A stretch of 64,000 nt of DNA from Clostridia bacterium (lineage in GTDB: Bacteria; Bacillota; Clostridia; Lutisporales; Lutisporaceae). A program made the translations under genes and the position numbers. This document shows, piece after piece, positions 1-64,000 of the stretch (its first letter is position 1; each line of letters begins with the position of its first letter). The DNA lies in NCBI GenBank assembly GCA_035628995.1, contig DASPIR010000010.1, positions 124,001-188,000 of the forward strand. Direction: 5' to 3'. Under the pieces are notes generated by a model. The model was given only the letters and a program-made list of their open reading frames with translations. It did no database searches and was not told where the DNA came from.

Positions 1-41
1 AAATGTGTGTTATTGGAAACATGGTATCACATCTCTCATTT

Positions 42-96
42 CTTTATTAAATAGCAATATATCTATATATTAATATATTCTTGCTATTTAATAAAG
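42..96. repeat. Perfect 16-bp AT-rich inverted repeat
   Basis: Positions 42-57 and 81-96 are exact reverse complements (CTTTATTAAATAGCAA against TTGCTATTTAATAAAG), separated by a 23-bp AT-rich loop. It lies just beyond the terminator of the ATPase gene. It could be a second transcription stop, the end of a small mobile repeat, or an operator for a gene outside the window; the sequence alone does not decide. Confidence 0.6.
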
Positions 97-125
97 AAAA
101 ACATCCAATTTGCATTGGATGTTTT
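97..125 (-). terminator. Intrinsic terminator of the P-type ATPase gene
   Basis: Perfect 12-bp arms (98-109 and 114-125) with a 4-base loop. On the minus strand the hairpin ends in a T run. It sits 17 bases past the ATPase stop codon. Confidence 0.8.
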
Positions 126-141
126 GCCTCTATGTAAATTT

Positions 142-2853
142 TTATGCAGACTTAGTCATTTTGTTGGCAACCATTTTGTATATTTCACCTGTCACTATCG
201 GTATAAGGCTTAGCAGCAATATTATTATCCAATCCTTCATACCCAGAGGATAGGTCTTAAAAATGGGCTGCAGGAACGGAATATACAGAACCACCAACAT
301 AAGCACAAGAGATGTCAAGGTAGCCCATACCAGCGACCTATTGGTGAATATCCCGAGTTTAATCAGCGGGTATCGCTCAGACCTGCATGCATAGGCCATT
401 ACCAGCTCAACTATTACAAGTGTGGTAAACGCTACGGTTCTTGCCATTCCTAAATCCTGATTGTAATTACTTAAAGCCCACCGAAACGCTATAAGAACAG
501 CTGCTGTCTGTGCTATACTAAGCACTGCTATTAATGATGCCAGGCTCTTGTTCAAAATGGGTTCCTTTGCGGCTCTAGGCTTTCTGCTCATTATATCAGG
601 CTCTCCTTTTTCTGTACCGAGGGCAAGAGCCGGGAAGCTGTCTGAAACAAGGTTAAGCCATAAGAGCTGTATTGGTATCAGAGGTATTGGCATATTCATC
701 AGTATACTGATGAATATAATGAGTATCTCTGCTATATTGCAGGAGAGCAGGAAAAATACGAACTTTCTTATATTGCTGTAGATTATTCTGCCTTCCTCGA
801 CTGCTGACACTATTGATGCAAAATTATCATCCACTAGTATTATATCTGCCGTACCCTTTGCGACGTCAGTACCGGTTATACCCATTGACACACCAATATC
901 TGCTTTCTTTAAAGCCATTGCATCGTTGACTCCGTCACCGGTCATTGCAGCTATATGACCTTTTCTTTTGAGCATCTCTACAATCCTTACCTTATGATCA
1001 GGTGAAACCCTTGCATAGACGCTGGTAGTCTCAACTCTGCCATAAAGCTCCTCATCGGACAGCTTATCCAATTCTGAGCCTGTAAGTACGCCGGAATTCT
1101 CAACCATAAGCCCCAGGTCCCTGGCAATTGCCACAGCAGTATCCCTGTGGTCTCCAGTAATCATAACCGGCTTTATTCCCGCTGCCTTGCAGGTCTTTAT
1201 TGCCTCAAAGGCTTCTCCCCTGGCCGGGTCTATCATTCCCATAAGGCCAACAAATATCAGGTCGTTTTCTATACTTTCAGAGTTTATTGCTTGTGGAAGC
1301 TTATCATATTCCCTATATGTAAAAGCCAGTACTCGGAGCGCTTCTCCGGCAAACTCACTGTTTACCTTGGCTATTTCCTGTCTCAGAGCTTCAGTAAGGG
1401 TCACAATACTGCCGTTCTGGTATATCTTTGTGCACTTGTTCAATATTATGTCGGGAGCACCCTTTGTAAAGGATACTATCTTATCAGCAATAAAATTCTT
1501 GTGGAAGGTAGTCATCATTTTTCTCTCGGAATCAAAAGGAATCTCTTCAACCCTATCGAAATCCTCGTTCATCTTAACCTTTTCATATCCTGACTTTGCA
1601 CCCGCTACAACAAGGGCGCCCTCAGTAGGATCACCGATTATTCCCCAGAGGTTTTCCTCCACATTCTTCTTTTCAAGTGTGGAGTCATTGCACAACACCC
1701 CTGCCGAAAGCAGGAGCTTAAGTCCAGGCTCCTTCTCAATATCTGCCTTTGAATCTCCAATTGTATACTCTCCCGTTGGGTTATATCCCTGTCCTGAGAC
1801 CTTGTAAACTTTTCCACCGGTAAAAGTTCTTACAACTGTCATCTCATTCTGAGTGAGAGTGCCGGTTTTGTCTGAGCATATTACTGTTACGCAGCCGAGG
1901 GTTTCAACTGCAAGCAGCTTTCTTACAATGGCATTTCTCTGCACCATTCTTTTCATTCCCAGTGCCAACACAATAGTAACAACAGCCGGAAGTCCTTCCG
2001 GTATTGCTGCAACAGCAAGGCTTATGGATACCAGGAACATTTCCAGGAGGTCGCCTCCTTTGATGAATCCTATTGCAAATACCATTGCACATATTATCAG
2101 GCAGGCAGTTCCCAACCATTTTCCCAATTCATTAAGCTTCAGCTGCAAAGGAGTCGTTTCATCCTCAAAAGCTTGGATTGCTTCAGCGATTCTGCCAATT
2201 TCAGTATTTATTCCAGTACCGACAACGATACCCTTTCCTCTTCCGTAGGTCACTATAGTGCTCATGTAAGCCATGTTCAGTCTGTCTCCTAATGGCATCT
2301 CCGTATCAAAGGCCTTGCGTGCATCTTTGTCTGAAGGCACAGATTCACCCGTAAGGGAAGCTTCCTCCACCTTAAGGTTCGCACTTTCAAAAAGCCGCAA
2401 GTCCGCAGGTATGCTGTCTCCCGCCTCAATCAGCACTACATCTCCGGGCACCAGATTCTTAGCTTGGATTATCTCTATATGACCATCCCTGCAGACCCTG
2501 GCATTCGGAGCGGACATTTTCTTTAGCGCATCCATTGCTTTTTCCGCTTTGCCCTCCTGTACAACACCCAGGACTGCATTTACTATGACTATAGCTATAA
2601 TTACTATAGCGTCTGATACTTCTCCTACCAGGCCTGACACTATACTAGCGATAATAAGTATTATTACAAGGAAATCTTTAAGCTGCTTGACAATTTTAAC
2701 CCACAGGGGTTCCTTTTCCTTCTCCTTAAGCTCATTATGCCCGTACTTATCAAGTCTTTTGGCGACCTCATCCTTGCTCAAGCCTTTCTTGACCTCCACA
2801 GAAAGCTCCTCTGACACAGACTGTATACCTTTGTTGTACCAATCCAGATTCAA
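142..2853 (-). CDS. P-type cation-transporting ATPase (PMCA/YoaB-like), probable Mn2+ or Ca2+ exporter
   Basis: A 903-residue P2-type ATPase of full length for the family. The order is an N-terminal cation-ATPase domain, the actuator loop with TGES, the TM4 metal-site motif PEGLP, the phosphorylation motif DKTGTLT, the hinge GDGVND and a C-terminal set of membrane helices. It pumps a divalent cation out across the plasma membrane using ATP. By sequence class it would be called a calcium ATPase. The yybP-ykoY element in its leader instead suggests manganese export, as known for Lactococcus YoaB; that specificity is inference. The start is supported by an AAGGAGG site upstream. The gene appears monocistronic. 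Confidence 0.9.
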   Translation of the reverse strand: MNLDWYNKGIQSVSEELSVEVKKGLSKDEVAKRLDKYGHNELKEKEKEPLWVKIVKQLKDFLVIILIIASIVSGLVGEVSDAIVIIAIVIVNAVLGVVQEGKAEKAMDALKKMSAPNARVCRDGHIEIIQAKNLVPGDVVLIEAGDSIPADLRLFESANLKVEEASLTGESVPSDKDARKAFDTEMPLGDRLNMAYMSTIVTYGRGKGIVVGTGINTEIGRIAEAIQAFEDETTPLQLKLNELGKWLGTACLIICAMVFAIGFIKGGDLLEMFLVSISLAVAAIPEGLPAVVTIVLALGMKRMVQRNAIVRKLLAVETLGCVTVICSDKTGTLTQNEMTVVRTFTGGKVYKVSGQGYNPTGEYTIGDSKADIEKEPGLKLLLSAGVLCNDSTLEKKNVEENLWGIIGDPTEGALVVAGAKSGYEKVKMNEDFDRVEEIPFDSERKMMTTFHKNFIADKIVSFTKGAPDIILNKCTKIYQNGSIVTLTEALRQEIAKVNSEFAGEALRVLAFTYREYDKLPQAINSESIENDLIFVGLMGMIDPARGEAFEAIKTCKAAGIKPVMITGDHRDTAVAIARDLGLMVENSGVLTGSELDKLSDEELYGRVETTSVYARVSPDHKVRIVEMLKRKGHIAAMTGDGVNDAMALKKADIGVSMGITGTDVAKGTADIILVDDNFASIVSAVEEGRIIYSNIRKFVFFLLSCNIAEILIIFISILMNMPIPLIPIQLLWLNLVSDSFPALALGTEKGEPDIMSRKPRAAKEPILNKSLASLIAVLSIAQTAAVLIAFRWALSNYNQDLGMARTVAFTTLVIVELVMAYACRSERYPLIKLGIFTNRSLVWATLTSLVLMLVVLYIPFLQPIFKTYPLGMKDWIIILLLSLIPIVTGEIYKMVANKMTKSA

Positions 2854-2929
2854 ACGATCCCCTCCTTAATATATATAATGTTACATTGAAATCGGTAAAT
2901 TATTACATTTATTATACAAAATAATATAA

Positions 2930-3066
2930 TAAAAAGACCCTCAATACAATGGTAACCATCGCATCAAAGGTCTTGCTTGGCTTTGCTAGAAAGTCCCAAT
3001 GAAACCAAGCCGTTAGGCTGTGTTGTTGACTTCATTGACTCATTAGAGCAGCTACTCCCCTCTAAT
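2930..3066 (-). promoter_or_regulatory. yybP-ykoY (Mn2+) riboswitch with terminator
   Basis: Read on the minus strand, the leader contains GGGGAGTAGC near its 5' end and TAGCAAAGCCAAGC then AAGACCTTTG near its 3' end. These match the conserved core of the yybP-ykoY family (compare B. subtilis ykoY, GGGGAGUAGC ... UAGCAAGACCUUU). The AAGACC segment can pair with GGTCTT just before a T run at about 2930-2938, giving a terminator as the expression platform. Known members sense Mn2+ and turn on exporters. The downstream gene is a P-type ATPase, which fits. Confidence 0.88.
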
Positions 3067-3108
3067 AGATTAATAAATCTGTTATGAGAGATATAATTTA
3101 TTATATAA

Positions 3109-3137
3109 AGTATATTCTTGTCGAATATAATTGTCAA
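3109..3137 (-). promoter_or_regulatory. Promoter of the Mn2+-riboswitch/ATPase transcript
   Basis: On the minus strand TTGACA (3132-3137) and TATACT (3109-3114) are separated by exactly 17 bases, a near-consensus vegetative promoter. It lies about 40 bases before the riboswitch core. Confidence 0.75.
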
Positions 3138-3266
3138 TATCGCTTATCTACTAATAAACGGTTCTATTACTTACTCAGGATATCATCATCTGCCCTGTAT
3201 TAGATTCCAATTCCCAGCAGCAGGGCAGAACATCAAGGAAGTGGATTTTAACATTTTGAACAATTA

Positions 3267-4868
3267 TTATTCTGTTATATTAAATTCCACTAGTTCCACA
3301 CCGCTGTTTCTTTCCATAACTGTTCTTATTGACCACTCATTTTGGAACAGCAGCACAGGATTATCATACTGATCTGTTGCTATAAGTGTATCAGTAGTAA
3401 TTCTGAAGGTCCTTGGATTGAAACCAGCACTCTTTACCCATCTGATATATTTATAAGGCAGGTGGTCAATACTTATATCCACGCCATATTCATGCTTCAA
3501 TCTGTATTCCAGTACCTCCAGCTGGAGTACCCCCACAACGCCTATTATAAACTCCTGAGCTATGGAATCCTTCTGCTGGAATATCTGAATGGCACCTTCC
3601 TCAGAAATCTGATCTATCCCCTTCATAAACTGTTTTCGCTTCAAGGAATTCTTGGTATATACCCTTGCAAAATGCTCCGGTGAAAATACCGGTATACCTT
3701 CAAACTTAAAGGTACTTCCCTCGCATAAGGTATCCCCTATTTTGAATATTCCCGGATCAAATACCCCAATTATATCTCCTGCATAAGCCTCTTCGACTAT
3801 TTCCCTGTCCTGAGCCAGGAACTGCTGCGGCTGCGACAGCTTTATCACCTTACCGGCCTGCACATGGTTTACTTCCATACCTTTTGTGAATTTGCCGGAG
3901 CAGATTCTCAGGAATGCTATCCTATCCCTGTGTGTAGGATTCATGTTGGCCTGTATTTTGAATATGAATCCTGAAAACTTGTCACTATCCGCATCTATTT
4001 CACCAATATCCGCATTTCTAGAAAGGGGTGGTGTTGTCAATCCTAGAAACTCCTCCAAAAATACCTGCACACCGAAATTAGTCATGGCACTGCCAAAAAA
4101 CACAGGTGTCAGTTCGCCCTTCAGAACTTTCCTCTTGCTGAACTCATCCCCTGCCATATCCAGGAGCATTATATCGTCTACCAGCTTTTTATGAGCCTCT
4201 TCTCCCAGAAGGTCCAGGAATATCGGATCATCAACATTCCTCTTAGAGGATGCTACTGCGCTTTGTCCATGGTCTCCGCTGTCAAAAAGTTCTATTTGAG
4301 ACAGCTTTCTATTATAGATGCCCAAGAAGCTCCCGCCTACCCTTATAGGCCAATTCATAGGGTAGGACTGAATTCCAAGCACCTTTTCAATTTCCTCAAC
4401 CAGTTCAAAGGGATCTTTACCTGCTCTGTCCATCTTATTAATAAAGGTAAAAATGGGTATACCCCTCATTTTGCAAACATGGAACAGTTTCTTGGTCTGT
4501 TCCTCAACACCCTTTGCAGAGTCAATTATCATAACTGCACTATCTGCCGCCATAAGAGTCCTATATGTGTCTTCGCTGAAGTCTTGATGTCCAGGCGTAT
4601 CAAGTATGTTGATGCAGTAATCATTGTACTCAAACTGCATTACACTGGAGGTAACTGAAATACCCCTCTGCTTCTCAATTTCCATCCAGTCAGACACTGC
4701 ATGCTTCTGTGCTTTCCTGGCTTTTACAGAACCTGCAAGTCGAATAGCGCCCCCGTATAACAGGAGCTTTTCAGTTAGTGTGGTCTTCCCTGCATCAGGG
4801 TGCGATATTATGGCAAAGGTTCTTCGCCTTTTTATTTCCTTTAAAACTTCCTGCTCTACAACTGACAT
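3267..4868 (-). CDS. prfC: Peptide chain release factor 3
   Basis: A 533-residue translational GTPase that recycles RF1 and RF2 from the ribosome after peptide release. The G1 motif (HPDAGKTTLTE), G3 (DTPGHQDF, with the RF3-type Q) and G4 (NKMD) are in the first 160 residues. They are followed by the EF-Tu-like domain II and the RF3 C-terminal domain ending near residue 530. The length is usual for RF3. The start has an AAGGAG site 7 bases upstream. It stands alone between the Mn riboswitch unit and the ilv-leu operon, in the same direction but separated from the latter by a terminator. Confidence 0.95.
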   Translation of the reverse strand: MSVVEQEVLKEIKRRRTFAIISHPDAGKTTLTEKLLLYGGAIRLAGSVKARKAQKHAVSDWMEIEKQRGISVTSSVMQFEYNDYCINILDTPGHQDFSEDTYRTLMAADSAVMIIDSAKGVEEQTKKLFHVCKMRGIPIFTFINKMDRAGKDPFELVEEIEKVLGIQSYPMNWPIRVGGSFLGIYNRKLSQIELFDSGDHGQSAVASSKRNVDDPIFLDLLGEEAHKKLVDDIMLLDMAGDEFSKRKVLKGELTPVFFGSAMTNFGVQVFLEEFLGLTTPPLSRNADIGEIDADSDKFSGFIFKIQANMNPTHRDRIAFLRICSGKFTKGMEVNHVQAGKVIKLSQPQQFLAQDREIVEEAYAGDIIGVFDPGIFKIGDTLCEGSTFKFEGIPVFSPEHFARVYTKNSLKRKQFMKGIDQISEEGAIQIFQQKDSIAQEFIIGVVGVLQLEVLEYRLKHEYGVDISIDHLPYKYIRWVKSAGFNPRTFRITTDTLIATDQYDNPVLLFQNEWSIRTVMERNSGVELVEFNITE

Positions 4869-4950
4869 CTAATTACTCCTTAATAATATATTATATGAAC
4901 ATACTAAATTCTACACGAAAAAAAGACTGTATGTCAATTTAATAATAAAA

Positions 4951-4988
4951 AGCATGCTTAGCAACACAAAATTGTATTGATAAGCATG
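4951..4988 (-). terminator. Terminator at the end of the ilv-leu operon
   Basis: CATGCTTA (4953-4960) pairs with TAAGCATG (4981-4988). An inner stem (CAATAC with GTGTTG) extends the helix, and a T-rich tail follows on the minus strand. It lies just past the ilvE stop. Confidence 0.8.
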
Positions 4989-5007
4989 TCATTATACCTA
5001 TACCATA

Positions 5008-5922
5008 TTAGTAAATAGGGGTGCAGTAATCCATATATTTTGGATTTCTACCCGCAGTAATTTCAAAGAATAGTTCCTTCAGCTTTTTGCAAACCTCCCC
5101 TTGCTTTCCTGTACCTATTATTCTCCTATCCACTTCAACTATTGATAGTACCTCCATTGCTGTCCCACTGAAAAAAGCCTCCTGTGCAGAATAAAGCTCA
5201 GTCCTTGAAATGCTTCTCTCCACCACCTCCATACCAAGTTCTTCCCTGGCAAGAGTCATAATGGTTTCCCTCGTTATTCCTTCAAGTATGTTGTCTGAAG
5301 GAGGTGGAGTTATAAGCTTTCCTTTTTTCATCATAAATATGTTCTCTCCAGGGCCCTCGCAAACATTTCCGCTGTCAGTAAGGAAAATTGCTTCATCATA
5401 ACCGTTCCTCAAAACTTCAAGAGAAGCCAATGCCGAATTCAGATATGCTGCAGTAGCTTTAGTTCTTGGCGGCAGCATATTATCTCTTATTCTTTGCCAG
5501 GATGTAACCGATACGCGTGCTTCTGTTTTACCCGAAAAATTTCCCATGGGCTCACAATAAATCAGCAATCTATTGTCTTCATCCAGCAAGGTAGGGTTCA
5601 AACCTTCGCCGCCTTTATACGCAAGCGGCCTTATATACACAGTAGTCTTAAAGTTGTTTTTTTTCAGAAGCTCCACCGTATAATCACAAAGCTCAGATAC
5701 CGTATAGGGAATATTGATGTATAAAGCTTTGCATGACTGCAGCAGTCTTTCATAATGCTCCTTCAATCTGAAGCCATACAGCTGCTGGCTTTCCTCATCC
5801 CAATATGCCCTTATTCCTTCAAAACAGCCAAGCCCATAGTTCACCAGCTTGCTCCTAATACTTATGCTGACTTCTCTTTCATCAACTATTTTTCCATTGT
5901 AGAAAACGTAAGATTCATTCAT
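5008..5922 (-). CDS. ilvE: Branched-chain amino acid aminotransferase
   Basis: A class IV PLP aminotransferase of 304 residues that carries out the last step of leucine, isoleucine and valine synthesis in the cytoplasm. Visible features are the N-terminal YVFYNGKIV strand, the R-x-Y region, the internal RTKATAAYLNS segment carrying the PLP lysine, and GNVCEGPGENIF near residue 190. I start it at 5922 (MNESYVF), where GGAG lies 8 bases upstream. The longer frame from 5961 would overlap ilvB and has no better ribosome site. It is the last gene of the operon. Confidence 0.93.
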   Translation of the reverse strand: MNESYVFYNGKIVDEREVSISIRSKLVNYGLGCFEGIRAYWDEESQQLYGFRLKEHYERLLQSCKALYINIPYTVSELCDYTVELLKKNNFKTTVYIRPLAYKGGEGLNPTLLDEDNRLLIYCEPMGNFSGKTEARVSVTSWQRIRDNMLPPRTKATAAYLNSALASLEVLRNGYDEAIFLTDSGNVCEGPGENIFMMKKGKLITPPPSDNILEGITRETIMTLAREELGMEVVERSISRTELYSAQEAFFSGTAMEVLSIVEVDRRIIGTGKQGEVCKKLKELFFEITAGRNPKYMDYCTPIY

Positions 5923-5942
5923 ATCTCTATCTCCTTCACTAA

Positions 5943-7622
5943 TTATATATCGCCTATGCACTCGCTTATAGGCTCCCCTGCAGGGACCATCGGAAGCACC
6001 AAGTCATTTGGATGCATCATGCACTCAATTAATACCGGCTCATTTAACTCCAAAGCCTCTTTAAAAGCCTTTTCAACTTCTACATCTTCTGTAATCCTCA
6101 TGGATTTTATTCCAAAAGCATCCGCAAGCTTCATAAAGTTTACTTCATCTCCAAGACTTGTATGTGAATACCTTTCATTAAAAAATATCTTTTGCCACTG
6201 ACGTACCATTCCAAGGGAGTTGTTATTTAAAAGCACCTGTATTATAGGAAGCTTATATTTTGAAATGGTGGAAAGCTCTGCAAGATTCATCTTAAAGCTC
6301 CCATCCCCTGCTATATTAATAACTCTATGGTCAGGCCGCCCCACCGCTGCACCTATGGCTGCGCTGAGTCCATAGCCCATAGTACCGAGCCCTCCGGAAG
6401 ATATAAATGTCCTTGGATTTGTAAAAGGATAGTACTGAGCCGTCCACATCTGATTTTGGCCTACTTCAGTGGTTATTATGGTATCCTCCCCTGTAAGCTC
6501 ATAAAGCTTGTTCATCAAATACTGGGGATTTAGTGAGCCATTGCTTTTGTAGCTCGCAGCATATGTTTCTTTCCAGCTTTGTATCTGTTTATTCCAAGCA
6601 CCTGCCTTCTTTTCATCTACCCTTATTATTAAAAGCTCCAAAAACTTCTTAACGTCACCACAGAGTGGAATTCTTATATCAATATTCTTTCCAAATTCCT
6701 CAGGATCAATATCTATGTGTATTATATGCGCATAAGGTGCAAATCCGTCAGCTTTGCAGATTGTCCTGTCACTAAAGCGTGCACCGACCGCAATGAGAAG
6801 GTCGCAGTTGCTTATGGCAAGATTTGAGCATCGTGATCCATGCATGCCCACCAAGCCCATATAATTAGGATGCGTTCCCGGAAATACTCCTGTGCCCATT
6901 AGTGAGCTGCATACAGGGGATTTTAACTTCTCTGCAAACTCCAGCAGTTCGCCGCAGGAGTCTGAAATCTTAACACCGCCTCCGGCATATATAACAGGTC
7001 TTTTACTGCTGTTTATCAGTTCAACTGCTTTATCCAAGTATAAATTCATTTCCTTGGACATTTCTGACAGACTGACCGTCTTGTAGCTCGTATCTATCTT
7101 CATAGGCTGATATTCAATTTCAGTCATCTGGACATCCTTAGGTATATCAATGAGCACCGGCCCTGGGCGGCCTGACCTTGCAATTTCAAAGGCTTCTCTA
7201 ACAATTTCAGGCAGCATCTCAGGATCTTTTACTATATAGTTCTTTTTGGTTATAGGCTTTGTGATACTGGTAATATCCAGTTCCTGAAAGGAAGCCTTCC
7301 CAAGAAGTGATCTTGCCACCTGTCCGGTGATCACTACCATAGGCACTGAATCCCTGTATGCAGTTGCTATTCCCGTTACAGTATTGGAGGCTCCGGGGCC
7401 CGAAGTTACCAGCACAACTCCAACCTTTCCGGTTGCTCTTGAATAGCCGTCTGCTGCATGAGTCGCCCCCTGTTCATGGGCAGTCAATATATGAGTTATA
7501 TCATTTCTATAGTATAGCGCATCATATATGTTAATTACCGTTCCTCCAGGAAATCCGAATATAGTATCCACTTCCTGTTCACGCAAACATTCCAACAGCA
7601 CCTCTGCAACTTTCAACTTCAT
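5943..7622 (-). CDS. ilvB: Acetolactate synthase, catalytic subunit
   Basis: A 559-residue ThDP-dependent enzyme that condenses pyruvate with pyruvate or 2-oxobutanoate, the first shared step of branched-chain synthesis. The catalytic glutamate is in AHEQGATHAADGY near residue 50. The central domain is a FAD/DHS-like Rossmann fold, and the ThDP motif GDGSFKMNLAEL is near residue 440. The length matches large subunits. No regulatory ACT subunit (ilvN) follows: ilvE starts 20 bases later. The enzyme may act without it or use an ilvN located elsewhere. Confidence 0.95.
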   Translation of the reverse strand: MKLKVAEVLLECLREQEVDTIFGFPGGTVINIYDALYYRNDITHILTAHEQGATHAADGYSRATGKVGVVLVTSGPGASNTVTGIATAYRDSVPMVVITGQVARSLLGKASFQELDITSITKPITKKNYIVKDPEMLPEIVREAFEIARSGRPGPVLIDIPKDVQMTEIEYQPMKIDTSYKTVSLSEMSKEMNLYLDKAVELINSSKRPVIYAGGGVKISDSCGELLEFAEKLKSPVCSSLMGTGVFPGTHPNYMGLVGMHGSRCSNLAISNCDLLIAVGARFSDRTICKADGFAPYAHIIHIDIDPEEFGKNIDIRIPLCGDVKKFLELLIIRVDEKKAGAWNKQIQSWKETYAASYKSNGSLNPQYLMNKLYELTGEDTIITTEVGQNQMWTAQYYPFTNPRTFISSGGLGTMGYGLSAAIGAAVGRPDHRVINIAGDGSFKMNLAELSTISKYKLPIIQVLLNNNSLGMVRQWQKIFFNERYSHTSLGDEVNFMKLADAFGIKSMRITEDVEVEKAFKEALELNEPVLIECMMHPNDLVLPMVPAGEPISECIGDI

Positions 7623-7637
7623 TCCATCACCTCCATA

Positions 7638-8708
7638 TTAGGTCTGCACTCTTTCTGCAACCAGACTTCCCATCTTCTCTGTCCCAACTGCAGTCATTCC
7701 AGGCTGCATTATATCAATCGTTCTGTAACCATTGTCCAATACATTGTTCACAGCCTCAACGACTGCATTAGCTTCATTCTCCATATTGAACCCATATTTC
7801 AACATCATTCCACAGCTTAATATGGCAGCCAGAGGATTTGCCACGTCCTTTCCCGCAATATCAGGCGCTGAACCATGTATGGGTTCAAATATACCGACTC
7901 TGGAAACTCCTATACTAGCTGAAGGTATCATCCCAAGAGAACCGGTAAGCATCGAAGCTTCATCACTTAAAATATCTCCGAAAAGATTCTCTGTTAGTAT
8001 CACATCAAACTGTCCCGGATTCCTGACAAGCTGCATTGCAGCATTGTCTACATACATATAAACCACTTCCACATCGGCATAATCCTTTGAAACCTCACCT
8101 GTTACCTCACGCCAAAGCCTTGAGCTTTCAAGGACATTTGCCTTATCTACAATTGTAACCTTGTTTTTTCTCTTCCTTGCTACCTCAAAAGCTTTTCTTG
8201 TAATCCTTTCAATTTCATAGGATGTATACACCATCATATCCCATGCCTTAATGCCATTCTCTATCCTCACCCTTTTCTTCTCTCCGAAATACGCTCCGCC
8301 GGTAAGCTCACGAACAACCATTATATCGAGACCCTCTGCCAATACCTCATCTTTCAGCGCGGAAGCAGATCTAAGCTGTTGAAAAAGCATTGCAGGTCTT
8401 AGATTCGCAAATACGTCCAAAGCTTTTCTTATGCCCAAAAGTCCCGCTTCAGGTCTTAGGTTACCGGCCAAGCTGTCCCATTTCGGGCCCCCTACAGCAC
8501 CCAAAAGCACCGCATCGCTTTTTTTACATATATCAATTGTCTCAGTGGGCAGCGGAACTCCTGTTTCATCAATTGCCCGTCCTCCCATTAAAACCTCTTG
8601 GTATTCAAAGCTGCACTTGAATCTCCCAGATACTGCATCAAGCACCTTTATTGCTTGGTTTATTACCTCAGGGCCTATTCCATCCCCCTTTATCACAGCT
8701 ATCTTCAT
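7638..8708 (-). CDS. leuB: 3-isopropylmalate dehydrogenase
   Basis: A 356-residue NAD-dependent beta-decarboxylating dehydrogenase that oxidises 3-isopropylmalate to 2-oxoisocaproate; it can also act on methylmalate in the citramalate route. Motifs are GDGIGPEV at the N-terminus, GAVGGPKWD near 70, [10 protein letters not shown] near 140, and the metal-binding [19 protein letters not shown]. The NAD-binding [13 protein letters not shown] is near 275. It overlaps leuD by 4 bases, so translation is probably coupled. Confidence 0.96.
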
Positions 8709-9199
8709 AGTCTTCCTACCTTTCCTTTCACATAGTTGACCAACCCTTCCGCTTTAATGATATCCTGCATGAAATCAGGAAAGGATTCGGCCTGGTAGGT
8801 GTGTCCTTTTGTAACGTTTGTTATCCTTCCGCTTTTAAGGTCTACTTCTATTTTATCTCCATTTTCTATATCCCTTGCGGCTTGAGGGCACTCCAGTATT
8901 GGAAGTCCAATATTTACTGCATTCCTATAGAAAATTCGTGCAAATGTCTCAGCAATAATGCACGCAATTCCTGAAAGCTTTATAACCATAGGCGCATGTT
9001 CTCTAGAAGAACCACTGCCAAAATTTCTACCGGCTGCTATGACGTCTCCGGGATTTACCTTCTTTATGAATTCCGCATCTATGTCTTCCATACAGTGGGA
9101 GGCAAGCTCGGCCCTGTCACTGATGTTTAAATACCTTGCCGGAATTATGACATCAGTATCCACATTATCTCCATATTTGAAAACTCTGCCGTTTATCAT
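8705..9199 (-). CDS. leuD: 3-isopropylmalate dehydratase, small subunit
   Basis: A 164-residue swivel-domain subunit of isopropylmalate isomerase, of the short (archaeal/clostridial) type. It starts with [21 protein letters not shown] and has [14 protein letters not shown] near residue 60, which forms part of the substrate pocket. It pairs with LeuC and overlaps both neighbours by 4 bases, a tight leuC-leuD-leuB set. Confidence 0.95.
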
Positions 9200-10461
9200 T
9201 TAATTACCTCCTCCGGGGAAGAAATCTTGCCAGTAATGGCAGAAGCTGCTGCTACTGCAGGACTTGCAAGGTATACTTCGCTTTCAGGATGCCCCATCCT
9301 GCCGACAAAGTTCCTATTGGTAGTTGCTACAGCTCTTTCCCCCTTTGCCAGTACACCCATATGCCCCCCCAGGCAAGGTCCGCAAGTCGGGGTACTAACA
9401 GCCGCCCCCGCTTCAATAAATGTCTCCAGGAGCCCCTCCTTCATTGCCTGAAGGTATATCTTCTGTGTCGCTGGAAAAACAATAGTTCTGACACCTGGGT
9501 TCACCTTGTTGCCCTTAAATACTCTTGCAGCCATTCTAAGATCCTCAATCCTGCCATTGGTGCAGGAACCTATTACAACCTGGTCAATCCTTATTTCTCC
9601 TACTTCATCTATTGTCTTCGTATTTTCAGGAAGATGTGGAAATGCAACTGTCGGCTTGATTGCTGCCAGGTCAAATTCTATTACTCTGCTGTATTCTGCA
9701 TCTGCGTCAGCCTTATATATTATAGGAAGCCTTTTTGAATGCTCTGACACATATTCCAGTGTCTTGCCATCCACCTGAAAAATTCCATTTTTTGCACCAG
9801 CTTCTATAGCCATGTTTGATATGGTAAAACGGTCATCCATCGATAGGCTGGAAAGTCCGTCACCGCTGTACTCCATTGACTGGTACAATGCTCCGTCGAC
9901 TCCAATCATCCCTATAATATGGAGTATTACATCCTTTCCGCAAACCCACTTTCCCAGTTTGCCTTTCAACACAAACTTAATCGCTTCCGGCACCTTGAAC
10001 CATGCTTCTCCTGATGCCATTCCCACAGCCATATCGGTACTGCCCACACCTGTGGAAAATGCTCCAAGAGCCCCATAAGTACAGGTATGGGAGTCTGCTC
10101 CTATTATCACATCCCCCGGCACTGCCAACCCCTTTTCCGGAATCAATGCATGCTCTATTCCCATCTGCCCTATTTCAAAATAATTCTCTATATCCATTTT
10201 CTTTGCAAACTCTCTGATTATCTTGCATTGCTCTGCAGATTTGATGTCCTTGTTCGGAGCGAAATGGTCAGGTACTATTGCAACCTTCCCTTTATCAAAG
10301 ACCTTGTTTATACCTATCCTTGCAAACTCATCGATTGCAACAGGCGTAGTAACATCATTTCCTAGTACTAAATCAAGCCTTACCTGTATCATCTGCCCCG
10401 GGTGCACTTTATCCAACCCTGCATGTGCTGCCAGTATCTTTTGAGTCATAGTCATTCCCAT
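9196..10461 (-). CDS. leuC: 3-isopropylmalate dehydratase, large subunit
   Basis: A 421-residue aconitase-family subunit that carries the 4Fe-4S cluster and isomerises 2- to 3-isopropylmalate. The cluster cysteines are visible in [11 protein letters not shown] near 298 and in TCGPCLGGH near 360. [21 protein letters not shown] is also present. The length is that of the short LeuC type, not the 465-residue E. coli type. AGGAGG lies 9 bases before the ATG at 10461, which supports this start even though it overlaps the end of cimA by 53 bases. Confidence 0.95.
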
Positions 10462-12067
10462 AAATCTGCGCCTCCTTTTTTACATATTCCCCAAGGAAAT
10501 ATTCTATTGAATCAACCAATGCAAAACAGCTTGCTTCTATAATATTTGAAGAAACTCCTACTGTTCCCCAAATGATTTCTCCATCTGTAGATTCGATATG
10601 GACTCTCACTTTTGCGGCTGTAGCTTGCGTGGTATCAAGCACACGAACCTTGTAGTCCGAAAGCCTAATCCCTTTCAGCTGCGGATAGAAAAGCTCCAAT
10701 GCTCTTCTCAGTGCCTTGTCAATGGCGTTTACCGGCCCGTCGCCTTCTGCCGTCGTTATCTCTTCAGCCCCGTTTACCTCCACCTTAATTACTGCTCCCG
10801 CGCTGTTTAATGAATTCGTCTTATTGTCACACCAGACCTTAAAGTCCATAACCTTGAAAAACTCGTTTTCCTTACCCAGAGCTCTCTTTATCATGAGCTC
10901 AAAAGAGCTTTCGGCACCCTCGAATTGATATCCCTCATTCTCCAACCTTTTTAACCTTTCAATTATTTCTTTCACCTCCGGGGATTCCTTGGAAAGCTCT
11001 GGAGCATACTTCTGAATTTTTTTAATTATAGTGCTTCTCCCTGATACCTCGGACATCAGAAGCCTTCTCTCGTTTCCTACCAGCTCCGGTGAAACATGTT
11101 CGTATGAGATTGGATTCTTCAAAACAGCATCTATATGCATGCCGCCCTTATGGGCAAAGGCATTGTTTCCCACATACGGCTCATACTCATTGTGACCTTT
11201 GTTTGCAGCTTCGCTCACAAAACGGGACAATCTAGTAAGCCCTCCCATATTATAATCATCAATCAGTTGGTATTTTCTTTTTAATTGGAGGTTTGGGATT
11301 ATGGTGCATAAGTTTGCGTTGCCGCAACGCTCACCATACCCGTTAATAGTACCCTGCACCTGTACTGCTCCACTTTGTACTGCCATTATACTGTTTGCTA
11401 CAGCCATTCCGCAGTCGTTATGAGTGTGGATTCCTATAGGAACTTTTAAGGTTTCCGATACTCTTTTAACAATAGTGCTTATTTCACTCGGAAAGCAGCC
11501 TCCGTTGGTATCACACAATACCAACCAGTCGGCACCTGCAGCTTGGGCTGCCATCAGTGTGCAGAGCGCATATTCGGGATTGGATTGGTAACCGTCAAAG
11601 AAGTGTTCAGCATCGAAAACCACCTCTTTTCCCTTTTCTTTCATAAATCCTATGGTATCTCTTATCATCTTCAGGTTCTCATCAAGATCCGTCTTTATAA
11701 TATTTTCAACTTGGAAGTCCCAGCTTTTTCCGAATATTGCTACGATAGATGTTTCTGCTTTTAGCAGCGCCATTACATTATTATCCTCACAAACCTCTAT
11801 GTTTGCTCTTCTGGTACTGCCAAAGGCAACTAATCTCGAATTCTTGAGCTTCATCCTTTTGACTTTTTCAAAGTACTCCATGTCTTTTGGGTTTGACCCC
11901 GGGTTGCCTGCTTCTATGAAGTTGATTCCGAGCTCATCAAGCTTCCTGGTCAAATTCAGCTTGTCACTCACAGTGAAGGATATACCCTCACCCTGTGCTC
12001 CATCCCTTAGAGTAGAATCATAGGTATAGATTTTCTTATAGCAATTCAAATCCCCAATTCTCACCAT
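10409..12067 (-). CDS. cimA: (R)-citramalate synthase
   Basis: A 552-residue member of the HMGL-like/LeuA family. [13 protein letters not shown] opens the TIM barrel, [13 protein letters not shown] and [11 protein letters not shown] mark the active site, and KGGMHIDAV and the C-terminal LeuA allosteric domain follow. These signatures are those of CimA rather than LeuA. It condenses pyruvate with acetyl-CoA, giving a threonine-independent route to 2-oxobutanoate and isoleucine; LeuCD and LeuB then act on its product. It overlaps the end of leuA by 32 bases. The ATG at 12067 sits too close to GGAGAAGGAG, so a slightly later start (for example the TTG at 12049) is possible. Confidence 0.93.
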
Positions 12068-13646
12068 CTCCTTCTCCGAAAAAGTTATACCTCTCTGCCA
12101 TTGCTATGTCCTTTACCCCTCTTTTGATTAATTCATCAAGTTTGAATACCATGCGGTTTACAGCGCTCACATATGCTTTTGCACTAGCTTCAACAATATC
12201 TGTGCTGACTCCATATCCTACAAATTTCATATTATCCTTTGAAATCTTCACTGTAACCTCTCCAAGGGCATCCTTTCCGCCAGTGGCAGCCTTTATAAAA
12301 TAGTCCTCAAGCTTTATATTCATCCCTATTGCCCTATCAATAGCTTTAAAGGTTGCATCAACAGGCCCGTCGCCACAGGCAGCCTCTTCGAAAACTTTTT
12401 CTTTGAAACTGACTTTTACCGTTGAAGTTGATGTAATGCCGCTGCCGCTTGATATCTGGAAGTATTCAAGTTTATATGTCTCTATAACCTTGTCAGACAC
12501 CTGGGTTACCAGTGCCTCAATATCCCTGTCCATAACGAGTTTCTTCTTATCTGCCAAGTCCTTAAACCTTTGAAATGCTTTGTTTATATCCTCTCTTTCC
12601 AAATTGCCATACCCCATTTCCTTAAGTTTTTCCTCAAAAGCATGTCTTCCCGAGTGTTTTCCCAATACCATCCGGCTCTGTTTCAAGCCTATGGACTCAG
12701 GTGTCATTATCTCGTAGGTCTCCCGGTTTGCCATTACCCCATGCTGGTGTATCCCTGATTCATGAGCAAATGCATTTGCTCCTACAATTGCCTTATTGGG
12801 CTGCATAGCCACCCCCGTAGCAAAACTTATCAGGGAACTGGTTCTGTATATCTTTTCAGTCATTATCCTTGTTGAGGTGCTGTAGTAATCCTTCCTGGTT
12901 TTGAGTGCCATCACGACTTCTTCCAGTGCTGCGTTTCCTGCCCGCTCGCCCAATCCGTTCACCGTGCACTCCACCTGCCCCGCGCCATTTTCTATGGCTG
13001 ACAGAGAATTTGCAACGGCCATTCCCAGATCATTGTGGCAGTGTACGCTTATCACAGCTTTATCAATATTACTTACGTTATTCCTTATATTACGGATAAG
13101 TCCACCGATTTCACTGGGAGTCATATATCCTACGGTATCAGGGATGTTTATCACCCTTGCTCCTGCATTAATTACAGCCTCTATTACCCGATACAGGAAT
13201 TCAGGATTGGTTCTTGTCGCATCCTCCGGAGAAAACTCCACTTCAGGGCATAGGCTCCTGGCGTAGGAAACCATTTCAGCTGCTTTACTGAGCACCTCTG
13301 ACTGCTCCATTTTGAGTTTATACTTCATGTGTATTTCAGAAGTTGCAATAAACGTGTGTATCCGTGGTCGCTCGGCATATTTAAGGGCTTCCCATACTCT
13401 GTCAATATCCTGCTTTGCAGTTCTCGCCAGTGCAGCAATAGTGGAATTCTTGATATTCTTCGCTATGGCCATCACTCCTTCAAAGTCGCCATTGGATGCT
13501 ATGGGAAAGCCTGCCTCAATGATATCAACACCCAGCTCGCTTAACTGCATTGCTATTTTAAGCTTTTCATTGACATTCAGGCTTATACCCGGGGACTGCT
13601 CTCCGTCCCTCAATGTAGTGTCAAAGATGTGAATCTGCTTTACCAT
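12036..13646 (-). CDS. leuA: 2-isopropylmalate synthase
   Basis: A 536-residue enzyme that condenses 2-oxoisovalerate with acetyl-CoA, the committed step to leucine. FDTTLRDGEQSPGI is at the N-terminus, HCHNDLGMAVANSL near 200, NGLGERAGNAALEEVVMAL near 230 and HESGIHQHGVM near 290. A C-terminal allosteric domain of about 150 residues follows, so leucine feedback is likely. It is the second gene of the operon, 24 bases after ilvC. Confidence 0.96.
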   Translation of the reverse strand: MVKQIHIFDTTLRDGEQSPGISLNVNEKLKIAMQLSELGVDIIEAGFPIASNGDFEGVMAIAKNIKNSTIAALARTAKQDIDRVWEALKYAERPRIHTFIATSEIHMKYKLKMEQSEVLSKAAEMVSYARSLCPEVEFSPEDATRTNPEFLYRVIEAVINAGARVINIPDTVGYMTPSEIGGLIRNIRNNVSNIDKAVISVHCHNDLGMAVANSLSAIENGAGQVECTVNGLGERAGNAALEEVVMALKTRKDYYSTSTRIMTEKIYRTSSLISFATGVAMQPNKAIVGANAFAHESGIHQHGVMANRETYEIMTPESIGLKQSRMVLGKHSGRHAFEEKLKEMGYGNLEREDINKAFQRFKDLADKKKLVMDRDIEALVTQVSDKVIETYKLEYFQISSGSGITSTSTVKVSFKEKVFEEAACGDGPVDATFKAIDRAIGMNIKLEDYFIKAATGGKDALGEVTVKISKDNMKFVGYGVSTDIVEASAKAYVSAVNRMVFKLDELIKRGVKDIAMAERYNFFGEGDGENWGFELL

Positions 13647-13670
13647 ATATAAAATCTCCTTTTTATTTGA

Positions 13671-14675
<1,005 letters not shown>

Positions 14676-14703
14676 TCATTCCTCCAAATTTCTAATTTTT
14701 ATA

Positions 14704-14930
14704 AATAAAAAAAGACTTTCCTCCCCATTACTGGGGCAAAAAGTCTTTCGCGGTACCACCCATTTTTTATCTCATTTTATTTAACGGCTCAGCCGGCGGG
14801 GCTTACTATAATTTCAGCCTGCAACTCAAGGATGAGATCTCAACAGATTCATCCTATGGATTCGCACCAACCTCCACTCTCTGAATGAATAAAATCTGTC
14901 TACTTTTTCCTGTCATCGTTTTTATTGTTA
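14704..14930 (-). promoter_or_regulatory. T-box leader of the ilv-leu operon
   Basis: The 14-base T-box core TGGGTGGTACCGCG is at 14749-14762 on the minus strand. It is followed by a terminator hairpin (14711-14748) with a T run. Upstream, AGAGAGTGGAGG and GGTTGGTGCGAATCC match the apical part of Stem I. The specifier region (14831-14843) reads AGATCTCATC and offers AUC (Ile, 14836-14838) and CUC (Leu, 14834-14836), sharing one base; I cannot choose between them. Uncharged tRNA would stabilise the antiterminator and allow transcription into ilvC. Confidence 0.93.
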
Positions 14931-15144
14931 TTAAGTTTTTTATAATCTGTATTAGGCTTATAATTAGGCCTGATATAATTAGTATGCTTATAATCAGCTG
15001 CACGACAATTAGAATTATTCCTGTAATAGTGGATAGCACCAGGCTGCATATTATTAGGCCTAGGACTGTCCACAGAATAATTCTGGATATTATGTATGAA
15101 ATTGTGTTTGTATTGTATATTTTGTTTTTATTCATAATTTGCAT
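14854..15144 (-). CDS. Ile/Leu-rich leader ORF upstream of and overlapping the T-box
   Basis: A 96-residue frame beginning 50 bases after the operon promoter. An AAAGGA site lies upstream of ATG at 15144, and a GTG at 15150 is also possible. About 27 of 96 residues are Ile, and Leu and Val add many more; the longest stretch includes IILIVVQLIISILIISGLII. The stop codon lies inside Stem I of the T-box, so a translating ribosome would cover the 5' half of that stem. It could be a regulatory leader peptide or a small two-helix membrane protein. An AT-rich chance frame is not excluded, although promoter, ribosome site and composition agree. Confidence 0.45.
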   Translation of the reverse strand: MQIMNKNKIYNTNTISYIISRIILWTVLGLIICSLVLSTITGIILIVVQLIISILIISGLIISLIQIIKNLITIKTMTGKSRQILFIQRVEVGANP

Positions 15145-15195
15145 AATCACAATTTCCTTTCTCTTCGCACACTTGCATTTAAGTATTTAAAGAAG

Positions 15196-15224
15196 ATAAT
15201 ATCAACTATAGATATATAAGTCAA
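15196..15224 (-). promoter_or_regulatory. Promoter of the ilv-leu operon
   Basis: On the minus strand TTGACT (15219-15224) and TATTAT (15196-15201) are spaced by 17 bases. Transcription would begin near 15189, giving a leader of about 520 bases before ilvC. Confidence 0.75.
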
Positions 15225-15509
15225 CACCTTTTTTTACTTTTTTATCTTTTTTTTATTCAGGGCATATTTGTCCATACTCAGCTAACGCTGCATTTCCAAT
15301 GCTTTAATTTTTTTATAAACTTTCTAAATATTTCTAATATTGCATTGCTGCTGTACTATCGGGGATAATATTTGCAAAACGTATATAAGTTCTAAACATC
15401 TTTGAAAATTTTGAAATATGTGTTATATTTGTCCTAGTATAATTGAAAATTCAAATAACATTTCATTAGAAGCTACCTGTGCATTAACTAAAGTTTGGAG
15501 GTTTGACAT

Positions 15510-16439
15510 ATGAATCACTTTATCGACTATCTTGATATAAACAAAGAAGTACTTGATGGACTCCGATATTACGACCCTATTGTTGCTCTTGAATCAACCA
15601 TAATTTCCCACGGCATGCCCTATCCGGAGAATATTGATACCGCCCTGGCTCTGGAAAAAATTATCCGTGACAATGGTGCCATACCGGCTACCATGGGGAT
15701 TATCAATGGACGTATAAAAGTAGGACTCACTCGTGAAGAAATGGAGTTTCTGGCATCTTCGAAGAATATTATCAAGACCAGCAGACGTGATATTCCTTTT
15801 GTAGTAGGCATGGGTCTTTCAGGAGGCACAACAGTTTCAGCAACTATGATTTTTGCCCAGTATGCAGGCATCCGTGTCTTTGCCACAGGAGGAATGGGCG
15901 GAGTTCATCGGGGTGCAGATAAAAGCTTTGACATATCAGCAGACCTTACCGAACTTTCATATACAAATGTTGCTGTGGTTTGTGCCGGTGTGAAAGCAAT
16001 ACTTGATATAGGCCTCACTCTTGAGCAGCTTGAGACACTGGGTGTTCCGGTTATAGGCTATGGTACGGATGATTTCCCAGCCTTCTATACCAGGAAAAGT
16101 GGCTTTAAGGTTCCAATGAGAGTAAATAACCCTCAGGATTGTGCAAAAGTGCTAAAGACCAAGTGGAATTTAAAGCTGGATGGCGGCGTAATAATAGCCA
16201 ACCCAATTCCTGAGCAGTATGAGGCACAGCGGGAAGATATAGACAAAGCAATAGAAATAGCTCTATTAGAAGCAGATAAGAATGGTATAAAGGGTAAAGA
16301 AGTTACGCCCTACCTTCTTGACAAGATCAAGGATATAACTTCCGGAAAAAGTCTTGAGGCAAATATGGCTCTGGTTAAGAACAATGCTTTGGTCGCTGCT
16401 CAGATAGCAGTTGAATACAGCAAGCTGGATAATGAATAA
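15510..16439 (+). CDS. psuG: Pseudouridine-5'-phosphate glycosidase
   Basis: A 309-residue enzyme that splits pseudouridine 5'-phosphate to uracil and ribose 5-phosphate. Family landmarks are ALESTIISHGMPYPEN near residue 25, IPATMGIINGRIKVG near 55, and TTVSATMIFAQYAGIRVFATGGMGGVHRG near 110-140. GGAGG lies 8 bases before the ATG. The likely partner kinase (17796) is on the same strand but mtnA intervenes on the other strand, so the two are not one transcript. A TATAAT-like box at 15438-15443 may belong to its promoter, but no convincing -35 is seen. Confidence 0.95.
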   Translation: MNHFIDYLDINKEVLDGLRYYDPIVALESTIISHGMPYPENIDTALALEKIIRDNGAIPATMGIINGRIKVGLTREEMEFLASSKNIIKTSRRDIPFVVGMGLSGGTTVSATMIFAQYAGIRVFATGGMGGVHRGADKSFDISADLTELSYTNVAVVCAGVKAILDIGLTLEQLETLGVPVIGYGTDDFPAFYTRKSGFKVPMRVNNPQDCAKVLKTKWNLKLDGGVIIANPIPEQYEAQREDIDKAIEIALLEADKNGIKGKEVTPYLLDKIKDITSGKSLEANMALVKNNALVAAQIAVEYSKLDNE

Positions 16440-16473
16440 TAATCATATAGAGCTGGGCGCTGAGGTTTTGCCT

Positions 16474-16505
16474 CGTGCTACGTGCTACGTGCCACGTGCT
16501 ACGTG
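16474..16505 (+). repeat. Short tandem repeat of a 7-bp unit
   Basis: About four and a half copies of CGTGCTA (one copy reads CGTGCCA) lie in the gap between psuG and the shared terminator. It does not encode an obvious product. Confidence 0.85.
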
Positions 16506-16546
16506 TATATGGTTGGGCTACGAAGCATTATTACTAAGACAAGAAA

Positions 16547-16584
16547 AAAGCCGCTTATATTGGAATTCCAATATAAGCGGCTTT
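16547..16584. terminator. Bidirectional terminator between psuG and mtnA
   Basis: A perfect 38-bp palindrome (AAAGCCGCTTATATTGGAA and its reverse complement) with A and T runs at its ends, between two convergent genes. Confidence 0.85.
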
Positions 16585-16587
16585 ACC

Positions 16588-17643
16588 TTATTCTTCAAAC
16601 AATCTCTTCAAGCCTTCACTGTATGGCTGACTTATAACGCCTTTCTCAGTTATTATGGCAGTTATAAGCTCATTTGGAGTTACATCAAATGCCGGATTGT
16701 AGGTCTTAACCCCCTCTGGAGCTGTCCTCCTGCCCATACCACAGGTAATCTCGTCGGCTTTTCTCTCCTCTATGGGAATTTCTTTTCCGCTGGGAGTATC
16801 CATATCAATGGTTGAAGTAGGTCCTGCTATATAAAAGGGTATATTATGCGCCTTTGCAAGCACTGCCAGTCCATATGTACCTATTTTATTGGCTGTGTCA
16901 CCGTTGGCTGCAACTCTGTCACACCCTACAATTACTGCATCTATTAAGCCCTTCGACATAACCACGGCCGCCATGTTGTCGCAAATAAGCGTAACATCCA
17001 CGCCAGCCTGAAGGAGCTCCCAGGTAGTAAGCCTTGCACCTTGCAGCAGAGGTCTTGTCTCATCGGCAAAGACCTTTATATTCCAACCCTTTTCCTTAGC
17101 AAGATAAATAGGTGCCAATGCGGTTCCAAACATTGCTGTTGCCAAGCCTCCTGCATTGCAGTGGGTCAGCACAGTCATTCCATCATGGAATAGGGTCAGT
17201 GCATTCTCTCCAATAGCTCTGCACATTCTTTCATCCTCATCCCTTATTTCATGGGCTTCCCTTAGAAGGATATCCTTCAGCTCCTCTACAGTCCTGTCCT
17301 TATTAGCACCAGCGATTCTCTCCATCCTTTTTAGCGCCCAAAAAAGGTTCACCGCTGTAGGTCTGGATGTAGCCAGATATTCGGAATTCTTTTTTAATGC
17401 AAGCAAGAATTCCTCAGAGCTATTAGCTGCATTATCCCTCATTGCCACACACAACCCGTAAGCTGCAGCAATTCCAATTGCAGGTGCTCCCCTTACCTTC
17501 AAGTGGAATATAGCATCCCACACATCCTCTGCCTTTTCAAGTTTTATAAACTCAGTTACACCGGGCAGCTTAGTCTGATCCAGTATAACCAATGCATTAT
17601 CCTCCCATTTAACAGACCTTAAAGCTTCCATAACCTTTTTCAT
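16588..17643 (-). CDS. mtnA: S-methyl-5-thioribose-1-phosphate isomerase
   Basis: A 351-residue member of the eIF2B-like isomerase family that converts methylthioribose 1-phosphate to methylthioribulose 1-phosphate in methionine salvage. The catalytic Cys is in [10 protein letters not shown] near residue 160 and the catalytic Asp in [19 protein letters not shown] near 240. [10 protein letters not shown] is also present. I use ATG 17643 (MKKVMEA) because GGAGG lies 8 bases upstream; a frame from 17658 exists. No other methionine-salvage gene is nearby, so it may work in a shorter 5'-deoxynucleoside salvage pathway. Confidence 0.94.
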
Positions 17644-17795
17644 ATGTAATACCTCCAATTTGATACGGCATTCAAATTCATTATAGATAATTAGCTGTTC
17701 AATTTCAATTACTTTAGCATTCTTATAATTTCATTGGTTATATGCTAAAATATGACTATAAGTTTTAAAGCAATTAATTATAGGGGTGAATGTAT

Positions 17796-18737
17796 TTGGA
17801 CGGATATATAGTGGTTGCCGGTGGAATAAATGTGGATATCAAAGGCAAATCCTTTGATAGAATGGATATAGGCAGCTCCAGTCCCGGAGCTATAGAAATC
17901 AGCCCAGGGGGAGTGGGTAGGAATATTGCTCACAACTTGGCGCTCCTGAATGTGCCAGTCAAGCTGTTGAGCGCTGTAGGCTCTGACGCACAAGGTGCGA
18001 AAGTACTTCAGGAAACCGCAGGCTGCGGCGTCAATGTCGACTATGTGCTTCACGCAGATGACAGCCTTACAGGAACCTATATTGCTTTACTGGACAATAT
18101 GGGTGAAATGTCAGCAGCATTATCCGACATGCAGATATTGGGGAAGCTTGATGTTGATTATTTCAAGACAAGACTTGAAATAATGAAAAAAGCGTCCTTT
18201 ATTATTTGTGATGCCAACCTTCCTGTCCCATCCATAGAATTCATAATATCAGCAGCAAATTCCTGCTTTATACCTGTATGTCTTGAACCTGTCTCTGTAA
18301 GAAAAGCACTGAAGCTCAAGAATTGCCTGAAAGGAATAAACTTCATCACCCCTAGTCTTGATGAGCTGAGCGCGTTGACTGGCATGGACGTACAAACCAA
18401 TAAAGCTGAGCTTTTGGCTGCTCAGCTTATAAAATCTGGTGTTCAAAATGTTATAACTACTTTGGGAAAAGAAGGCTTATGCTACACAAATTCTGAAGGA
18501 AATAAATTATACCAAAGCCTGCCTACGATTGTGACTGACGTAACCAGTGCCGGAGATTCTCTGACAGCCGGCTTCTTCTATGGCCTTATGAAGTATGGAG
18601 ATATAGACAAAGCCTTGCTGTGCGGATTGGCAGCCGCAGCCATAACTGTAAGCTCAATAGAAACTGTTAGCCCCAACCTGTCTGAAAGTAATATCAGTAA
18701 ATTAATTGCGCAGTGCGGCCTCCACCACATGCTTTAA
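17796..18737 (+). CDS. psuK: PfkB-family carbohydrate kinase, probable pseudouridine kinase
   Basis: A ribokinase-fold protein of about 313 residues. AGGINVDIKG starts the sugar lid, SPGGVGRNIAHNLALL is near 35, EPVSVRKA is near 170, and the anion hole and catalytic base are in DVTSAGDSLTAGFF near 250. The EPVS motif and psuG nearby point to pseudouridine as substrate; this is inference. AGGGGTG lies 7 bases before a TTG at 17796 but only 1 base before the ATG at 17790, so I favour the TTG. Its 3' end overlaps the convergent folD by 36 bases. Confidence 0.85.
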   Translation: MDGYIVVAGGINVDIKGKSFDRMDIGSSSPGAIEISPGGVGRNIAHNLALLNVPVKLLSAVGSDAQGAKVLQETAGCGVNVDYVLHADDSLTGTYIALLDNMGEMSAALSDMQILGKLDVDYFKTRLEIMKKASFIICDANLPVPSIEFIISAANSCFIPVCLEPVSVRKALKLKNCLKGINFITPSLDELSALTGMDVQTNKAELLAAQLIKSGVQNVITTLGKEGLCYTNSEGNKLYQSLPTIVTDVTSAGDSLTAGFFYGLMKYGDIDKALLCGLAAAAITVSSIETVSPNLSESNISKLIAQCGLHHML

Positions 18738-19544
18738 CAGCACCAGAGTGGTTACAGCTCCTACTCCTCCTGGCACAGGTGTTATCTTCCCTGCAATATC
18801 CTTAACCTTGTCAAAATCAACATCACCGCAGATTCCGCCTTCCGGTGCAGCATTGACGCCTACGTCTATCACAATGGCACCCGGCTTAATATAATCTGCC
18901 CCTATTGCTCTGGCTTTTCCAAGGGCAGCTACTACAATATCTGCACGTGATACAACACTCTTTATGTCCTTTGTCCTTGAATGGCATATGGTCACCGTGG
19001 CGTTCTCCTTAAGCAGCATCATGCTCAGAGGCTTTCCTACCACCATACTTCTGCCTATGACAGCTACATTTTCCCCTTGCAGGTTTATTCCGAAGTATTT
19101 TATGATTTCCATAACTGCCGCCGGGGTGCAGGGTTCAAAACCAGAGATGTCTCCTTCAAATACCTTGGCCGCATTGTAAGGACTCATACAGTCTATATCC
19201 TTTGCCGGATTTATAATACTGCTGGCCTTATCCTCATCTATATGAGCAGGCAAAGGTCTGAATACGAGAATGCCATGTATACTCTCATCCTTGTTCGCCG
19301 CCTCCAGCCTTTCCATGAAGTTCTCACTGCTTATGTCCTCAGGAAGTTCCATCACTTCACAGCCTATGCCTAACCCTTCGCAGCTCCTCATTATACCACG
19401 CTCATAGGAAATATCCTCAGTTCTGCTTCCTACTCTGATTATCCCAAGCTTCGGGTTTGAGCCTTTATCAATAAGGGCCTGCACCGCCTGTGCCAATTCC
19501 GCCTTAATGCTTTTGGCGGTTTCCTTGCAATCTAAAACAGCCAT
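18702..19544 (-). CDS. folD: Methylenetetrahydrofolate dehydrogenase/cyclohydrolase
   Basis: A 280-residue bifunctional FolD that interconverts 5,10-methylene-, methenyl- and 10-formyl-THF. YERGIMRSCEGLGI carries the catalytic Tyr/Lys-type region (here ERG rather than the common VRMK form). GILVFRPLPAHID is near 95, CTPAAVMEIIKYFG near 150 and the Rossmann motif GRSMVVGKPLSMMLL near 175. The departure at the first motif is as read; the rest is ordinary. The last 36 bases overlap the convergent kinase gene. Confidence 0.92.
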   Translation of the reverse strand: MAVLDCKETAKSIKAELAQAVQALIDKGSNPKLGIIRVGSRTEDISYERGIMRSCEGLGIGCEVMELPEDISSENFMERLEAANKDESIHGILVFRPLPAHIDEDKASSIINPAKDIDCMSPYNAAKVFEGDISGFEPCTPAAVMEIIKYFGINLQGENVAVIGRSMVVGKPLSMMLLKENATVTICHSRTKDIKSVVSRADIVVAALGKARAIGADYIKPGAIVIDVGVNAAPEGGICGDVDFDKVKDIAGKITPVPGGVGAVTTLVLLKHVVEAALRN

Positions 19545-19685
19545 ATATTCACTACTCCTTCGTTCAACATATTGAAATCAATTATAACATAGATTTCCTT
19601 CTTGAAATATGCAATTAGCTATTGACAAAAATTTAATATTCCCCTAAAACATCAAATTGATTCTCCCCTTGCCACGAATAAGAAA

Positions 19686-19703
19686 GGCCGCTTAAAAGCG
19701 GCC
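19686..19703 (-). terminator. Terminator of panB
   Basis: GGCCGCTT paired with AAGCGGCC across a 2-base loop, followed on the minus strand by TTTCTT. Confidence 0.75.
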
Positions 19704-19723
19704 TAAAATGGGTCAATCCATAT

Positions 19724-20572
19724 TTATTTGAACTCCTTGAAAAGCTTCTCAAAGTCCTCCATGCTGTCTATTACATGATATACATGCTCTTCAGCAGGGA
19801 ACTGCCTTTCCTTTACGTCCTTTATGTACTCTTTGAAAGCGTTTGTCTCGACTTCTGCTACCTTGGCATATTTCTTTACAAACTTAGGAGTAAACGCTTG
19901 GAATTTGCCAAGCATATCTCCGCTTATGATGAGCTGTCCGTCACATAAGCCGGCACCTATCGAGTAAACAGGAATAGTAAGCAGCTTGGTCAGAAATGCT
20001 GTAACTTCCGGTGGAACAGCCTCTACAAGTATTGCGTAAGCCCCCGCTTCCTGTACAGCAAGAGCATCCTTTATCAAATTCCTTGCGCTGTCCAGTGTTC
20101 TGCCTTGAGCTTTATATCCTCCAAACTGTCCCGAGCTTTGAGGAGTCAAGCCGATATGTCCCATCACCACTATTCCCGCATCAGTTATTGCCCTTATCCT
20201 GCTCTTTACTCTCACTCCGCCTTCGAGCTTTATACAGTCTACTCCACCTTCCTTAAGGAATCTGACTGCGTTAACCACTGCCTGCTCATCAGATACCTGA
20301 TAAGAGCCGAAGGGCATATCACCTATAACCCAAGTAGCGGGTGCCCCTCTTTTTACCGCCTGACAGTGGGAGATGCAGTCTTCCATGGTAACAGGTATCG
20401 TGCCTTCATATCCAAGTACCACCATACCCAAGGAGTCTCCAACCAATATCATGTCCATGCCTGCCTGTTCAGCAAAGGAAGCTGTAGGAAAATCATAGGC
20501 TGTAACCCATGCAGCAACTTCCCCTTCCTTCTTCATCTTGTAGAAGTCCAATACACTTTTCTTCTTTGCCAT
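19724..20572 (-). CDS. panB: 3-methyl-2-oxobutanoate hydroxymethyltransferase
   Basis: A 282-residue TIM-barrel enzyme that makes ketopantoate from 2-oxoisovalerate and methylene-THF, the first step of pantothenate synthesis. VTAYDFPTASFAEQAGMDMILVGDSLGMV near 22-50 holds metal-binding Asp residues. MGHIGLTPQS is near 135 and the catalytic Glu is in ILVEAVPPEV near 180. panC and panD are not in the window. Its substrate comes from the ilv pathway and its cofactor from FolD, encoded next door. Confidence 0.95.
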   Translation of the reverse strand: MAKKKSVLDFYKMKKEGEVAAWVTAYDFPTASFAEQAGMDMILVGDSLGMVVLGYEGTIPVTMEDCISHCQAVKRGAPATWVIGDMPFGSYQVSDEQAVVNAVRFLKEGGVDCIKLEGGVRVKSRIRAITDAGIVVMGHIGLTPQSSGQFGGYKAQGRTLDSARNLIKDALAVQEAGAYAILVEAVPPEVTAFLTKLLTIPVYSIGAGLCDGQLIISGDMLGKFQAFTPKFVKKYAKVAEVETNAFKEYIKDVKERQFPAEEHVYHVIDSMEDFEKLFKEFK

Positions 20573-20836
20573 AAAAGATCAACCCTTTCTTTTATATTTT
20601 ATATGGATATATTTAAAATACATACCTATTATTACCATACATAGACCACTATTATATATTTCTACAAAAATATTTTTTTACCTTCAAACAATCTAATAAA
20701 TAGAAGTATTAAGCATACGTGCCATTTTATGCGTATATATGTAAATATTATGCACGTCTTCCTAATATTGAATAAATGCCAGCTGTATTGTAAAATACTA
20801 TTGATGTCTCCAAAAAATTATATGAGGAGGTATATT

Positions 20837-22099
20837 ATGTTAAGAGATCGTTTAAAGATTGACGCAGCTTTCATCGAAGAACTCAACCATTATTTTGCAG
20901 ACCCAAGCAACAGCTTTATCAATGAAATCTTAAGCGTAGTAGAGAAGTACGGTACACCTGATGAGATTAATGAACAAGCAAGACAGGCAAGGAAACTGCC
21001 TAACCTGCTTGAACGCTTAAGGAATCAGGATTCCTCATACCTTAAGGACCTTGAATGGCTCGCATCCGTGAGGGACAAAGGTGCTTTCATCCCGGTATCG
21101 CAATACAGAAGGGATATCCTGGGCGACAAGGCTAGTGCCATGAGTTTCAGTGAGGATAAGGCAGTAACCCTTGAAATAAGTGCGCTGCAATACTTCCCAT
21201 GGCTTATCGAGGAAGCGAAGAAAGCAATAGACAAGAAAGAAATAATGCCCGGAAGATACATACGCGTACGGAAGATGAAGGAGCAAGAATCAGACAACGG
21301 AGATATACTGGCAATAGCTGCAGCAATGCAGATAGTAGGCGCAAGCTACGTAGAGACCCTTGATACCAAAGGTACAGACGGGTCAAATGTACACTTGGGA
21401 GGTCCCGCCACAATAACCGGTTATTTCGGCGGTGTAGGTCAGCCTAATGAGCATGCATTGATGTGGGTTGACGAACTCTTATATTATTATACCAACTACG
21501 GCGTCAACGAAGTTCTTAACATAAACCCGGGAACGGTATTCCTTGGCTATATGCTCTACAAGCTGGGAATCAATATAAAGTTCAAAATATCTGTTTTCAT
21601 GGGTAATGACAATCCTTTCTCAGTGCTTTGGACTCTTATGATGGCAAGGCTCTTTGCACGTGAGGATGGCACTACTCCTCTCATAGGCTTCAATCTCAGC
21701 AACTCCGTAAATAATGACACAATAGCGCTAAGTTCTTTGATGAGAAGGCAGTTCGGCTTTGAAAACAACGTGAGGATCGAACATCACATTACCGAAACTT
21801 ACAAGAGCATAGTCCGCCAGCCGTACAACAGGCGTGATGAACTAATGGAGCTTGCCCGTACAATACCAAACATTTCAGCAAAGCATGAGGGCGGTGACCC
21901 AGAAGCAGAGCTTAAACAGTCGCATCCGTCGGATATACTGGATTACTTCAGAGACAAGGAAGAAGTCATATCCTCCGGTGATATGCCTCATCTCCTTGGC
22001 AACTACCTTGGGAAACATGATGCAGTAAACAATACAGCAAGGGCACTTACAGAAAACGGCCTGGCTTTCATAGGAGCAAGAAAACTGCATAAGAGATAA
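20837..22099 (+). CDS. Conserved-looking soluble protein of unknown function
   Basis: A 420-residue protein that I do not recognise. It has no signal peptide and no clear membrane helix. The N-terminal 130 residues are helical and charged. The middle looks like an enzyme core, with GTDGSNVHLGGPATITGYFGG near 180-200, NINPGTVFLGYMLYKLG near 235 and TPLIGFNLSNSVNNDTI near 290. AGGAGG lies 6 bases before ATG 20837; an upstream in-frame ATG at 20729 lacks a ribosome site. A terminator follows directly, so it is a single-gene unit divergent from panB. Confidence 0.85.
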   Translation: MLRDRLKIDAAFIEELNHYFADPSNSFINEILSVVEKYGTPDEINEQARQARKLPNLLERLRNQDSSYLKDLEWLASVRDKGAFIPVSQYRRDILGDKASAMSFSEDKAVTLEISALQYFPWLIEEAKKAIDKKEIMPGRYIRVRKMKEQESDNGDILAIAAAMQIVGASYVETLDTKGTDGSNVHLGGPATITGYFGGVGQPNEHALMWVDELLYYYTNYGVNEVLNINPGTVFLGYMLYKLGINIKFKISVFMGNDNPFSVLWTLMMARLFAREDGTTPLIGFNLSNSVNNDTIALSSLMRRQFGFENNVRIEHHITETYKSIVRQPYNRRDELMELARTIPNISAKHEGGDPEAELKQSHPSDILDYFRDKEEVISSGDMPHLLGNYLGKHDAVNNTARALTENGLAFIGARKLHKR

Positions 22100-22103
22100 A
22101 CAG

Positions 22104-22134
22104 AGTGGGGTGTTTTACAGCACCCCACTTTTTC
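22104..22134 (+). terminator. Terminator after the unknown 420-residue gene
   Basis: AGTGGGGTG pairs with CACCCCACT across a short loop and is followed by a T run. Confidence 0.85.
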
Positions 22135-22201
22135 TTGCACAATATTTCCTTATTAACACATTGTGGTATAATATTATTATGATTTTTTAGGAGGGGTTAG
22201 T

Positions 22202-23311
22202 GTGAACACTGATAGATTGGTTAATGAGTTTATTGAAATGGTCAAAGTAAGCAGCCTGTCGTTAAAAGAAGGAAATTTTGCTTCCTTACTATCAGCAAAG
22301 CTAAAAACAATGGGTTTTGAGATATACATCGACAAAGCAGGTGAGAAGGCAGGCGGAGATACAGGAAATGTCCTGGGCAGGCTTAAGGGTACCCTTGATT
22401 CACAGCCAGTACTCTTATGCGCACATATGGATACAGTAGTTCCCGGCGAAAATATCAAGCCCATAATCCGTGAAGGGGTCATATACAGCGATGGCACCAC
22501 GGTGCTCGGAGGCGACGACAAGGCTGGGATTGCAGCGATATTGGAAGCAGTAAGATACATAAAAGAAAACAACATCCTCCACGGTGATATAGAAGTTGCA
22601 TTCACAATTTGTGAAGAGGGCGGAATGTTCGGCGCCAAGCATATGGACTACAGCTGGCTCAAATCGAAGCTTGCCTTTGTACTTGACAGCGGTGGAGATG
22701 TGGGTAAAGTAATAGTTCAAGCACCTGCACAATTAAAGACTCTTACAACCATAAAAGGAAAAGCTGCTCACGCAGGGGTTGCCCCTGAGAAGGGCATTAG
22801 TGCAATACAAGTTGCTGCAAGGGCTATCGACAATATGAAGCTGCTCCGTATTGATGAGGAGACAACTGCAAATGTGGGTAAGATAAGCGGCGGCGGCGCG
22901 ACTAACATAGTCTGCGATAAAATTGAAATTGCTATGGAAGCAAGAAGCCTTGTAAGAAGTAAGGTTGAAGCTCAGGCAAAGCATATGCTGGATTGTATAG
23001 ATAATGCCTGCAAAGAGTATGGAGCTGAACACGAGACTACACAGTATCTCAATTATCCCGAGATCAACATTTCAAAGGATGCAGACGTTATAAAGCTTGT
23101 AGGTTCAGCGATAAAAAGGTTGGGACTTGAAGCCTGCCTTGAGTCGACAGGCGGCGGAAGTGATACAAATATAATGAATGGTAAAGGCTTGCAGGCAGTG
23201 ACCATTGCCATAGGAATGACCAATGTGCATACCACTTCAGAGAGCATAGCCATAAAAGATATGGAAAAGGCTGCAGAGTTGGTTGCGGCAATAATACAAG
23301 AGGTTAAATAA
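22202..23311 (+). CDS. M20-family metallopeptidase, peptidase T-like
   Basis: A 369-residue di-zinc peptidase of the PepT-like subgroup. LLCAHMDTVVPG near 75 gives the first zinc His/Asp. GGDDKAGIAAILEAV near 107 gives the bridging Asp, TICEEGGMFGAKH near 140 the catalytic Glu pair, and NVHTTSESIAIKDM near 340 the last His. The dimerisation domain (KGKAAHAGVAPEKGISAIQ) lies between. It probably releases N-terminal residues from short peptides in the cytoplasm. The start is GTG with GGAGG 7 bases upstream. Confidence 0.9.
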   Translation: MNTDRLVNEFIEMVKVSSLSLKEGNFASLLSAKLKTMGFEIYIDKAGEKAGGDTGNVLGRLKGTLDSQPVLLCAHMDTVVPGENIKPIIREGVIYSDGTTVLGGDDKAGIAAILEAVRYIKENNILHGDIEVAFTICEEGGMFGAKHMDYSWLKSKLAFVLDSGGDVGKVIVQAPAQLKTLTTIKGKAAHAGVAPEKGISAIQVAARAIDNMKLLRIDEETTANVGKISGGGATNIVCDKIEIAMEARSLVRSKVEAQAKHMLDCIDNACKEYGAEHETTQYLNYPEINISKDADVIKLVGSAIKRLGLEACLESTGGGSDTNIMNGKGLQAVTIAIGMTNVHTTSESIAIKDMEKAAELVAAIIQEVK

Positions 23312-23313
23312 TA

Positions 23314-23335
23314 AAGAAGCGGAAACGCTTCTTTT
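23314..23335. terminator. Terminator between peptidase and Nudix genes
   Basis: AAGAAGCG pairs with CGCTTCTT across a 4-base loop, with A and T flanks that could serve both convergent genes. Confidence 0.75.
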
Positions 23336-23366
23336 CATTTTGGCCTAGCCTATTCTTTGTTTCTTT

Positions 23367-23765
23367 CTACTCCGCAAAAAGCTTTTCATCCCGCATAAGC
23401 TTTTCAACAATCGCCACATCTGCCGGAACGAAATCAAAGCTAGAAAGCTCATTTCTTTCAACCCACCTGAAATCGTTGCATTCAAGGGTTTTTCCTTTGC
23501 CTTTCAGTATCTTGCATAAATAGCACAGGAGCAGAATATCCTTCTCTTCATATTTGAATTTTACTACTTTATAAATGTCAGTTACTTCTATATCCATATC
23601 CAGTTCTTCTTTTATCTCTCTTATAATGCACTCTTCCGGGGTTTCATCAGGCTCTAGTTTGCCGCCGGGAAACTCCCATTTATATTCCATGTGCGAGCCC
23701 GCCTGCCTTTGTGCGATCAACACCTTGCCGCTTCTTACCATGGCTGCTGCAGTTACTATAAACAT
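23367..23765 (-). CDS. Nudix hydrolase, MutT-like
   Basis: A 132-residue single-domain Nudix protein. The Nudix box is complete: GGKLEPDETPEECIIREIKEELDMDI, with the REIKEEL metal-binding glutamates (shown here as positions 35-59). Small proteins with the N-terminal VTAAAMVRSGKVLIAQRQ and EFPGGKLE are usually (8-oxo)-dGTP or dNTP pyrophosphatases that clean the nucleotide pool. The exact substrate cannot be read from sequence. Confidence 0.88.
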   Translation of the reverse strand: MFIVTAAAMVRSGKVLIAQRQAGSHMEYKWEFPGGKLEPDETPEECIIREIKEELDMDIEVTDIYKVVKFKYEEKDILLLCYLCKILKGKGKTLECNDFRWVERNELSSFDFVPADVAIVEKLMRDEKLFAE

Positions 23766-24038
23766 ATAAGCTCTCCTTTGCCGATAATAAAGCTTTATGC
23801 GAAATATCTTTTAAATTTTATTTTTCAAATTTCGCAAAAAGATTTCCTTAATTGTTATTGAATTCGCACTATACCCATTAGGAATACTTCTGTGCGTTCA
23901 ATATAATAAATATTATACTACAAACACCGATTAATTAATATTATTATAGAGTATACCTCGAACATCCTACCCTCACGATTTGAAACTTACGCTTTTTCTG
24001 GTATAATCTATATAATATTCAATTGGACGGTGATATAC

Positions 24039-25202
24039 ATGCAAAACGAAAGCAGTACACTTAGGTTAAGATTTGAACTTCTATATTTCGCCTTGTATGG
24101 TACTATGGCATGCTACTACCCCTTTCTGCCCTTGTACCTGGAAAGCCGAAATCTTACATATACACAGATAGGCATAGTATTTGCACTTAATTCCCTTGTG
24201 GGCATTATCGCACAGCCAATATGGGGCTTTATAACCGACAAGCGCCTTACTAAAAAGAAGACGCTTTTTATCTCCTCGGTATTCTCAGCTATACTAATTT
24301 TCAATTTTCTTGCAGCTCATAGCTTTATATACATAATTGCTTCGATAGTCATGCTGATTATATTTCAGAGCATCACTTCTCCTATGTGTGATGCATACAG
24401 CTATGAGGTAATAGAGCAGACTGGTGCCTTCAGCTACGGGCAGGTGCGTCTCGTGGGCTCCATAGGCTTTGCGCTGATATCAGTGGGTTTGGGAAAGGTA
24501 ATCCAGCTGACAGATTTGAGAGTCAGCTTCATCTTATATTCTATATTGTTCGCGATAACCGCATATCTTGTTTTTGGCATAAAAACCGAAGGAAAAGCGA
24601 ATATAAAACGTCCAAGCATCAGAGATGTACTGGATACTATAAAGCAATTCAAATTCATGGTATTTGTGTTCTCAGTACTTCTAGTCAATATAGCACTAGG
24701 GGCAAATAGCAGCTACATATCAGTTCTGGTGAAAAAAACAGGAGGAAGCGTTGCAATCCTTGGATTTGTGTGGTTCGTTGTTGCTATAAGCGAGATTCCC
24801 GCTTTCTTCTTTGGAAGTCATCTTCAGAAAAGATTTGGAGAACTGAACATATATCTCTGGGCTGTTGGATTATATGTACTGAGATTTTTCCTCTGCTCAA
24901 TTGAGCAAAGCTATTTGTCAGTTATAGCAATACAGCTTTTGCAGGGTGTGACCTTCCCGCTTTATCTAATGGGAGCTATGCAGTATCTCTACAAAATAAT
25001 ACCTGAGCAAATCAAAGCCTCCGGCATTACCATACTTTCCTCCCTTGGTTTCGGGCTTGGAAGCTTCATAGGCAATCTGGGCGGCGGAATGCTGCTGGAG
25101 AGCCATGGAGTATATTCCCTCTATAGGGTGCTGTCTGTATTCTGCTTATTGTCCTTTCTTGTAGGTATTTATCTGAAGTCCTTTGATAAGAAAATGGCTT
25201 AA
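24039..25202 (+). CDS. MFS transporter, LacY/nucleoside-permease-like
   Basis: A 387-residue membrane protein with about 12 helices. FALYGTMACYYPFLPLYLESR in the first helix and GFITDKRLTKKKTLF (the MFS loop 2-3 signature) are visible. The gene resembles the MFS_1-like group that includes LacY and nucleoside porters; the substrate is unknown. I choose ATG 24039, about 8 bases after a GGACGGTGA site, instead of the GTG at 24030. TATAAT boxes upstream (24001-24016) could be its promoter. The 273 bases between it and the Nudix gene hold nothing else I can support. Confidence 0.85.
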   Translation: MQNESSTLRLRFELLYFALYGTMACYYPFLPLYLESRNLTYTQIGIVFALNSLVGIIAQPIWGFITDKRLTKKKTLFISSVFSAILIFNFLAAHSFIYIIASIVMLIIFQSITSPMCDAYSYEVIEQTGAFSYGQVRLVGSIGFALISVGLGKVIQLTDLRVSFILYSILFAITAYLVFGIKTEGKANIKRPSIRDVLDTIKQFKFMVFVFSVLLVNIALGANSSYISVLVKKTGGSVAILGFVWFVVAISEIPAFFFGSHLQKRFGELNIYLWAVGLYVLRFFLCSIEQSYLSVIAIQLLQGVTFPLYLMGAMQYLYKIIPEQIKASGITILSSLGFGLGSFIGNLGGGMLLESHGVYSLYRVLSVFCLLSFLVGIYLKSFDKKMA

Positions 25203-25238
25203 AAAAAGTAGTTTATCCTTCCGGATAAACTACTTTTT
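25203..25238. terminator. Bidirectional terminator between MFS gene and pckA
   Basis: AAAAAGTAGTTTATCC pairs with GGATAAACTACTTTTT across a 4-base loop; symmetrical A and T runs serve both convergent genes. Confidence 0.88.
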
Positions 25239-25239
25239 C

Positions 25240-26796
25240 TTATTTTACTATCGGACCTGCATTTACTATATCCTCTGAAACCCCCTTGAATTTCTGGAAG
25301 TTTATATTGAAATCCTTGGCAAGCTTTCCTGCTGTCTTTTCATATTCTGCCTTATCCTGCCATACATTCACAGGCTTCAGTACCTCTGTTGGAACTTCAG
25401 GGCATTCAGTGGGAACGTTCAATCCGAATATCGGGTCCATATCGTATTTCACATTGTTCAATTTTCCGCTGATTGCACCATTTACCATAGCTCTGGTGTA
25501 GGACAGCTTCATACGCTTGCCAACACCGTAGGAACCACCGCTCCAGCCAGTGTTTACAAGGAATACTCTTGCATTATTCTCATCAATCTTCTTACCAAGC
25601 AATTCTGCATAAACTTGTGGCTTCATAGGCATAAACGGCGCTCCGAAGCAGGTGGAGAAAGTGGCTGTGGGTTCTACTATGCCTCTTTCTGTTCCTGCCA
25701 GCTTGCTTGTGTACCCCGACATGAAGTGATACATTGCCTGCTCTTTTGTAAGCCTTGAGATTGGAGGCAGCACGCCTGTAGCATCAGCTGTAAGGAATAC
25801 TATCGTAGAAGGATTACCGCCCACGCCTTCCTCAACTGCATTATCTATATAGGTTACAGGATATCCTGCACGTGTATTTTCAGTAAACTGTTCGCTGTCA
25901 TAGTTGGGAACACCAGTCTCAGGGTCTATGACAACATTTTCAACTACAGTACCAAACCTAATGGCATCCCATATCTGAGGTTCATTTTCCTTTGAAAGCT
26001 TTATACACTTTGCATAACAGCCTCCTTCAAAGTTGAAAACACCGTCAGCTGTCCAGCCGTGCTCATCGTCTCCAATCAGTCTTCTTCCATTATCAGCAGA
26101 TAAAGTAGTCTTCCCTGTACCAGATAATCCAAAGAACAATGCAACATCTCCATCTTTTCCAATGTTGGCTGAGCAGTGCATTGGCATTACACCCTTTGCA
26201 GGAAGTATGAAGTTCATAACTGTGAATAGGGATTTCTTTATCTCTCCACAGTACTTGGAGCCGCCAATTATTACAATTTTCTTTGCAAAATTCAATATAA
26301 TGAAGGCCTCGGAATTTGTGCCATCCAGTGCTGCATCAGCAAGGCATCCAGGAGCGGCTATTACTGTATATTCAGGTTCAAAGCCTTCCAGTTCTCCTGC
26401 CTTTGGCTTTATGAAAAGCTGCTGGGCAAAAAGGTTCTGACATGCGTATTCATTTATTACTCTTATAGGTATTCTGTAATTCTTATCTGCTCCTACAAAA
26501 CCATCAAAAACAAAAAGCTCTTTCGGTTTTATATAGTCCAGCACTTTTTTATACAAGCTCTCAAATTTCTCAGTGCTGATAGGTACATTGACCTTACCCC
26601 AATCTATTTTGTCATGTATGCTCGGTTCATCAACAATGAACCTGTCTCCAGGGGACCTGCCTGTATACTTTCCTGTATTGATGCTTAACGCTCCAGTATC
26701 AGTAAGAACAGCACTTTCATTTTTTACCGCTGCTTCAACGAGCTTACCTACTGTCAGATTGTGGTGCACCTTGGCACCTACATTATCTAATCTCAC
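25240..26796 (-). CDS. pckA: Phosphoenolpyruvate carboxykinase (ATP)
   Basis: A 518-residue enzyme interconverting oxaloacetate and PEP with ATP. The PEPCK P-loop [13 protein letters not shown] is near 235. GDDEHGW, the R-x-Y arginine in [12 protein letters not shown] and the substrate-binding [13 protein letters not shown] are present. I favour GTG 26796 ([13 protein letters not shown]), since GGGGGTGG lies just upstream and this N-terminus fits the family. A frame from 26826 also exists. In anaerobes it may act in gluconeogenesis or as an ATP-forming anaplerotic enzyme. The upstream region carries repeats (see separate entry). Confidence 0.94.
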
Positions 26797-26935
26797 AATG
26801 CCACCCCCATATTTATTAGCACACATTCAATGTGTCAATATTCTTGCATTATGTATACAAGGGTAGATAGATTCCCACATCAAATGTGCAATTTACAGTA
26901 TAATTATATATCATGCAGGTGGATTGTGCTATGCT

Positions 26936-26987
26936 TTTCACAAACATTTCACAATTGTGAGTTACATTGACGACATTAAGTTACATT
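26936..26987 (-). promoter_or_regulatory. Cluster of repeats upstream of pckA, possible operator
   Basis: TTTCACAA occurs at 26936 and 26947, 11 bases apart. The second copy begins a perfect 12-bp palindrome TCACAATTGTGA (26949-26960). AGTTACATT occurs at 26960 and 26979, 19 bases apart. A TATAAT box lies downstream on the minus strand without a good -35, as in activator-dependent promoters. The regulator is unknown. Confidence 0.5.
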
Positions 26988-27006
26988 AATCGACCGTATT
27001 TGTAAC

Positions 27007-28068
27007 TTATTTCATAAATCCTCTAAAGATTTTAAGAAGTGTTTCATTGGAACTCCTGTCCTTGACAGCCAGCCTGAAATGAAACTCTGAAAGTCCATTG
27101 AAGCCTTCTGCGGTTCTTATCAATATCCCATCCTTCACCATATCAGCCTTAAGCTGTGAAGCAGTCATTTTCCTGTTTATAAGCTCAACCAGGTGAAAAT
27201 TTGCCTTTGAGGGATATACCCTTAACTCTTTGAGATTGCAAAGCCCCTCGAAAAGATACTCTCTTTCACTTTTTACCCAAGTCCTTGCTTTTTCAATATA
27301 ACTTTGATCTTCAAATATGCTGCATGCCGCAATAACAGCTGCAGAGTTGAGATTCCAAGGCTCCATAAGCTCCTTTGCACCCTTTGCTGCTTCTATGTTT
27401 GCTGTAACTGCATAACCAAGCCTTATTCCGGGCATTCCGAAAAACTTGGTAGCTGCTCGAATCACTGTTATGTTCATGAATTCTTCCACAGTGTCAACCA
27501 TACTGTTTCCGGGATAGCTGTCGGTGAATTCCATGAAGGCCTCATCAATAATCAACCGGCAATCCAGCTTTAAGAGAGCTGCTGCAAGCTCCTTCATGGC
27601 AGCTTTCTCAACAAGAGTCCCGGTGGGGTTATTTGGATTGCAAATTATCACCAGAGAATGGGGTTTTATATTTCCAATCAGCATTTCCATGTTTATAGTA
27701 GTAAAGTCTGAGCTGAATGCCGAGATCTCATTAAACTCAAGTCCGGCAGCATTTGCCGCCCTCCTGTATTCCGAGAAGGTTGGGCTAAGGCTTACTACCC
27801 TTTCAGCACCGGAGGAAGCTGTCAGCTTATATATTAGTTCCACAGCACCATTCCCCGGGATAATATATTCTATATTCTTTATTTGAAGATAAGCCGCTAC
27901 ATGCTCCCTTACCTCTTGGTATTCCAAATCAGGATACTTTGTAAAATCCTCTAGTCTTTCAGAAAGCAACCTCTTGAAGCTGTCCGGTACTCCCATGGGA
28001 TTTATATTTGAGCTGAAATCTATAATCCTTCCACTGAACTTATATACATCTCCGCCATGAAAATTCAT
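27007..28068 (-). CDS. cobD: Threonine-phosphate decarboxylase (CobD), PLP enzyme
   Basis: A 353-residue class I/II aminotransferase-fold enzyme. FHGGDVYKFSGRIIDFSSNINPMG at the N-terminus and IIPGNGAVELIY near 75 are typical of CobD. The PLP lysine lies in RAATKFFGMPGIRLGYA near 215 and NPNNPTGT is near 150. It makes (R)-1-amino-2-propanol phosphate for the lower arm of B12. A histidinol-phosphate aminotransferase is the nearest alternative, but the B12 operon context decides. It is the last gene of the riboswitch-controlled operon. Confidence 0.9.
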   Translation of the reverse strand: MNFHGGDVYKFSGRIIDFSSNINPMGVPDSFKRLLSERLEDFTKYPDLEYQEVREHVAAYLQIKNIEYIIPGNGAVELIYKLTASSGAERVVSLSPTFSEYRRAANAAGLEFNEISAFSSDFTTINMEMLIGNIKPHSLVIICNPNNPTGTLVEKAAMKELAAALLKLDCRLIIDEAFMEFTDSYPGNSMVDTVEEFMNITVIRAATKFFGMPGIRLGYAVTANIEAAKGAKELMEPWNLNSAAVIAACSIFEDQSYIEKARTWVKSEREYLFEGLCNLKELRVYPSKANFHLVELINRKMTASQLKADMVKDGILIRTAEGFNGLSEFHFRLAVKDRSSNETLLKIFRGFMK

Positions 28069-28078
28069 TCATATCCCC

Positions 28079-29014
28079 CTAACCGAATAATATGGAAAAC
28101 AAAATAAGTGCAAGTATTGCAGCTGTGTACATCAGCCTTATAACAGCTTTTATATCATTTTTGTTCATAGACCGTGACGGCTCACCTATAGTAGGCTTCT
28201 CCACAGGCTTTCCAAAGTAATGGTTTGTTCCTCCCAGCTGTACGCCAAGGGCTCCTGCCGCTGCAGACTCTGGGAACCCGCTGTTGGGACTGCTGTGGTT
28301 CCTGCTGTCCCTAATAAGTATCTGAAAGCTTCTTTTATAATCCAATCCCAGAAGCATTGAGGCAAGCACCATCAGTATACCTGTCAGCCTTGCGGGTATG
28401 TAGTTGGCTATATCGTCAAAACGGGCAGATGCCCAGCCAAAATGCAGATATCTGTCATTTTTATAACCCACCATTGAGTCCAGTGTGTTGACTGCCTTAT
28501 ATGCCATAGCCAGAGGCGCTCCCCCTATGAACATATAAAACAGCGGAGCAATAACTCCATCAGAAGTGTTCTCCGCCACTGTTTCAACAGCTCCTCTTGT
28601 AATTCCGCTTTCGTTAAGACTATATGTATCCCTTCCCACTATCATGGAGAGCAGCTTCCTGCTTTTTTCCAAATCGCCCTCCAGAAGAGCATTGTATATT
28701 CTCCCTCCCTCATCCGACAGGCAGCGGGCTGCGATACAGGTATACATCAGCAATACATTGACTATATGATACAGGTATGGATTGACCCTGCCGGCAAACC
28801 TCAAAATAGACCAGGGCAACAGATAAGAAAGTCCGGCAGTAGTTATCAGCAGGAATACTCCCGCTGCCTTTGTGCCAAGCTCTGATTTGGCAAGCCTTCT
28901 CACATATTTTTCAAAAGAACTGATATAAGTGCCGATAAGTCTGACAGGATGGGGCATTGATGGTGGATCTCCAAGCACTAAATCCACCAGGAAAGCCGCT
29001 CCAATACTAAGCAT
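28079..29014 (-). CDS. cbiB: Adenosylcobinamide-phosphate synthase
   Basis: A 311-residue membrane protein (about 5 helices) that attaches aminopropanol phosphate to adenosylcobyric acid. DLVLGDPPSMPHPVRLIGT at the N-terminus and ETVAENTSDGVIAPLFYMFIGG near 150 are the family signatures; NSGFPESAAAGALGVQLGG is near 240. It overlaps cobQ by 8 bases and is followed by cobD, which makes its co-substrate. Called cobD in Pseudomonas naming. Confidence 0.94.
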   Translation of the reverse strand: MLSIGAAFLVDLVLGDPPSMPHPVRLIGTYISSFEKYVRRLAKSELGTKAAGVFLLITTAGLSYLLPWSILRFAGRVNPYLYHIVNVLLMYTCIAARCLSDEGGRIYNALLEGDLEKSRKLLSMIVGRDTYSLNESGITRGAVETVAENTSDGVIAPLFYMFIGGAPLAMAYKAVNTLDSMVGYKNDRYLHFGWASARFDDIANYIPARLTGILMVLASMLLGLDYKRSFQILIRDSRNHSSPNSGFPESAAAGALGVQLGGTNHYFGKPVEKPTIGEPSRSMNKNDIKAVIRLMYTAAILALILFSILFG

Positions 29015-30530
29015 CTACTCCAGCCTCCAGTATTTCATACAGCTTTTTCATGTCCAGGTTATTCCTCACTATGTCTGCAAGCTTGTCATACTGGCTTTCC
29101 TTGTACTCCCAATAATCAGAGGCAGTATTCGCCAGGGGAGCTAATCCCTTACGCTCCCTTACCATGTTTAGAAAGCTTCTTGCAAACTCTGAGCTGTCAA
29201 ATATGCCGTGCATATAAGTTCCAAATACACTTCTATCCTCGCTTACCAACCCGTCCTGTGCTGATAATCCTGTGCCCCCTCTTTCGCTGACAGCAATAAA
29301 GGGCAAACCTGCACCTTCCACCCTCGTTTCTCCCATATGAATCTCATAGCCTCTTACCTCAGTGCCGAAAACGTTGTCCGTGCCTTTCGCAAGAGTTGTA
29401 AACTTGGTCTGCCGGAATTCAGTAATTGAATTCAATAACCCAAGACCCATGGAATGCTCACTTTCCGACTCCGCCATAAGGCTGTCGTGTATTTCTTTCC
29501 CGAGCATCTGATAGCCACCGCATATTCCGAAGATTACGCTGCCGTTTTCATGGCACTTCAATATCTTCCTTCCCATTCCTGCTTTTAATAGTGCTTCCAT
29601 ATCGTGAATAGTGTTCTTGGTACCCGGAATTATTATTATATCCGGCTTCCCAAGCTCTTCATCTATTCCCACAAATCTTAAGGATACATCCTCATGCAGC
29701 CTTAGAGCATTGAAATCGGTATGGTTGGACATGTATGGCAGTCTTATTACTGCTATATCAAGCTCCCCTTCCTTCCTGGCACCAGATCTTAACCATTCAG
29801 AAACACCATCCTCATCCTCTATGTTCATACTGAAGTACGGAATCACCCCAAGCACAGGCACCTTGATTATGTCCTCAAGCATCTTTAGCCCGGGATTCAA
29901 TATTTCAACACTACCTCTGAACTTGTTTATTATTACTCCCTTGACAAGCTTCCTTTCCTCTTCAGAAAGAAGCAGCATTGTACCTGCCAGAGAAGCGAAA
30001 ACACCACCCCGGTCTATATCCCCAACAATCAGCACTGGCGCCTTTGCTATCTGGGCCATACCCATATTTACAAAGTCCTCATGATTGAGATTTATCTCTG
30101 CAGGGCTTCCGGCACCTTCGATAACTACTATATCGCTGCTGTCCTCAAGCTGGTGATAAATCTCTGAAATGCGGCCTTTGAGCTGAGGCTTGAAGTCAAA
30201 ATATTCTACTGCATCCATATCAGCGTAGACCTTGCCCTCAATAATCACCTGGGATTTCCTATCTGAGGTAGGCTTAAGCAGTATTGGATTCATCTTGGAG
30301 TCCGGCTGCTTACCGCAGGCTTCAGCTTGCATTACCTGAGCCCTTCCCATTTCATGTCCCTCAATGGTGATATATGAGTTCAAAGACATATTCTGTGATT
30401 TGAAGGGGTTCACATTGTACCCATCCTGGGCAAGTATCCTGCAAATTGCCGTACACATCAGGCTTTTTCCTACAGAAGAAGCCGTTCCCTGTATCATCAA
30501 GCTTTTGGAATTTAAATTATTTCTACTCAT
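29007..30530 (-). CDS. cobQ: Adenosylcobyric acid synthase (glutamine-hydrolysing)
   Basis: A 507-residue amidotransferase that amidates four side chains of adenosylcobyrinic acid diamide. The N-terminal ATP domain has QGTASSVGKSLM (P-loop-like) and NPFKSQNMSLNSY. The class I glutamine amidotransferase domain has its Cys in FGICGGYQMLGKEI near 330 and its His in TYMHGIFDS near 440. ATG 30530 has AGGAGAAGG upstream. The open frame reaches back to 30707, but that part comes from the repeat element. It is also called cbiP. Confidence 0.93.
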   Translation of the reverse strand: MSRNNLNSKSLMIQGTASSVGKSLMCTAICRILAQDGYNVNPFKSQNMSLNSYITIEGHEMGRAQVMQAEACGKQPDSKMNPILLKPTSDRKSQVIIEGKVYADMDAVEYFDFKPQLKGRISEIYHQLEDSSDIVVIEGAGSPAEINLNHEDFVNMGMAQIAKAPVLIVGDIDRGGVFASLAGTMLLLSEEERKLVKGVIINKFRGSVEILNPGLKMLEDIIKVPVLGVIPYFSMNIEDEDGVSEWLRSGARKEGELDIAVIRLPYMSNHTDFNALRLHEDVSLRFVGIDEELGKPDIIIIPGTKNTIHDMEALLKAGMGRKILKCHENGSVIFGICGGYQMLGKEIHDSLMAESESEHSMGLGLLNSITEFRQTKFTTLAKGTDNVFGTEVRGYEIHMGETRVEGAGLPFIAVSERGGTGLSAQDGLVSEDRSVFGTYMHGIFDSSEFARSFLNMVRERKGLAPLANTASDYWEYKESQYDKLADIVRNNLDMKKLYEILEAGVDA

Positions 30531-30552
30531 AATTTTCCTTCTCCTATTTTGA

Positions 30553-30673
30553 AAATGGCTAGAAGCAAGCAAGACAAGGCGTGCAAGGCAAAATGCCCGG
30601 AGCGTACTTAGAGTACGTGAGGACTTTTCGACCGCAGCACAACGCAGTATTGCGCCGCTTATCGCCGTTTTTG
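30553..30673. repeat. Structured repeat-like intergenic element between cobC and cobQ
   Basis: About 120 bases with imperfect inverted ends (AAAATGGCTAGAAGC against AAAACGGCGATAAGC, 12 of 15 matching). It has small internal hairpins: GGCA-AAA-TGCC, CGTACT-TAG-AGTACG, and CGCA with TGCG. It is richer in GC than its surroundings and begins right after the cobC stop codon. Its layout resembles dispersed palindromic elements of other Clostridia, which I recall but cannot check here. Only one copy is in this window. Confidence 0.55.
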
Positions 30674-31285
30674 TTACCTGCCGCTGTTTACTCTTTTTAC
30701 TATGCATTGACCTTTTTCATCAATTTCATATTGGCTGTATCTTCCCTGCTCTGCTGTAAAGCTCCAATATGCCTCCTCAGGGAGTCCCAGAAGCACCATG
30801 GGTATTATTCTCATAGCGCCCTGATGGGATACAACAAGGATTCTCTCCCCTTTATGCTTCATCAATATATCCTCAATACAGCACTTTACACGACTGTATA
30901 TTTCGCTGAAACTCTCGCCTCTTGGCGGCGCTGCATTTCTCCAATCCATACCCCATTTTTCCCATGCTTCCTTATACTTTTCCTTGACTTCACTGTGGTG
31001 CATGCCTTCCCAATCTCCAAAATTCAGCTCTCTGAGCCTGTCATCCTTTATAACCTCATCCGGTGTAAAACCACTTACAACAGCCGCTGTTACAACTGCC
31101 CTTATCAGGCTGCTTGATATGACGGCATCAAAGCTCACATTCTGGAGGATATCAGCCAGGTCTTCTGCCTGCATGATTCCATTTTCGCTGAGCTCGCAGT
31201 CGGTCCAGCCATAATATACACCTTTTGTGTTCAGCTCTGTCTCTCCATGTCTTATTAGATATAGCTCAGTTATACGGTCTTTCAT
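30674..31285 (-). CDS. cobC: Alpha-ribazole phosphatase (histidine phosphatase family)
   Basis: A 203-residue branch-1 histidine phosphatase. The catalytic His is in LYLIRHGETELN at residue 13, with a second Arg in SSLIRAVVTA near 60 and a second His in LVVSHQGAMRIIP near 150. In this operon it is probably CobC, which removes the phosphate from alpha-ribazole phosphate or adenosylcobalamin phosphate. A generic phosphoglycerate-mutase-like phosphatase is the alternative. It overlaps cobS by 4 bases. Confidence 0.85.
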   Translation of the reverse strand: MKDRITELYLIRHGETELNTKGVYYGWTDCELSENGIMQAEDLADILQNVSFDAVISSSLIRAVVTAAVVSGFTPDEVIKDDRLRELNFGDWEGMHHSEVKEKYKEAWEKWGMDWRNAAPPRGESFSEIYSRVKCCIEDILMKHKGERILVVSHQGAMRIIPMVLLGLPEEAYWSFTAEQGRYSQYEIDEKGQCIVKRVNSGR

Positions 31286-32034
31286 ATTATGCCCCTTCCT
31301 GCCATGACAGCCATTATCAGAATAAAAGATATTTCCAGCAGTTCATTGGCAGCGCCCAAGGTGTCCCCGGTCATTCCCTGCAGCTTTGTATAAATAAAGC
31401 TTCTGTATAGGAAACATACTACTGCACAGCCTGCAAAGGCAGCGATACCCCATATGCCTGAAAATACCGAAACTATGACTAAGCCTATAGCGGTTGAAAG
31501 CACCGTTGCTGCCGAAGTCTGCTTATCAAGGTACAGTCCGCCCAAGCCGGGACCCGAACGAGCATAGACAGAAGTCTTCATAAGCAGTACCATGAGGGTT
31601 TTAGCCGCTGCGGGAGATAGCAGTACTGCGAAATAAAGCCCTTTACCCGTAAGCATAGCAAGCAGCGACAGCTTCAACAGGTAATCAAACACTATTGCAA
31701 TAGTCCCATTAGTACCAATCCTGCTGTCTCTCATGATTTCAAGCATTTTATCCCTGGTACGTGATGAGAATATCCCGTCACAGGTGTCGGCAAGACCATC
31801 CACATGAAATCCTCCAGTAATGGCAGTCCCTGCTATAATGCAGCATATAATCGGGAACACTCCCCCAAGTATCTTTGAAGCTCCAACCAATATTGCCAGA
31901 TTAAAGGCACCAATAATTAGTCCTACAATGGGAAAATATACAACTCCCTTTGCAAAATCCTCCTCAGTTGCCTTTAGATCTGCATTTATAGGTATTCTGG
32001 TCAAGAACTGCAGAGTAAGAATAAATATCCTCAT
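31282..32034 (-). CDS. cobS: Adenosylcobinamide-GDP ribazoletransferase
   Basis: A 250-residue membrane protein that joins alpha-ribazole to adenosylcobinamide-GDP. LQFLTRIPI is at the N-terminus, and GGFHVDGLADTCDGIFSSRTRDKMLEIMRDSRIGTNG at 75-110 is the CDP-alcohol-transferase-like metal site. About 6 hydrophobic helices are visible. The gene is 18 bases after cobU and overlaps cobC by 4. Confidence 0.94.
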   Translation of the reverse strand: MRIFILTLQFLTRIPINADLKATEEDFAKGVVYFPIVGLIIGAFNLAILVGASKILGGVFPIICCIIAGTAITGGFHVDGLADTCDGIFSSRTRDKMLEIMRDSRIGTNGTIAIVFDYLLKLSLLAMLTGKGLYFAVLLSPAAAKTLMVLLMKTSVYARSGPGLGGLYLDKQTSAATVLSTAIGLVIVSVFSGIWGIAAFAGCAVVCFLYRSFIYTKLQGMTGDTLGAANELLEISFILIMAVMAGRGII

Positions 32035-32052
32035 TTTTTAGGCTCCTCCGTA

Positions 32053-32613
32053 TCATTTAAGCTTTAGTGGAAGTCCACAAACAGTGAGAAAAACTTCATC
32101 GCAATGCTCTGCAATGCGCTGATTCACTCTTCCTGCAATATCCCTGAATACTCTCCCCAAAAGATTCTCAGGTACAATTCCACTTCCCAACTCATTAGTA
32201 ACCATTATTACAGTGGCATCTGCTTGGCTGACGCCCTTTAAAAGCTCTTCAATTTCTTCATTTATAGCTCTCTCTACCACTTCAAAGTCCTCATAGCTGG
32301 CATTTTCATAATCTATACCCGAGTGTTCCAGCAGCAGGTTTGTAACCATAACTGTCACACAATCGAGAAGTATGCCCTTGTATTGGCTGCTTTTTTCTGA
32401 TATCACTCGCCCAAGGCCCCTATAGCCTTCATAGGTATCCCATTCAGAAGGCCTCGACTCCCTGTGCTTTTTCACCCTGTTTTTCATTTCTTCGTCAAAG
32501 GGTATTGAAGTAGCTATGTATAGGACATTTCCTTCCTGCTCCCTGGCCAGCTTCTCCGCATAGCTGCTCTTGCCGCTCCTTGCGCCACCTGTTATGAGGA
32601 TTGCTTTTCCCAT
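32053..32613 (-). CDS. cobU: Adenosylcobinamide kinase/guanylyltransferase
   Basis: A 186-residue bifunctional enzyme that phosphorylates adenosylcobinamide and then adds GMP. The P-loop GGARSGKSSYAE is at residue 7, and YIATSIPFDEEMKNRVKKHRESRP at 32-56 contains the guanylylated His. MVTNELGSGIVPEN is near 135. It lies 1 base after cobT. Confidence 0.95.
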   Translation of the reverse strand: MGKAILITGGARSGKSSYAEKLAREQEGNVLYIATSIPFDEEMKNRVKKHRESRPSEWDTYEGYRGLGRVISEKSSQYKGILLDCVTVMVTNLLLEHSGIDYENASYEDFEVVERAINEEIEELLKGVSQADATVIMVTNELGSGIVPENLLGRVFRDIAGRVNQRIAEHCDEVFLTVCGLPLKLK

Positions 32614-32614
32614 A

Positions 32615-33688
32615 CTATTTCTCCCTTATGTCAACAAGAAAATCGCTTCCTATCATAGCGTCTTCCAAGGTTGCCATTTCAGATATTACAACTTCCGCCG
32701 CTTCAATGATATTGAAGGCAAGGGGACAGCCGCTTCCTTCCCCAAGCCTCATGTTAAGATCCAACATAGGCTTGAGCCCTATCTCGCTCATTGCAAGCTT
32801 ATACCCTGGTTCTTCAGAACAGTGTGAAGGTATCATAAAATCTTTTACAAGTGGGTTAATTCTAAATGCTGCCAGTGCAGCCGATGCAGAAATAAACCCG
32901 TCTATAACAATAGGCACTCTGTGGTAAGCCGCACCAAGGAAACATCCCGTCATACCCGCGATATCAAAGCCGCCGACCTTGGATAGCACATCAACGGGGT
33001 CTTTGGGGTCTGGCTTGTTTACGCTGATTGCCCTCTCAATTACAGACTTTTTGCTGCTATAGCCCTCTTCTGTCAGCCCTGCACCTTTTCCTACTGCATC
33101 TTCAGCGCTGCAGCCCAGGAAAGCCATTGCAACTGCACTGCTGGTGCTGGTATTTCCAATTCCCATTTCACCGGTTCCAAAAAGGCTGTAGCCCTCACCA
33201 ACAAGCTGTGATACCATTTCAATCCCTGTCTCGATGGCTTTTACTGCTTCCTCCCTGGTCATAGCAGGGCCTTTTGCCATATTGGAGGTGCCTTTTCTTA
33301 TTTTTCTGCTAATCAGTCCCGGATATACCAAGTCGCTTGCAACTCCTATATCAACTACCCTGATATCGGCACCGGCATGTTTTGACAGCACACATACACC
33401 GGTAACGCCTTTCAGGAAATTTACTGTCTGTATTGTAGTCACCGCTTGAGGGCAGGCGCTTACCCCCTCTTCCACTACGCCATTGTCAGCTGCCATTATT
33501 ATTGTAACCTTCTTCTCAAAGCTGTTGTTCTGCTTTCCAGTCATCCCGGAAATCTTCACTGCCAAATCCTCCAGCTTGCCAAGGCTTCCAATAGGCTTTG
33601 CGAGCTTATCAAGCCTTTCAGCGGCTTCTCTCATACTGTCCTCACATGCTGGCTTAATTCCTGTTCTAGTCTTTTCAAATAATTTCAT
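32615..33688 (-). CDS. cobT: Nicotinate-nucleotide--dimethylbenzimidazole phosphoribosyltransferase
   Basis: A 357-residue enzyme that activates the lower base as alpha-ribazole phosphate. LDKLAKPIGSLGKLEDLA near 30, the GTGEMGIGNTSTSSA loop near 170 and the catalytic Glu in LNMRLGEGSGCPLA near 318 are all present. It is the first gene behind the cobalamin riboswitch. Together with CobU, CobS and CobC it completes nucleotide-loop assembly. Confidence 0.95.
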   Translation of the reverse strand: MKLFEKTRTGIKPACEDSMREAAERLDKLAKPIGSLGKLEDLAVKISGMTGKQNNSFEKKVTIIMAADNGVVEEGVSACPQAVTTIQTVNFLKGVTGVCVLSKHAGADIRVVDIGVASDLVYPGLISRKIRKGTSNMAKGPAMTREEAVKAIETGIEMVSQLVGEGYSLFGTGEMGIGNTSTSSAVAMAFLGCSAEDAVGKGAGLTEEGYSSKKSVIERAISVNKPDPKDPVDVLSKVGGFDIAGMTGCFLGAAYHRVPIVIDGFISASAALAAFRINPLVKDFMIPSHCSEEPGYKLAMSEIGLKPMLDLNMRLGEGSGCPLAFNIIEAAEVVISEMATLEDAMIGSDFLVDIREK

Positions 33689-33720
33689 AACAAATCTCCT
33701 TATTATTAAAATTGCGAATT

Positions 33721-33758
33721 AAAAAACCCGCTGTCCAACTTAAACACGTGGGAGCGGG
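33721..33758 (-). terminator. Regulated terminator downstream of the cobalamin aptamer
   Basis: CCCGCT pairs with AGCGGG (33727-33732 and 33753-33758) and runs into six T on the minus strand, between the aptamer and cobT. It is the likely expression platform of the riboswitch. Confidence 0.8.
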
Positions 33759-33814
33759 AAAATATCTAATAAATTAAACATCCTCCTCCCCTCCCTCCGA
33801 AGGTAGAAAATATA

Positions 33815-33965
33815 TCATAGGCAGGTTTCCTGGCTTGTGGATCTTCTTACTCTCCGGCCTTCTCGCAGAACAATGGCCTGTCGGATTTCATACCCACATA
33901 CAGTAGCGGGGGCTGCAACGGTTTTACACCGTTTTCCCTTTTAACCCATAAGGGCACCATATGAT
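33815..33965 (-). promoter_or_regulatory. Cobalamin riboswitch (AdoCbl type)
   Basis: On the minus strand the order is GGTGCCCTTATGGGTTAAAA, GGGAAAACGGTGTAAAACCG, GCAGCCCCCGCTACTGTA, then a variable arm and the B12-box-like AGCCAGGAAACCTGCC. This is the standard cobalamin aptamer. It should shut off the cobT-to-cobD operon when B12 is plentiful. Confidence 0.95.
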
Positions 33966-33987
33966 TATTATTCAGTTTACCATATTA

Positions 33988-34016
33988 ATTATATATATAA
34001 AGAAAAACCCAGTCAA
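33988..34016 (-). promoter_or_regulatory. Promoter of the B12 operon
   Basis: On the minus strand TTGACT (34011-34016) and TATAAT (33988-33993) are spaced by 17 bases, just upstream of the aptamer. Confidence 0.75.
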
Positions 34017-34089
34017 TGTATAATATGCAATTAATCAAACATACTATAATCAGAAAACTGCAATTAGCTAATATAGGATGGTGATTTTT

Positions 34090-34293
34090 TTGAATGTGAC
34101 TAAATTTCATGTGGAAAATCTCAAGAGCAGCAATGATATCAAAAGTCTAAGAGGCGAACTCCAATCCATGGATGGCATTCATGCAGTGAGAGTAGACGAT
34201 GTAGCCGATACAATAACAGTTGAGTATGAGGATAACCTTAACACCGAAAAGATTGCTAATGCAATAAGCAAATACAAAAGTGTGCGTCATTAA
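34090..34293 (+). CDS. Small HMA-like protein lacking the metal-binding CXXC
   Basis: A 67-residue protein with the beta-alpha-beta-beta-alpha-beta pattern of heavy-metal-associated domains: TKFHVENLKSS, then helix 1, DGIHAVRVDDVADTITVEYED, then helix 2 (TEKIANAISKYK). The usual GMXCXXC loop is replaced by KSSND, so it should not bind copper in the usual way. The best start is TTG 34090, a few bases after GGTGAT; an ATG at 34078 overlaps that site. It stands alone and shares a terminator with the convergent receiver gene. Function unknown. Confidence 0.7.
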   Translation: MNVTKFHVENLKSSNDIKSLRGELQSMDGIHAVRVDDVADTITVEYEDNLNTEKIANAISKYKSVRH

Positions 34294-34324
34294 AAAAAGC
34301 AGTTTACGTCGTAAACTGCTTTTT
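34294..34324. terminator. Bidirectional terminator
   Basis: AAAAAGCAGTTTAC pairs with GTAAACTGCTTTTT across a 3-base loop. It overlaps the last codons of the receiver gene on the minus strand. Confidence 0.85.
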
Positions 34325-34753
34325 CTTTGAAATTCTATTTTTCCATTTCTCCATCGTATCTTTAATCTCATTTAATTCAATTTCGCCGTCCACTGAAGTT
34401 TTGCTGCCACTAGATAATTTGTTTAGCATACCTTCCATATCTTCCTTGCTTGCAGGTGTCTTCAATATAGCGTCAACCTTTTTGCTTTTCAGGCTGTCAC
34501 GGTTGATAATGCTGTTAGAGGTCAATATGCACAAAATCTCGGGGTTACGTGACTTAATCTTTTCTATAAGCCGATCTCCAAAGGTATCCTTCATCACGTA
34601 ATTTGCCAGTACGACATTAGGAGAAAAGCTCTGAACCTGTTTTACAGCATCATACTCGTCAGTTATGCTTACGTTGTAGCCCAACTGGCTTAATAGATCC
34701 TTCAGAATCATACTTTCAAACCTGCTGTCGTTTACTATCAGCACTCTGCCCAT
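34304..34753 (-). CDS. Receiver-like protein with Asp-to-Asn at the phosphorylation site
   Basis: A 149-residue protein with a CheY-like fold over residues 1-115 and a charged C-terminal tail (about 120-149, rich in K and E) instead of a DNA-binding domain. LIVNDSRFE gives one acidic-pocket Asp, LTSNS gives the conserved Thr/Ser and AILKTPAS the conserved Lys. The strand that should end in the phospho-acceptor Asp reads VVLANYVMKD, so Asn stands in that place. It is probably a pseudo-receiver that signals by binding, not by phosphorylation. No histidine kinase is nearby. Confidence 0.75.
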   Translation of the reverse strand: MGRVLIVNDSRFESMILKDLLSQLGYNVSITDEYDAVKQVQSFSPNVVLANYVMKDTFGDRLIEKIKSRNPEILCILTSNSIINRDSLKSKKVDAILKTPASKEDMEGMLNKLSSGSKTSVDGEIELNEIKDTMEKWKNRISKKKQFTT

Positions 34754-34818
34754 AGCTCCAGCCTCCTGTTAACATATTCTACCGGTACTGCCATGAATAT
34801 ATATATACTTATACTATA

Positions 34819-34935
34819 TCAGCTTTTTCTTACATATTCTACATCTTCCATCCTGGCAGCCATGTCAAAAATTCTATCTATCTCGGAATGCCCCATATTA
34901 TTTACAGTATCCGATATCAATCTTCTGTAATCCAT
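34819..34935 (-). CDS. Small ORF of 38 residues
   Basis: ATG at 34935 follows GGAGGGCTTAT, a very good ribosome site. The frame encodes 38 residues starting MDYRRLISDTVNNMG and ending DVEYVRKS. It is charged and helical with no membrane segment. It lies 65 bases upstream of the pseudo-receiver gene in the same direction. I do not recognise it. The strong site and ordinary amino acid mix suggest it is translated. Confidence 0.5.
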   Translation of the reverse strand: MDYRRLISDTVNNMGHSEIDRIFDMAARMEDVEYVRKS

Positions 34936-35262
34936 ATAAGCCCTCCTTGTCTATGCACTATATAATAGCATTTATCAATACCTAAAAAAATATTATTTTG
35001 AACATTAAAATCGCAAAAATGATTAAATAGGAATAATAAATGTTTTGCGATAATGCTTAAGATAATATAAGTGTACAAAAAAGTTTTTGTCCATTATATA
35101 TTAGCTGTCACATTATTTGTACTAATTAATATTATGATATCAGAGGTATAAACAGGAGGGAATATAAAATCTTAACTCATCTCCTGTAAATAGATTTATG
35201 GCTTCTTGAGAAGGCATAAAATGGCAAATCTATAATCCTCAAATTTTTAGGAGGTGAATTAA
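34936..35262. other. 327-base intergenic region
   Basis: AT-rich and without a supported gene. It contains ACAGGAG at 35152-35158 and its complement CTCCTGT at 35181-35187. This could form a hairpin that hides an AGGAGG-like site followed by no usable start codon. The real ribosome site of the next gene is at about 35250. Nothing else is seen. Confidence 0.4.
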
Positions 35263-35562
35263 ATGGGCAAAGACTGCAGAAAAGATAAGGATTTCAGGAT
35301 AAGACACTTTCCGGATAACATTAGGGATTTACTGTGCCTACTGGTAGATGATGAAAATAACAGGGCTACTATCATACTCAACACCTGTGACGATTGTGTT
35401 CAGGAAAACGTAGAAATAGTATCTGTAATAGGCAACCTTGCAGTATTCCGCTGCCATGACAAATTCAAGTTCGTAGATATCCACTGCATATGCGAGGTAA
35501 TCGTTGATTGCGAAACAATATTAAGCGAACTGCTTGAAGCAAAAAATGACTGCAGATGCTAA
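35263..35562 (+). CDS. Small Cys-rich protein, possible spore-associated protein
   Basis: A 99-residue soluble protein with 10 Cys. They include NTCDDCVQENVEI, FRCHDKF, DIHCICEVIVDCE and a CRC end. The pattern of short beta strands and paired cysteines recalls spore coat/exosporium proteins of the CotY/CotZ kind, but I cannot assign it. AGGAGGTGAATTAA precedes the ATG. It is a single-gene unit with its own terminator. Proximity to the cotJ cluster (5 kb) is weak support for a spore role. Confidence 0.75.
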   Translation: MGKDCRKDKDFRIRHFPDNIRDLLCLLVDDENNRATIILNTCDDCVQENVEIVSVIGNLAVFRCHDKFKFVDIHCICEVIVDCETILSELLEAKNDCRC

Positions 35563-35567
35563 TTAGA

Positions 35568-35597
35568 AAGGGGGACTCCCATTAGGGAGACCCTCTT
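35568..35597. terminator. Terminator between Cys-rich gene and M15 peptidase
   Basis: AAGGGGGACTCCC pairs with GGGAGACCCTCTT with one mismatch and a 4-base loop, followed by a T-rich stretch. Confidence 0.8.
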
Positions 35598-36042
35598 ATT
35601 CTTTTTTTGTTTCCCACCATGATGGGCGTTTTCCCGCTCTGAGTTGTGCTGCTGTCAGTCCACCCGTATACTCAAAGTGAGGCTTGTCTACTATAGACTT
35701 CCAATCTCCTCCCCAAGTGAGCTTTAACCTTTTCCCCTCTTCGCCAATGATATCCCAAAGGTGCTTATCATCCCATACAGCCCTGCCTTTTACAACTGGC
35801 ACGACATCATAGGCAAGACCAAAACCATGGGGACCAATAAGCTTCATGTTTGTAACAATACTCCCAGGCTTTGAACGCCCTAGAGAATATAGATACTGTT
35901 GGTATTCCAAATCTCTCAGGGTATTCGTTACGAGCATTTCTACCCCTCGCTTCCTGCAGGCCTCGATATGTTTTCTGCAGAGTTCTCGTACTACCGGATG
36001 CAAGTCCTCAATTTTTTTGCTATTGACCACTATTTTCACCAC
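35596..36042 (-). CDS. M15-family peptidase (L-Ala-D-Glu peptidase/endolysin type)
   Basis: A 148-residue zinc peptidase domain. VTNTLRDLEYQQYLYSLGR near 38-56 carries the substrate Arg. HGFGLAYDVVP near 73-83 carries the zinc His and Asp, and KPHFEYTGG near 120 the second His. It resembles CwlK and phage endolysins that cut peptidoglycan stem peptides. There is no signal peptide, which suggests release by lysis, a prophage origin, or spore use. The start is GTG at 36042 with only a weak site. It lies next to a cotJC remnant. Confidence 0.82.
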   Translation of the reverse strand: MVKIVVNSKKIEDLHPVVRELCRKHIEACRKRGVEMLVTNTLRDLEYQQYLYSLGRSKPGSIVTNMKLIGPHGFGLAYDVVPVVKGRAVWDDKHLWDIIGEEGKRLKLTWGGDWKSIVDKPHFEYTGGLTAAQLRAGKRPSWWETKKE

Positions 36043-36073
36043 TCTTCTAAATAGATTGGAGCTTGTACATCTC

Positions 36074-36245
36074 CTACTCTATATATATGAGCCATTTATA
36101 ATTAGGATACAGTTCTCTGCCATGTTGTATATAGTTCGGTCCCATTCCTGCAGCCTTCAGTTCTTCAGGAGTTGCTCTATCCACTATCTTATATATAAGT
36201 GTCCCTATTATTTCCCAATAGGCCATTTCTTCTGCTCCATGATGT
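36074..36245 (-). pseudogene. cotJC remnant (both ends missing)
   Basis: The minus strand encodes EEMAYWEIIGTLIYKIVDRA, then TPEELKAAGMGPNYIQHGRE and LYP. This matches residues of the intact CotJC at 39662-40237 around its second helix. After LYP the reading leaves the family and stops at 36074. The part upstream of the matched block is also absent. No stop lies inside the matched block, so decay was by deletion rather than point mutation. Confidence 0.8.
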
Positions 36246-36377
36246 TATCAATTATATTTTAACACATTATATGCTTTATACAGAATATACTGATCATTGT
36301 TGAAATAATATCTGTTAGTTTCAGAAATGGCTTAAAACGCATGTGAGGTATATTTTATATTGACAAAGTACTCTCAG

Positions 36378-36722
36378 CTAAAATAACTTCTTTATTAATT
36401 CTTTATAAATTTTATCATCAATTTCTATAAGGCTTTTCTTGCCGTCTTTAAACTGTAATGCAACAACATGTATTCCTTTAGACTTTGCTGATAATCCTGC
36501 TAACAATCCTACGGGACCCAGAACTAACCCTCCTACAAGGCCTCTACCGACTGCACTTGCAGCACTCTTTCTCTTTACCTCATCAACAACCTCATATTCA
36601 TCTACAGTATCTTTATTAATAGGGTAATCTTTAAAACCTGATGATATGTTTATTGATCCAAAGAAAGTACCGACACTGCCATATAAGTAATCACCGGCAA
36701 TAACTTTATTTTTTGCACCCAT
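36378..36722 (-). CDS. Hypothetical protein with a glycine-rich hydrophobic segment
   Basis: A 114-residue protein. Residues 1-50 are polar (VIAGDYLYGSVGTFFGSINI). Residues 55-80 (ASAVGRGLVGGLVLGPVGLL) form a glycine-zipper-like hydrophobic stretch. The C-terminus (VVALQFKDGKKSLIEIDDK) looks like a small beta sheet. CGGAGG lies 9 bases before ATG 36722; a longer frame from 36740 includes the site itself. I do not recognise a function. Such proteins are often found in accessory regions. Confidence 0.65.
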   Translation of the reverse strand: MGAKNKVIAGDYLYGSVGTFFGSINISSGFKDYPINKDTVDEYEVVDEVKRKSAASAVGRGLVGGLVLGPVGLLAGLSAKSKGIHVVALQFKDGKKSLIEIDDKIYKELIKKLF

Positions 36723-36947
36723 ACTATTATTCCTCCGCATTTCAGAGTTTTTCCCAAATATCTACAATATTTTCATTAGTTGTGTTAATATTTCCAATAT
36801 TCTACATAATAAGATTGCCCCATTTCTATCTTTATAAATATCCCGAATTTTTATACTAGATTATTTTACTAGAAACTATTTGACAAAAACTTTTCCCGTT
36901 ATATCTGTATGTGGTACAGATTCAAACGGGCATTTTTATACTATTAA

Positions 36948-37229
36948 ACAAATTTTAGTTTATTGGCTGAGAAAGCGGAATGCTCTTATGAAGATTTATC
37001 TTGCCGCTATGTTGATAATCTTAACAGATTAGGTTTGTTAGAAATTTCATAAAACACATATGTTACTGATACGAATATTTATGATCTGTTAATTAATCAC
37101 CAAACTACAAAATATATTTGTAAATTCATAACAAATACGATTAAAAAAACTCCTGATATAAAAAGTGGTTCTATTTATGTAACCTCACTTGGAAAACAGT
37201 TTTATAAAGCTCGTGTTGTACATAAGTAA
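36948..37229 (+). pseudogene. Decayed C-terminal fragment resembling Abi-alpha/DUF4393
   Basis: One frame reads LLAEKAECSYEDLSCRYVDN and LNRLGLLEIS, hits a single stop, then continues NTYVTDTNIYDLLINHQTTK and KKTPDIKSGSIYVTSLGKQF. The LNRLGLLEI and TSLGKQFYKA pieces resemble the C-terminal region of DUF4393 (Abi-alpha) proteins, linked to abortive phage infection. No start or N-terminal half remains upstream. The family match is from memory and moderate. Confidence 0.45.
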
Positions 37230-37275
37230 ATAAATGACAATATAGAAAACAATAATTTTCTACATACTAATATTA

Positions 37276-37304
37276 TAAAAAAAGGAGGGCTTCGCTCCCT
37301 CCTT
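37276..37304 (-). terminator. Terminator of the broken cotJC copy
   Basis: AAGGAGGG pairs with CCCTCCTT around a GCTTCGC-type loop and is followed by seven T on the minus strand. It lies just past the pseudogene stop, matching the layout at the intact cotJC. Confidence 0.8.
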
Positions 37305-37307
37305 CAA

Positions 37308-37708
37308 CTATCTTTTATGCTTCATATGATCCATGTGCTCCTGAACCATTCTTAGAGTTTCACCGAACCTCTGGAAGTGAACCACTTCCCTCTCCCTTAA
37401 GAAGCTCAGTGTCTCTATTACGCCTCTGTCTTTTGTGGAATTTATTAGATGCTCATAGGTTGTTCTTACCTTCTGCTCTGCTGCAAGGTCTTCATGGAGG
37501 TTTGTTATAGGATCTCTATTGCCTGTATATATGCTGCAGTCCACGGCACTCCTGCAGCGTCATGAGGATAAATGTCATGACCGTACTGGACATAATGGGC
37601 TCCCAGTCCAGCTGCCTTCAATTCCTCAGGTGTTGCCCTATCTACTATCTTGTAGATAAGAGTTGCTATTATTTCCCAATGAGCCATTTCTTCGGTTCCA
37701 GTAAGATG
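37308..37708 (-). pseudogene. Second cotJC copy, 5'-truncated and frameshifted
   Basis: The upstream frame encodes HLTGTEEMAHWEIIATLIYK to AAYIQAIE, then runs into ILstop. The downstream frame (37308-37544) resumes DPITNLHEDLAAEQKVRTTY to the normal CotJC C-terminus DHMKHKR. Compared with the intact gene, one base is missing at about 37513-37517 (GCAATAGA-GATCC). About the first 65 codons are also absent. It should be nonfunctional. Confidence 0.9.
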
Positions 37709-37755
37709 TACGTAATAAAATTCTATAAATGATTCTTATTCTGTTTGGTTCTTTT

Positions 37756-37977
37756 CTAAAAGCTATTTATATACCGAAAGCATATCCAAAGCAGAATCAA
37801 GATAATCCCACCAGATAGAATTTGGGTCAAGTTCTTCTTAAAAGCTTCTTTCTCTTTATCTTTAGCTTCTTTTTCGGCTTTAGCAGCTTCTCTTGCTTCC
37901 TTTTCATTATGCCAAGCTTTTGCTATGCTGTTACCAAGCTTATCATAATCAATATTTCCCAAATTATTCTCGCTCAT
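37756..37977 (-). CDS. Small single-helix membrane protein
   Basis: A 73-residue protein. Residues 1-48 are highly charged and probably form a coiled helix (NEKEAREAAKAEKEAKDKEK). Residues 51-69 (ILSGGIILILLWICFRYI) form one membrane helix at the C-terminus, so it is likely tail-anchored with the charged part in the cytoplasm. GAGGTGG precedes the ATG. Function unknown. Confidence 0.7.
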   Translation of the reverse strand: MSENNLGNIDYDKLGNSIAKAWHNEKEAREAAKAEKEAKDKEKEAFKKNLTQILSGGIILILLWICFRYINSF

Positions 37978-38032
37978 AAAACCACCTCAGTAATGTATAT
38001 GACTAAACTGTACAAATTATAAACTAAAACAT

Positions 38033-38078
38033 AAAAGTGGCTTAAATCCTTACTACGATTGGTTTTAAGCCACTTTTA
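38033..38078 (-). terminator. Hairpin terminator
   Basis: AAAGTGGCTTAAA pairs with TTTAAGCCACTTT across about 18 bases, with T-rich ends. It could end the 38106-38315 frame. Confidence 0.65.
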
Positions 38079-38105
38079 TCATATTGATAGTACATTTATA
38101 CTCTT

Positions 38106-38315
38106 TTATTGAATGAACATATACCATCTGCATAATTGATTATTGAATATCAAAGTGAATGTTTTTTTCATGCCGCCAATTTTGGTTTCACACCTGAAAG
38201 TGTATTCTATAGAAGCAGGATTATTCATAGTTGGATAGACCTTTTTTGCATCCTTTTGGATGATATTATCTACATTTACAACCTGTAATAAATTAGGACA
38301 AATCCAAATATACAT
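38106..38315 (-). CDS. Possible small gene or gene fragment, 69 residues
   Basis: The frame begins MYIWICPNLLQVV and ends KKTFTLIFNNQLCRWYMFIQ. The amino acid mix looks real and a terminator follows. There is no good ribosome site before the ATG, and stops lie directly upstream, so it may be the remaining 3' part of a longer gene. Not recognised. Confidence 0.3.
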   Translation of the reverse strand: MYIWICPNLLQVVNVDNIIQKDAKKVYPTMNNPASIEYTFRCETKIGGMKKTFTLIFNNQLCRWYMFIQ

Positions 38316-38352
38316 TTACTAAAACCTAAATCGTTACAGGAGGTATAATACT

Positions 38353-38532
38353 ATGGGTAAGGACGCTATAAAACCTGCACAACCACCTACCCCGCCTCAC
38401 CCGACTTACAGTTCAACGTCAGGACAGCCAAACTCCGGATCTAATAGCGGCAATGGAAATGGTAGCAACAATGGTAATGCTGCAGCCTGGCAGCAAGCAT
38501 GGCAACAGGCTAACCAAAATCAACAGAAATAA
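38353..38532 (+). CDS. Low-complexity Pro/Gly/Asn/Gln-rich small protein
   Basis: A 59-residue protein from ATG 38353, with AGGAGG 9 bases upstream. The order is a Pro-rich start (KPAQPPTPPHPT), a Ser/Gly/Asn middle (SGSNSGNGNGSNNGN) and a Trp/Gln end (AAAWQQAWQQANQNQQK). It has no signal peptide and no cysteine. A strong terminator follows 16 bases after the stop. This composition suits a disordered or matrix protein such as a spore-coat component, which is inference. It is not one of the standard families I know. Confidence 0.65.
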   Translation: MGKDAIKPAQPPTPPHPTYSSTSGQPNSGSNSGNGNGSNNGNAAAWQQAWQQANQNQQK

Positions 38533-38547
38533 TTGATTAATTTTTTT

Positions 38548-38574
38548 GCGAGATAATACTTATCTCGCTTTTTA
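38548..38574 (+). terminator. Terminator of the 59-residue gene
   Basis: GCGAGATAA pairs with TTATCTCGC across a 3-base loop and is followed by TTTTTATTT. Confidence 0.88.
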
Positions 38575-38606
38575 TTTCTGTTATCAAATAATCATGAACT
38601 GTGAAT

Positions 38607-38666
38607 TTATTTTTGGGGTTTTACATATCCTTCTTTTTCAGGGACTTCTTCATTTCCAATCCTCAT
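38607..38666 (-). CDS. Possible 19-residue peptide in a 428-base gap
   Basis: ATG at 38666 follows GAAGGAGTAAATTT, a good ribosome site, and encodes MRIGNEEVPEKEGYVKPQK. The frame just upstream ends in a stop inside that ribosome site (NELAEQTEKE), so this could be the tail of a decayed operon. Nothing else is seen between 38575 and 38960. Confidence 0.25.
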   Translation of the reverse strand: MRIGNEEVPEKEGYVKPQK

Positions 38667-38960
38667 AAATTTACTCCTTCTCAGTTTGTTCAGCTAATTC
38701 ATTTATGCTATATATGGAAAGTCAGTTCCTTTATATGAAATGTATTCCATATTTTACATATGTTGTTTATATAATAATAATGTGGTTTTATCCGTATATT
38801 ACATATTTTGTAATTTTTCGTAATATAATATAAATTAATCCATAGTTTTTATTAATTTTGTTTCTTATAAACTTAGTCCTTCTTATTACTTTATAACTGT
38901 GTTTACCCTGTTTCCTATTTCAGATACCTGTTGTAACAAATACTAAGGAGGTATAAACAA

Positions 38961-39311
38961 ATGAAAACCTATAATACTAAAAAAATAGCAGTTCTCCTCA
39001 TTTTAGTTATGCTAACAAGTTCCTTTGGGATGCTTGTTAGTGCTTCAGATAGTAGTACAACTGATGAAGGCTCCGTAGCCCCAGCTTCTATCGTCTGCTG
39101 TGAAAATCCTTATCCAGGCGAAGAGATGGTAAGTACTGATGTGTCAAACTTTGTAACTTATTATTTTAATTGTTATACCCACTTAAGGCGCGAGGGTTGT
39201 TCCCATGCCACCAAAACTAACTACCATGTTATATTTTGCGGGAATTGTAATGCGGTTTATGATGAATATACTGATACTGAATTAATCTATAATAATGACT
39301 GTCACCATTAA
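38961..39311 (+). CDS. Secreted Cys/His-rich small protein
   Basis: A 116-residue protein with a clear Sec signal peptide: KK, a hydrophobic core (IAVLLILVMLTSSFGMLV) and a likely cut after VSA near residue 28. The mature part has about eight Cys and several His (IVCCENPYP, NCYTHLRREGC, FCGNCNAVYDEY, ending DCHH). FCGNC resembles half of a zinc ribbon; disulfides or a metal site are possible. AAGGAGG precedes the ATG. It forms a single-gene unit with its own terminator. Function unknown. Confidence 0.75.
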   Translation: MKTYNTKKIAVLLILVMLTSSFGMLVSASDSSTTDEGSVAPASIVCCENPYPGEEMVSTDVSNFVTYYFNCYTHLRREGCSHATKTNYHVIFCGNCNAVYDEYTDTELIYNNDCHH

Positions 39312-39342
39312 TCAGTAGTAAATTCTGAAATAGGAAACTTAT

Positions 39343-39378
39343 AAAAGAAACTTACTATAAAAGGTAGGTTTCTTTTAT
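39343..39378 (+). terminator. Terminator of the secreted-protein gene
   Basis: AAAAGAAACTTACT pairs with AGGTAGGTTTCTTTT (with G-T pairs) and is followed by a T-rich end. Confidence 0.7.
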
Positions 39379-39441
39379 TAAATTACACTACAAAACCTTA
39401 GATCCATATATTTTTCAGCATAGTTGATTACCTCACAGATC

Positions 39442-39600
39442 CTATTTATATTCCTCTGGCTCCCAAAAGCCGTAATTCATAAGCTCATCAACAGTCTCTA
39501 TCCATCCTGGAGCTGGCAAGCAATCATCAAAAGGAACCTCCGTATACTCTCCCTGATGCTCCCAGGTTTTATAGGAGATAAGTGCCAGGTACAAAGATTG
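39442..39600 (-). pseudogene. Coding fragment of an unidentified gene
   Basis: The minus strand between two stops encodes SLYLALISYKTWEHQGEYTE and then VPFDDCLPAPGWIETVDELM, ending WEPEEYK. The composition looks like a true protein C-terminus. No start codon with a ribosome site is present, and a stop precedes it. It sits between the secreted-protein gene and the cotJ cluster, in a stretch that also holds broken cotJC copies. Not recognised. Confidence 0.4.
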
Positions 39601-39640
39601 TTAGGTTATATACGAAGCACGCCCACTAAAGTAAAACAAA

Positions 39641-39657
39641 AGGGGCTAAAAGCCCCC
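39641..39657 (-). terminator. Terminator of the cotJABC operon
   Basis: GGGGCT and AGCCCC form a short strong stem; TTTTGTTTT follows on the minus strand. Confidence 0.75.
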
Positions 39658-39661
39658 TCAA

Positions 39662-40237
39662 CTATCTCTTATGCTTCATATGATCCATGTGCTCCTGCAC
39701 CATTCTAAGAGTTTCACCGAACCTCTGGAAGTGAACCACTTCCCTCTCCCTTAAGAAGCTCAGTGTCTCTATTACTCCTCTGTCTTTTGTGGAATTTATA
39801 AGATGCTCATAGGTTGTTCTTGCTTTCTGCTCTGCAGCAAGATCTTCATGGAGGTTTGTAATCGGATCTTCAATGGCCTGTATATATGCTGCTGTCCATG
39901 GCACACCTGCTGCATCATGAGGATAAAGGTCACGGCCATGCTGGATGTAATGAGGCCCCAGCCCTGCCTTTTCCAGCTCTTCCGGTGTAGCCCTATCTAT
40001 TATTTTATATATCAGAGTGCCTATAATTTCCCAATGGGCCATTTCCTCTGTTCCAATGTCTGTCAACACTGCCTTTGCTTCAGGTATAGGCATTGTATAT
40101 CTCTGACTCAGATATCTTATGCCAGCTGATAGTTCACTATCGGGACCACCATACTGAGCAAAGAGCAGCTTTGCAATTTTTAGATCGCAGCCCTCAACCC
40201 ATGCTGGGAATTCAAGCTTCTTTTCATAAATCCACAT
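39662..40237 (-). CDS. cotJC: Spore coat protein CotJC (manganese catalase family)
   Basis: A 191-residue protein of the Mn-catalase/ferritin-like group, full length for CotJC. WIYEKKLEFPAWVEGCDLKIAKLL is at the N-terminus, GTEEMAHWEIIGTLIYKI near 74-92 supplies Glu/His ligands, and EREVVHFQRFGETL near 165 the second pair. It is made in the mother cell and placed in the spore coat. It follows cotJB by 3 bases. Two broken copies lie further downstream on the same strand. Confidence 0.94.
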   Translation of the reverse strand: MWIYEKKLEFPAWVEGCDLKIAKLLFAQYGGPDSELSAGIRYLSQRYTMPIPEAKAVLTDIGTEEMAHWEIIGTLIYKIIDRATPEELEKAGLGPHYIQHGRDLYPHDAAGVPWTAAYIQAIEDPITNLHEDLAAEQKARTTYEHLINSTKDRGVIETLSFLREREVVHFQRFGETLRMVQEHMDHMKHKR

Positions 40238-40240
40238 ACA

Positions 40241-40513
40241 TTACTTACCTCCCATCTCATAGTCAATCTCCCAGGGCCAGGGCTCCTCTATCCATTCCCA
40301 TGGGCAATCACTTGTGAATCTATGTGTCAACGGCGCATAGTCCTTCTCATACTTTTCCTTAAGCATCTTATGTTTTATCACATATTCATTGTGGAGCCTG
40401 AGCGCTCTTTGATCCATCGGATGTGTGTCCAGATAAAGGTTAAGCTCTACTAAAGAGAAATCAACCGCCATTATTTCCTTAAGCATCTCAAGTCTATCTC
40501 TGCTTATATCCAT
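40241..40513 (-). CDS. cotJB: Spore coat protein CotJB
   Basis: A 90-residue protein with the CotJB core: LEMLKEIMAVDFSLVELNLYLDTHP, then a helix and the acidic/aromatic end CPWEWIEEPWPWE. GGGAGG lies 8 bases before ATG 40513; a TTG at 40519 is too close to that site. It is the middle gene of cotJABC, and CotJB and CotJC are known to assemble together. Confidence 0.92.
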   Translation of the reverse strand: MDISRDRLEMLKEIMAVDFSLVELNLYLDTHPMDQRALRLHNEYVIKHKMLKEKYEKDYAPLTHRFTSDCPWEWIEEPWPWEIDYEMGGK

Positions 40514-40532
40514 CTCCAATACCTCCCTTTCC

Positions 40533-40757
40533 TCAATCTTCCCTGTCTTTTTTCATCTTTATATAAGGTCTGTACAACTCTGGGAATATAGTACCCGTCA
40601 TCAAGCCTTTCATTGGCTCATAAACCTTCTGAAGCACCTGGTAAGGCACATACGCTTCTGCTAATTTGAATTCAGGCCCCATTACAGGTATTTTATAGTG
40701 TGGAGCTACAAGCATTTCAGGTTTGTACTCATGGTCATAGGTATAGCTTTTGGTCAT
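40533..40757 (-). CDS. cotJA: Spore coat-associated protein CotJA
   Basis: A 74-residue protein. LAEAYVPYQVLQKVYEPMKGLMTGTIFPELYRPY is the family core, needed for CotJC placement in Bacillus. AAAGGAGG lies just before ATG 40757 (MTKSYTYDHE). The open frame extends to 40799 but without a better site. It is the first gene of the coat operon, which is expected to be read by a sporulation sigma factor; I could not define its promoter. Confidence 0.92.
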   Translation of the reverse strand: MTKSYTYDHEYKPEMLVAPHYKIPVMGPEFKLAEAYVPYQVLQKVYEPMKGLMTGTIFPELYRPYIKMKKDRED

Positions 40758-40842
40758 TATTAACCCTCCTTTATACGTTTTCCCTTCTATATTATTCATC
40801 TGCCTGCCAATGTGTTACATGCCATATAGGGCTAATGCAAAA

Positions 40843-40886
40843 AATATAATCTACCCCTCAGTTCACACCGAAGGGTAGATTATATT
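40843..40886 (-). terminator. Terminator of the amidase-domain gene
   Basis: AATATAATCTACCC and GGGTAGATTATATT are perfect 14-bp arms around a 16-base loop, directly after the stop codon. Confidence 0.8.
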
Positions 40887-40893
40887 CATTGCC

Positions 40894-41760
40894 CTATCGC
40901 CCTTTTTTAATATTATATACTCTCAGCTTATAATCTGAAGGATACTTGAGCATAGTCCTGTAAAGAGAGCGGTTGTTTGAGTCTATATCATGGGATGCCA
41001 GCACAATATCTCTTACATTATATTCAGGATCTCTGTTATATCCGGTTATAGCCAGAGTGTGATAAGGTACACCGCTGGAATAGCAGAATTGTACGATATC
41101 ACCCAAAAATACTTCCCTGGATATATTATTCATGTTTTGTATCGCTTCTGTATAGCTGTATATTCTATGTACTTCAGCCCTATTTATCCAATGGGCCTTG
41201 AACACCGCCGCTACCTTCCAGGAGAAGGTTATTCGCTTCTCACTGTCTTTACTGGTGGCACCAGGCTTACAATACCAGTTGACACTCTTCTTGTGGTTTG
41301 CCGGGTTTCTGTCATCTGCCCAAGGCATTCCTCCGGCATACAGCACTTGCGAAACGAAGTTTGTACAATCTCCGCCTCCTTGATGGAAGGATGGATAAGC
41401 GGGATTATAACTTTTCCAGTATTTATCAATATAGTCCTTTGCTTTTGACCTATCATAGAAGCTATTTGCCGCTCTTTCACCCCTGCTTTCAAAGTCCGGT
41501 CTATCAAAGTCGACCTCTTCCAACTCACAGAGGAAAATAACAACATCCTCCAGGATTTCATCCACCAGTGGATTTTCTTCCCGCAAGAGCTGTTCCAGCA
41601 TCTCGGCAGCAAGTCTTTCATTCCTTGAACTGGCATCATCTATCCCCAGCTTTGCTGTGAGAAACCTTTTTATCCTTTCCTTCCTGTCTATGCTTTGTAT
41701 GAATACCTCGTCGTGTATCCCCCTGTCAGCATCCTCAACATTTGCACTGCCTTCAAACAT
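40894..41760 (-). CDS. Amidase-domain (Amidase_6) protein
   Basis: A 288-residue protein. The first 110 residues are helical and charged. Residues 115-280 form the putative amidase domain: YDRSKAKDYIDKYWKSYNP, then GGGDCTNFVSQVLYAGGMP with the presumed catalytic Cys, and VPYHTLAITGYNRD with the presumed His. NlpC/P60-like proteins of this kind usually cut amide bonds in peptidoglycan or small peptides. No signal peptide is seen, so a role inside the sporulating cell or mother cell is possible. It lies upstream of cotJ in the same direction. Confidence 0.85.
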   Translation of the reverse strand: MFEGSANVEDADRGIHDEVFIQSIDRKERIKRFLTAKLGIDDASSRNERLAAEMLEQLLREENPLVDEILEDVVIFLCELEEVDFDRPDFESRGERAANSFYDRSKAKDYIDKYWKSYNPAYPSFHQGGGDCTNFVSQVLYAGGMPWADDRNPANHKKSVNWYCKPGATSKDSEKRITFSWKVAAVFKAHWINRAEVHRIYSYTEAIQNMNNISREVFLGDIVQFCYSSGVPYHTLAITGYNRDPEYNVRDIVLASHDIDSNNRSLYRTMLKYPSDYKLRVYNIKKGR

Positions 41761-41868
41761 AGAAATCCCTCCACAACAAAATGCCCATAAATTATTATAT
41801 TCCCATTGATGGAAAATAATAACTCATGAGCATCTCTTACGCCTCCCAAAATACCGTCACCCAAAAGC

Positions 41869-42054
41869 TTACAGGTTCTCCTTACACTCCTTTTTCCCGT
41901 TTAACAACCTGTGATATTCAACTAAATGCTCATCCAAGAGCCCGCTTATTCTAATTATTTCACTATCTTGCAGATTTCCTTTCTTTTTAATGAGATCATT
42001 CAATATTATTCGCAATTCCTCTATCTTTTCCTTCTGCTCCATTAATTTCTTCAT
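41869..42054 (-). CDS. Spo0E-like aspartyl-phosphate phosphatase
   Basis: A 61-residue protein with two helices. IEELRIILNDLIKKKGNLQD and ISGLLDEHLVEYHRLL fit the Spo0E family, where an S-x-x-L-D motif carries the catalytic Asp (here ISGLLD). It would remove phosphate from Spo0A and delay sporulation. I favour ATG 42054, 6 bases after AAAGGTG; a GTG at 42063 is possible. Neighbouring spore genes agree with this role. Confidence 0.85.
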   Translation of the reverse strand: MKKLMEQKEKIEELRIILNDLIKKKGNLQDSEIIRISGLLDEHLVEYHRLLNGKKECKENL

Positions 42055-42186
42055 CTCTTGCACCTTTCAATTTAGTATAAATAGTAGTATTATTTTAAAA
42101 ACTAACAATCAGTATTATACCATCAAAATTACATTGTACAAATATGTATTTGTTATCATTTAATATATTTTTTCATCTCCAAATAA

Positions 42187-42218
42187 AAGCTGGAAGCATC
42201 AAATGATGCCTCCAGCTT
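42187..42218 (-). terminator. Terminator of the 42220 gene
   Basis: AAGCTGGA-GCATCA pairs with TGATGC-TCCAGCTT with one mismatch and a short loop, directly after the stop codon. Confidence 0.75.
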
Positions 42219-42219
42219 A

Positions 42220-42399
42220 TCAACCTAAAGTCTTAAAGTCCATAAAATCGGTGCTAGTTATCAATTCTCCGTTAATATATTTTACAGTAATCTGAAATAG
42301 TTCTGCTTTGCCCAGCATTTGCACACATTCTACCAATTCATCCACTTTAGATATTATGCAGTGCTTCAAATCACTCTTATCTACAGAATACTTTTCCAA
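42220..42399 (-). CDS. Small hypothetical protein
   Basis: The frame gives 59 residues from a TTG at 42399 (seven bases after GGAGG), or 74 from a GTG at 42444 that lies inside another AGGAGG. The sequence (HCIISKVDELVECVQMLGKA and ITVKYINGELITSTDFMDF) looks like a small soluble alpha/beta protein. Not recognised. The 250 bases upstream contain an 8-bp inverted repeat CGCAGAAA/TTTCTGCG (42456-42500) of unknown meaning. Confidence 0.55.
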   Translation of the reverse strand: MEKYSVDKSDLKHCIISKVDELVECVQMLGKAELFQITVKYINGELITSTDFMDFKTLG

Positions 42400-42669
42400 T
42401 ACTGCTCCTCCTTGTTTTATTGCTTCAACCCTACTGCACTTCACCTCCTATATAAATCGCAGAAATAATTCACAAAGTAATAAATGAGTTTCTGCGAGAA
42501 TGAATCAAGGCAATATAATCACACAAAGCTTCCTTTTGTGCGTTATATTTGGATGTGGAATAGTACAATTATGTTAATTTGTTTTCGCAATATTAATCTA
42601 TGAAAATATATGCTAATTTTATTACAGAAAATGAAAATTATCCTTACTTATTGCAAAAACCCACATATA

Positions 42670-42696
42670 AAAAAAAGGCAGGAAACTTCCTGCCTC
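42670..42696 (-). terminator. Terminator of the chemotaxis receptor gene
   Basis: AGGCAGGAA pairs with TTCCTGCCT across 2 bases, with a long T run on the minus strand. Confidence 0.88.
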
Positions 42697-42711
42697 TCTT
42701 TAACAATTTAG

Positions 42712-44781
42712 CTATACCTTAAATTTTGACATGGCCTCCATGAGGTTTTTAGCGCTGTCTTTGGTATTACTGCCCTGCGCCAGCACTTCATTAGAGCGTT
42801 CAACTATAACAATCGTCTTCTGTGCTATGCTCTGTGTTCCCTCTGCCGCTTCACTGTTGGAAGCTGTTATTTCATTTATAGCGGTGACCATGCTCTCCAT
42901 CGACGCTGACAATTCTCCCGCAGTTGCACTGAAATCATTAACAAGGGATGAAATAAATTCAGCATCCTTCTTGTATTCCCCTGTGGCATCGAGCATAGTA
43001 TTATAATCCTTATTCACATCTGTAACCATAAAGTTCAGAAGATTGTTGGAGCTATCTGACAGATTGTCCACCGACTGGACTACAGTATTTGTAATTTCCT
43101 GTATTTGCACTGCGGTCTTGTTGGAAGTTTCCGCAAGCTTCCTTATCTCATCAGCAACTACCGCAAAGCCTCTCCCTGCCTCTCCTGCTCTAGCCGCTTC
43201 AATTGCAGCATTTAAGGCAAGCAAGTTGGTCTGGTTTGTAATCTGTAATATTGCATCTGCTAGAACATTTATCTGCTCTACAGCTTTTGCATCTGCCAAT
43301 GCTTTTTCCAGCTTATCCTTCACCTCGTGAAGAACCTTCATTGCGCTTTGCTGTGATGTTGCAAAGCTTTCACTGAGTATTTTGGCTTTATTGCTTATTT
43401 CTCCTGCCGCCACAACACCGCCCTGGGCTTTTGCCGCTATTGATTCAACAGCCCTGTCAATCTCAGCAGAGGTAGCGTTCATTTCCTCCGCAGAGGCAGC
43501 CATCTCTTCCATTCCTGCGGACATTTCCTCGGTAGTGGCAGACACATCCTCAATCTGCTCCCCAAGGCTCGATATATTACCAATGGCTTTGTCTATAACT
43601 TCGTTAACATTCGATGCCTCAGCTTTAACGCTATTAACGGCATCCTTAATAGAATTCTGCATCGTATCAATGGATTTTGCCAGAACTCCGAACTCATCTT
43701 TTCTATTAATAAACTTCTTGGGTAATTCCCTCGTAAAGTCTCCAGAGGAAACGATATTTAGATGTTCAACTGCCGACTTTACTGGTTTTGCTATAGTTCC
43801 GGATATTATGAAAGCAAAAACAAGACTGAGCAGTACAAACACAATTGACATTGTGGCTATTGAAACCTGCAAGCCGTTCAATTGCTTCAATACCTCGCTC
43901 TTGGGTGCTTCCACCCCTATGGACCATTTAGTGTTTTTTATAGGTGCATATCCGATGTACTTAGCTAACCCTCCATCTTCATATTCACCGATGGAGGCTT
44001 CCCCCTTAATCATCTTTTCCTCTATGTTGGCAAGAGACTGGAGCGTGGTATCCTTCTTAAGCTGTTCAAAGATGTTGTATTTGTCAGAGACCAATTGCTT
44101 GTTGATATTAGCTATGGTTGTACCATGCTCATCAATTATAAATGACTTTCCGGACTCTCCAACGGTTATATCCTTTGTAAAATCGCAGAGCTCAAATCCA
44201 TCTTTTGCAGCAACAAGAACTCCGACAACTTCGCCAATATAAAATATCGGTACCGAATAAACAATCTGTATAGCATTAATGTCTTTATCGATAAACGGTT
44301 CAGTTGCAACATTTTCGCCGTTCATTGACCGCTTGAAATAATCACTGTCGCTTACGTTTCTAGAGCTGCCATTTGTTGGGTAGAGTACTCCATCCTTTGA
44401 TACAATACCCATCCACCTATGGAGGCCCTTTGCTGATTCTTCATACAATATTTTAAGTTTATCATCCATTTGGACATTTATATCCACTATTTCATACCTG
44501 GACGCAACCGATTTCAGTGCTGAAAGGTTTCCATTTATCCTGCTTTCCAGAACCTTTGCAGACTGCTCTGCCACTATGGGCAATGTTTCCTTGACCTGAT
44601 TAGTAAGGGCGTTCGAAGAATAATAGTATGATGTTACTGCAAATCCTATACATACAAACAATAGCAGCAAACCCATTAGAGTGATCATTTTGGTTTTTAT
44701 ACTGTTAACTATTGAAATGTGTACTCTATTATGAGCTATTTTGCTTTTCTGCTGCTTTTTTTTGAAAAAATTAAACCTCAT
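42712..44781 (-). CDS. Methyl-accepting chemotaxis protein
   Basis: A 689-residue transmembrane receptor. Helix 1 is at about 33-55 ([20 protein letters not shown]). An extracellular Cache-type domain spans 60-305, with [16 protein letters not shown]. Helix 2 is at about 311-333, HAMP follows to 390, and the cytoplasmic signalling domain carries the conserved tip [20 protein letters not shown] near 520. It senses a small ligand outside the cell and controls CheA. The ligand is unknown. No che genes are in the window. GAGGGGG precedes the ATG. Confidence 0.93.
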
Positions 44782-45015
44782 AAATTGTATTCCCCCTCTA
44801 ATTTTGATTGACTAGGATAACATTCTCAATACATCCTTTCATCTTTTCATCGGGTTTGCCTTTATAATGTTTTACAATAAAAAACTTATATAGCTTTAAA
44901 AGATACAATTATTTTTATTATATACAGTCTATGCTATAAATGTCAAGATTCGACATTTAATTGACAATTTAACTTATATGTATGATTAAACAGCAAGATA
45001 TTATAGCCGTAAAGC

Positions 45016-45052
45016 AAAGAAAAATCGTGACTCCTTGTCACGATTTTTCTTT
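45016..45052 (-). terminator. Terminator of the DUF1858-DUF438 unit
   Basis: AAAGAAAAATCGTGAC pairs with GTCACGATTTTTCTTT across 5 bases and is followed by T on the minus strand. Confidence 0.85.
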
Positions 45053-46279
45053 TTATTCCGACACCAATCTTTTCTCTCCTGCTAATTCCTGTATCGGCTT
45101 TATATTCTGTGTCACTTCCATGGTGCCCATGTATACTCCGTTTTCATCCCTTATTGCAAAATATCTGATGTATACAAAAAGAGTGCCCATCTTTATCCAA
45201 AAATCCTCATGATCTTTTCTACCTGCTTTAAAGTCCTCCACCAGCTTTTCAACTATATGAACACTTGCCGGTGGGTGGCAGTTGTGCACCTGCCTTCCGA
45301 TAATAGCCTTGGTCCTGGGGAATATTCTTTCCTTGCCTTGGGAGAAGTATTTGACCGCACCGTCCTTATCTACAAAAGTAATGTCCAGTGGAAGGTTGTT
45401 GAACATCAAGTTAATTTCCTTTGCCGTCAGCAGCCCTGTTTCAAATTTCAAATTACCATCAGTCACACTTTGTCCTGTCTGGTTCTGTTTTTCTACAAGG
45501 TTAGTCCTGGCAGGCTTCCATTTGCCCTGTGGCCCTACAAGGCAATAGCCTATTTCATCGCTTTCGTCCTCAATCACCAGCCACTCATCCTCTGACAAGG
45601 TATCCATAACCATTGGAAAAAGGATATTCTCTTCCTTAAATATCATTTCAATCACTCTATTCGCTGCCTCTTCAGCGTCCTTAGCAATCTGCTCCTTATC
45701 CCCATTATAGCTTTGAAGCATTGCTTTTACTCCCTTTATAGCAGCTCTTATCTCATCATCCACACCCCACATCACCTTTGGAGGAGCTGTAATACCATAC
45801 TTCTCCATATAGGGGAACAGAAGATTTTCTTTCCTGCTGTAGTGCTTATCTATATCCAGAAGTAAATTGATAATCTCCAGGGTTTTAAATATATTCTCCT
45901 TGCTGTCTGTTGTTTTGAACTCCTCTAAAGTGGGCTTCAGTCTTTCGTTTATGAGCTTTTCCAGCTCCCTATTTTCCAGCTTGAAGGTATGCACCGGATG
46001 CCCCGGTGTTTCCTCCGGTCTTTGCACCTTATGAATATCCTCAATTGAACCTTTAAAAACCGCTGCATGAACATCACAAAGGTTTTGTATTTCTTCCACA
46101 GGCATACCGTCCATAATCAAGGCCTGCTCCATTTCTGATATCTCTGAGGCGGATACCCCCCTAATAAGCTCTTCAAACCTTGATTTTACATCTTCAACAG
46201 TTTTACCTGCATGCAGCTCCATAATAAGCTCTTTCAATATCTTTTGCCTGTACTCTCGGTTGTTTATGATTTCACTCAT
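45053..46279 (-). CDS. DUF438/hemerythrin/PAS protein
   Basis: A 408-residue cytoplasmic protein. Residues 1-90 form the DUF438 domain (KILKELIMELHAGKTVEDVK). Residues 95-230 form a hemerythrin-like bundle with likely iron ligands in HPVHTF, DKHYSRKENLLFPYMEKYG and FKEENILFPMV. The C-terminal 280-400 region is PAS-like (NNLPLDITFVDKDGAVKYFS, RQVHNCHPP). It probably senses oxygen, NO or redox state. It follows a DUF1858 gene by 13 bases, a pairing often seen in anaerobes. Confidence 0.88.
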   Translation of the reverse strand: MSEIINNREYRQKILKELIMELHAGKTVEDVKSRFEELIRGVSASEISEMEQALIMDGMPVEEIQNLCDVHAAVFKGSIEDIHKVQRPEETPGHPVHTFKLENRELEKLINERLKPTLEEFKTTDSKENIFKTLEIINLLLDIDKHYSRKENLLFPYMEKYGITAPPKVMWGVDDEIRAAIKGVKAMLQSYNGDKEQIAKDAEEAANRVIEMIFKEENILFPMVMDTLSEDEWLVIEDESDEIGYCLVGPQGKWKPARTNLVEKQNQTGQSVTDGNLKFETGLLTAKEINLMFNNLPLDITFVDKDGAVKYFSQGKERIFPRTKAIIGRQVHNCHPPASVHIVEKLVEDFKAGRKDHEDFWIKMGTLFVYIRYFAIRDENGVYMGTMEVTQNIKPIQELAGEKRLVSE

Positions 46280-46292
46280 TCTATATCACTCC

Positions 46293-46520
46293 TTAATCTT
46301 TTACAGTATATCCTTTACTCTCAAACACCTGCTTTATTTTTTCCAAGCTTATGCTTTTCATTGCTGCTCCTTTTGGAATAGTCATAAAACGTCCAGCGGT
46401 ATTCAGCATGCCCTCATTGGCTATGCTCTCAAAACCTAATTCCTTCATGATGTTCACTATTTCCGGGTTCTCTCGTGAAAGCTCATACACTGTCTTCTTT
46501 AAATCAATTTCCTTTGACAT
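46293..46520 (-). CDS. DUF1858-domain protein
   Basis: A 75-residue protein: IDLKKTVYELSRENPEIVNIMKELGF followed by MTIPKGAAMKSISLEKIKQVFES. DUF1858 domains are found alone next to, or fused to, hemerythrin-type proteins such as the Ric/ScdA family involved in Fe-S repair and NO response. The short spacing to the DUF438 gene indicates one transcript. The 284 bases upstream hold only a terminator for the next unit. Confidence 0.85.
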   Translation of the reverse strand: MSKEIDLKKTVYELSRENPEIVNIMKELGFESIANEGMLNTAGRFMTIPKGAAMKSISLEKIKQVFESKGYTVKD

Positions 46521-46766
46521 ACCAACAGCTCCTTACCCTAAATCAGATTCCAAACCATGCCCTGCCGCCAGATAGCCTCCTTTCAATTGTCCAATATGGC
46601 TATTCTTTGCATTTTTAACATGATTTATTAGATTTGCCCTCTCTATGCTTAAGTATTGATATTGATGTATTTTCCAGTAATTTCATATTAGCATATTATA
46701 TTTCTCATATATGTGATTTAAATCATATTAAATGGTAGAATTTATCACTTTCAGAACATTGTTCAA

Positions 46767-46795
46767 TAAAAAAAACTCGTCGTTTCGACGAGCTC
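46767..46795 (-). terminator. Terminator of the truncated GGDEF gene
   Basis: CTCGTCG and CGACGAG around a 3-base loop, with eight T following on the minus strand. The stem resembles three other terminators in this window. Confidence 0.85.
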
Positions 46796-46804
46796 TTTAT
46801 TGCA

Positions 46805-47185
46805 TTAATCTTCACAAGCAGCATAAACCTTATTTCTGCCTTCTTCTTTCGCTTTATACATTGCACTATCTGCCTGCCTTGTAAGCTTGTCAATGCTTTC
46901 CCCTTCTCGTGGAATGCACGAAGCCACCCCAAAGCTCCCAGTTATTTTTATTGGTTCCTTGAGATACAATAGATTTATATCCAGGTCAAAGACAGCTTTT
47001 CTCATATGTTCTGCTATTCTTTTCCCCTGTTCCAGCCCTGTATTCGGCAAGCAGACAGTAAATTCTTCACCCCCCTGGCGGCCTATATAATCATAAGGTC
47101 GACAGACATCAGACAAACATTTTGTAACCTTTTGCAGTGCAAGATCACCAACAGGATGGCCATGCACATCATTGATATCTTTGAA
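46805..47185 (-). pseudogene. GGDEF (diguanylate cyclase) gene cut off at its 5' end
   Basis: About 126 codons remain, beginning FKDINDVHGHPVGDLALQKV, which is the middle of the first GGDEF helix. The active-site motif is GGEEF (RQGGEEFTVCLP) and the domain end ADSAMYKAKEEGRNKVY is intact. The part with the first metal-binding Asp and any sensor domain is missing. The homologous sequence starts exactly where the recQ terminator T run ends, so a deletion or insertion joined the two. An internal GTG at 47167 could start translation, but the protein would lack a metal ligand. Confidence 0.85.
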
Positions 47186-47213
47186 AAAGAAAAAGCTCGC
47201 CGTTTCCGACGAG
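47186..47213 (-). terminator. Terminator of recQ
   Basis: CTCGCCG and CGACGAG (one mismatch) with loop TTTC, followed by CTTTTTCTTTTTC on the minus strand. Confidence 0.85.
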
Positions 47214-47240
47214 TTCCGCTTCTAAGTTTTCCTTGAGTCT

Positions 47241-49406
47241 CTATAAAGCTTGACCCGAGGTGCTTTTATATTTCCATATGGCAAACTTTATCGCTGTGTA
47301 AGTAACCACAGGAGGTAAAGCGTCCTTTATCGGCTTTAGCTTTTCAGCACCATAGGTTTCGATTGCCTGCATAATTTCTGATTCCATATCCTTTGGAATG
47401 AAGCATTCATATTCAAGGGACAAGCCCTTTTCTAAACAATCAATCAGATGCCCTTCGATTGTCACCTGTGATAATCCTCGTTCCTCGCAAATTTCCCTTA
47501 GTGATTTACCGCTGGTATACATCTCATAAGTAACAAGCCGAGAGTCCTTTTTCGGTTCGTTTGCAGAGCGGCCTTTTTCCCTTTCTGCCGGCTTAATCTC
47601 TGGTACTATAATATTTTTCTCACCGATATACTCATTTATTAATTTTATAAACCGTTCTCCATACTTTTCAAGCTTGAACTTTCCTACACCAGATACATCA
47701 AGCATTGCTTCCCCGGTTGTCGGCAGCTTGGCACACATATCATTCAGGGTTGCATCTGAGAATACCACAAAGGGCGGCACACCCTGCTTATCAGCTATTT
47801 CCTTTCTTAGCTGGCGCAATATTTCATATAACTCTTTATCTATATTGAACCCTGATTTTTGTGCTTTGGGCTGCTCTTTTGCTATTAAGCGCTTTATATG
47901 CAGCTGGTCGCTATCCGTTAGCAGGCTGTTAGCTTTTGCATTCAAGGCAAGCACTGGGTATTTCTCGCCTTTTATATCTATAAAGCCCTCCGAAATCAAA
48001 TATGCGATAATTTCTTTGATTGTCTCCTTTGAATAATCCTTCATAATACCATAGGTTGTCAGCTTATCGAAACCCATGGTTTTTAACTTTCCAGAATTCG
48101 AGCCTTTCAATACATCAGTAACCACACCGCTTCCGAACCTCTCGCCAGTTCTTTTGATGCAAGAGAGTATTTTCTGTGCCTCCAGAGTTATATTTGTCTG
48201 TTCAGTATTGCATACACAATTTCCGCAGTTATCGCATTCTGACTGTATATCCTGCTCCCCGAAATAGTTTAATATGTATCCCCTTAAGCAGCTATCTGTG
48301 TTGCAGTAATCAACCATTTCCTGCAACTTTTTATAGTCACTGGCCTTATCTGTATTCTCCCCACTATTTTCAATAAGAAATTTATTCATAACTGTATCCG
48401 CTGCACTATATAGCAGAATACACTCGGCTTTTTCTCCATCCCGGCCTGATCTGCCTGCCTCTTGATAATAGTTTTCCATGGTCTTTGGCATATTATAGTG
48501 GACAACATATCGGATATTGGACTTATCAATACCCATTCCAAAGGCATTTGTCGCTACAATAACCTGTGCCCGGTCATAAATGAATTCCTCTTGGTTTGCT
48601 GTTCTCTCACTGTCGTTAAGTCCTGCATGGTATCGAGTTGCCCTGATACCCTTTTTATTAAGCTTTTCCCATACACTCTCGACGGTCTTCCTGGTTGAGC
48701 AATAAACAATACCTGAACTGCCGGTGTTTTTCTTAACATAATCTATGAGGAATCCGAATTTATCACTAGGCTTGTCCACCTCAAAATACAGGTTTTCTCT
48801 ATCAAATCCCGTTACTAAAACATAAGGCTTTTTAAGCACTAATAGTTTTTCAATATCATTTTTAACTTGTGGGGTCGCAGTAGCTGTAAACGCGGCTACA
48901 GTTGGGCGTTTGGGCAGCTTTGCTATCATATCGGCTATCTTCGTATAGCTTGGTCTAAAGTCATGCCCCCACTCAGAGACGCAGTGTGCTTCATCCACAG
49001 CTACAAGAGATATGCTCATCCCCGAAATAAGCTCCCAGAAGCTCTCGGTATCCAACCTTTCAGGAGCGATATAAATCATTTTATACTCTCCGGCTCTCGC
49101 ACCTGCAACCACACTCCGATATTCCTGCGTACTTAGTGAGCTATTGATAAATGCTGCCTTAATACCCATTTCATTCAAAGTATCCACTTGATCCTTCATG
49201 AGGGAAATGAGAGGTGAAATGACAATTGTTGTTCCCTCAAGTGCAAGTGCAGGTATTTGAAAGCATAGAGACTTGCCTGCTCCGGTAGGCATAATGCCCA
49301 GCACATCATGACCGCTCAATATTTTATCAATTATCGACTTTTGCCCTGGCTTGAATGTGGAATATCCGAAGTATTCCTGCAATATTTGAAGCGTTTTATC
49401 CTGCAT
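47241..49406 (-). CDS. recQ: ATP-dependent DNA helicase RecQ
   Basis: A 721-residue 3'-5' helicase. FKPGQKSIIDKILSGHDVLG and the Walker A MPTGAGKSLCFQIPAL lie near 20-55. The DEAH-like box is AVDEAHCVSEWGHDFRPSY, and motif VI is GRSGRDGEKAECILLY. The zinc-binding region carries C-x..CDNCGNC near 375-400. An RQC winged helix, an HRDC domain near 530-600 and a C-terminal HTH domain (YTSGKSLREICEERGLSQVT) complete it. The start at 49406 follows GGGAGAAGG; an ATG at 49421 overlaps that site. It repairs DNA and resets recombination. Confidence 0.95.
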   Translation of the reverse strand: MQDKTLQILQEYFGYSTFKPGQKSIIDKILSGHDVLGIMPTGAGKSLCFQIPALALEGTTIVISPLISLMKDQVDTLNEMGIKAAFINSSLSTQEYRSVVAGARAGEYKMIYIAPERLDTESFWELISGMSISLVAVDEAHCVSEWGHDFRPSYTKIADMIAKLPKRPTVAAFTATATPQVKNDIEKLLVLKKPYVLVTGFDRENLYFEVDKPSDKFGFLIDYVKKNTGSSGIVYCSTRKTVESVWEKLNKKGIRATRYHAGLNDSERTANQEEFIYDRAQVIVATNAFGMGIDKSNIRYVVHYNMPKTMENYYQEAGRSGRDGEKAECILLYSAADTVMNKFLIENSGENTDKASDYKKLQEMVDYCNTDSCLRGYILNYFGEQDIQSECDNCGNCVCNTEQTNITLEAQKILSCIKRTGERFGSGVVTDVLKGSNSGKLKTMGFDKLTTYGIMKDYSKETIKEIIAYLISEGFIDIKGEKYPVLALNAKANSLLTDSDQLHIKRLIAKEQPKAQKSGFNIDKELYEILRQLRKEIADKQGVPPFVVFSDATLNDMCAKLPTTGEAMLDVSGVGKFKLEKYGERFIKLINEYIGEKNIIVPEIKPAEREKGRSANEPKKDSRLVTYEMYTSGKSLREICEERGLSQVTIEGHLIDCLEKGLSLEYECFIPKDMESEIMQAIETYGAEKLKPIKDALPPVVTYTAIKFAIWKYKSTSGQAL

Positions 49407-49495
49407 AGTACCTTCTCCCATTGTCTTATTTAATTATTCTGCAAACATATGTTCTTAATATATTCTACTACGTTTTCCTAAAACTGTAAACAAAC

Positions 49496-49524
49496 AAAAA
49501 CTCGCCATTTCTGGTGAGTTAAAA
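49496..49524 (-). terminator. Terminator of the sugar/phosphodiester-glycosidase operon
   Basis: AACTCACC pairs with GGCGAGTT (one G-T pair) with loop AGAAAT, followed by TTTGTTTG on the minus strand, 13 bases after the last stop. Confidence 0.75.
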
Positions 49525-49536
49525 AATTTTTTTTAT

Positions 49537-50385
49537 TTACATACTCGCTTCTATAGTGCCATATATACAAGTTGTATCATCTCTCTTCTTAAACCTTAGA
49601 TAACGCGTACAGTCATGATCATATTCTTCAATTTCGTAAAGCTCCTTACCAATAGTTGATAATCCTCGTTCCAGGACATTTTCTATGAATTCAAAGCTGT
49701 TTTCAACTCTGTTGAAAAGGTCTAGATATCTGGAAAAGCCGTCACTCATCATTAAAAAGTGCAGAGGCTGAAGAATCTCCAGTTCCCCTTGCTGCCCATA
49801 ATCCAAGGCATTCTGTTCAAAGCTTAGTATGTAATAGCCGCCTTCTTCATTTCTATGTGACCTCTTTGCAAGGATTTCTAAAGTATGTGCTTTTCTAGCT
49901 TCTTCGAAGCTTATGTTTTGAGATATGCGTGTGTGGTCTATTTTCTTTAGAATAAACTTTTCAAATTCACCTAATGTGTCCTGTGTTAGATGTATAGCCT
50001 CTTGTCCATTCTTTATAATCAATGTGGAATCCCCTAATAAGTAATATTCAAGTTGGCTGCTTTTTTGTCTGATAATTATTAGGCTGCTGGAAGGGTATTG
50101 ATTTTTCTCTATTACTTGATAGTTCGTCGCAGTCCTATAAGCTTCATAGGTTTTAATTACCGTTTCTTTAAGGATTTCTTTTAGTCCTTTTGAATCATCA
50201 AGGTTTTGAACTAATACCTCACTGAATTTATCGACAAACCATTTGGAATCAGATAATTCTCCTGTCTTAGAATCCGACAGACATGTAACCCCATCCATTA
50301 ACCAAATGTAGTTTTTAAAGCAACCTATCCTATCTTCGTTGACATTACTATTCCCCTTAATTGAATATGTCTCTTTAATTATCAT
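49537..50385 (-). CDS. PP2C-like protein phosphatase
   Basis: About 282 residues of a PPM/PP2C fold. NSNVNEDRIGCFKN gives the first Asp, WLMDGVTCL the second motif, YYLLGDSTLII the GDS motif, LMMSDGFSRYL the SDG motif, and KRDDTTCIYGTIEA the DDT end. All metal-binding aspartates expected for a two-metal PP2C are visible. It is likely a cytoplasmic Ser/Thr phosphatase or a small-molecule phosphatase. The frame starts at 50406, overlapping the previous gene by 14 bases; I favour ATG 50385 after GGTGGTGA. A PP2C as the last gene of a sugar-uptake operon is uncommon. Confidence 0.8.
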   Translation of the reverse strand: MIIKETYSIKGNSNVNEDRIGCFKNYIWLMDGVTCLSDSKTGELSDSKWFVDKFSEVLVQNLDDSKGLKEILKETVIKTYEAYRTATNYQVIEKNQYPSSSLIIIRQKSSQLEYYLLGDSTLIIKNGQEAIHLTQDTLGEFEKFILKKIDHTRISQNISFEEARKAHTLEILAKRSHRNEEGGYYILSFEQNALDYGQQGELEILQPLHFLMMSDGFSRYLDLFNRVENSFEFIENVLERGLSTIGKELYEIEEYDHDCTRYLRFKKRDDTTCIYGTIEASM

Positions 50386-50392
50386 TTTAATA

Positions 50393-52690
50393 CTATTCAC
50401 CACCATTTAGATCAGTTACCATTATGGAATTTACTGATCTGACAACACCAGCACATGAACTATATGAATAAGCGATATCATTTAATTCAAACAACTCCTT
50501 TTGAGTTGTATAAGCCAGGAAAGATGATGCCCCGCCATCTATGTTCATAAGGTATTCAACATCACCAAACAATATTTTGGATATTTCAATTAAATCAAAA
50601 TAATCCGCCCCTGCACTTCTCTTGTTCCTTCCAGAACAGACCAGCGTGAAAAACTTATTGTCCTTAGTCAATCCTATTGCTGTCCTTGGGTGCTTTTCTA
50701 TTTTGTGTATTTCTGATTCCTGAGTCTGCATCGATAGCTGTGTCAGCCAACCCTCGCAGGTCAATTCATCCCTAAGCTTTTTCTCTGTGTCAAATTCCAT
50801 GCCGTCATAAATCAGGAACATACCCCCGCCATAACACCATTCATATTCATCATAGTCATATAAGTATAAATCAAAATGAGTCTGCCCGATATCAAAATAA
50901 CCATCTGAATCACAGCTCATATCAGGAAATAATAAATCCCATCTTTCCAAACTGAGTGAAATAACAACGCCAATGCTGGGTAATATGACATCTCCTTTTC
51001 TAATACATGTGATGGAATCATCTACACATATTATGTTTACTCTGTTTTCCCCGACTTTTTTGCGATAATGGTTGTACTCTTTATGGCCATTCTCCATGAC
51101 AAATGGTGTGTATAGTGTGACATCCCCGTTTGTATCGCTGTTAATGTCACATTCCTGCCATTTTATTTCAACATTATTTACAATTACTTTACCTGATTTT
51201 AAAGTCTTTCTGAAAAATTCGATTGCACCGTTTTTCTTCTTACCAATTGCTGCCTTGTTGTATAAAGGAAATGTCTCGTGCCTTCCATATATATTGCTTT
51301 CGAGCTTATAATCAATATGCCAGCCATACCTGTAGATTCTTTCCCTTTCCCTTGACTTTCTTAAGCTATTGTACATCTCTATGGTTTTAAGTGTTATAAA
51401 AAACATAAAATTAGATACCAGGCAATCTCCATATTCATGATTTTTAAAATATGCTCTTGGATTCATTGCGTTGTTCCATGTTTTAATTGATATATTTAAA
51501 TCTTTTGAATTATCAAGTTTAACATAGTTCACCCTGATATCATTCCCAAACCTGTCTTTATAGACATAATCATCTATATCTAAATAGTCATGCTTTTTCT
51601 TGATGTACCTTTTTATTAATTGCTGTGGTATATCACGGAAATCTGATTTGCTGATCCCTGTCCATTCATACTCTAAATCCAGCACTTTATCGGAATTGGA
51701 ACTAACAAAAATAGATGGGAACTCCCCCAATAATGTATCAAGGTCTCTTTGATATGCCTCCATGCCAATTTGATTATATATCCAATCTGACATTCTATAG
51801 TTAAATGCAGTTTTTTCCACCAGGCTGACATGCTTTATCATATCGTATCCCCTTGGGATATATATGAAATGTATCTCTTCTTCATCGATTGAATTGGTTA
51901 AGGCTCTGGTCATCAATTCACTGGAACGGCAATATACAAATGCTTCCACATTTAATTTCTTAAAGGATGCCAGGCACCACTCACCAAAACCGATTAAAAT
52001 GTCATTTGAACTCATTAATTGGATCTGGTCCATATCAAATCCATAGTAATAATAATCATCAACTATAAGATTCAACTCGTCTATTGGAATGTCTTCTGAC
52101 CTAACCTTCAAATAACACTCCAGATCATTTTTTGTAACCATAGAATGAATACATCTTTCCTCTTTTACTATGATATAAATATTATCTGAATACTCCTTGA
52201 TTTTTTTATATAGCTCAATCATCGCCCCCACATAAGTATAATCATCAATTATGAAGTATATGTTTTTAGTCTTATCATAGAGACTATCTAAAATATCACT
52301 CTGATCAATTCCTGTTATAGCAAGATGGTCGACCTCTCTTTTATAATAATTCGCTTTCATATCATCAATATATTGGCGGCAACCATTATCTAATAAGTTT
52401 CTTCTATAATTTATAACATCGGAATATATTTCTTCATCAGTTTTATCAGTCATATCCGGCAGTTTTTTAAAAAACCTTGTTAACTCTCCAATATATTCAT
52501 CATAGATATTTTGTTCAATCAAACCCCTGCTCTTTAGCGTATCTAAAAAACCGTCTTTTACAAAACGGTTCTCAGTTGTCATATCTGCAATTATTTCTCT
52601 ATATTGATATTGCTTTATCTTGGAATAACCTTCGAATTTTCCTCTGCTAAAGCTTCCCTTGATAAAATCATTATTCGCTATAAAACACAT
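50393..52690 (-). CDS. Large protein with C-terminal phosphodiester glycosidase (NAGPA-like) domain
   Basis: A 765-residue protein without signal peptide or membrane helix. Residues about 510-760 match the PF09992 type: RVNIICVDDSITCIRKGDVI, HPRTAIGLTKDNKFFTLVCSG, and the strongly typical end LMNIDGGASSFLAYT. Known members cleave sugar-phosphate diesters such as GlcNAc-1-P linkages. The first 500 residues are not a family I recognise. NIYFIIDDYTYVGAMIELYK with IHSMVTKNDLECYL faintly recalls DUF89 metal phosphatases; this is weak. It sits between a phosphohexomutase and a PP2C gene, overlapping the latter. Confidence 0.75.
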   Translation of the reverse strand: MCFIANNDFIKGSFSRGKFEGYSKIKQYQYREIIADMTTENRFVKDGFLDTLKSRGLIEQNIYDEYIGELTRFFKKLPDMTDKTDEEIYSDVINYRRNLLDNGCRQYIDDMKANYYKREVDHLAITGIDQSDILDSLYDKTKNIYFIIDDYTYVGAMIELYKKIKEYSDNIYIIVKEERCIHSMVTKNDLECYLKVRSEDIPIDELNLIVDDYYYYGFDMDQIQLMSSNDILIGFGEWCLASFKKLNVEAFVYCRSSELMTRALTNSIDEEEIHFIYIPRGYDMIKHVSLVEKTAFNYRMSDWIYNQIGMEAYQRDLDTLLGEFPSIFVSSNSDKVLDLEYEWTGISKSDFRDIPQQLIKRYIKKKHDYLDIDDYVYKDRFGNDIRVNYVKLDNSKDLNISIKTWNNAMNPRAYFKNHEYGDCLVSNFMFFITLKTIEMYNSLRKSRERERIYRYGWHIDYKLESNIYGRHETFPLYNKAAIGKKKNGAIEFFRKTLKSGKVIVNNVEIKWQECDINSDTNGDVTLYTPFVMENGHKEYNHYRKKVGENRVNIICVDDSITCIRKGDVILPSIGVVISLSLERWDLLFPDMSCDSDGYFDIGQTHFDLYLYDYDEYEWCYGGGMFLIYDGMEFDTEKKLRDELTCEGWLTQLSMQTQESEIHKIEKHPRTAIGLTKDNKFFTLVCSGRNKRSAGADYFDLIEISKILFGDVEYLMNIDGGASSFLAYTTQKELFELNDIAYSYSSCAGVVRSVNSIMVTDLNGGE

Positions 52691-52713
52691 GGCTTACCCC
52701 TCATTACAATCAT

Positions 52714-54114
52714 TTAATTAGATATAAACTCTTTAAACTTAGATTCTATATTCTCAAGTTCATATTCATCTATCGATTCTACAAATATTCTAATCATTGG
52801 CTCGGTCCCCGAAAATCTGCAAGTTAACCAACTGTTCTTAAAATATATTTTTAATCCATCGCTGTAATCTGTTTTCTCAATTTCATAATCAAAGCCAGGC
52901 AAAGCTTTTTGTTTGAATATCAGGTCTTCAAGTAGCACTTTCATTGATTTGTCTAAGCTGATATTATTTTCTCTAAAGAAATGTTTGCCATACTTGTTCT
53001 CAAGATTCTTAATAAGCTCCGAGACAGGTTTGTCAATTATTGATATCATTTCTAAAAATAGTGCCGTTGCGAATATTGCATCTTTACCCCTTATATGTCC
53101 TGCAATTGTCAGACCTCCGCTGCTCTCTCCACCTATAACGCAACCATGCTGTTCCATACCATTGCTTATATGCTTAAACCCCACCGGCACTTCGTAAGCA
53201 ATTTGTCCGTATGAAGCTGCGATTTTATCCAGCAGGTGAGTCGTGGACATGTTTCTTACAACCGGACCCACCATCCCTTTATACTCTAACAAGTAATAAT
53301 AAAGTAATGATAGAATCATATTAGGATGTATAAATTCGCCGTTTTCATCAAATACAGCGAGTCGGTCTCCATCACCGTCAGAACCGATACCCAAGTCATA
53401 GTCACCACTCAGAACGTGATATTTCAATCTCCCTAAACTCTCCAATGTCGGAGATGGTACTCTTTTACCAAAAAGTGTGTCGTGCCAATCATGAATGAGT
53501 TTACACTCACATCTAACTATGTATAAAATTGTCTGAAGATATTTTGCAGATACACCGTGCATAGGGTCTACAACAACCTTCAAATTTTTTCGCTTTATTG
53601 CATCCACATCAATACAATTTAATATGCCATCAATATACCGATTTTCGGGATTAATATATTCAATAAGACCTTTGTCCTTAGCCTCTTCACAGCTGATAGA
53701 TTTTATCGCACCTATACTTGTCATTCTAGCCTCTAATTTATCTGTAAATTCTATTGATGCATCTCTTCCACCCTTTAGTATAATTTTAACTCCATTATAT
53801 AAAGCAGCATTGTGGCTTGCCGTTACAGCTATTCCAAAATCCACACCCATTTCTCTGACAGTGAACATTGTCATAGGTGTCGGGCAAACGCTGTTTATAA
53901 AATATACTTTTATCTCATTTGCTGTTAATACCTGACTAATCCATGTAGCAGCTTCTCTGGATAAAAATCTTCTATCGTAGCTTATTACTATTTCTTTTCC
54001 ATGCTCATGATCGTTTATTTCGTCTGCTAAGGATTGTGCCAAGAGTTCAATATTGGATTTGATAAATTCGTCTCCAATTATTGCTCTCCAACCACCAGTG
54101 CCGAATTTAATCAT
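52714..54114 (-). CDS. Phosphoglucomutase/phosphomannomutase family protein
   Basis: A 466-residue alpha-D-phosphohexomutase. IKFGTGGWRAIIGDEF opens the protein, the phosphoserine loop is AVTASHNAALYNGVK near 95, the metal loop is GSDGDGDRLAVFD near 235, and the sugar loop is IGGESSGGLTI near 325. The C-terminal phosphate loop is CRFSGTEPMIRI near 440. It moves phosphate between C1 and C6 of a hexose or aminohexose. ATG 54114 follows AAGGATGAGACCT. It overlaps the ROK gene by 8 bases, so it probably feeds the imported sugar into metabolism. Confidence 0.92.
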   Translation of the reverse strand: MIKFGTGGWRAIIGDEFIKSNIELLAQSLADEINDHEHGKEIVISYDRRFLSREAATWISQVLTANEIKVYFINSVCPTPMTMFTVREMGVDFGIAVTASHNAALYNGVKIILKGGRDASIEFTDKLEARMTSIGAIKSISCEEAKDKGLIEYINPENRYIDGILNCIDVDAIKRKNLKVVVDPMHGVSAKYLQTILYIVRCECKLIHDWHDTLFGKRVPSPTLESLGRLKYHVLSGDYDLGIGSDGDGDRLAVFDENGEFIHPNMILSLLYYYLLEYKGMVGPVVRNMSTTHLLDKIAASYGQIAYEVPVGFKHISNGMEQHGCVIGGESSGGLTIAGHIRGKDAIFATALFLEMISIIDKPVSELIKNLENKYGKHFFRENNISLDKSMKVLLEDLIFKQKALPGFDYEIEKTDYSDGLKIYFKNSWLTCRFSGTEPMIRIFVESIDEYELENIESKFKEFISN

Positions 54115-55240
54115 AGGTCTCATCCTTCCACTTCAAGAAGAAATTATTGACTACATAATGAGCGCATCTGCCTGTGATATTATAGTCACTCAACACTCCT
54201 ATCCCCTTGAATGAACTCCACTTGTTGAGATTTTGATTGATATTTTCCTCAAGCATGCTGGTCAGCCCATCACCGAAGTATTGGACTAGCTTGCCTGTAA
54301 ATATTACTTTATCCAGGTCCAATATAGCTATGATATTAGTCAATGGCTCAGAAATATATCCTGCTATTTCTTTAATAATGCTCCTGGCCTTTGAATCACC
54401 AGCTTTGTAAAGTCTCGCTAACTCCTCAATCGTCATACCAGTCTTTTCTTCAATAGCCGTTATAGATGCTTCGGTTGTTAAGCAGCCCTTTTGACCACAT
54501 TTACATGTCCTAGGACCGTCAATAGAATATAATCTGACGTGGCCGAATTCCCCAGCGGCATTATTAGTGCTCCTCAGTAAATTTCCATTTAGGACCAGTG
54601 CTGCACCGATACCTCCACCGAGTTTTATTAGCATGTAATTATTTGTTTGTTCTCTTCCGTAATCTGTTTCAGCCAGAATATTAACGTCATTTTTTATCTG
54701 AACTGGAATATCCAAATACTCCAGTTCAGATAAAACATTGATTCCATCCAATCCTAAATTCTTAGATTTTATTACTACTCCATTCTTGTCATCAACTATT
54801 CCTTCTATACTAATTGCTATGCCCAGGATTCTCAAATTTTCAGCACTCTTACTAATCTTATCAATTACTTCTTTCAAAACATCTATTACATTTCTGTTCA
54901 TATCTCTCATAATGTTCAATTTACTTATTTCATTACCTGCAGCATCATATAAGCCTGCATTAATTGATTCTACAGAAATTTCAACCCCTATGGAGCATAG
55001 CTGTTGATACCTGATAGACAGAGCCATGGGGTTCCGACCCAGTGCTTTGTTTTCTAAAGTAATCTCCTCAACCATGCCTTCATTTATTAGCTCTTTGACC
55101 AGATTTGTAATCGTTTGATTTGACATGTTTGTCATTTCAGCAATCTGAGCTCTGTAAATATTTTTTTCAGAATAAATTATTTCTAAAATTCTTCTCCTGT
55201 TGTTGATTTTCATTAAGTCTGGACTAGTAATTTTATTCAT
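54107..55240 (-). CDS. ROK-family transcriptional regulator
   Basis: A 377-residue NagC/XylR-type protein. The N-terminal winged helix (RRRILEIIYSEKNIYRAQIA and MSNQTITNLVKELINEGMVE) is followed by a ROK domain. That domain has the sugar-binding AAGEFGHVRLYS near 235 and the zinc site CKCGQKGCLTTEAS near 255. It is likely the local repressor, inactivated by a sugar or sugar phosphate. Probable binding sites flank the operon promoter. It lies inside the operon, 10 bases after the binding-protein gene. Confidence 0.93.
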   Translation of the reverse strand: MNKITSPDLMKINNRRRILEIIYSEKNIYRAQIAEMTNMSNQTITNLVKELINEGMVEEITLENKALGRNPMALSIRYQQLCSIGVEISVESINAGLYDAAGNEISKLNIMRDMNRNVIDVLKEVIDKISKSAENLRILGIAISIEGIVDDKNGVVIKSKNLGLDGINVLSELEYLDIPVQIKNDVNILAETDYGREQTNNYMLIKLGGGIGAALVLNGNLLRSTNNAAGEFGHVRLYSIDGPRTCKCGQKGCLTTEASITAIEEKTGMTIEELARLYKAGDSKARSIIKEIAGYISEPLTNIIAILDLDKVIFTGKLVQYFGDGLTSMLEENINQNLNKWSSFKGIGVLSDYNITGRCAHYVVNNFFLKWKDETYD

Positions 55241-55249
55241 ATCTACCTC

Positions 55250-56527
55250 TTATTTGAATATATCGTTTGCTTTATCAGCGATATTTTTCATGCCTTCGTC
55301 AACTGTCATCTCTTTATATGCAATTTTCTGTATTACTTCAGAAATAACGGATGAAAGTTTAGGATACTCTTCAATTGGTGGTCGAGCTACACCATAGGTC
55401 AAGACTTTAGCTGCTTCAATCATATGCGGGTTTTCTTTTCCGAACTCTGTATACCTGGTGCTCTCCCTAGCAGACTTTGCCACAGGCAGATAACCGGTTC
55501 TTATTGCCCACTCTGCATGATTCTCACCGGTTGTCATCCACTTCATGAACTTCAGGGTTTCCTGCTGCACTTTTTCATCACTCTTGAATATGAAGTAGTG
55601 GTTGGATCCGAGACCGCTAGCCAATTGATCCTTACCAGGAAGCATAGCTACGCCGACATTCATTTTCTGTTTGGTTATGTAGGTGTTTGCTGCGCCTTGT
55701 GTACCGATTGCCATTGCAACTTGTTTGTCAATAAACGGATCCTGTCCTACAGCAATAGGTGCATATCCGTCTTTTATCATTTTTGTATAGAAGTCCAGCG
55801 CTTCCAACCCTTTTTCATTATTAAAACCTATATTATTGCCTTCTTTATTCAATATACTCTGCCCGTTTTGCCACAAGAAACATTCCCAAGTCCATGCTGT
55901 TCTCTCATTTGGTGCAATGGGCAGCCAAACCCCGAATCTTTTCCCGTCTGACAGCTTCTTGGAGGTGTTGTATAACTCATCCCATGTAGTTGGGGGATTC
56001 TCTATCCCTGCTTCCTTGAACATATCTTTATTGTATATAAGTAAAAGTGTCCCTGCTTCAATCGGAACGGAGTAGATTTTATTCTTGTACATGCCTGCTT
56101 CCATGAGCCCCTTAGGAATGTCGTTCTTCCAAGCATCATCCATGATTGCTCCAACCTCAACCAGCTTTCCTGAGCTCTCCAAAACTCCTGTCCAGGTTGG
56201 GTAACCCCATAAAAGGTTGGGCTCTTGATTGGAAAGTACTGCAGATTGAACCTTTTGCAGCATTTCGTCGCCATTAGCAACAAATTTGGGATTGATTTTT
56301 ACATTTGGATTTTCACTTTGATATTTCTCAATCATTTCAAGCAGCACTTCATTTTTATCCGCGGCATAGCCATGCCAGAACTCGACAACCACCGGCTCAG
56401 CTGCTTCAACAGCTGTCTTTTCCTGAGGTGCATTAGCCACGGTCGCCTCTTTAGCGCATCCGGCTAATGATAGTGATAATATTAGTACTAATACTAACAT
56501 TAAGGCAATTGGTTTTTTTCCTTTCAC
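55250..56527 (-). CDS. Sugar ABC transporter substrate-binding lipoprotein
   Basis: A 425-residue family 1 extracellular binding protein. The lipobox is SLSLAGCAKEA with Cys near 24. VVVEFWHGYAADKNEVLLEM starts the mature fold and YPTWTGVLESSGKLVEVG is near 110. Such proteins bind oligosaccharides, glycerol phosphodiesters or sugar alcohols; UgpB-like (glycerol-3-phosphate diester) binding is a tempting option given the phosphodiester glycosidase downstream, but unproven. It follows the two permease genes. Confidence 0.93.
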   Translation of the reverse strand: MKGKKPIALMLVLVLILSLSLAGCAKEATVANAPQEKTAVEAAEPVVVEFWHGYAADKNEVLLEMIEKYQSENPNVKINPKFVANGDEMLQKVQSAVLSNQEPNLLWGYPTWTGVLESSGKLVEVGAIMDDAWKNDIPKGLMEAGMYKNKIYSVPIEAGTLLLIYNKDMFKEAGIENPPTTWDELYNTSKKLSDGKRFGVWLPIAPNERTAWTWECFLWQNGQSILNKEGNNIGFNNEKGLEALDFYTKMIKDGYAPIAVGQDPFIDKQVAMAIGTQGAANTYITKQKMNVGVAMLPGKDQLASGLGSNHYFIFKSDEKVQQETLKFMKWMTTGENHAEWAIRTGYLPVAKSARESTRYTEFGKENPHMIEAAKVLTYGVARPPIEEYPKLSSVISEVIQKIAYKEMTVDEGMKNIADKANDIFK

Positions 56528-56546
56528 GATGAATCCCCCTTTAAAT

Positions 56547-57374
56547 TTATTGTTCTTTTCCCCCAGAAAAGGCTATACTCTCTATAACTTTTTTCTGGAA
56601 TATTATAAACACGATAATTACCGGCACCAATGTCAGCGCAGTTCCTGCCATTAATGCACCCCAGTCTGTTTCTATCGCATTTATTTCCCTAAAGTAAGCC
56701 AGTCCTAACTGCAAGGTATATAATTCTTCCTTACTGACAATCAGTAGGGGCCAGAAGTACTGATTCCAGGCATAAATGAAGATTAATATAAAAGACGTAG
56801 CGAGAATTGGTCTTGAAATCGGTAGGATGATTTTGGTAATAACCTGAAAAGTAGTACATCCATCGATTATTGCAGCTTCTTCGATTTCTTTCGGTATCTG
56901 CATGAAGAATTGTTTTAACAAAAATACAATCAGTGCACTCCAAGCAAATGGAATTATTAGTCCAGCCAATTTATTCAACAGACTCAACTTTTCTAAAGTT
57001 AATATCATTGGTATCATAATCGTCTGAGCCGGCAGCATTAATCCGGACAGCAGAAGTATAAAGAGTATATTCTTACCCCTGAATTCCATTCTTGCAAAAG
57101 CATACGCTGCCATTACAGATGTTATCAATTGTCCAAAAATTATAAATGCTGTTACAATTAAACTATTGATGAAAAATCTTATAAAAGGAAAACTCGTTAC
57201 AGCCTTTTTATAGTTATTGAGATTTATCTCACTTGGTATCCATTTTATCGGGATTGTGAATATTTCATTTGAAGGCTTAAAGGACGTAGACAGCATCCAT
57301 AAAAATGGCAATATCATCATGCTTGCCAATCCGTATAAAATGACATATTTTGATACCTTCTTAATATCTTTCAT
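56547..57374 (-). CDS. Sugar ABC transporter permease (MalG type)
   Basis: A 275-residue inner-membrane protein with six helices. The EAA loop EIEEAAIIDGCTTFQVITKIILPISRP near 185-210 binds the ATPase. It starts at ATG 57374 with GAGGAG upstream. The stop of the preceding permease overlaps this start region. It forms the channel with its MalF-type partner. No ATPase gene is in this operon, so a shared MsmX-like ATPase from elsewhere is expected. Confidence 0.92.
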   Translation of the reverse strand: MKDIKKVSKYVILYGLASMMILPFLWMLSTSFKPSNEIFTIPIKWIPSEINLNNYKKAVTSFPFIRFFINSLIVTAFIIFGQLITSVMAAYAFARMEFRGKNILFILLLSGLMLPAQTIMIPMILTLEKLSLLNKLAGLIIPFAWSALIVFLLKQFFMQIPKEIEEAAIIDGCTTFQVITKIILPISRPILATSFILIFIYAWNQYFWPLLIVSKEELYTLQLGLAYFREINAIETDWGALMAGTALTLVPVIIVFIIFQKKVIESIAFSGGKEQ

Positions 57375-57375
57375 A

Positions 57376-58239
57376 CTATTTCTCCTCAACAAATTTCTTT
57401 TGGACTATTGTAATCAACACAGTCAATATAAACAGAACAAAGGCAATAGCAGATGCATATCCCATTTCATATTCAACAAATCCCACTTTATATAAGTAGG
57501 TTACCAACATTTCTGTTCTGCCTATCGGCCCGCCATTTGTTGTGACTTTGACAATATCAAATATCTGAAACAACGAGTATATGCTGCTTGATACCATAAC
57601 GAAAAATATTGTAGGTTTCAGTAAAGGCAGTGTCACTCTAAAGAATTTCTGTACACTGTTGGCACCATCAATCTCAGCAGCCTCATAAAGCGTCCTGGGA
57701 ATGGTCAGTAATCCCGCAATAAATATAACCATATTGTAGCCGATGCTTTTCCAGACACCTATTACAACAAGCGCTGCCATAGCTAAATCCGGATCTGCCA
57801 ACCAAGTTTTCACTTCAATTCCAAATACAGATAATATTGAATTCAACAACCCATATCTATCCGGGAGAAATATCCATGCCCATACCACACCGACAGCTAC
57901 TAGTGACACGATGTGCGGCAGGAAGTAGATTCCCTTCAATATCTGAAACCCCTTCAAGCTTTCGTTCATTAAGTAGCTAAGCACAAGCGAAATGCTTACA
58001 GATAGGGGAACGGTAAAAGCTAAATATATAAAGGTGTTTTTTAATGCGTTAATAAACTTCTCATCACCAAATAATCTTATATAATTGCTGAAGCCTACAA
58101 AGGTTTTATCTACTGAAAAACCATTCCACTCGAACATAGTGAGTATGAATGAATAGAATAATGGTATTAAGAAGAATATAGCAAACAGAATAAAAGTCGG
58201 AGCTATAAGCAAGTATGGAGTATATACCCGTTTGTTCAA
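57376..58239 (-). CDS. Sugar ABC transporter permease (MalF type)
   Basis: A 287-residue membrane protein with six helices (TPYLLIAPTFILFAIFFLIP first). The EAA loop reads TLYEAAEIDGANSVQKFFRV near 200. The best start is TTG 58239 (MNKRVYTP), 7 bases after GGGGGAG; the longer frame from 58257 contains the ribosome site. It is the first gene of the operon, about 20 bases after the predicted RNA start. Confidence 0.92.
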   Translation of the reverse strand: MNKRVYTPYLLIAPTFILFAIFFLIPLFYSFILTMFEWNGFSVDKTFVGFSNYIRLFGDEKFINALKNTFIYLAFTVPLSVSISLVLSYLMNESLKGFQILKGIYFLPHIVSLVAVGVVWAWIFLPDRYGLLNSILSVFGIEVKTWLADPDLAMAALVVIGVWKSIGYNMVIFIAGLLTIPRTLYEAAEIDGANSVQKFFRVTLPLLKPTIFFVMVSSSIYSLFQIFDIVKVTTNGGPIGRTEMLVTYLYKVGFVEYEMGYASAIAFVLFILTVLITIVQKKFVEEK

Positions 58240-58256
58240 GACTACACTCCCCCCCA

Positions 58257-58337
58257 ATTAATCAAATCGTTTTATTAATTCGATTGTAAGCTTTTCCATC
58301 TTCTGTGTCAATATATTTTTCAAGTCATTTGATTAAT
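58257..58337 (-). promoter_or_regulatory. Operon promoter flanked by an 11-bp inverted repeat
   Basis: On the minus strand TTGACA (58306-58311) and TACAAT (58283-58288) are 17 bases apart. ATTAATCAAAT (58257-58267) and its exact complement ATTTGATTAAT (58327-58337) lie downstream and upstream of the promoter, 70 bases centre to centre. AATCG and CGATT form a second, smaller dyad next to the -10. These are candidate operators for the ROK protein encoded in the operon. Confidence 0.65.
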
Positions 58338-58398
58338 ATAAGAATTAAAGTTTTTACTCATTGACCCCTAAGCTAAACTAATAAAAAACAAACAAAAA

Positions 58399-58420
58399 AA
58401 CTCGCCGCAAGCGACGAGTT
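58399..58420 (-). terminator. Terminator of the ArsR-VOC unit
   Basis: AACTCGCCG and CGACGAGTT (one mismatch) around CAAG, with a T run on the minus strand. Confidence 0.8.
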
Positions 58421-58432
58421 CATTTTATACTA

Positions 58433-58831
58433 TTATTGCTTAAGTGTATAATTCAAGCCCCATGTGTTGCCATAGCAATCGATCACTACTGCATGGTAAG
58501 CACCCCAGAAGGTTTTCTGCAGCTCATATTTCACAGTTCCATTTTTGCTTAATGCCGCATATATTCTGTTGATTTCTTCTTCGCTGTCAAGCTCTAATAA
58601 TAGGTTCGCATTACCTGATGTTCTATCGCCGCTGAGAATATCTAAAAGATACAGCACGCAATCAGTATTAATGTGAAGCTCCGAATGGATTACCTTACCT
58701 TCAAAGCCTTTAAACATTTCTTTTCCGTCAGCCATCTGCACATTCTTTATTTCTCCGCCAAATACTTCTTTATAATATTCAAGCGCCGCTTTACAATCCA
58801 TAACAAAAATCTCTGGTACAATTCTTTTCAT
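58433..58831 (-). CDS. VOC/glyoxalase-fold protein, PhnB-like
   Basis: A 132-residue protein with two beta-alpha-beta-beta-beta modules. PEIFVMDCKAALEYYKEVFGGEI and GFEGKVIHSELHINTDCVLYL form the first, and FWGAYHAVVIDCYGNTWGLNY ends the second. Members include antibiotic-binding proteins, glyoxalases and enzymes of unknown role. It follows an ArsR-type regulator by 36 bases, a common pairing. The substrate is unknown. Confidence 0.88.
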   Translation of the reverse strand: MKRIVPEIFVMDCKAALEYYKEVFGGEIKNVQMADGKEMFKGFEGKVIHSELHINTDCVLYLLDILSGDRTSGNANLLLELDSEEEINRIYAALSKNGTVKYELQKTFWGAYHAVVIDCYGNTWGLNYTLKQ

Positions 58832-58867
58832 TTGCTTTATCTCCTTTTTTTATATGTATTATAGTAT

Positions 58868-59200
58868 TTAGCTGTCTTTCCCTTTAGCTTCCACGAAGCT
58901 TTTTAATGCAGACAGCTTGTTGTCCCAAAACCTCTCATAATATGAAAGCCACCTTTTCAGCTCCTGAAGGGGTTCCGGTTGAAGCATGTATCGTGTCTCT
59001 CTTCCAATCTTTCTTTCACTTACAAGACCTGCATCCTTCAGAATATGCAAATGCTTTGAAACAGCTGTACGGCTCATAGGAAAATGTTCACTTATTTCCA
59101 TAACCGGCAGCTCTCTCCCAGCAAGCAGACTCAGCAGCTCCCTGCGGGTAGGATCTGCTATTGCTTGAAATACATCATGTTTAGGATAGGTATCCATCAT
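58868..59200 (-). CDS. ArsR-family transcriptional regulator
   Basis: A 110-residue winged-helix protein. DVFQAIADPTRRELLSLLAG, then MEISEHFPMSRTAVSKHLHILKDAG (recognition helix) and the wing RKIGRETRYML are clear. The C-terminal helix (LSYYERFWDNKLSALKSFVE) belongs to the subgroup paired with SRPBCC or VOC genes, and it has no Cys metal site. I start it at ATG 59200 after GGGTGAT; the frame reaches 59257. It probably controls itself and the VOC gene. Confidence 0.9.
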   Translation of the reverse strand: MMDTYPKHDVFQAIADPTRRELLSLLAGRELPVMEISEHFPMSRTAVSKHLHILKDAGLVSERKIGRETRYMLQPEPLQELKRWLSYYERFWDNKLSALKSFVEAKGKDS

Positions 59201-59375
59201 TTTTATCACCCATCTTTTTACGTAAAATAAGCAATACGCAACCAATCGGTTTCTCAACGCAATTATATAACACCTTTTGGTTCCATGTCAAGTATTGTTT
59301 CATATTTCTCTTCAGTTTGTGATAAACTTATAGAAAAATACATTGATAAAATACTACAGATAGGCGGTGTTAATA

Positions 59376-59765
59376 ATGAGCGGAAACATGGATATTCAGG
59401 AAGCAATGCTGGAGAAGAGGATATGGGCTGTGATAGGAGCTAATAACGATCCTGATAAATTCGGCAATATTATTTATAGGAGATTAAAATCCGAGGGTTA
59501 TATAGTATACCCCGTAAACCCGATGTATGACAATGTAGAAGGCGATCAATGCTATCCGAATCTAGCATCATTACCTCAGAAACCTGAGGTTTTGGATATG
59601 GTTGTGTCACCTAAAAGGGGCAAGGCTTTTATTGAGGAAGCCGCCAAACTGGGAATAGAAAACATATGGCTGCAGCCAGGCACCTTTGATTTAGAGCTTT
59701 TAGCGTTAATAAAGGAAAAACAGCTGGTAGGCTTGCAGGCTTGCGTATTGGTTGAATTGGGATAG
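59376..59765 (+). CDS. CoA-binding (YccU-like) protein
   Basis: A 129-residue Rossmann-fold protein of the CoA_binding_2 family. WAVIGANNDPDKFGNIIYRRLKSEGY near 15-40 holds the nucleotide loop. VYPVNP, LDMVVSPKRG and ENIWLQPG follow in the usual order. The function of the family is not settled. ATG 59376 follows GGCGGTG; a GTG at 59367 is in frame. It is a single-gene unit divergent from the ArsR gene. Confidence 0.9.
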   Translation: MSGNMDIQEAMLEKRIWAVIGANNDPDKFGNIIYRRLKSEGYIVYPVNPMYDNVEGDQCYPNLASLPQKPEVLDMVVSPKRGKAFIEEAAKLGIENIWLQPGTFDLELLALIKEKQLVGLQACVLVELG

Positions 59766-59774
59766 TAAAACAAA

Positions 59775-59794
59775 AACTGCCCCAAGGGGCAGTT
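59775..59794. terminator. Terminator between CoA-binding gene and nucleoside transporter operon
   Basis: AACTGCCCC and GGGGCAGTT around a 2-base loop. On the minus strand it ends in TTTTTG, so it mainly stops the transporter operon. Confidence 0.75.
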
Positions 59795-59863
59795 AGTATT
59801 AAAACTACATATTTCAAACAATTTTAGTAGTGCTGCAATGATCTTTACGCATTTAAAAAACTA

Positions 59864-60805
59864 TTAGCGTTCTTCCCTGAAATAGGCAATGCTTAATCCC
59901 TTCGGTCCCGCTTTTTCCTTTGACTTCTTCATGGAAACCACCACAAGTACAGTAATTGTTACCAGGTATGGCAGCATGTCTATGAAATACTGGGACACAT
60001 TGATACCCATGCCTTGTATTCTAAAACCAATGATGTCCAACCCACCGAACAGAAAAGCACCAAATAAAGCTTTATACGGATTCCATGTGGCGAAAATAAC
60101 CAATGCAACGGCTATCCAGCCTCTTCCTGCCGTAACGCCTTCCTGCAAGGCCGGTACATATACCAGGGACAGATACGCTCCTCCCAGACCGCAGAGCGCT
60201 CCACCCAATAAAGTATGCAAGTACTTATATAAAGCAACGTTTATGCCCGCAGCATCCGCTGCTCCCGGATTCTCACCGACAGCCCTCAGGTTCATTCCCC
60301 AGCTGGTTTTATAAAGATATATCCCCAACAGTATAGCTGTTAAATAACCCAGGTAAACAAAAGCGTCCTGTCTGAACAGTACCGGACCTATGATTGGAAT
60401 ATTTCCGAGCAATGGCACGGTAAATGGCTTGAAAAATAATCTCAAGGCTTCAGGTGCTATCTGTCCTATAAGGTCCTGGCCGACAAAATCTGCAAAACCT
60501 GAGCCGAATATTGTCAGTGTCAAACCTGATACTACCTGATTTGCTCTTAAGGTAATGGTTAAAAAAGCAAAAATAAGTGCACCGCATGCGCCAGCAATCA
60601 TCGCTGCTAATAAAGCCAATGCTGCATTTTCGGTCGACATCCCGACCATAAATCCCATAACAGCACCCATCAGCATCATGCCTTCCACCCCAAGGTTCAG
60701 ATTACCCGAACGCTCTGTTATGATTTCGCCGAGTGTTGCAAACAAAAGGGGTGTGCCTGCAATAACAGCCGCATGGAGAAAGGAAATAAGCGCGTCCATA
60801 ATCAA
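59864..60805 (-). CDS. Nucleoside-type ABC transporter permease (NupQ/BmpC-like)
   Basis: A 313-residue membrane protein of the RbsC/BPD_transp_2 family with about 9-10 helices. LFATLGEIITERSGNLNLGVEGMMLMGAV is near 22-50, and AVGENPGAADAAGINVALYKYL near 180 is the coupling loop. Together with the gene at 60802 it forms a two-permease channel typical of BMP-family purine nucleoside importers. It overlaps that gene by 4 bases. Confidence 0.92.
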   Translation of the reverse strand: MIMDALISFLHAAVIAGTPLLFATLGEIITERSGNLNLGVEGMMLMGAVMGFMVGMSTENAALALLAAMIAGACGALIFAFLTITLRANQVVSGLTLTIFGSGFADFVGQDLIGQIAPEALRLFFKPFTVPLLGNIPIIGPVLFRQDAFVYLGYLTAILLGIYLYKTSWGMNLRAVGENPGAADAAGINVALYKYLHTLLGGALCGLGGAYLSLVYVPALQEGVTAGRGWIAVALVIFATWNPYKALFGAFLFGGLDIIGFRIQGMGINVSQYFIDMLPYLVTITVLVVVSMKKSKEKAGPKGLSIAYFREER

Positions 60806-61890
60806 CCGACCTCCTTTCCCACAGTGACTTGATGTCTTTTTACCAATACAAACTTATATCGTACAAAAAACTCACTGCCCAATACGAAGAATAAAATGAT
60901 TCCTTGCAGAATTTCTGCCGCTGCCTGAGGTATACCGAAAACGGTCTGTATATATGATCCACCCTCCAGAAGCGCTGCAAAAAGAACAGATACCACCAGA
61001 ATAACCGGTGCACTCAAGGCGGCCAGCCAAGCGGTAATAATTGCTGTATATCCGACGCCGCCGGTAATTTCCACTGACAGTGTATTATTTACAGCAGAAG
61101 CCTGAATCATCCCAACCAGTCCACAAAGGCCGCCGCTCAGCATTATCGCTATTAATATTGTCTTTTTAATATTAATACCTGCATAACGTGCTGTATTAAT
61201 ACTTTCACCGATAACAGCGATTTCATATCCCTTTTTTGTGTGGTTGATAAAGATATGGATGAGAACTACCAATACAAGCGCAATCACCCAACCAATATGT
61301 ACGCCAAACAACTCCGGCAGTATGGCATTTTCAGTAAAATTGGCTATTTTGGGGAATCCAAGGGACTTTGGATCCCTCCAGGGTCCGTATTGTAAATATG
61401 TAACCCACTTGATTCCAATATAATTCATCATTAAGGTAACAATAGTTTCATTGGTTCCCCACTGTGCCTTAAAAAAAGCCGGTATAAGTGCCCAGAGCCC
61501 GCCGACCAACATTCCGGCAAGTATCATTAAAAGCAGCACAATAGGTCTGGACATGTCGCCCATTTCCAAGGCTATAAAGGTTGCAGCAAATGCACCCATT
61601 GCAATCTGCCCTTCTCCCCCTATATTCCAGAACTGCATGCGGAATGCTATCCCGATGCCCAAGGAAGTAATGACCAGCGGAATCGCTTTTACAATGGTTT
61701 CTTTTACTCTATAGGCTGTTCCAAAAGCACCCTGCACCATTTTTATATAAACATCTATAGGATTCAGACTCAGAAGCAGGATAAAAAGTGAAGAGGCAAT
61801 AAGAGCCAGAATAATAGCGCTTATTCTAATGGCAGCAGCTTTTATTCTGCTAGGTTCACTTTTCTTAATTGCACGTATTGTCATTGGCAT
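60802..61890 (-). CDS. Nucleoside-type ABC transporter permease (NupP/BmpB-like)
   Basis: A 362-residue membrane protein. IGIAFRMQFWNIGGEGQIAMGAF is near 82-105 and the coupling loop AVIGESINTARYAGINIKK is near 230. Start codons at 61896, 61890 and 61884 are in frame; I choose 61890, just after AAGGATGATA. All overlap the end of the ATPase gene, so translation is coupled. Confidence 0.92.
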   Translation of the reverse strand: MPMTIRAIKKSEPSRIKAAAIRISAIILALIASSLFILLLSLNPIDVYIKMVQGAFGTAYRVKETIVKAIPLVITSLGIGIAFRMQFWNIGGEGQIAMGAFAATFIALEMGDMSRPIVLLLMILAGMLVGGLWALIPAFFKAQWGTNETIVTLMMNYIGIKWVTYLQYGPWRDPKSLGFPKIANFTENAILPELFGVHIGWVIALVLVVLIHIFINHTKKGYEIAVIGESINTARYAGINIKKTILIAIMLSGGLCGLVGMIQASAVNNTLSVEITGGVGYTAIITAWLAALSAPVILVVSVLFAALLEGGSYIQTVFGIPQAAAEILQGIILFFVLGSEFFVRYKFVLVKRHQVTVGKEVG

Positions 61891-63424
61891 TATCATCCTT
61901 GCTCGTTTCCTCCTCTTTCATTAAATTTACGGAACCTGTCATCATCAGGCCGATTTTTTCCTTTGTTATTTTCCTTGCATCAACTATGCCGGTTATCTCT
62001 CCGGCACATAAGACCATGATCCTGTCGCATAGCTCCAGTAAAACGTCCAGGTCTTCCCCGATATACAAAACCGCGACACCCTTTTGTTTTTCCTCATTTA
62101 AAAGATCATAAATCGTATGACATGAATTCACATCAAGGCCTCTTACAGGGTATGCGGTTATCAAAACCTGAGGTTTTGAATCCAGCTCCCTTCCCAATAA
62201 TACTTTTTGAATATTGCCGCCTGACAGCATGCGCACCGGATGCTTAATTCCGGGAGTTTGAATGTCAAGCCGTTTGATAATCTCCAGGGACTTTTGTTCT
62301 GCTGGTTTTCTGTTTATAAAGATACCCTTCTGTCTTTGATACATCTTAAGCACTATATTATTAACTATATCCATTGAGGCTACCAGTCCCATCCCCAATC
62401 TGTCTTCGGGAATAAAGCTCAGGCTGACCCCCTTTGTGATAATATCTAAAGGAGACTTCCCAACCAGGTTTTCTCCTTCAAAAAGAATCTTTCCCTGCTT
62501 CACCGGATATAAACCTGCAATAGCTTCACATAACTCCTTCTGTCCACTGCCGGCAACTCCGGCAATACCCAGTATTTCTCCTGAATATATATCGAAATTC
62601 ATTTCTTTAAGTACTTTAACACCTTCCGCATTTATAGCACTTAAATCTCTAACTTCCATCGCTGCTTTACTTTTTTCCGTCTCAACCCTCTTAATGGATA
62701 GATCTGCTGGACATCCCATCATCAACTCTGTTAAAAGCTTGGGGTTAGTGGATACCTTGTCTACGGTCTTTACGGTCTCACCCTTGCGCAGGACAGTGAT
62801 GCGATCTGCAACTTCCATAACCTCGTTCATTTTGTGTGTGATAAAAACTACCGCACAGCCTTCTTCCTTCATACGGTTCATGATTTTAAAAAGCTTTTCG
62901 GTTTCCTGAGGTGTCAATACTGCCGTCGGTTCATCCAATATCAATATCTCAGCACCTCTATAGAGCACCTTTAATATTTCCAGAGTCTGTTTTTCGCCCA
63001 CCGACATGTTATAGACCTTTTTATCCGGATCGATATCCAGTCTGAACCGCACCGACATCTCTCTGATTTTTTCCGAAAGTGCCTTCTGATTTAAGAAGAA
63101 ACTGTTCTTCTGACCAAGAATGATGTTTTCTTTAGCGGTTAGAACCTCTATCAGCTTGAAATGCTGATAAATCATACCTATCCCTGCTTTTATCGCATCC
63201 TTTGGCGCTGCAAACTTTACATCCTTGCCTTTTACAAAAATAGAACCGCTGTCGGGGGTATAGACCCCAGACAGCATGTTCATTAATGTACTCTTCCCTG
63301 CACCATTCTCACCCAGCAGAGCATGTATTTCACCCTTCCGGACGGCAAGGTTAATATCTTTGTTTGCAACTACTTTTCCGAAGGACTTATTAATATTCTT
63401 CATTGAAATATAGTTGTTTTCCAT
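61865..63424 (-). CDS. Nucleoside-type ABC transporter ATP-binding protein (NupO-like)
   Basis: A 519-residue double ATPase. The first half has Walker A GENGAGKSTLMN near 36, the signature NMSVGEKQTLEI and Walker B ILILDEPTAVLTPQE. The second half has a relaxed Walker A (AGVAGSGQKELCEAIAG), the signature MLSGGNIQKVLLGREL and ITAYPVRGLDVNS, where the usual Walker B Glu position is altered as in many RbsA-type proteins. It powers the two permeases. The ribosome site is weak (TAGGTAAAAAAG). Confidence 0.94.
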   Translation of the reverse strand: MENNYISMKNINKSFGKVVANKDINLAVRKGEIHALLGENGAGKSTLMNMLSGVYTPDSGSIFVKGKDVKFAAPKDAIKAGIGMIYQHFKLIEVLTAKENIILGQKNSFFLNQKALSEKIREMSVRFRLDIDPDKKVYNMSVGEKQTLEILKVLYRGAEILILDEPTAVLTPQETEKLFKIMNRMKEEGCAVVFITHKMNEVMEVADRITVLRKGETVKTVDKVSTNPKLLTELMMGCPADLSIKRVETEKSKAAMEVRDLSAINAEGVKVLKEMNFDIYSGEILGIAGVAGSGQKELCEAIAGLYPVKQGKILFEGENLVGKSPLDIITKGVSLSFIPEDRLGMGLVASMDIVNNIVLKMYQRQKGIFINRKPAEQKSLEIIKRLDIQTPGIKHPVRMLSGGNIQKVLLGRELDSKPQVLITAYPVRGLDVNSCHTIYDLLNEEKQKGVAVLYIGEDLDVLLELCDRIMVLCAGEITGIVDARKITKEKIGLMMTGSVNLMKEEETSKDDNANDNTCN

Positions 63425-63442
63425 CTTTTTTACCTATCCCAA

Positions 63443-64000
63443 TTATTTTATCTTGCCTTCAACACCTTGTACAAACCAATCAACGCTCATCATCTGTTCA
63501 AAAGTCATAGCAGAACCTTCTGGTATCTTCACAGCACCAGTTTGATCTTTTAATGGGCCTGCAAATACATTAAGTGAACCGTCAATTATAGCAGCCTTAG
63601 CTTTATCAACAGCTGCCTGTGAGCCTTCTGCTGCGTTTTCTGTAAGCGGTGCAAGGTCGATCATACCATCTTTCATATCACCGTAATAGTTTTCTTGCTT
63701 CCAGTTGCCATCCAATATTCTCTGTACTTCTGCTGCATAGTATTTACCCCAATGCCATACCGGTGCTGTCAGGTATGCTTTTGGCGCTGATGCTCTTGTG
63801 TCCAAATCATATCCAATTGCCCAAACACCTTTTTCTTCAGCAGCTTGCTGTGTTGCTGTTGTATCCTGATGCTGTGCCAATACGTCGCAGCCTGCATCCA
63901 ATAAAGCCTTTGCTGCTTCTTTTTCTTTCGCCGGATCATACCAAGTATGTGTCCAATTCACCTTTACAGTAATATCTTTATTAACTGACTGAGCTCCCAG
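63443..64000 (-). CDS. BMP-family ABC transporter substrate-binding protein (partial)
   Basis: Only the C-terminal 185 codons are present; the reading frame is still open at the window edge. DAGCDVLAQHQDTTATQQAAEEKG and GYDLDTRASAPKAYLTAPVWHW match the Bmp/Med family that binds purine nucleosides or related ligands outside the cell. WYDPAKEKEAAKALL is also typical. The rest, with the lipobox, should lie beyond 64000. It is the first gene of the transporter operon seen here. Confidence 0.9.
   Translation of the reverse strand: MGAQSVNKDITVKVNWTHTWYDPAKEKEAAKALLDAGCDVLAQHQDTTATQQAAEEKGVWAIGYDLDTRASAPKAYLTAPVWHWGKYYAAEVQRILDGNWKQENYYGDMKDGMIDLAPLTENAAEGSQAAVDKAKAAIIDGSLNVFAGPLKDQTGAVKIPEGSAMTFEQMMSVDWFVQGVEGKIK

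Follow-up and report, generated by a model that had tools for sequence, protein, structure and literature searches.

The operon at 58239-49537 of the window (the whole 64,000-nucleotide stretch of DNA analysed here) raises the question of what its products take up and process, and which of its genes belong together in doing so. We confirmed seven ORFs, head to tail on the minus strand, that encode in gene order permease A, permease B, a binding lipoprotein, a ROK regulator, a phosphohexomutase, a 765-aa NAGPA fusion and a PP2C protein. On the evidence of sequence comparison and structural modelling, the operon is built around an undescribed enzyme family, a DUF89-fold/NAGPA fusion, and the fusion itself is the new finding. 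In it, a diverged relative of a lysosome-related phosphodiester glycosidase of humans is joined to an eroded domain of phosphatase type. The products of the operon probably import and cleave a sugar that is unusual and may be phosphate-linked.

Organization of the operon

The features of the locus, in the direction of transcription, are:

58315..58337, no strand assigned: upstream putative ROK operator ATTAATCAAATGACTTGAAAAAT, an imperfect 23-bp palindrome with 3 mismatches to ATTAATCAAATNNTTTGATTAAT
58283..58311, minus: promoter TTGACA-17-TACAAT, between both operators (11/12 matches)
58257..58279, no strand assigned: downstream putative ROK operator ATTAATAAAACGATTTGATTAAT, 1 mismatch to the palindrome
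57376..58257, minus: permease A, CUT1-type (BPD_transp_1; best NCBIfam match UgpA, 173 bits, below the family cut-off)
56547..57392, minus: permease B (BPD_transp_1; UgpE-like, 157 bits, below the cut-off)
55250..56527, minus: sugar-binding lipoprotein with a GTG start (SBP_bac_8, E 5e-40)
54107..55240, minus: ROK-family repressor, HTH + ROK, NagC-like (ROK E 2.5e-37; HTH_24 E 8e-8)
52714..54123, minus: phosphohexomutase, an optional module (four PGM_PMM domains)
50393..52690, minus: 765-aa fusion, residues ~27-283 with a DUF89/ARMT1 fold (fold match) and ~380-765 a NAGPA domain (HMM)
49537..50406, minus: PP2C_2 phosphatase (PF13672, 28 bits against a cut-off of 24)
49499..49520, minus: terminator hairpin followed by a T-rich tract, 3' of PP2C (fold -9.1 kcal/mol, z -1.58)

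The initial annotation had described this gene set, and its family calls hold (PP2C_2, NAGPA, four PGM_PMM, HTH+ROK, SBP_bac_8 and two BPD_transp_1 domains). The genes had been described as head to tail with overlaps, which is right for three neighbouring pairs; the other three pairs are separated by 9-23 bp (spacings in gene order, from ORF coordinates: -17, +19, +9, -17, +23 and -14 bp), and some of the overlaps hinge on the choice of start codon. By comparison with the 287-aa Vallitalea protein, whose start it matches, the true start of permease A is probably TTG 58239, and PP2C may start at ATG 50385. The one strong promoter that had been proposed is borne out, and TTGACA/TATAAT-like elements lie at the equivalent position in homologous loci. 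Upstream, the operon is bounded by the strong terminator of the preceding genes (58421-58398, fold z -4.15). The single terminator claimed for the operon itself is present as a hairpin with a T tract after PP2C, but is weaker than the upstream one (z -1.58 versus -4.15). From these sequence features we infer that the seven genes form one transcription unit, read as a single transcript.

Two observations concern other parts of the window. An AT-rich stretch at 36060-37710 holds apparent fragments resembling the intact manganese-catalase/CotJC-like gene at 39662-40237, and these look like decayed duplicates. At 15510-18737, pseudouridine-5'-phosphate-glycosidase-like and sugar-kinase-like genes flank an oppositely oriented methylthioribose-1-phosphate-isomerase-like gene (all named by eye).

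Distribution and transporter genes

A contig scan with the fusion protein led to two Vallitalea MAGs, and whole-genome searches around them led to G557 (with two copies), G409 and G541. A five-gene core comprising permease A, permease B, the binding protein, the ROK gene and the fusion is shared, gene order included, by the window and five further genomes (G394, G395, G557, G409 and G541). Identities between Vallitalea and window proteins are 72-80% for the transporter (binding protein 72-73%, permease A 78%, permease B 79-80%), 61-62% for ROK and 53% for the fusion. No full-length copy of the fusion was found in the other 21 genomes of the window's own family, and the 391-genome class sample held only the window's own copy, as was also the case in these 391 genomes for binding-protein orthologs at E up to 1e-90. 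Apart from G557, none of the other genomes in a 398-genome phylum sample held a full-length copy, and no relatives were found among viral contigs or among plasmids and phages. As judged from these comparisons, the operon is retained in a few distantly related clostridia. This patchy distribution, together with a G+C content of 0.364 in the operon (0.339 in the fusion gene) that is lower than the 0.414 of the rest of the window, suggests that the operon may have been gained horizontally. Our literature search, outside which most subscription journals lay, found no description of such a fusion or operon.

The binding protein and two permeases are those of a CUT1 importer, although an ATPase is not encoded alongside them: no ABC ATPase gene is found in the window operon or at the other six fusion loci, and the ATPase is presumably shared from elsewhere. 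The closest solved chain to the binding protein is 7bvt (E 8e-39), and its scores against UgpB and sugar-binding proteins are at family level only. We rejected the UgpB/UgpA/UgpE matches as proof of glycerophosphodiester import, as the scores are far under the equivalog cut-offs. Import of an aminated sugar, which had also been suggested, found no support.

The second, paralogous fusion of G557 lies beside a different ABC importer (about 32% identical to the window's) and a LacI-type regulator. The fusion adjoins a sugar ABC importer in 7/7 loci, and these importers belong to two lineages. The paralogous locus (L078:4847-12935, G557:C1) encodes a trehalose/maltose-type binding protein, two permeases, the fusion and a LacI-family regulator; a repeated GCCAACGATGGC-type palindrome upstream of its binding-protein gene may be an operator.

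Control by the ROK protein

The ROK gene is conserved beside the fusion in six loci. Two 23-bp palindromes lie on either side of the promoter, between permease A and the upstream terminator, and the palindrome pattern has four strand-wise matches in the window, all at these two sites (0.03 expected). A pair of such palindromes, with the consensus ATTAATCAAATSATTTGATTAAT, flanks the promoter in 6/6 core loci. Copies in the core loci have 19-22 of 23 matches to the consensus, those of the window 20 and 21, where a site with at least 18 would be expected by chance 0.25 times per 64 kb. Neither the LacI-type locus L078 nor the Vallitalea mutase loci (L053 and L054) contain an operator of the ATTAATCAAATSATTTGATTAAT type. 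The regulator combines the HTH and ROK domains of a ROK repressor with a conserved palindromic operator predicted by comparison. Because the twin palindromes are conserved at the promoter in all six core loci, local ROK control of the operon is well supported by comparative sequence evidence, as the initial annotation had proposed for a sugar ABC importer (SBP_bac_8 with two BPD_transp_1 proteins).

The fusion protein

Seven full-length fusion homologues, 28-54% identical to the window protein, can be aligned from end to end. The N-terminal half of the fusion matched no Pfam family at E up to 10, the DUF89 (PF01937) profile included; PF01937 had no match at E up to 1 in the fusion homologues and none in the window's own genome. 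A full-length model from three sequences was set aside (pLDDT 34), and a model of residues 1-342 from seven sequences had a pLDDT of 70.7 and a pTM of 0.70. A Foldseek search with this N-terminal model placed DUF89 entries at ranks 1-9 (best E 1.2e-6). In VIA-align, thirteen DUF89 chains were the best matches (Z 13.3-15.1; next fold 7.4), and the best DUF89 superposition covered residues 27-283 (Z 15.1, rmsd 3.5 A over 225 residues). Compared as profiles, sets of seven or eight clostridial DUF89 proteins matched the N-terminal half collinearly and in the same register (E 2.7e-4 and 9.5e-4); an earlier comparison with three fusion sequences had given only P 0.04, against E 2.7e-4 with seven. 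The metal-site Asp of the DUF89 ND.T motif is missing in 7/7 fusions, as is the Lys of GKGQ, where the motif reads G[FL]GE; the DN pair survives as DD/DN in 4/7. By this modelling, the N-terminal ~290 residues are a DUF89 fold and not a demonstrated DUF89 phosphatase, as the likeness to DUF89/ARMT1 proteins lies in the fold and does not extend to the curated profile, the DN...ND.T metal site or GKGQ. The initial annotation missed this predicted DUF89/ARMT1-fold half and, by the comparison of loci, that the conserved set is the transporter, ROK and the fusion.

The C-terminal half scored 46.1 bits with the NAGPA HMM (PF09992) in the window fusion, against a cut-off of 25, and 55-58 bits in three diverged homologues. 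Eleven residues (P668, R669, T670, G673, G687, R688, N716, D718, G719, G720 and S722) are invariant in 7/7 fusions and kept in 16-17 of 17 canonical NAGPA proteins, and R751 is also kept in this test of conserved residues. The Asp of the NAGPA 'DGR' motif, found in 16 of the 17 canonical proteins, is a Ser (Ser686) in every fusion. The fusion thereby exceeds the profile cut-off but lacks the complete canonical set of conserved residues. Roles of catalytic residues in both families (DUF2233 and DUF89) were assigned from general knowledge and conservation. Since the DGR Asp is Ser in all seven fusions, ordinary NAGPA chemistry is not assured, and the reaction may have changed.

No signal peptide or membrane segment was found in any of the seven fusions (maximum 17-residue mean hydropathy 1.5), and most of the sampled canonical NAGPA proteins, which are clostridial, have a hydrophobic segment near the N-terminus. 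With no hydrophobic stretch in any of the seven, the fusion protein should be cytosolic, and the intracellular NAGPA action that had been suggested fits this prediction. Mammalian NAGPA also hydrolyses UDP-GlcNAc, and a propeptide keeps it inactive until the late Golgi (PMC12024695). By analogy, a relative working in the cytosol would have to leave UDP-GlcNAc intact, and this may bear on the altered DGR motif.

It is rather improbable that the fusion is instead a non-catalytic binding or regulatory protein, with two dead enzyme halves that detect a sugar phosphate entering the cell and, by feedback, affect transport or PP2C. Such a role would fit the loss from 7/7 fusions of the DUF89 metal-site Asp, the GKGQ Lys and the NAGPA DGR Asp, but most of the NAGPA signature is invariant even in homologues that share only 28-31% identity with the window protein, and five of the seven loci have no other catabolic enzyme in the operon, so that sugar would be imported without being processed.

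Mutase and phosphatase genes

The phosphohexomutase, a four-domain member of the phosphoglucomutase/phosphomannomutase superfamily, adjoins the fusion in two of the seven loci, in the window and, on the other side of the fusion, in G409; it is absent from the operon in the remaining five. The window mutase shares 51-54% identity with its counterparts in G409 and Vallitalea. Its closest relative in each of the two Vallitalea genomes checked (52-54%) sits in a GHMP kinase/GlmU-like nucleotidyltransferase/galE operon, which suggests that the mutase acts on hexose-1-phosphates and that the window operon recruited it. The G409 mutase has 65-66% identity to the Vallitalea galE-operon mutase but only 51% to that of the window. 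A single joint recruitment of the mutase with the fusion was set aside, as the tree does not resolve it, and membership of the Vallitalea mutase operon in the same ROK regulon was rejected, as no operator is found there. That operon (L053:5454-9843 and L054:3150-7552), made up of GHMP kinase, GlmU-N-like nucleotidyltransferase, phosphohexomutase and galE genes and adjoining an AraC-type regulator gene, seems to be a UDP-sugar salvage route, unusual in having its own mutase.

In an alternative reading, the NAGPA fold has been re-purposed and the fusion cleaves alpha-glycosides inside the cell or acts by phosphorolysis, in which case a neutral alpha-glucoside would be imported and the mutase would convert glucose-1-phosphate, as in known phosphorylase operons. 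Although unlikely, this alternative deserves a real share of belief. The binding protein of the paralogous locus L078 is nearest to trehalose/maltose-binding proteins (6dtq, 283 bits; 1eu8, 232 bits), DGR has become SGR in all fusions, and two loci have the mutase next to the fusion, at different positions. Yet the mutase is missing from five loci, the binding-protein match is only at family level, and NAGPA proteins are not known to have phosphorylase activity.

The PP2C protein exceeds the PF13672 cut-off, and the aspartate motifs NEDR, MDG, SDG and DDTT can be read from its sequence. Among the loci examined, only that of the window has PP2C beside the NAGPA fusion, and no PP2C relatives were found in the two Vallitalea genomes. 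Seven other relatives (25-33% identity) occur among the 391 class genomes, and none of the six neighbourhoods that were read has a NAGPA fusion. In three genomes the PP2C relative lies directly beside a GT4 glycosyltransferase, a recurrent pair (L092:5714-7857, L095:6788-8902 and L096:6654-8766). By its distribution, PP2C appears to be a recent local addition, private to the operon of this genome.

The initial annotation had favoured a dedicated pathway of NAGPA, mutase and PP2C, in which PP2C would dephosphorylate the product or a pathway protein. We consider this quite improbable. In the window the three genes lie side by side and would be transcribed together, but no other NAGPA-fusion locus has PP2C, nor does either of the Vallitalea genomes searched, and the neighbourhoods of its relatives have GT4 glycosyltransferases in three cases and such a fusion in 0/6. 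Nor did the neighbourhood comparison bear out NAGPA, PP2C and phosphohexomutase as a conserved set, given that PP2C joins NAGPA only here and the mutase lies beside the fusion in 2/7 loci. In sum, the operon is real and its broad nature had been rightly guessed, and the interpretation is partly supported.

Proposed function

Comparison shows one conserved unit that consists of a CUT1-type importer, a ROK repressor together with its twin palindromes at the promoter, and a DUF89-fold/NAGPA fusion predicted to be cytosolic. We hypothesize that these genes form a self-regulated unit for saccharide uptake and cleavage, combining import, cytosolic NAGPA cleavage, assistance by the DUF89 fold and ROK control, a reading that we hold tentatively, at a little under an even chance. 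The binding protein would capture a saccharide with an anomeric phosphodiester or related alpha-linkage, and the ROK protein would leave the DNA once that sugar or its product builds up. The NAGPA half would then cut the anomeric (phosphodiester) linkage in the cytosol. Because part of the phosphatase metal site has been lost, the DUF89-fold half would most likely bind the phosphorylated product or position the substrate, as opposed to acting as a normal phosphatase. Where present, the mutase may interconvert the 1- and 6-phosphates of the hexose set free; with the gene missing from the operon in 5/7 loci, a hexose phosphate as product is a tentative assumption.

A more specific and more doubtful proposal, though one that we regard as a genuine possibility, is that the fusion represents a new cytosolic enzyme family in an undescribed route for phosphodiester-linked sugars, and that its DUF89-fold domain has changed from a phosphatase into a module that handles substrate or product. 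The modelled DUF89 fold is in any case used here outside its known phosphatase families. If phosphodiester-linked sugars are indeed cleaved, this points to a class of nutrients such as phosphoglycans, teichoic-acid-like compounds or glycerophospho-sugars, for which we know of no import route of this kind. The physiology of bacterial NAGPA-family proteins is little known. As this predicted cytosolic member comes with its own importer and regulator, the ROK inducer or the ligand of the binding protein would reveal the substrate of a NAGPA-family enzyme.

Comparison with known systems

In its gene content, the operon resembles the ROK/NagC-regulated CUT1 sugar ABC operons of Bacillota, with which it shares a binding protein, two permeases, a ROK protein, a catabolic enzyme, an ATPase assumed to be shared and twin promoter operators; unlike theirs, its catabolic enzyme is no known glycoside hydrolase or phosphorylase. 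The Vallitalea GHMP kinase-GlmU-like-phosphohexomutase-galE operon (L053 and L054) holds close relatives of the window mutase (52-54%), but has no transporter, NAGPA or ROK operator.

The two halves of the fusion recall separate families. With the DUF89/ARMT1 damage-control phosphatases (PF01937; 2g8l, 2ffj and 6umq), it shares the predicted fold over residues 27-283 and a collinear profile match, whereas it has no Pfam match, lacks the ND.T Asp and the GKGQ Lys in 7/7 homologues, and is joined to NAGPA. With the NAGPA/DUF2233 phosphodiester glycosidases (PF09992; the human uncovering enzyme 6pku and the bacterial 3ohg), it shares an HMM score over the cut-off and the PRT..G, GR and N.DGG.S motifs, kept in 7/7 fusions. 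It differs from these in having no signal peptide or membrane segment, in carrying SGR for DGR, in the DUF89-fold domain attached to it, and in being encoded together with an ABC importer.
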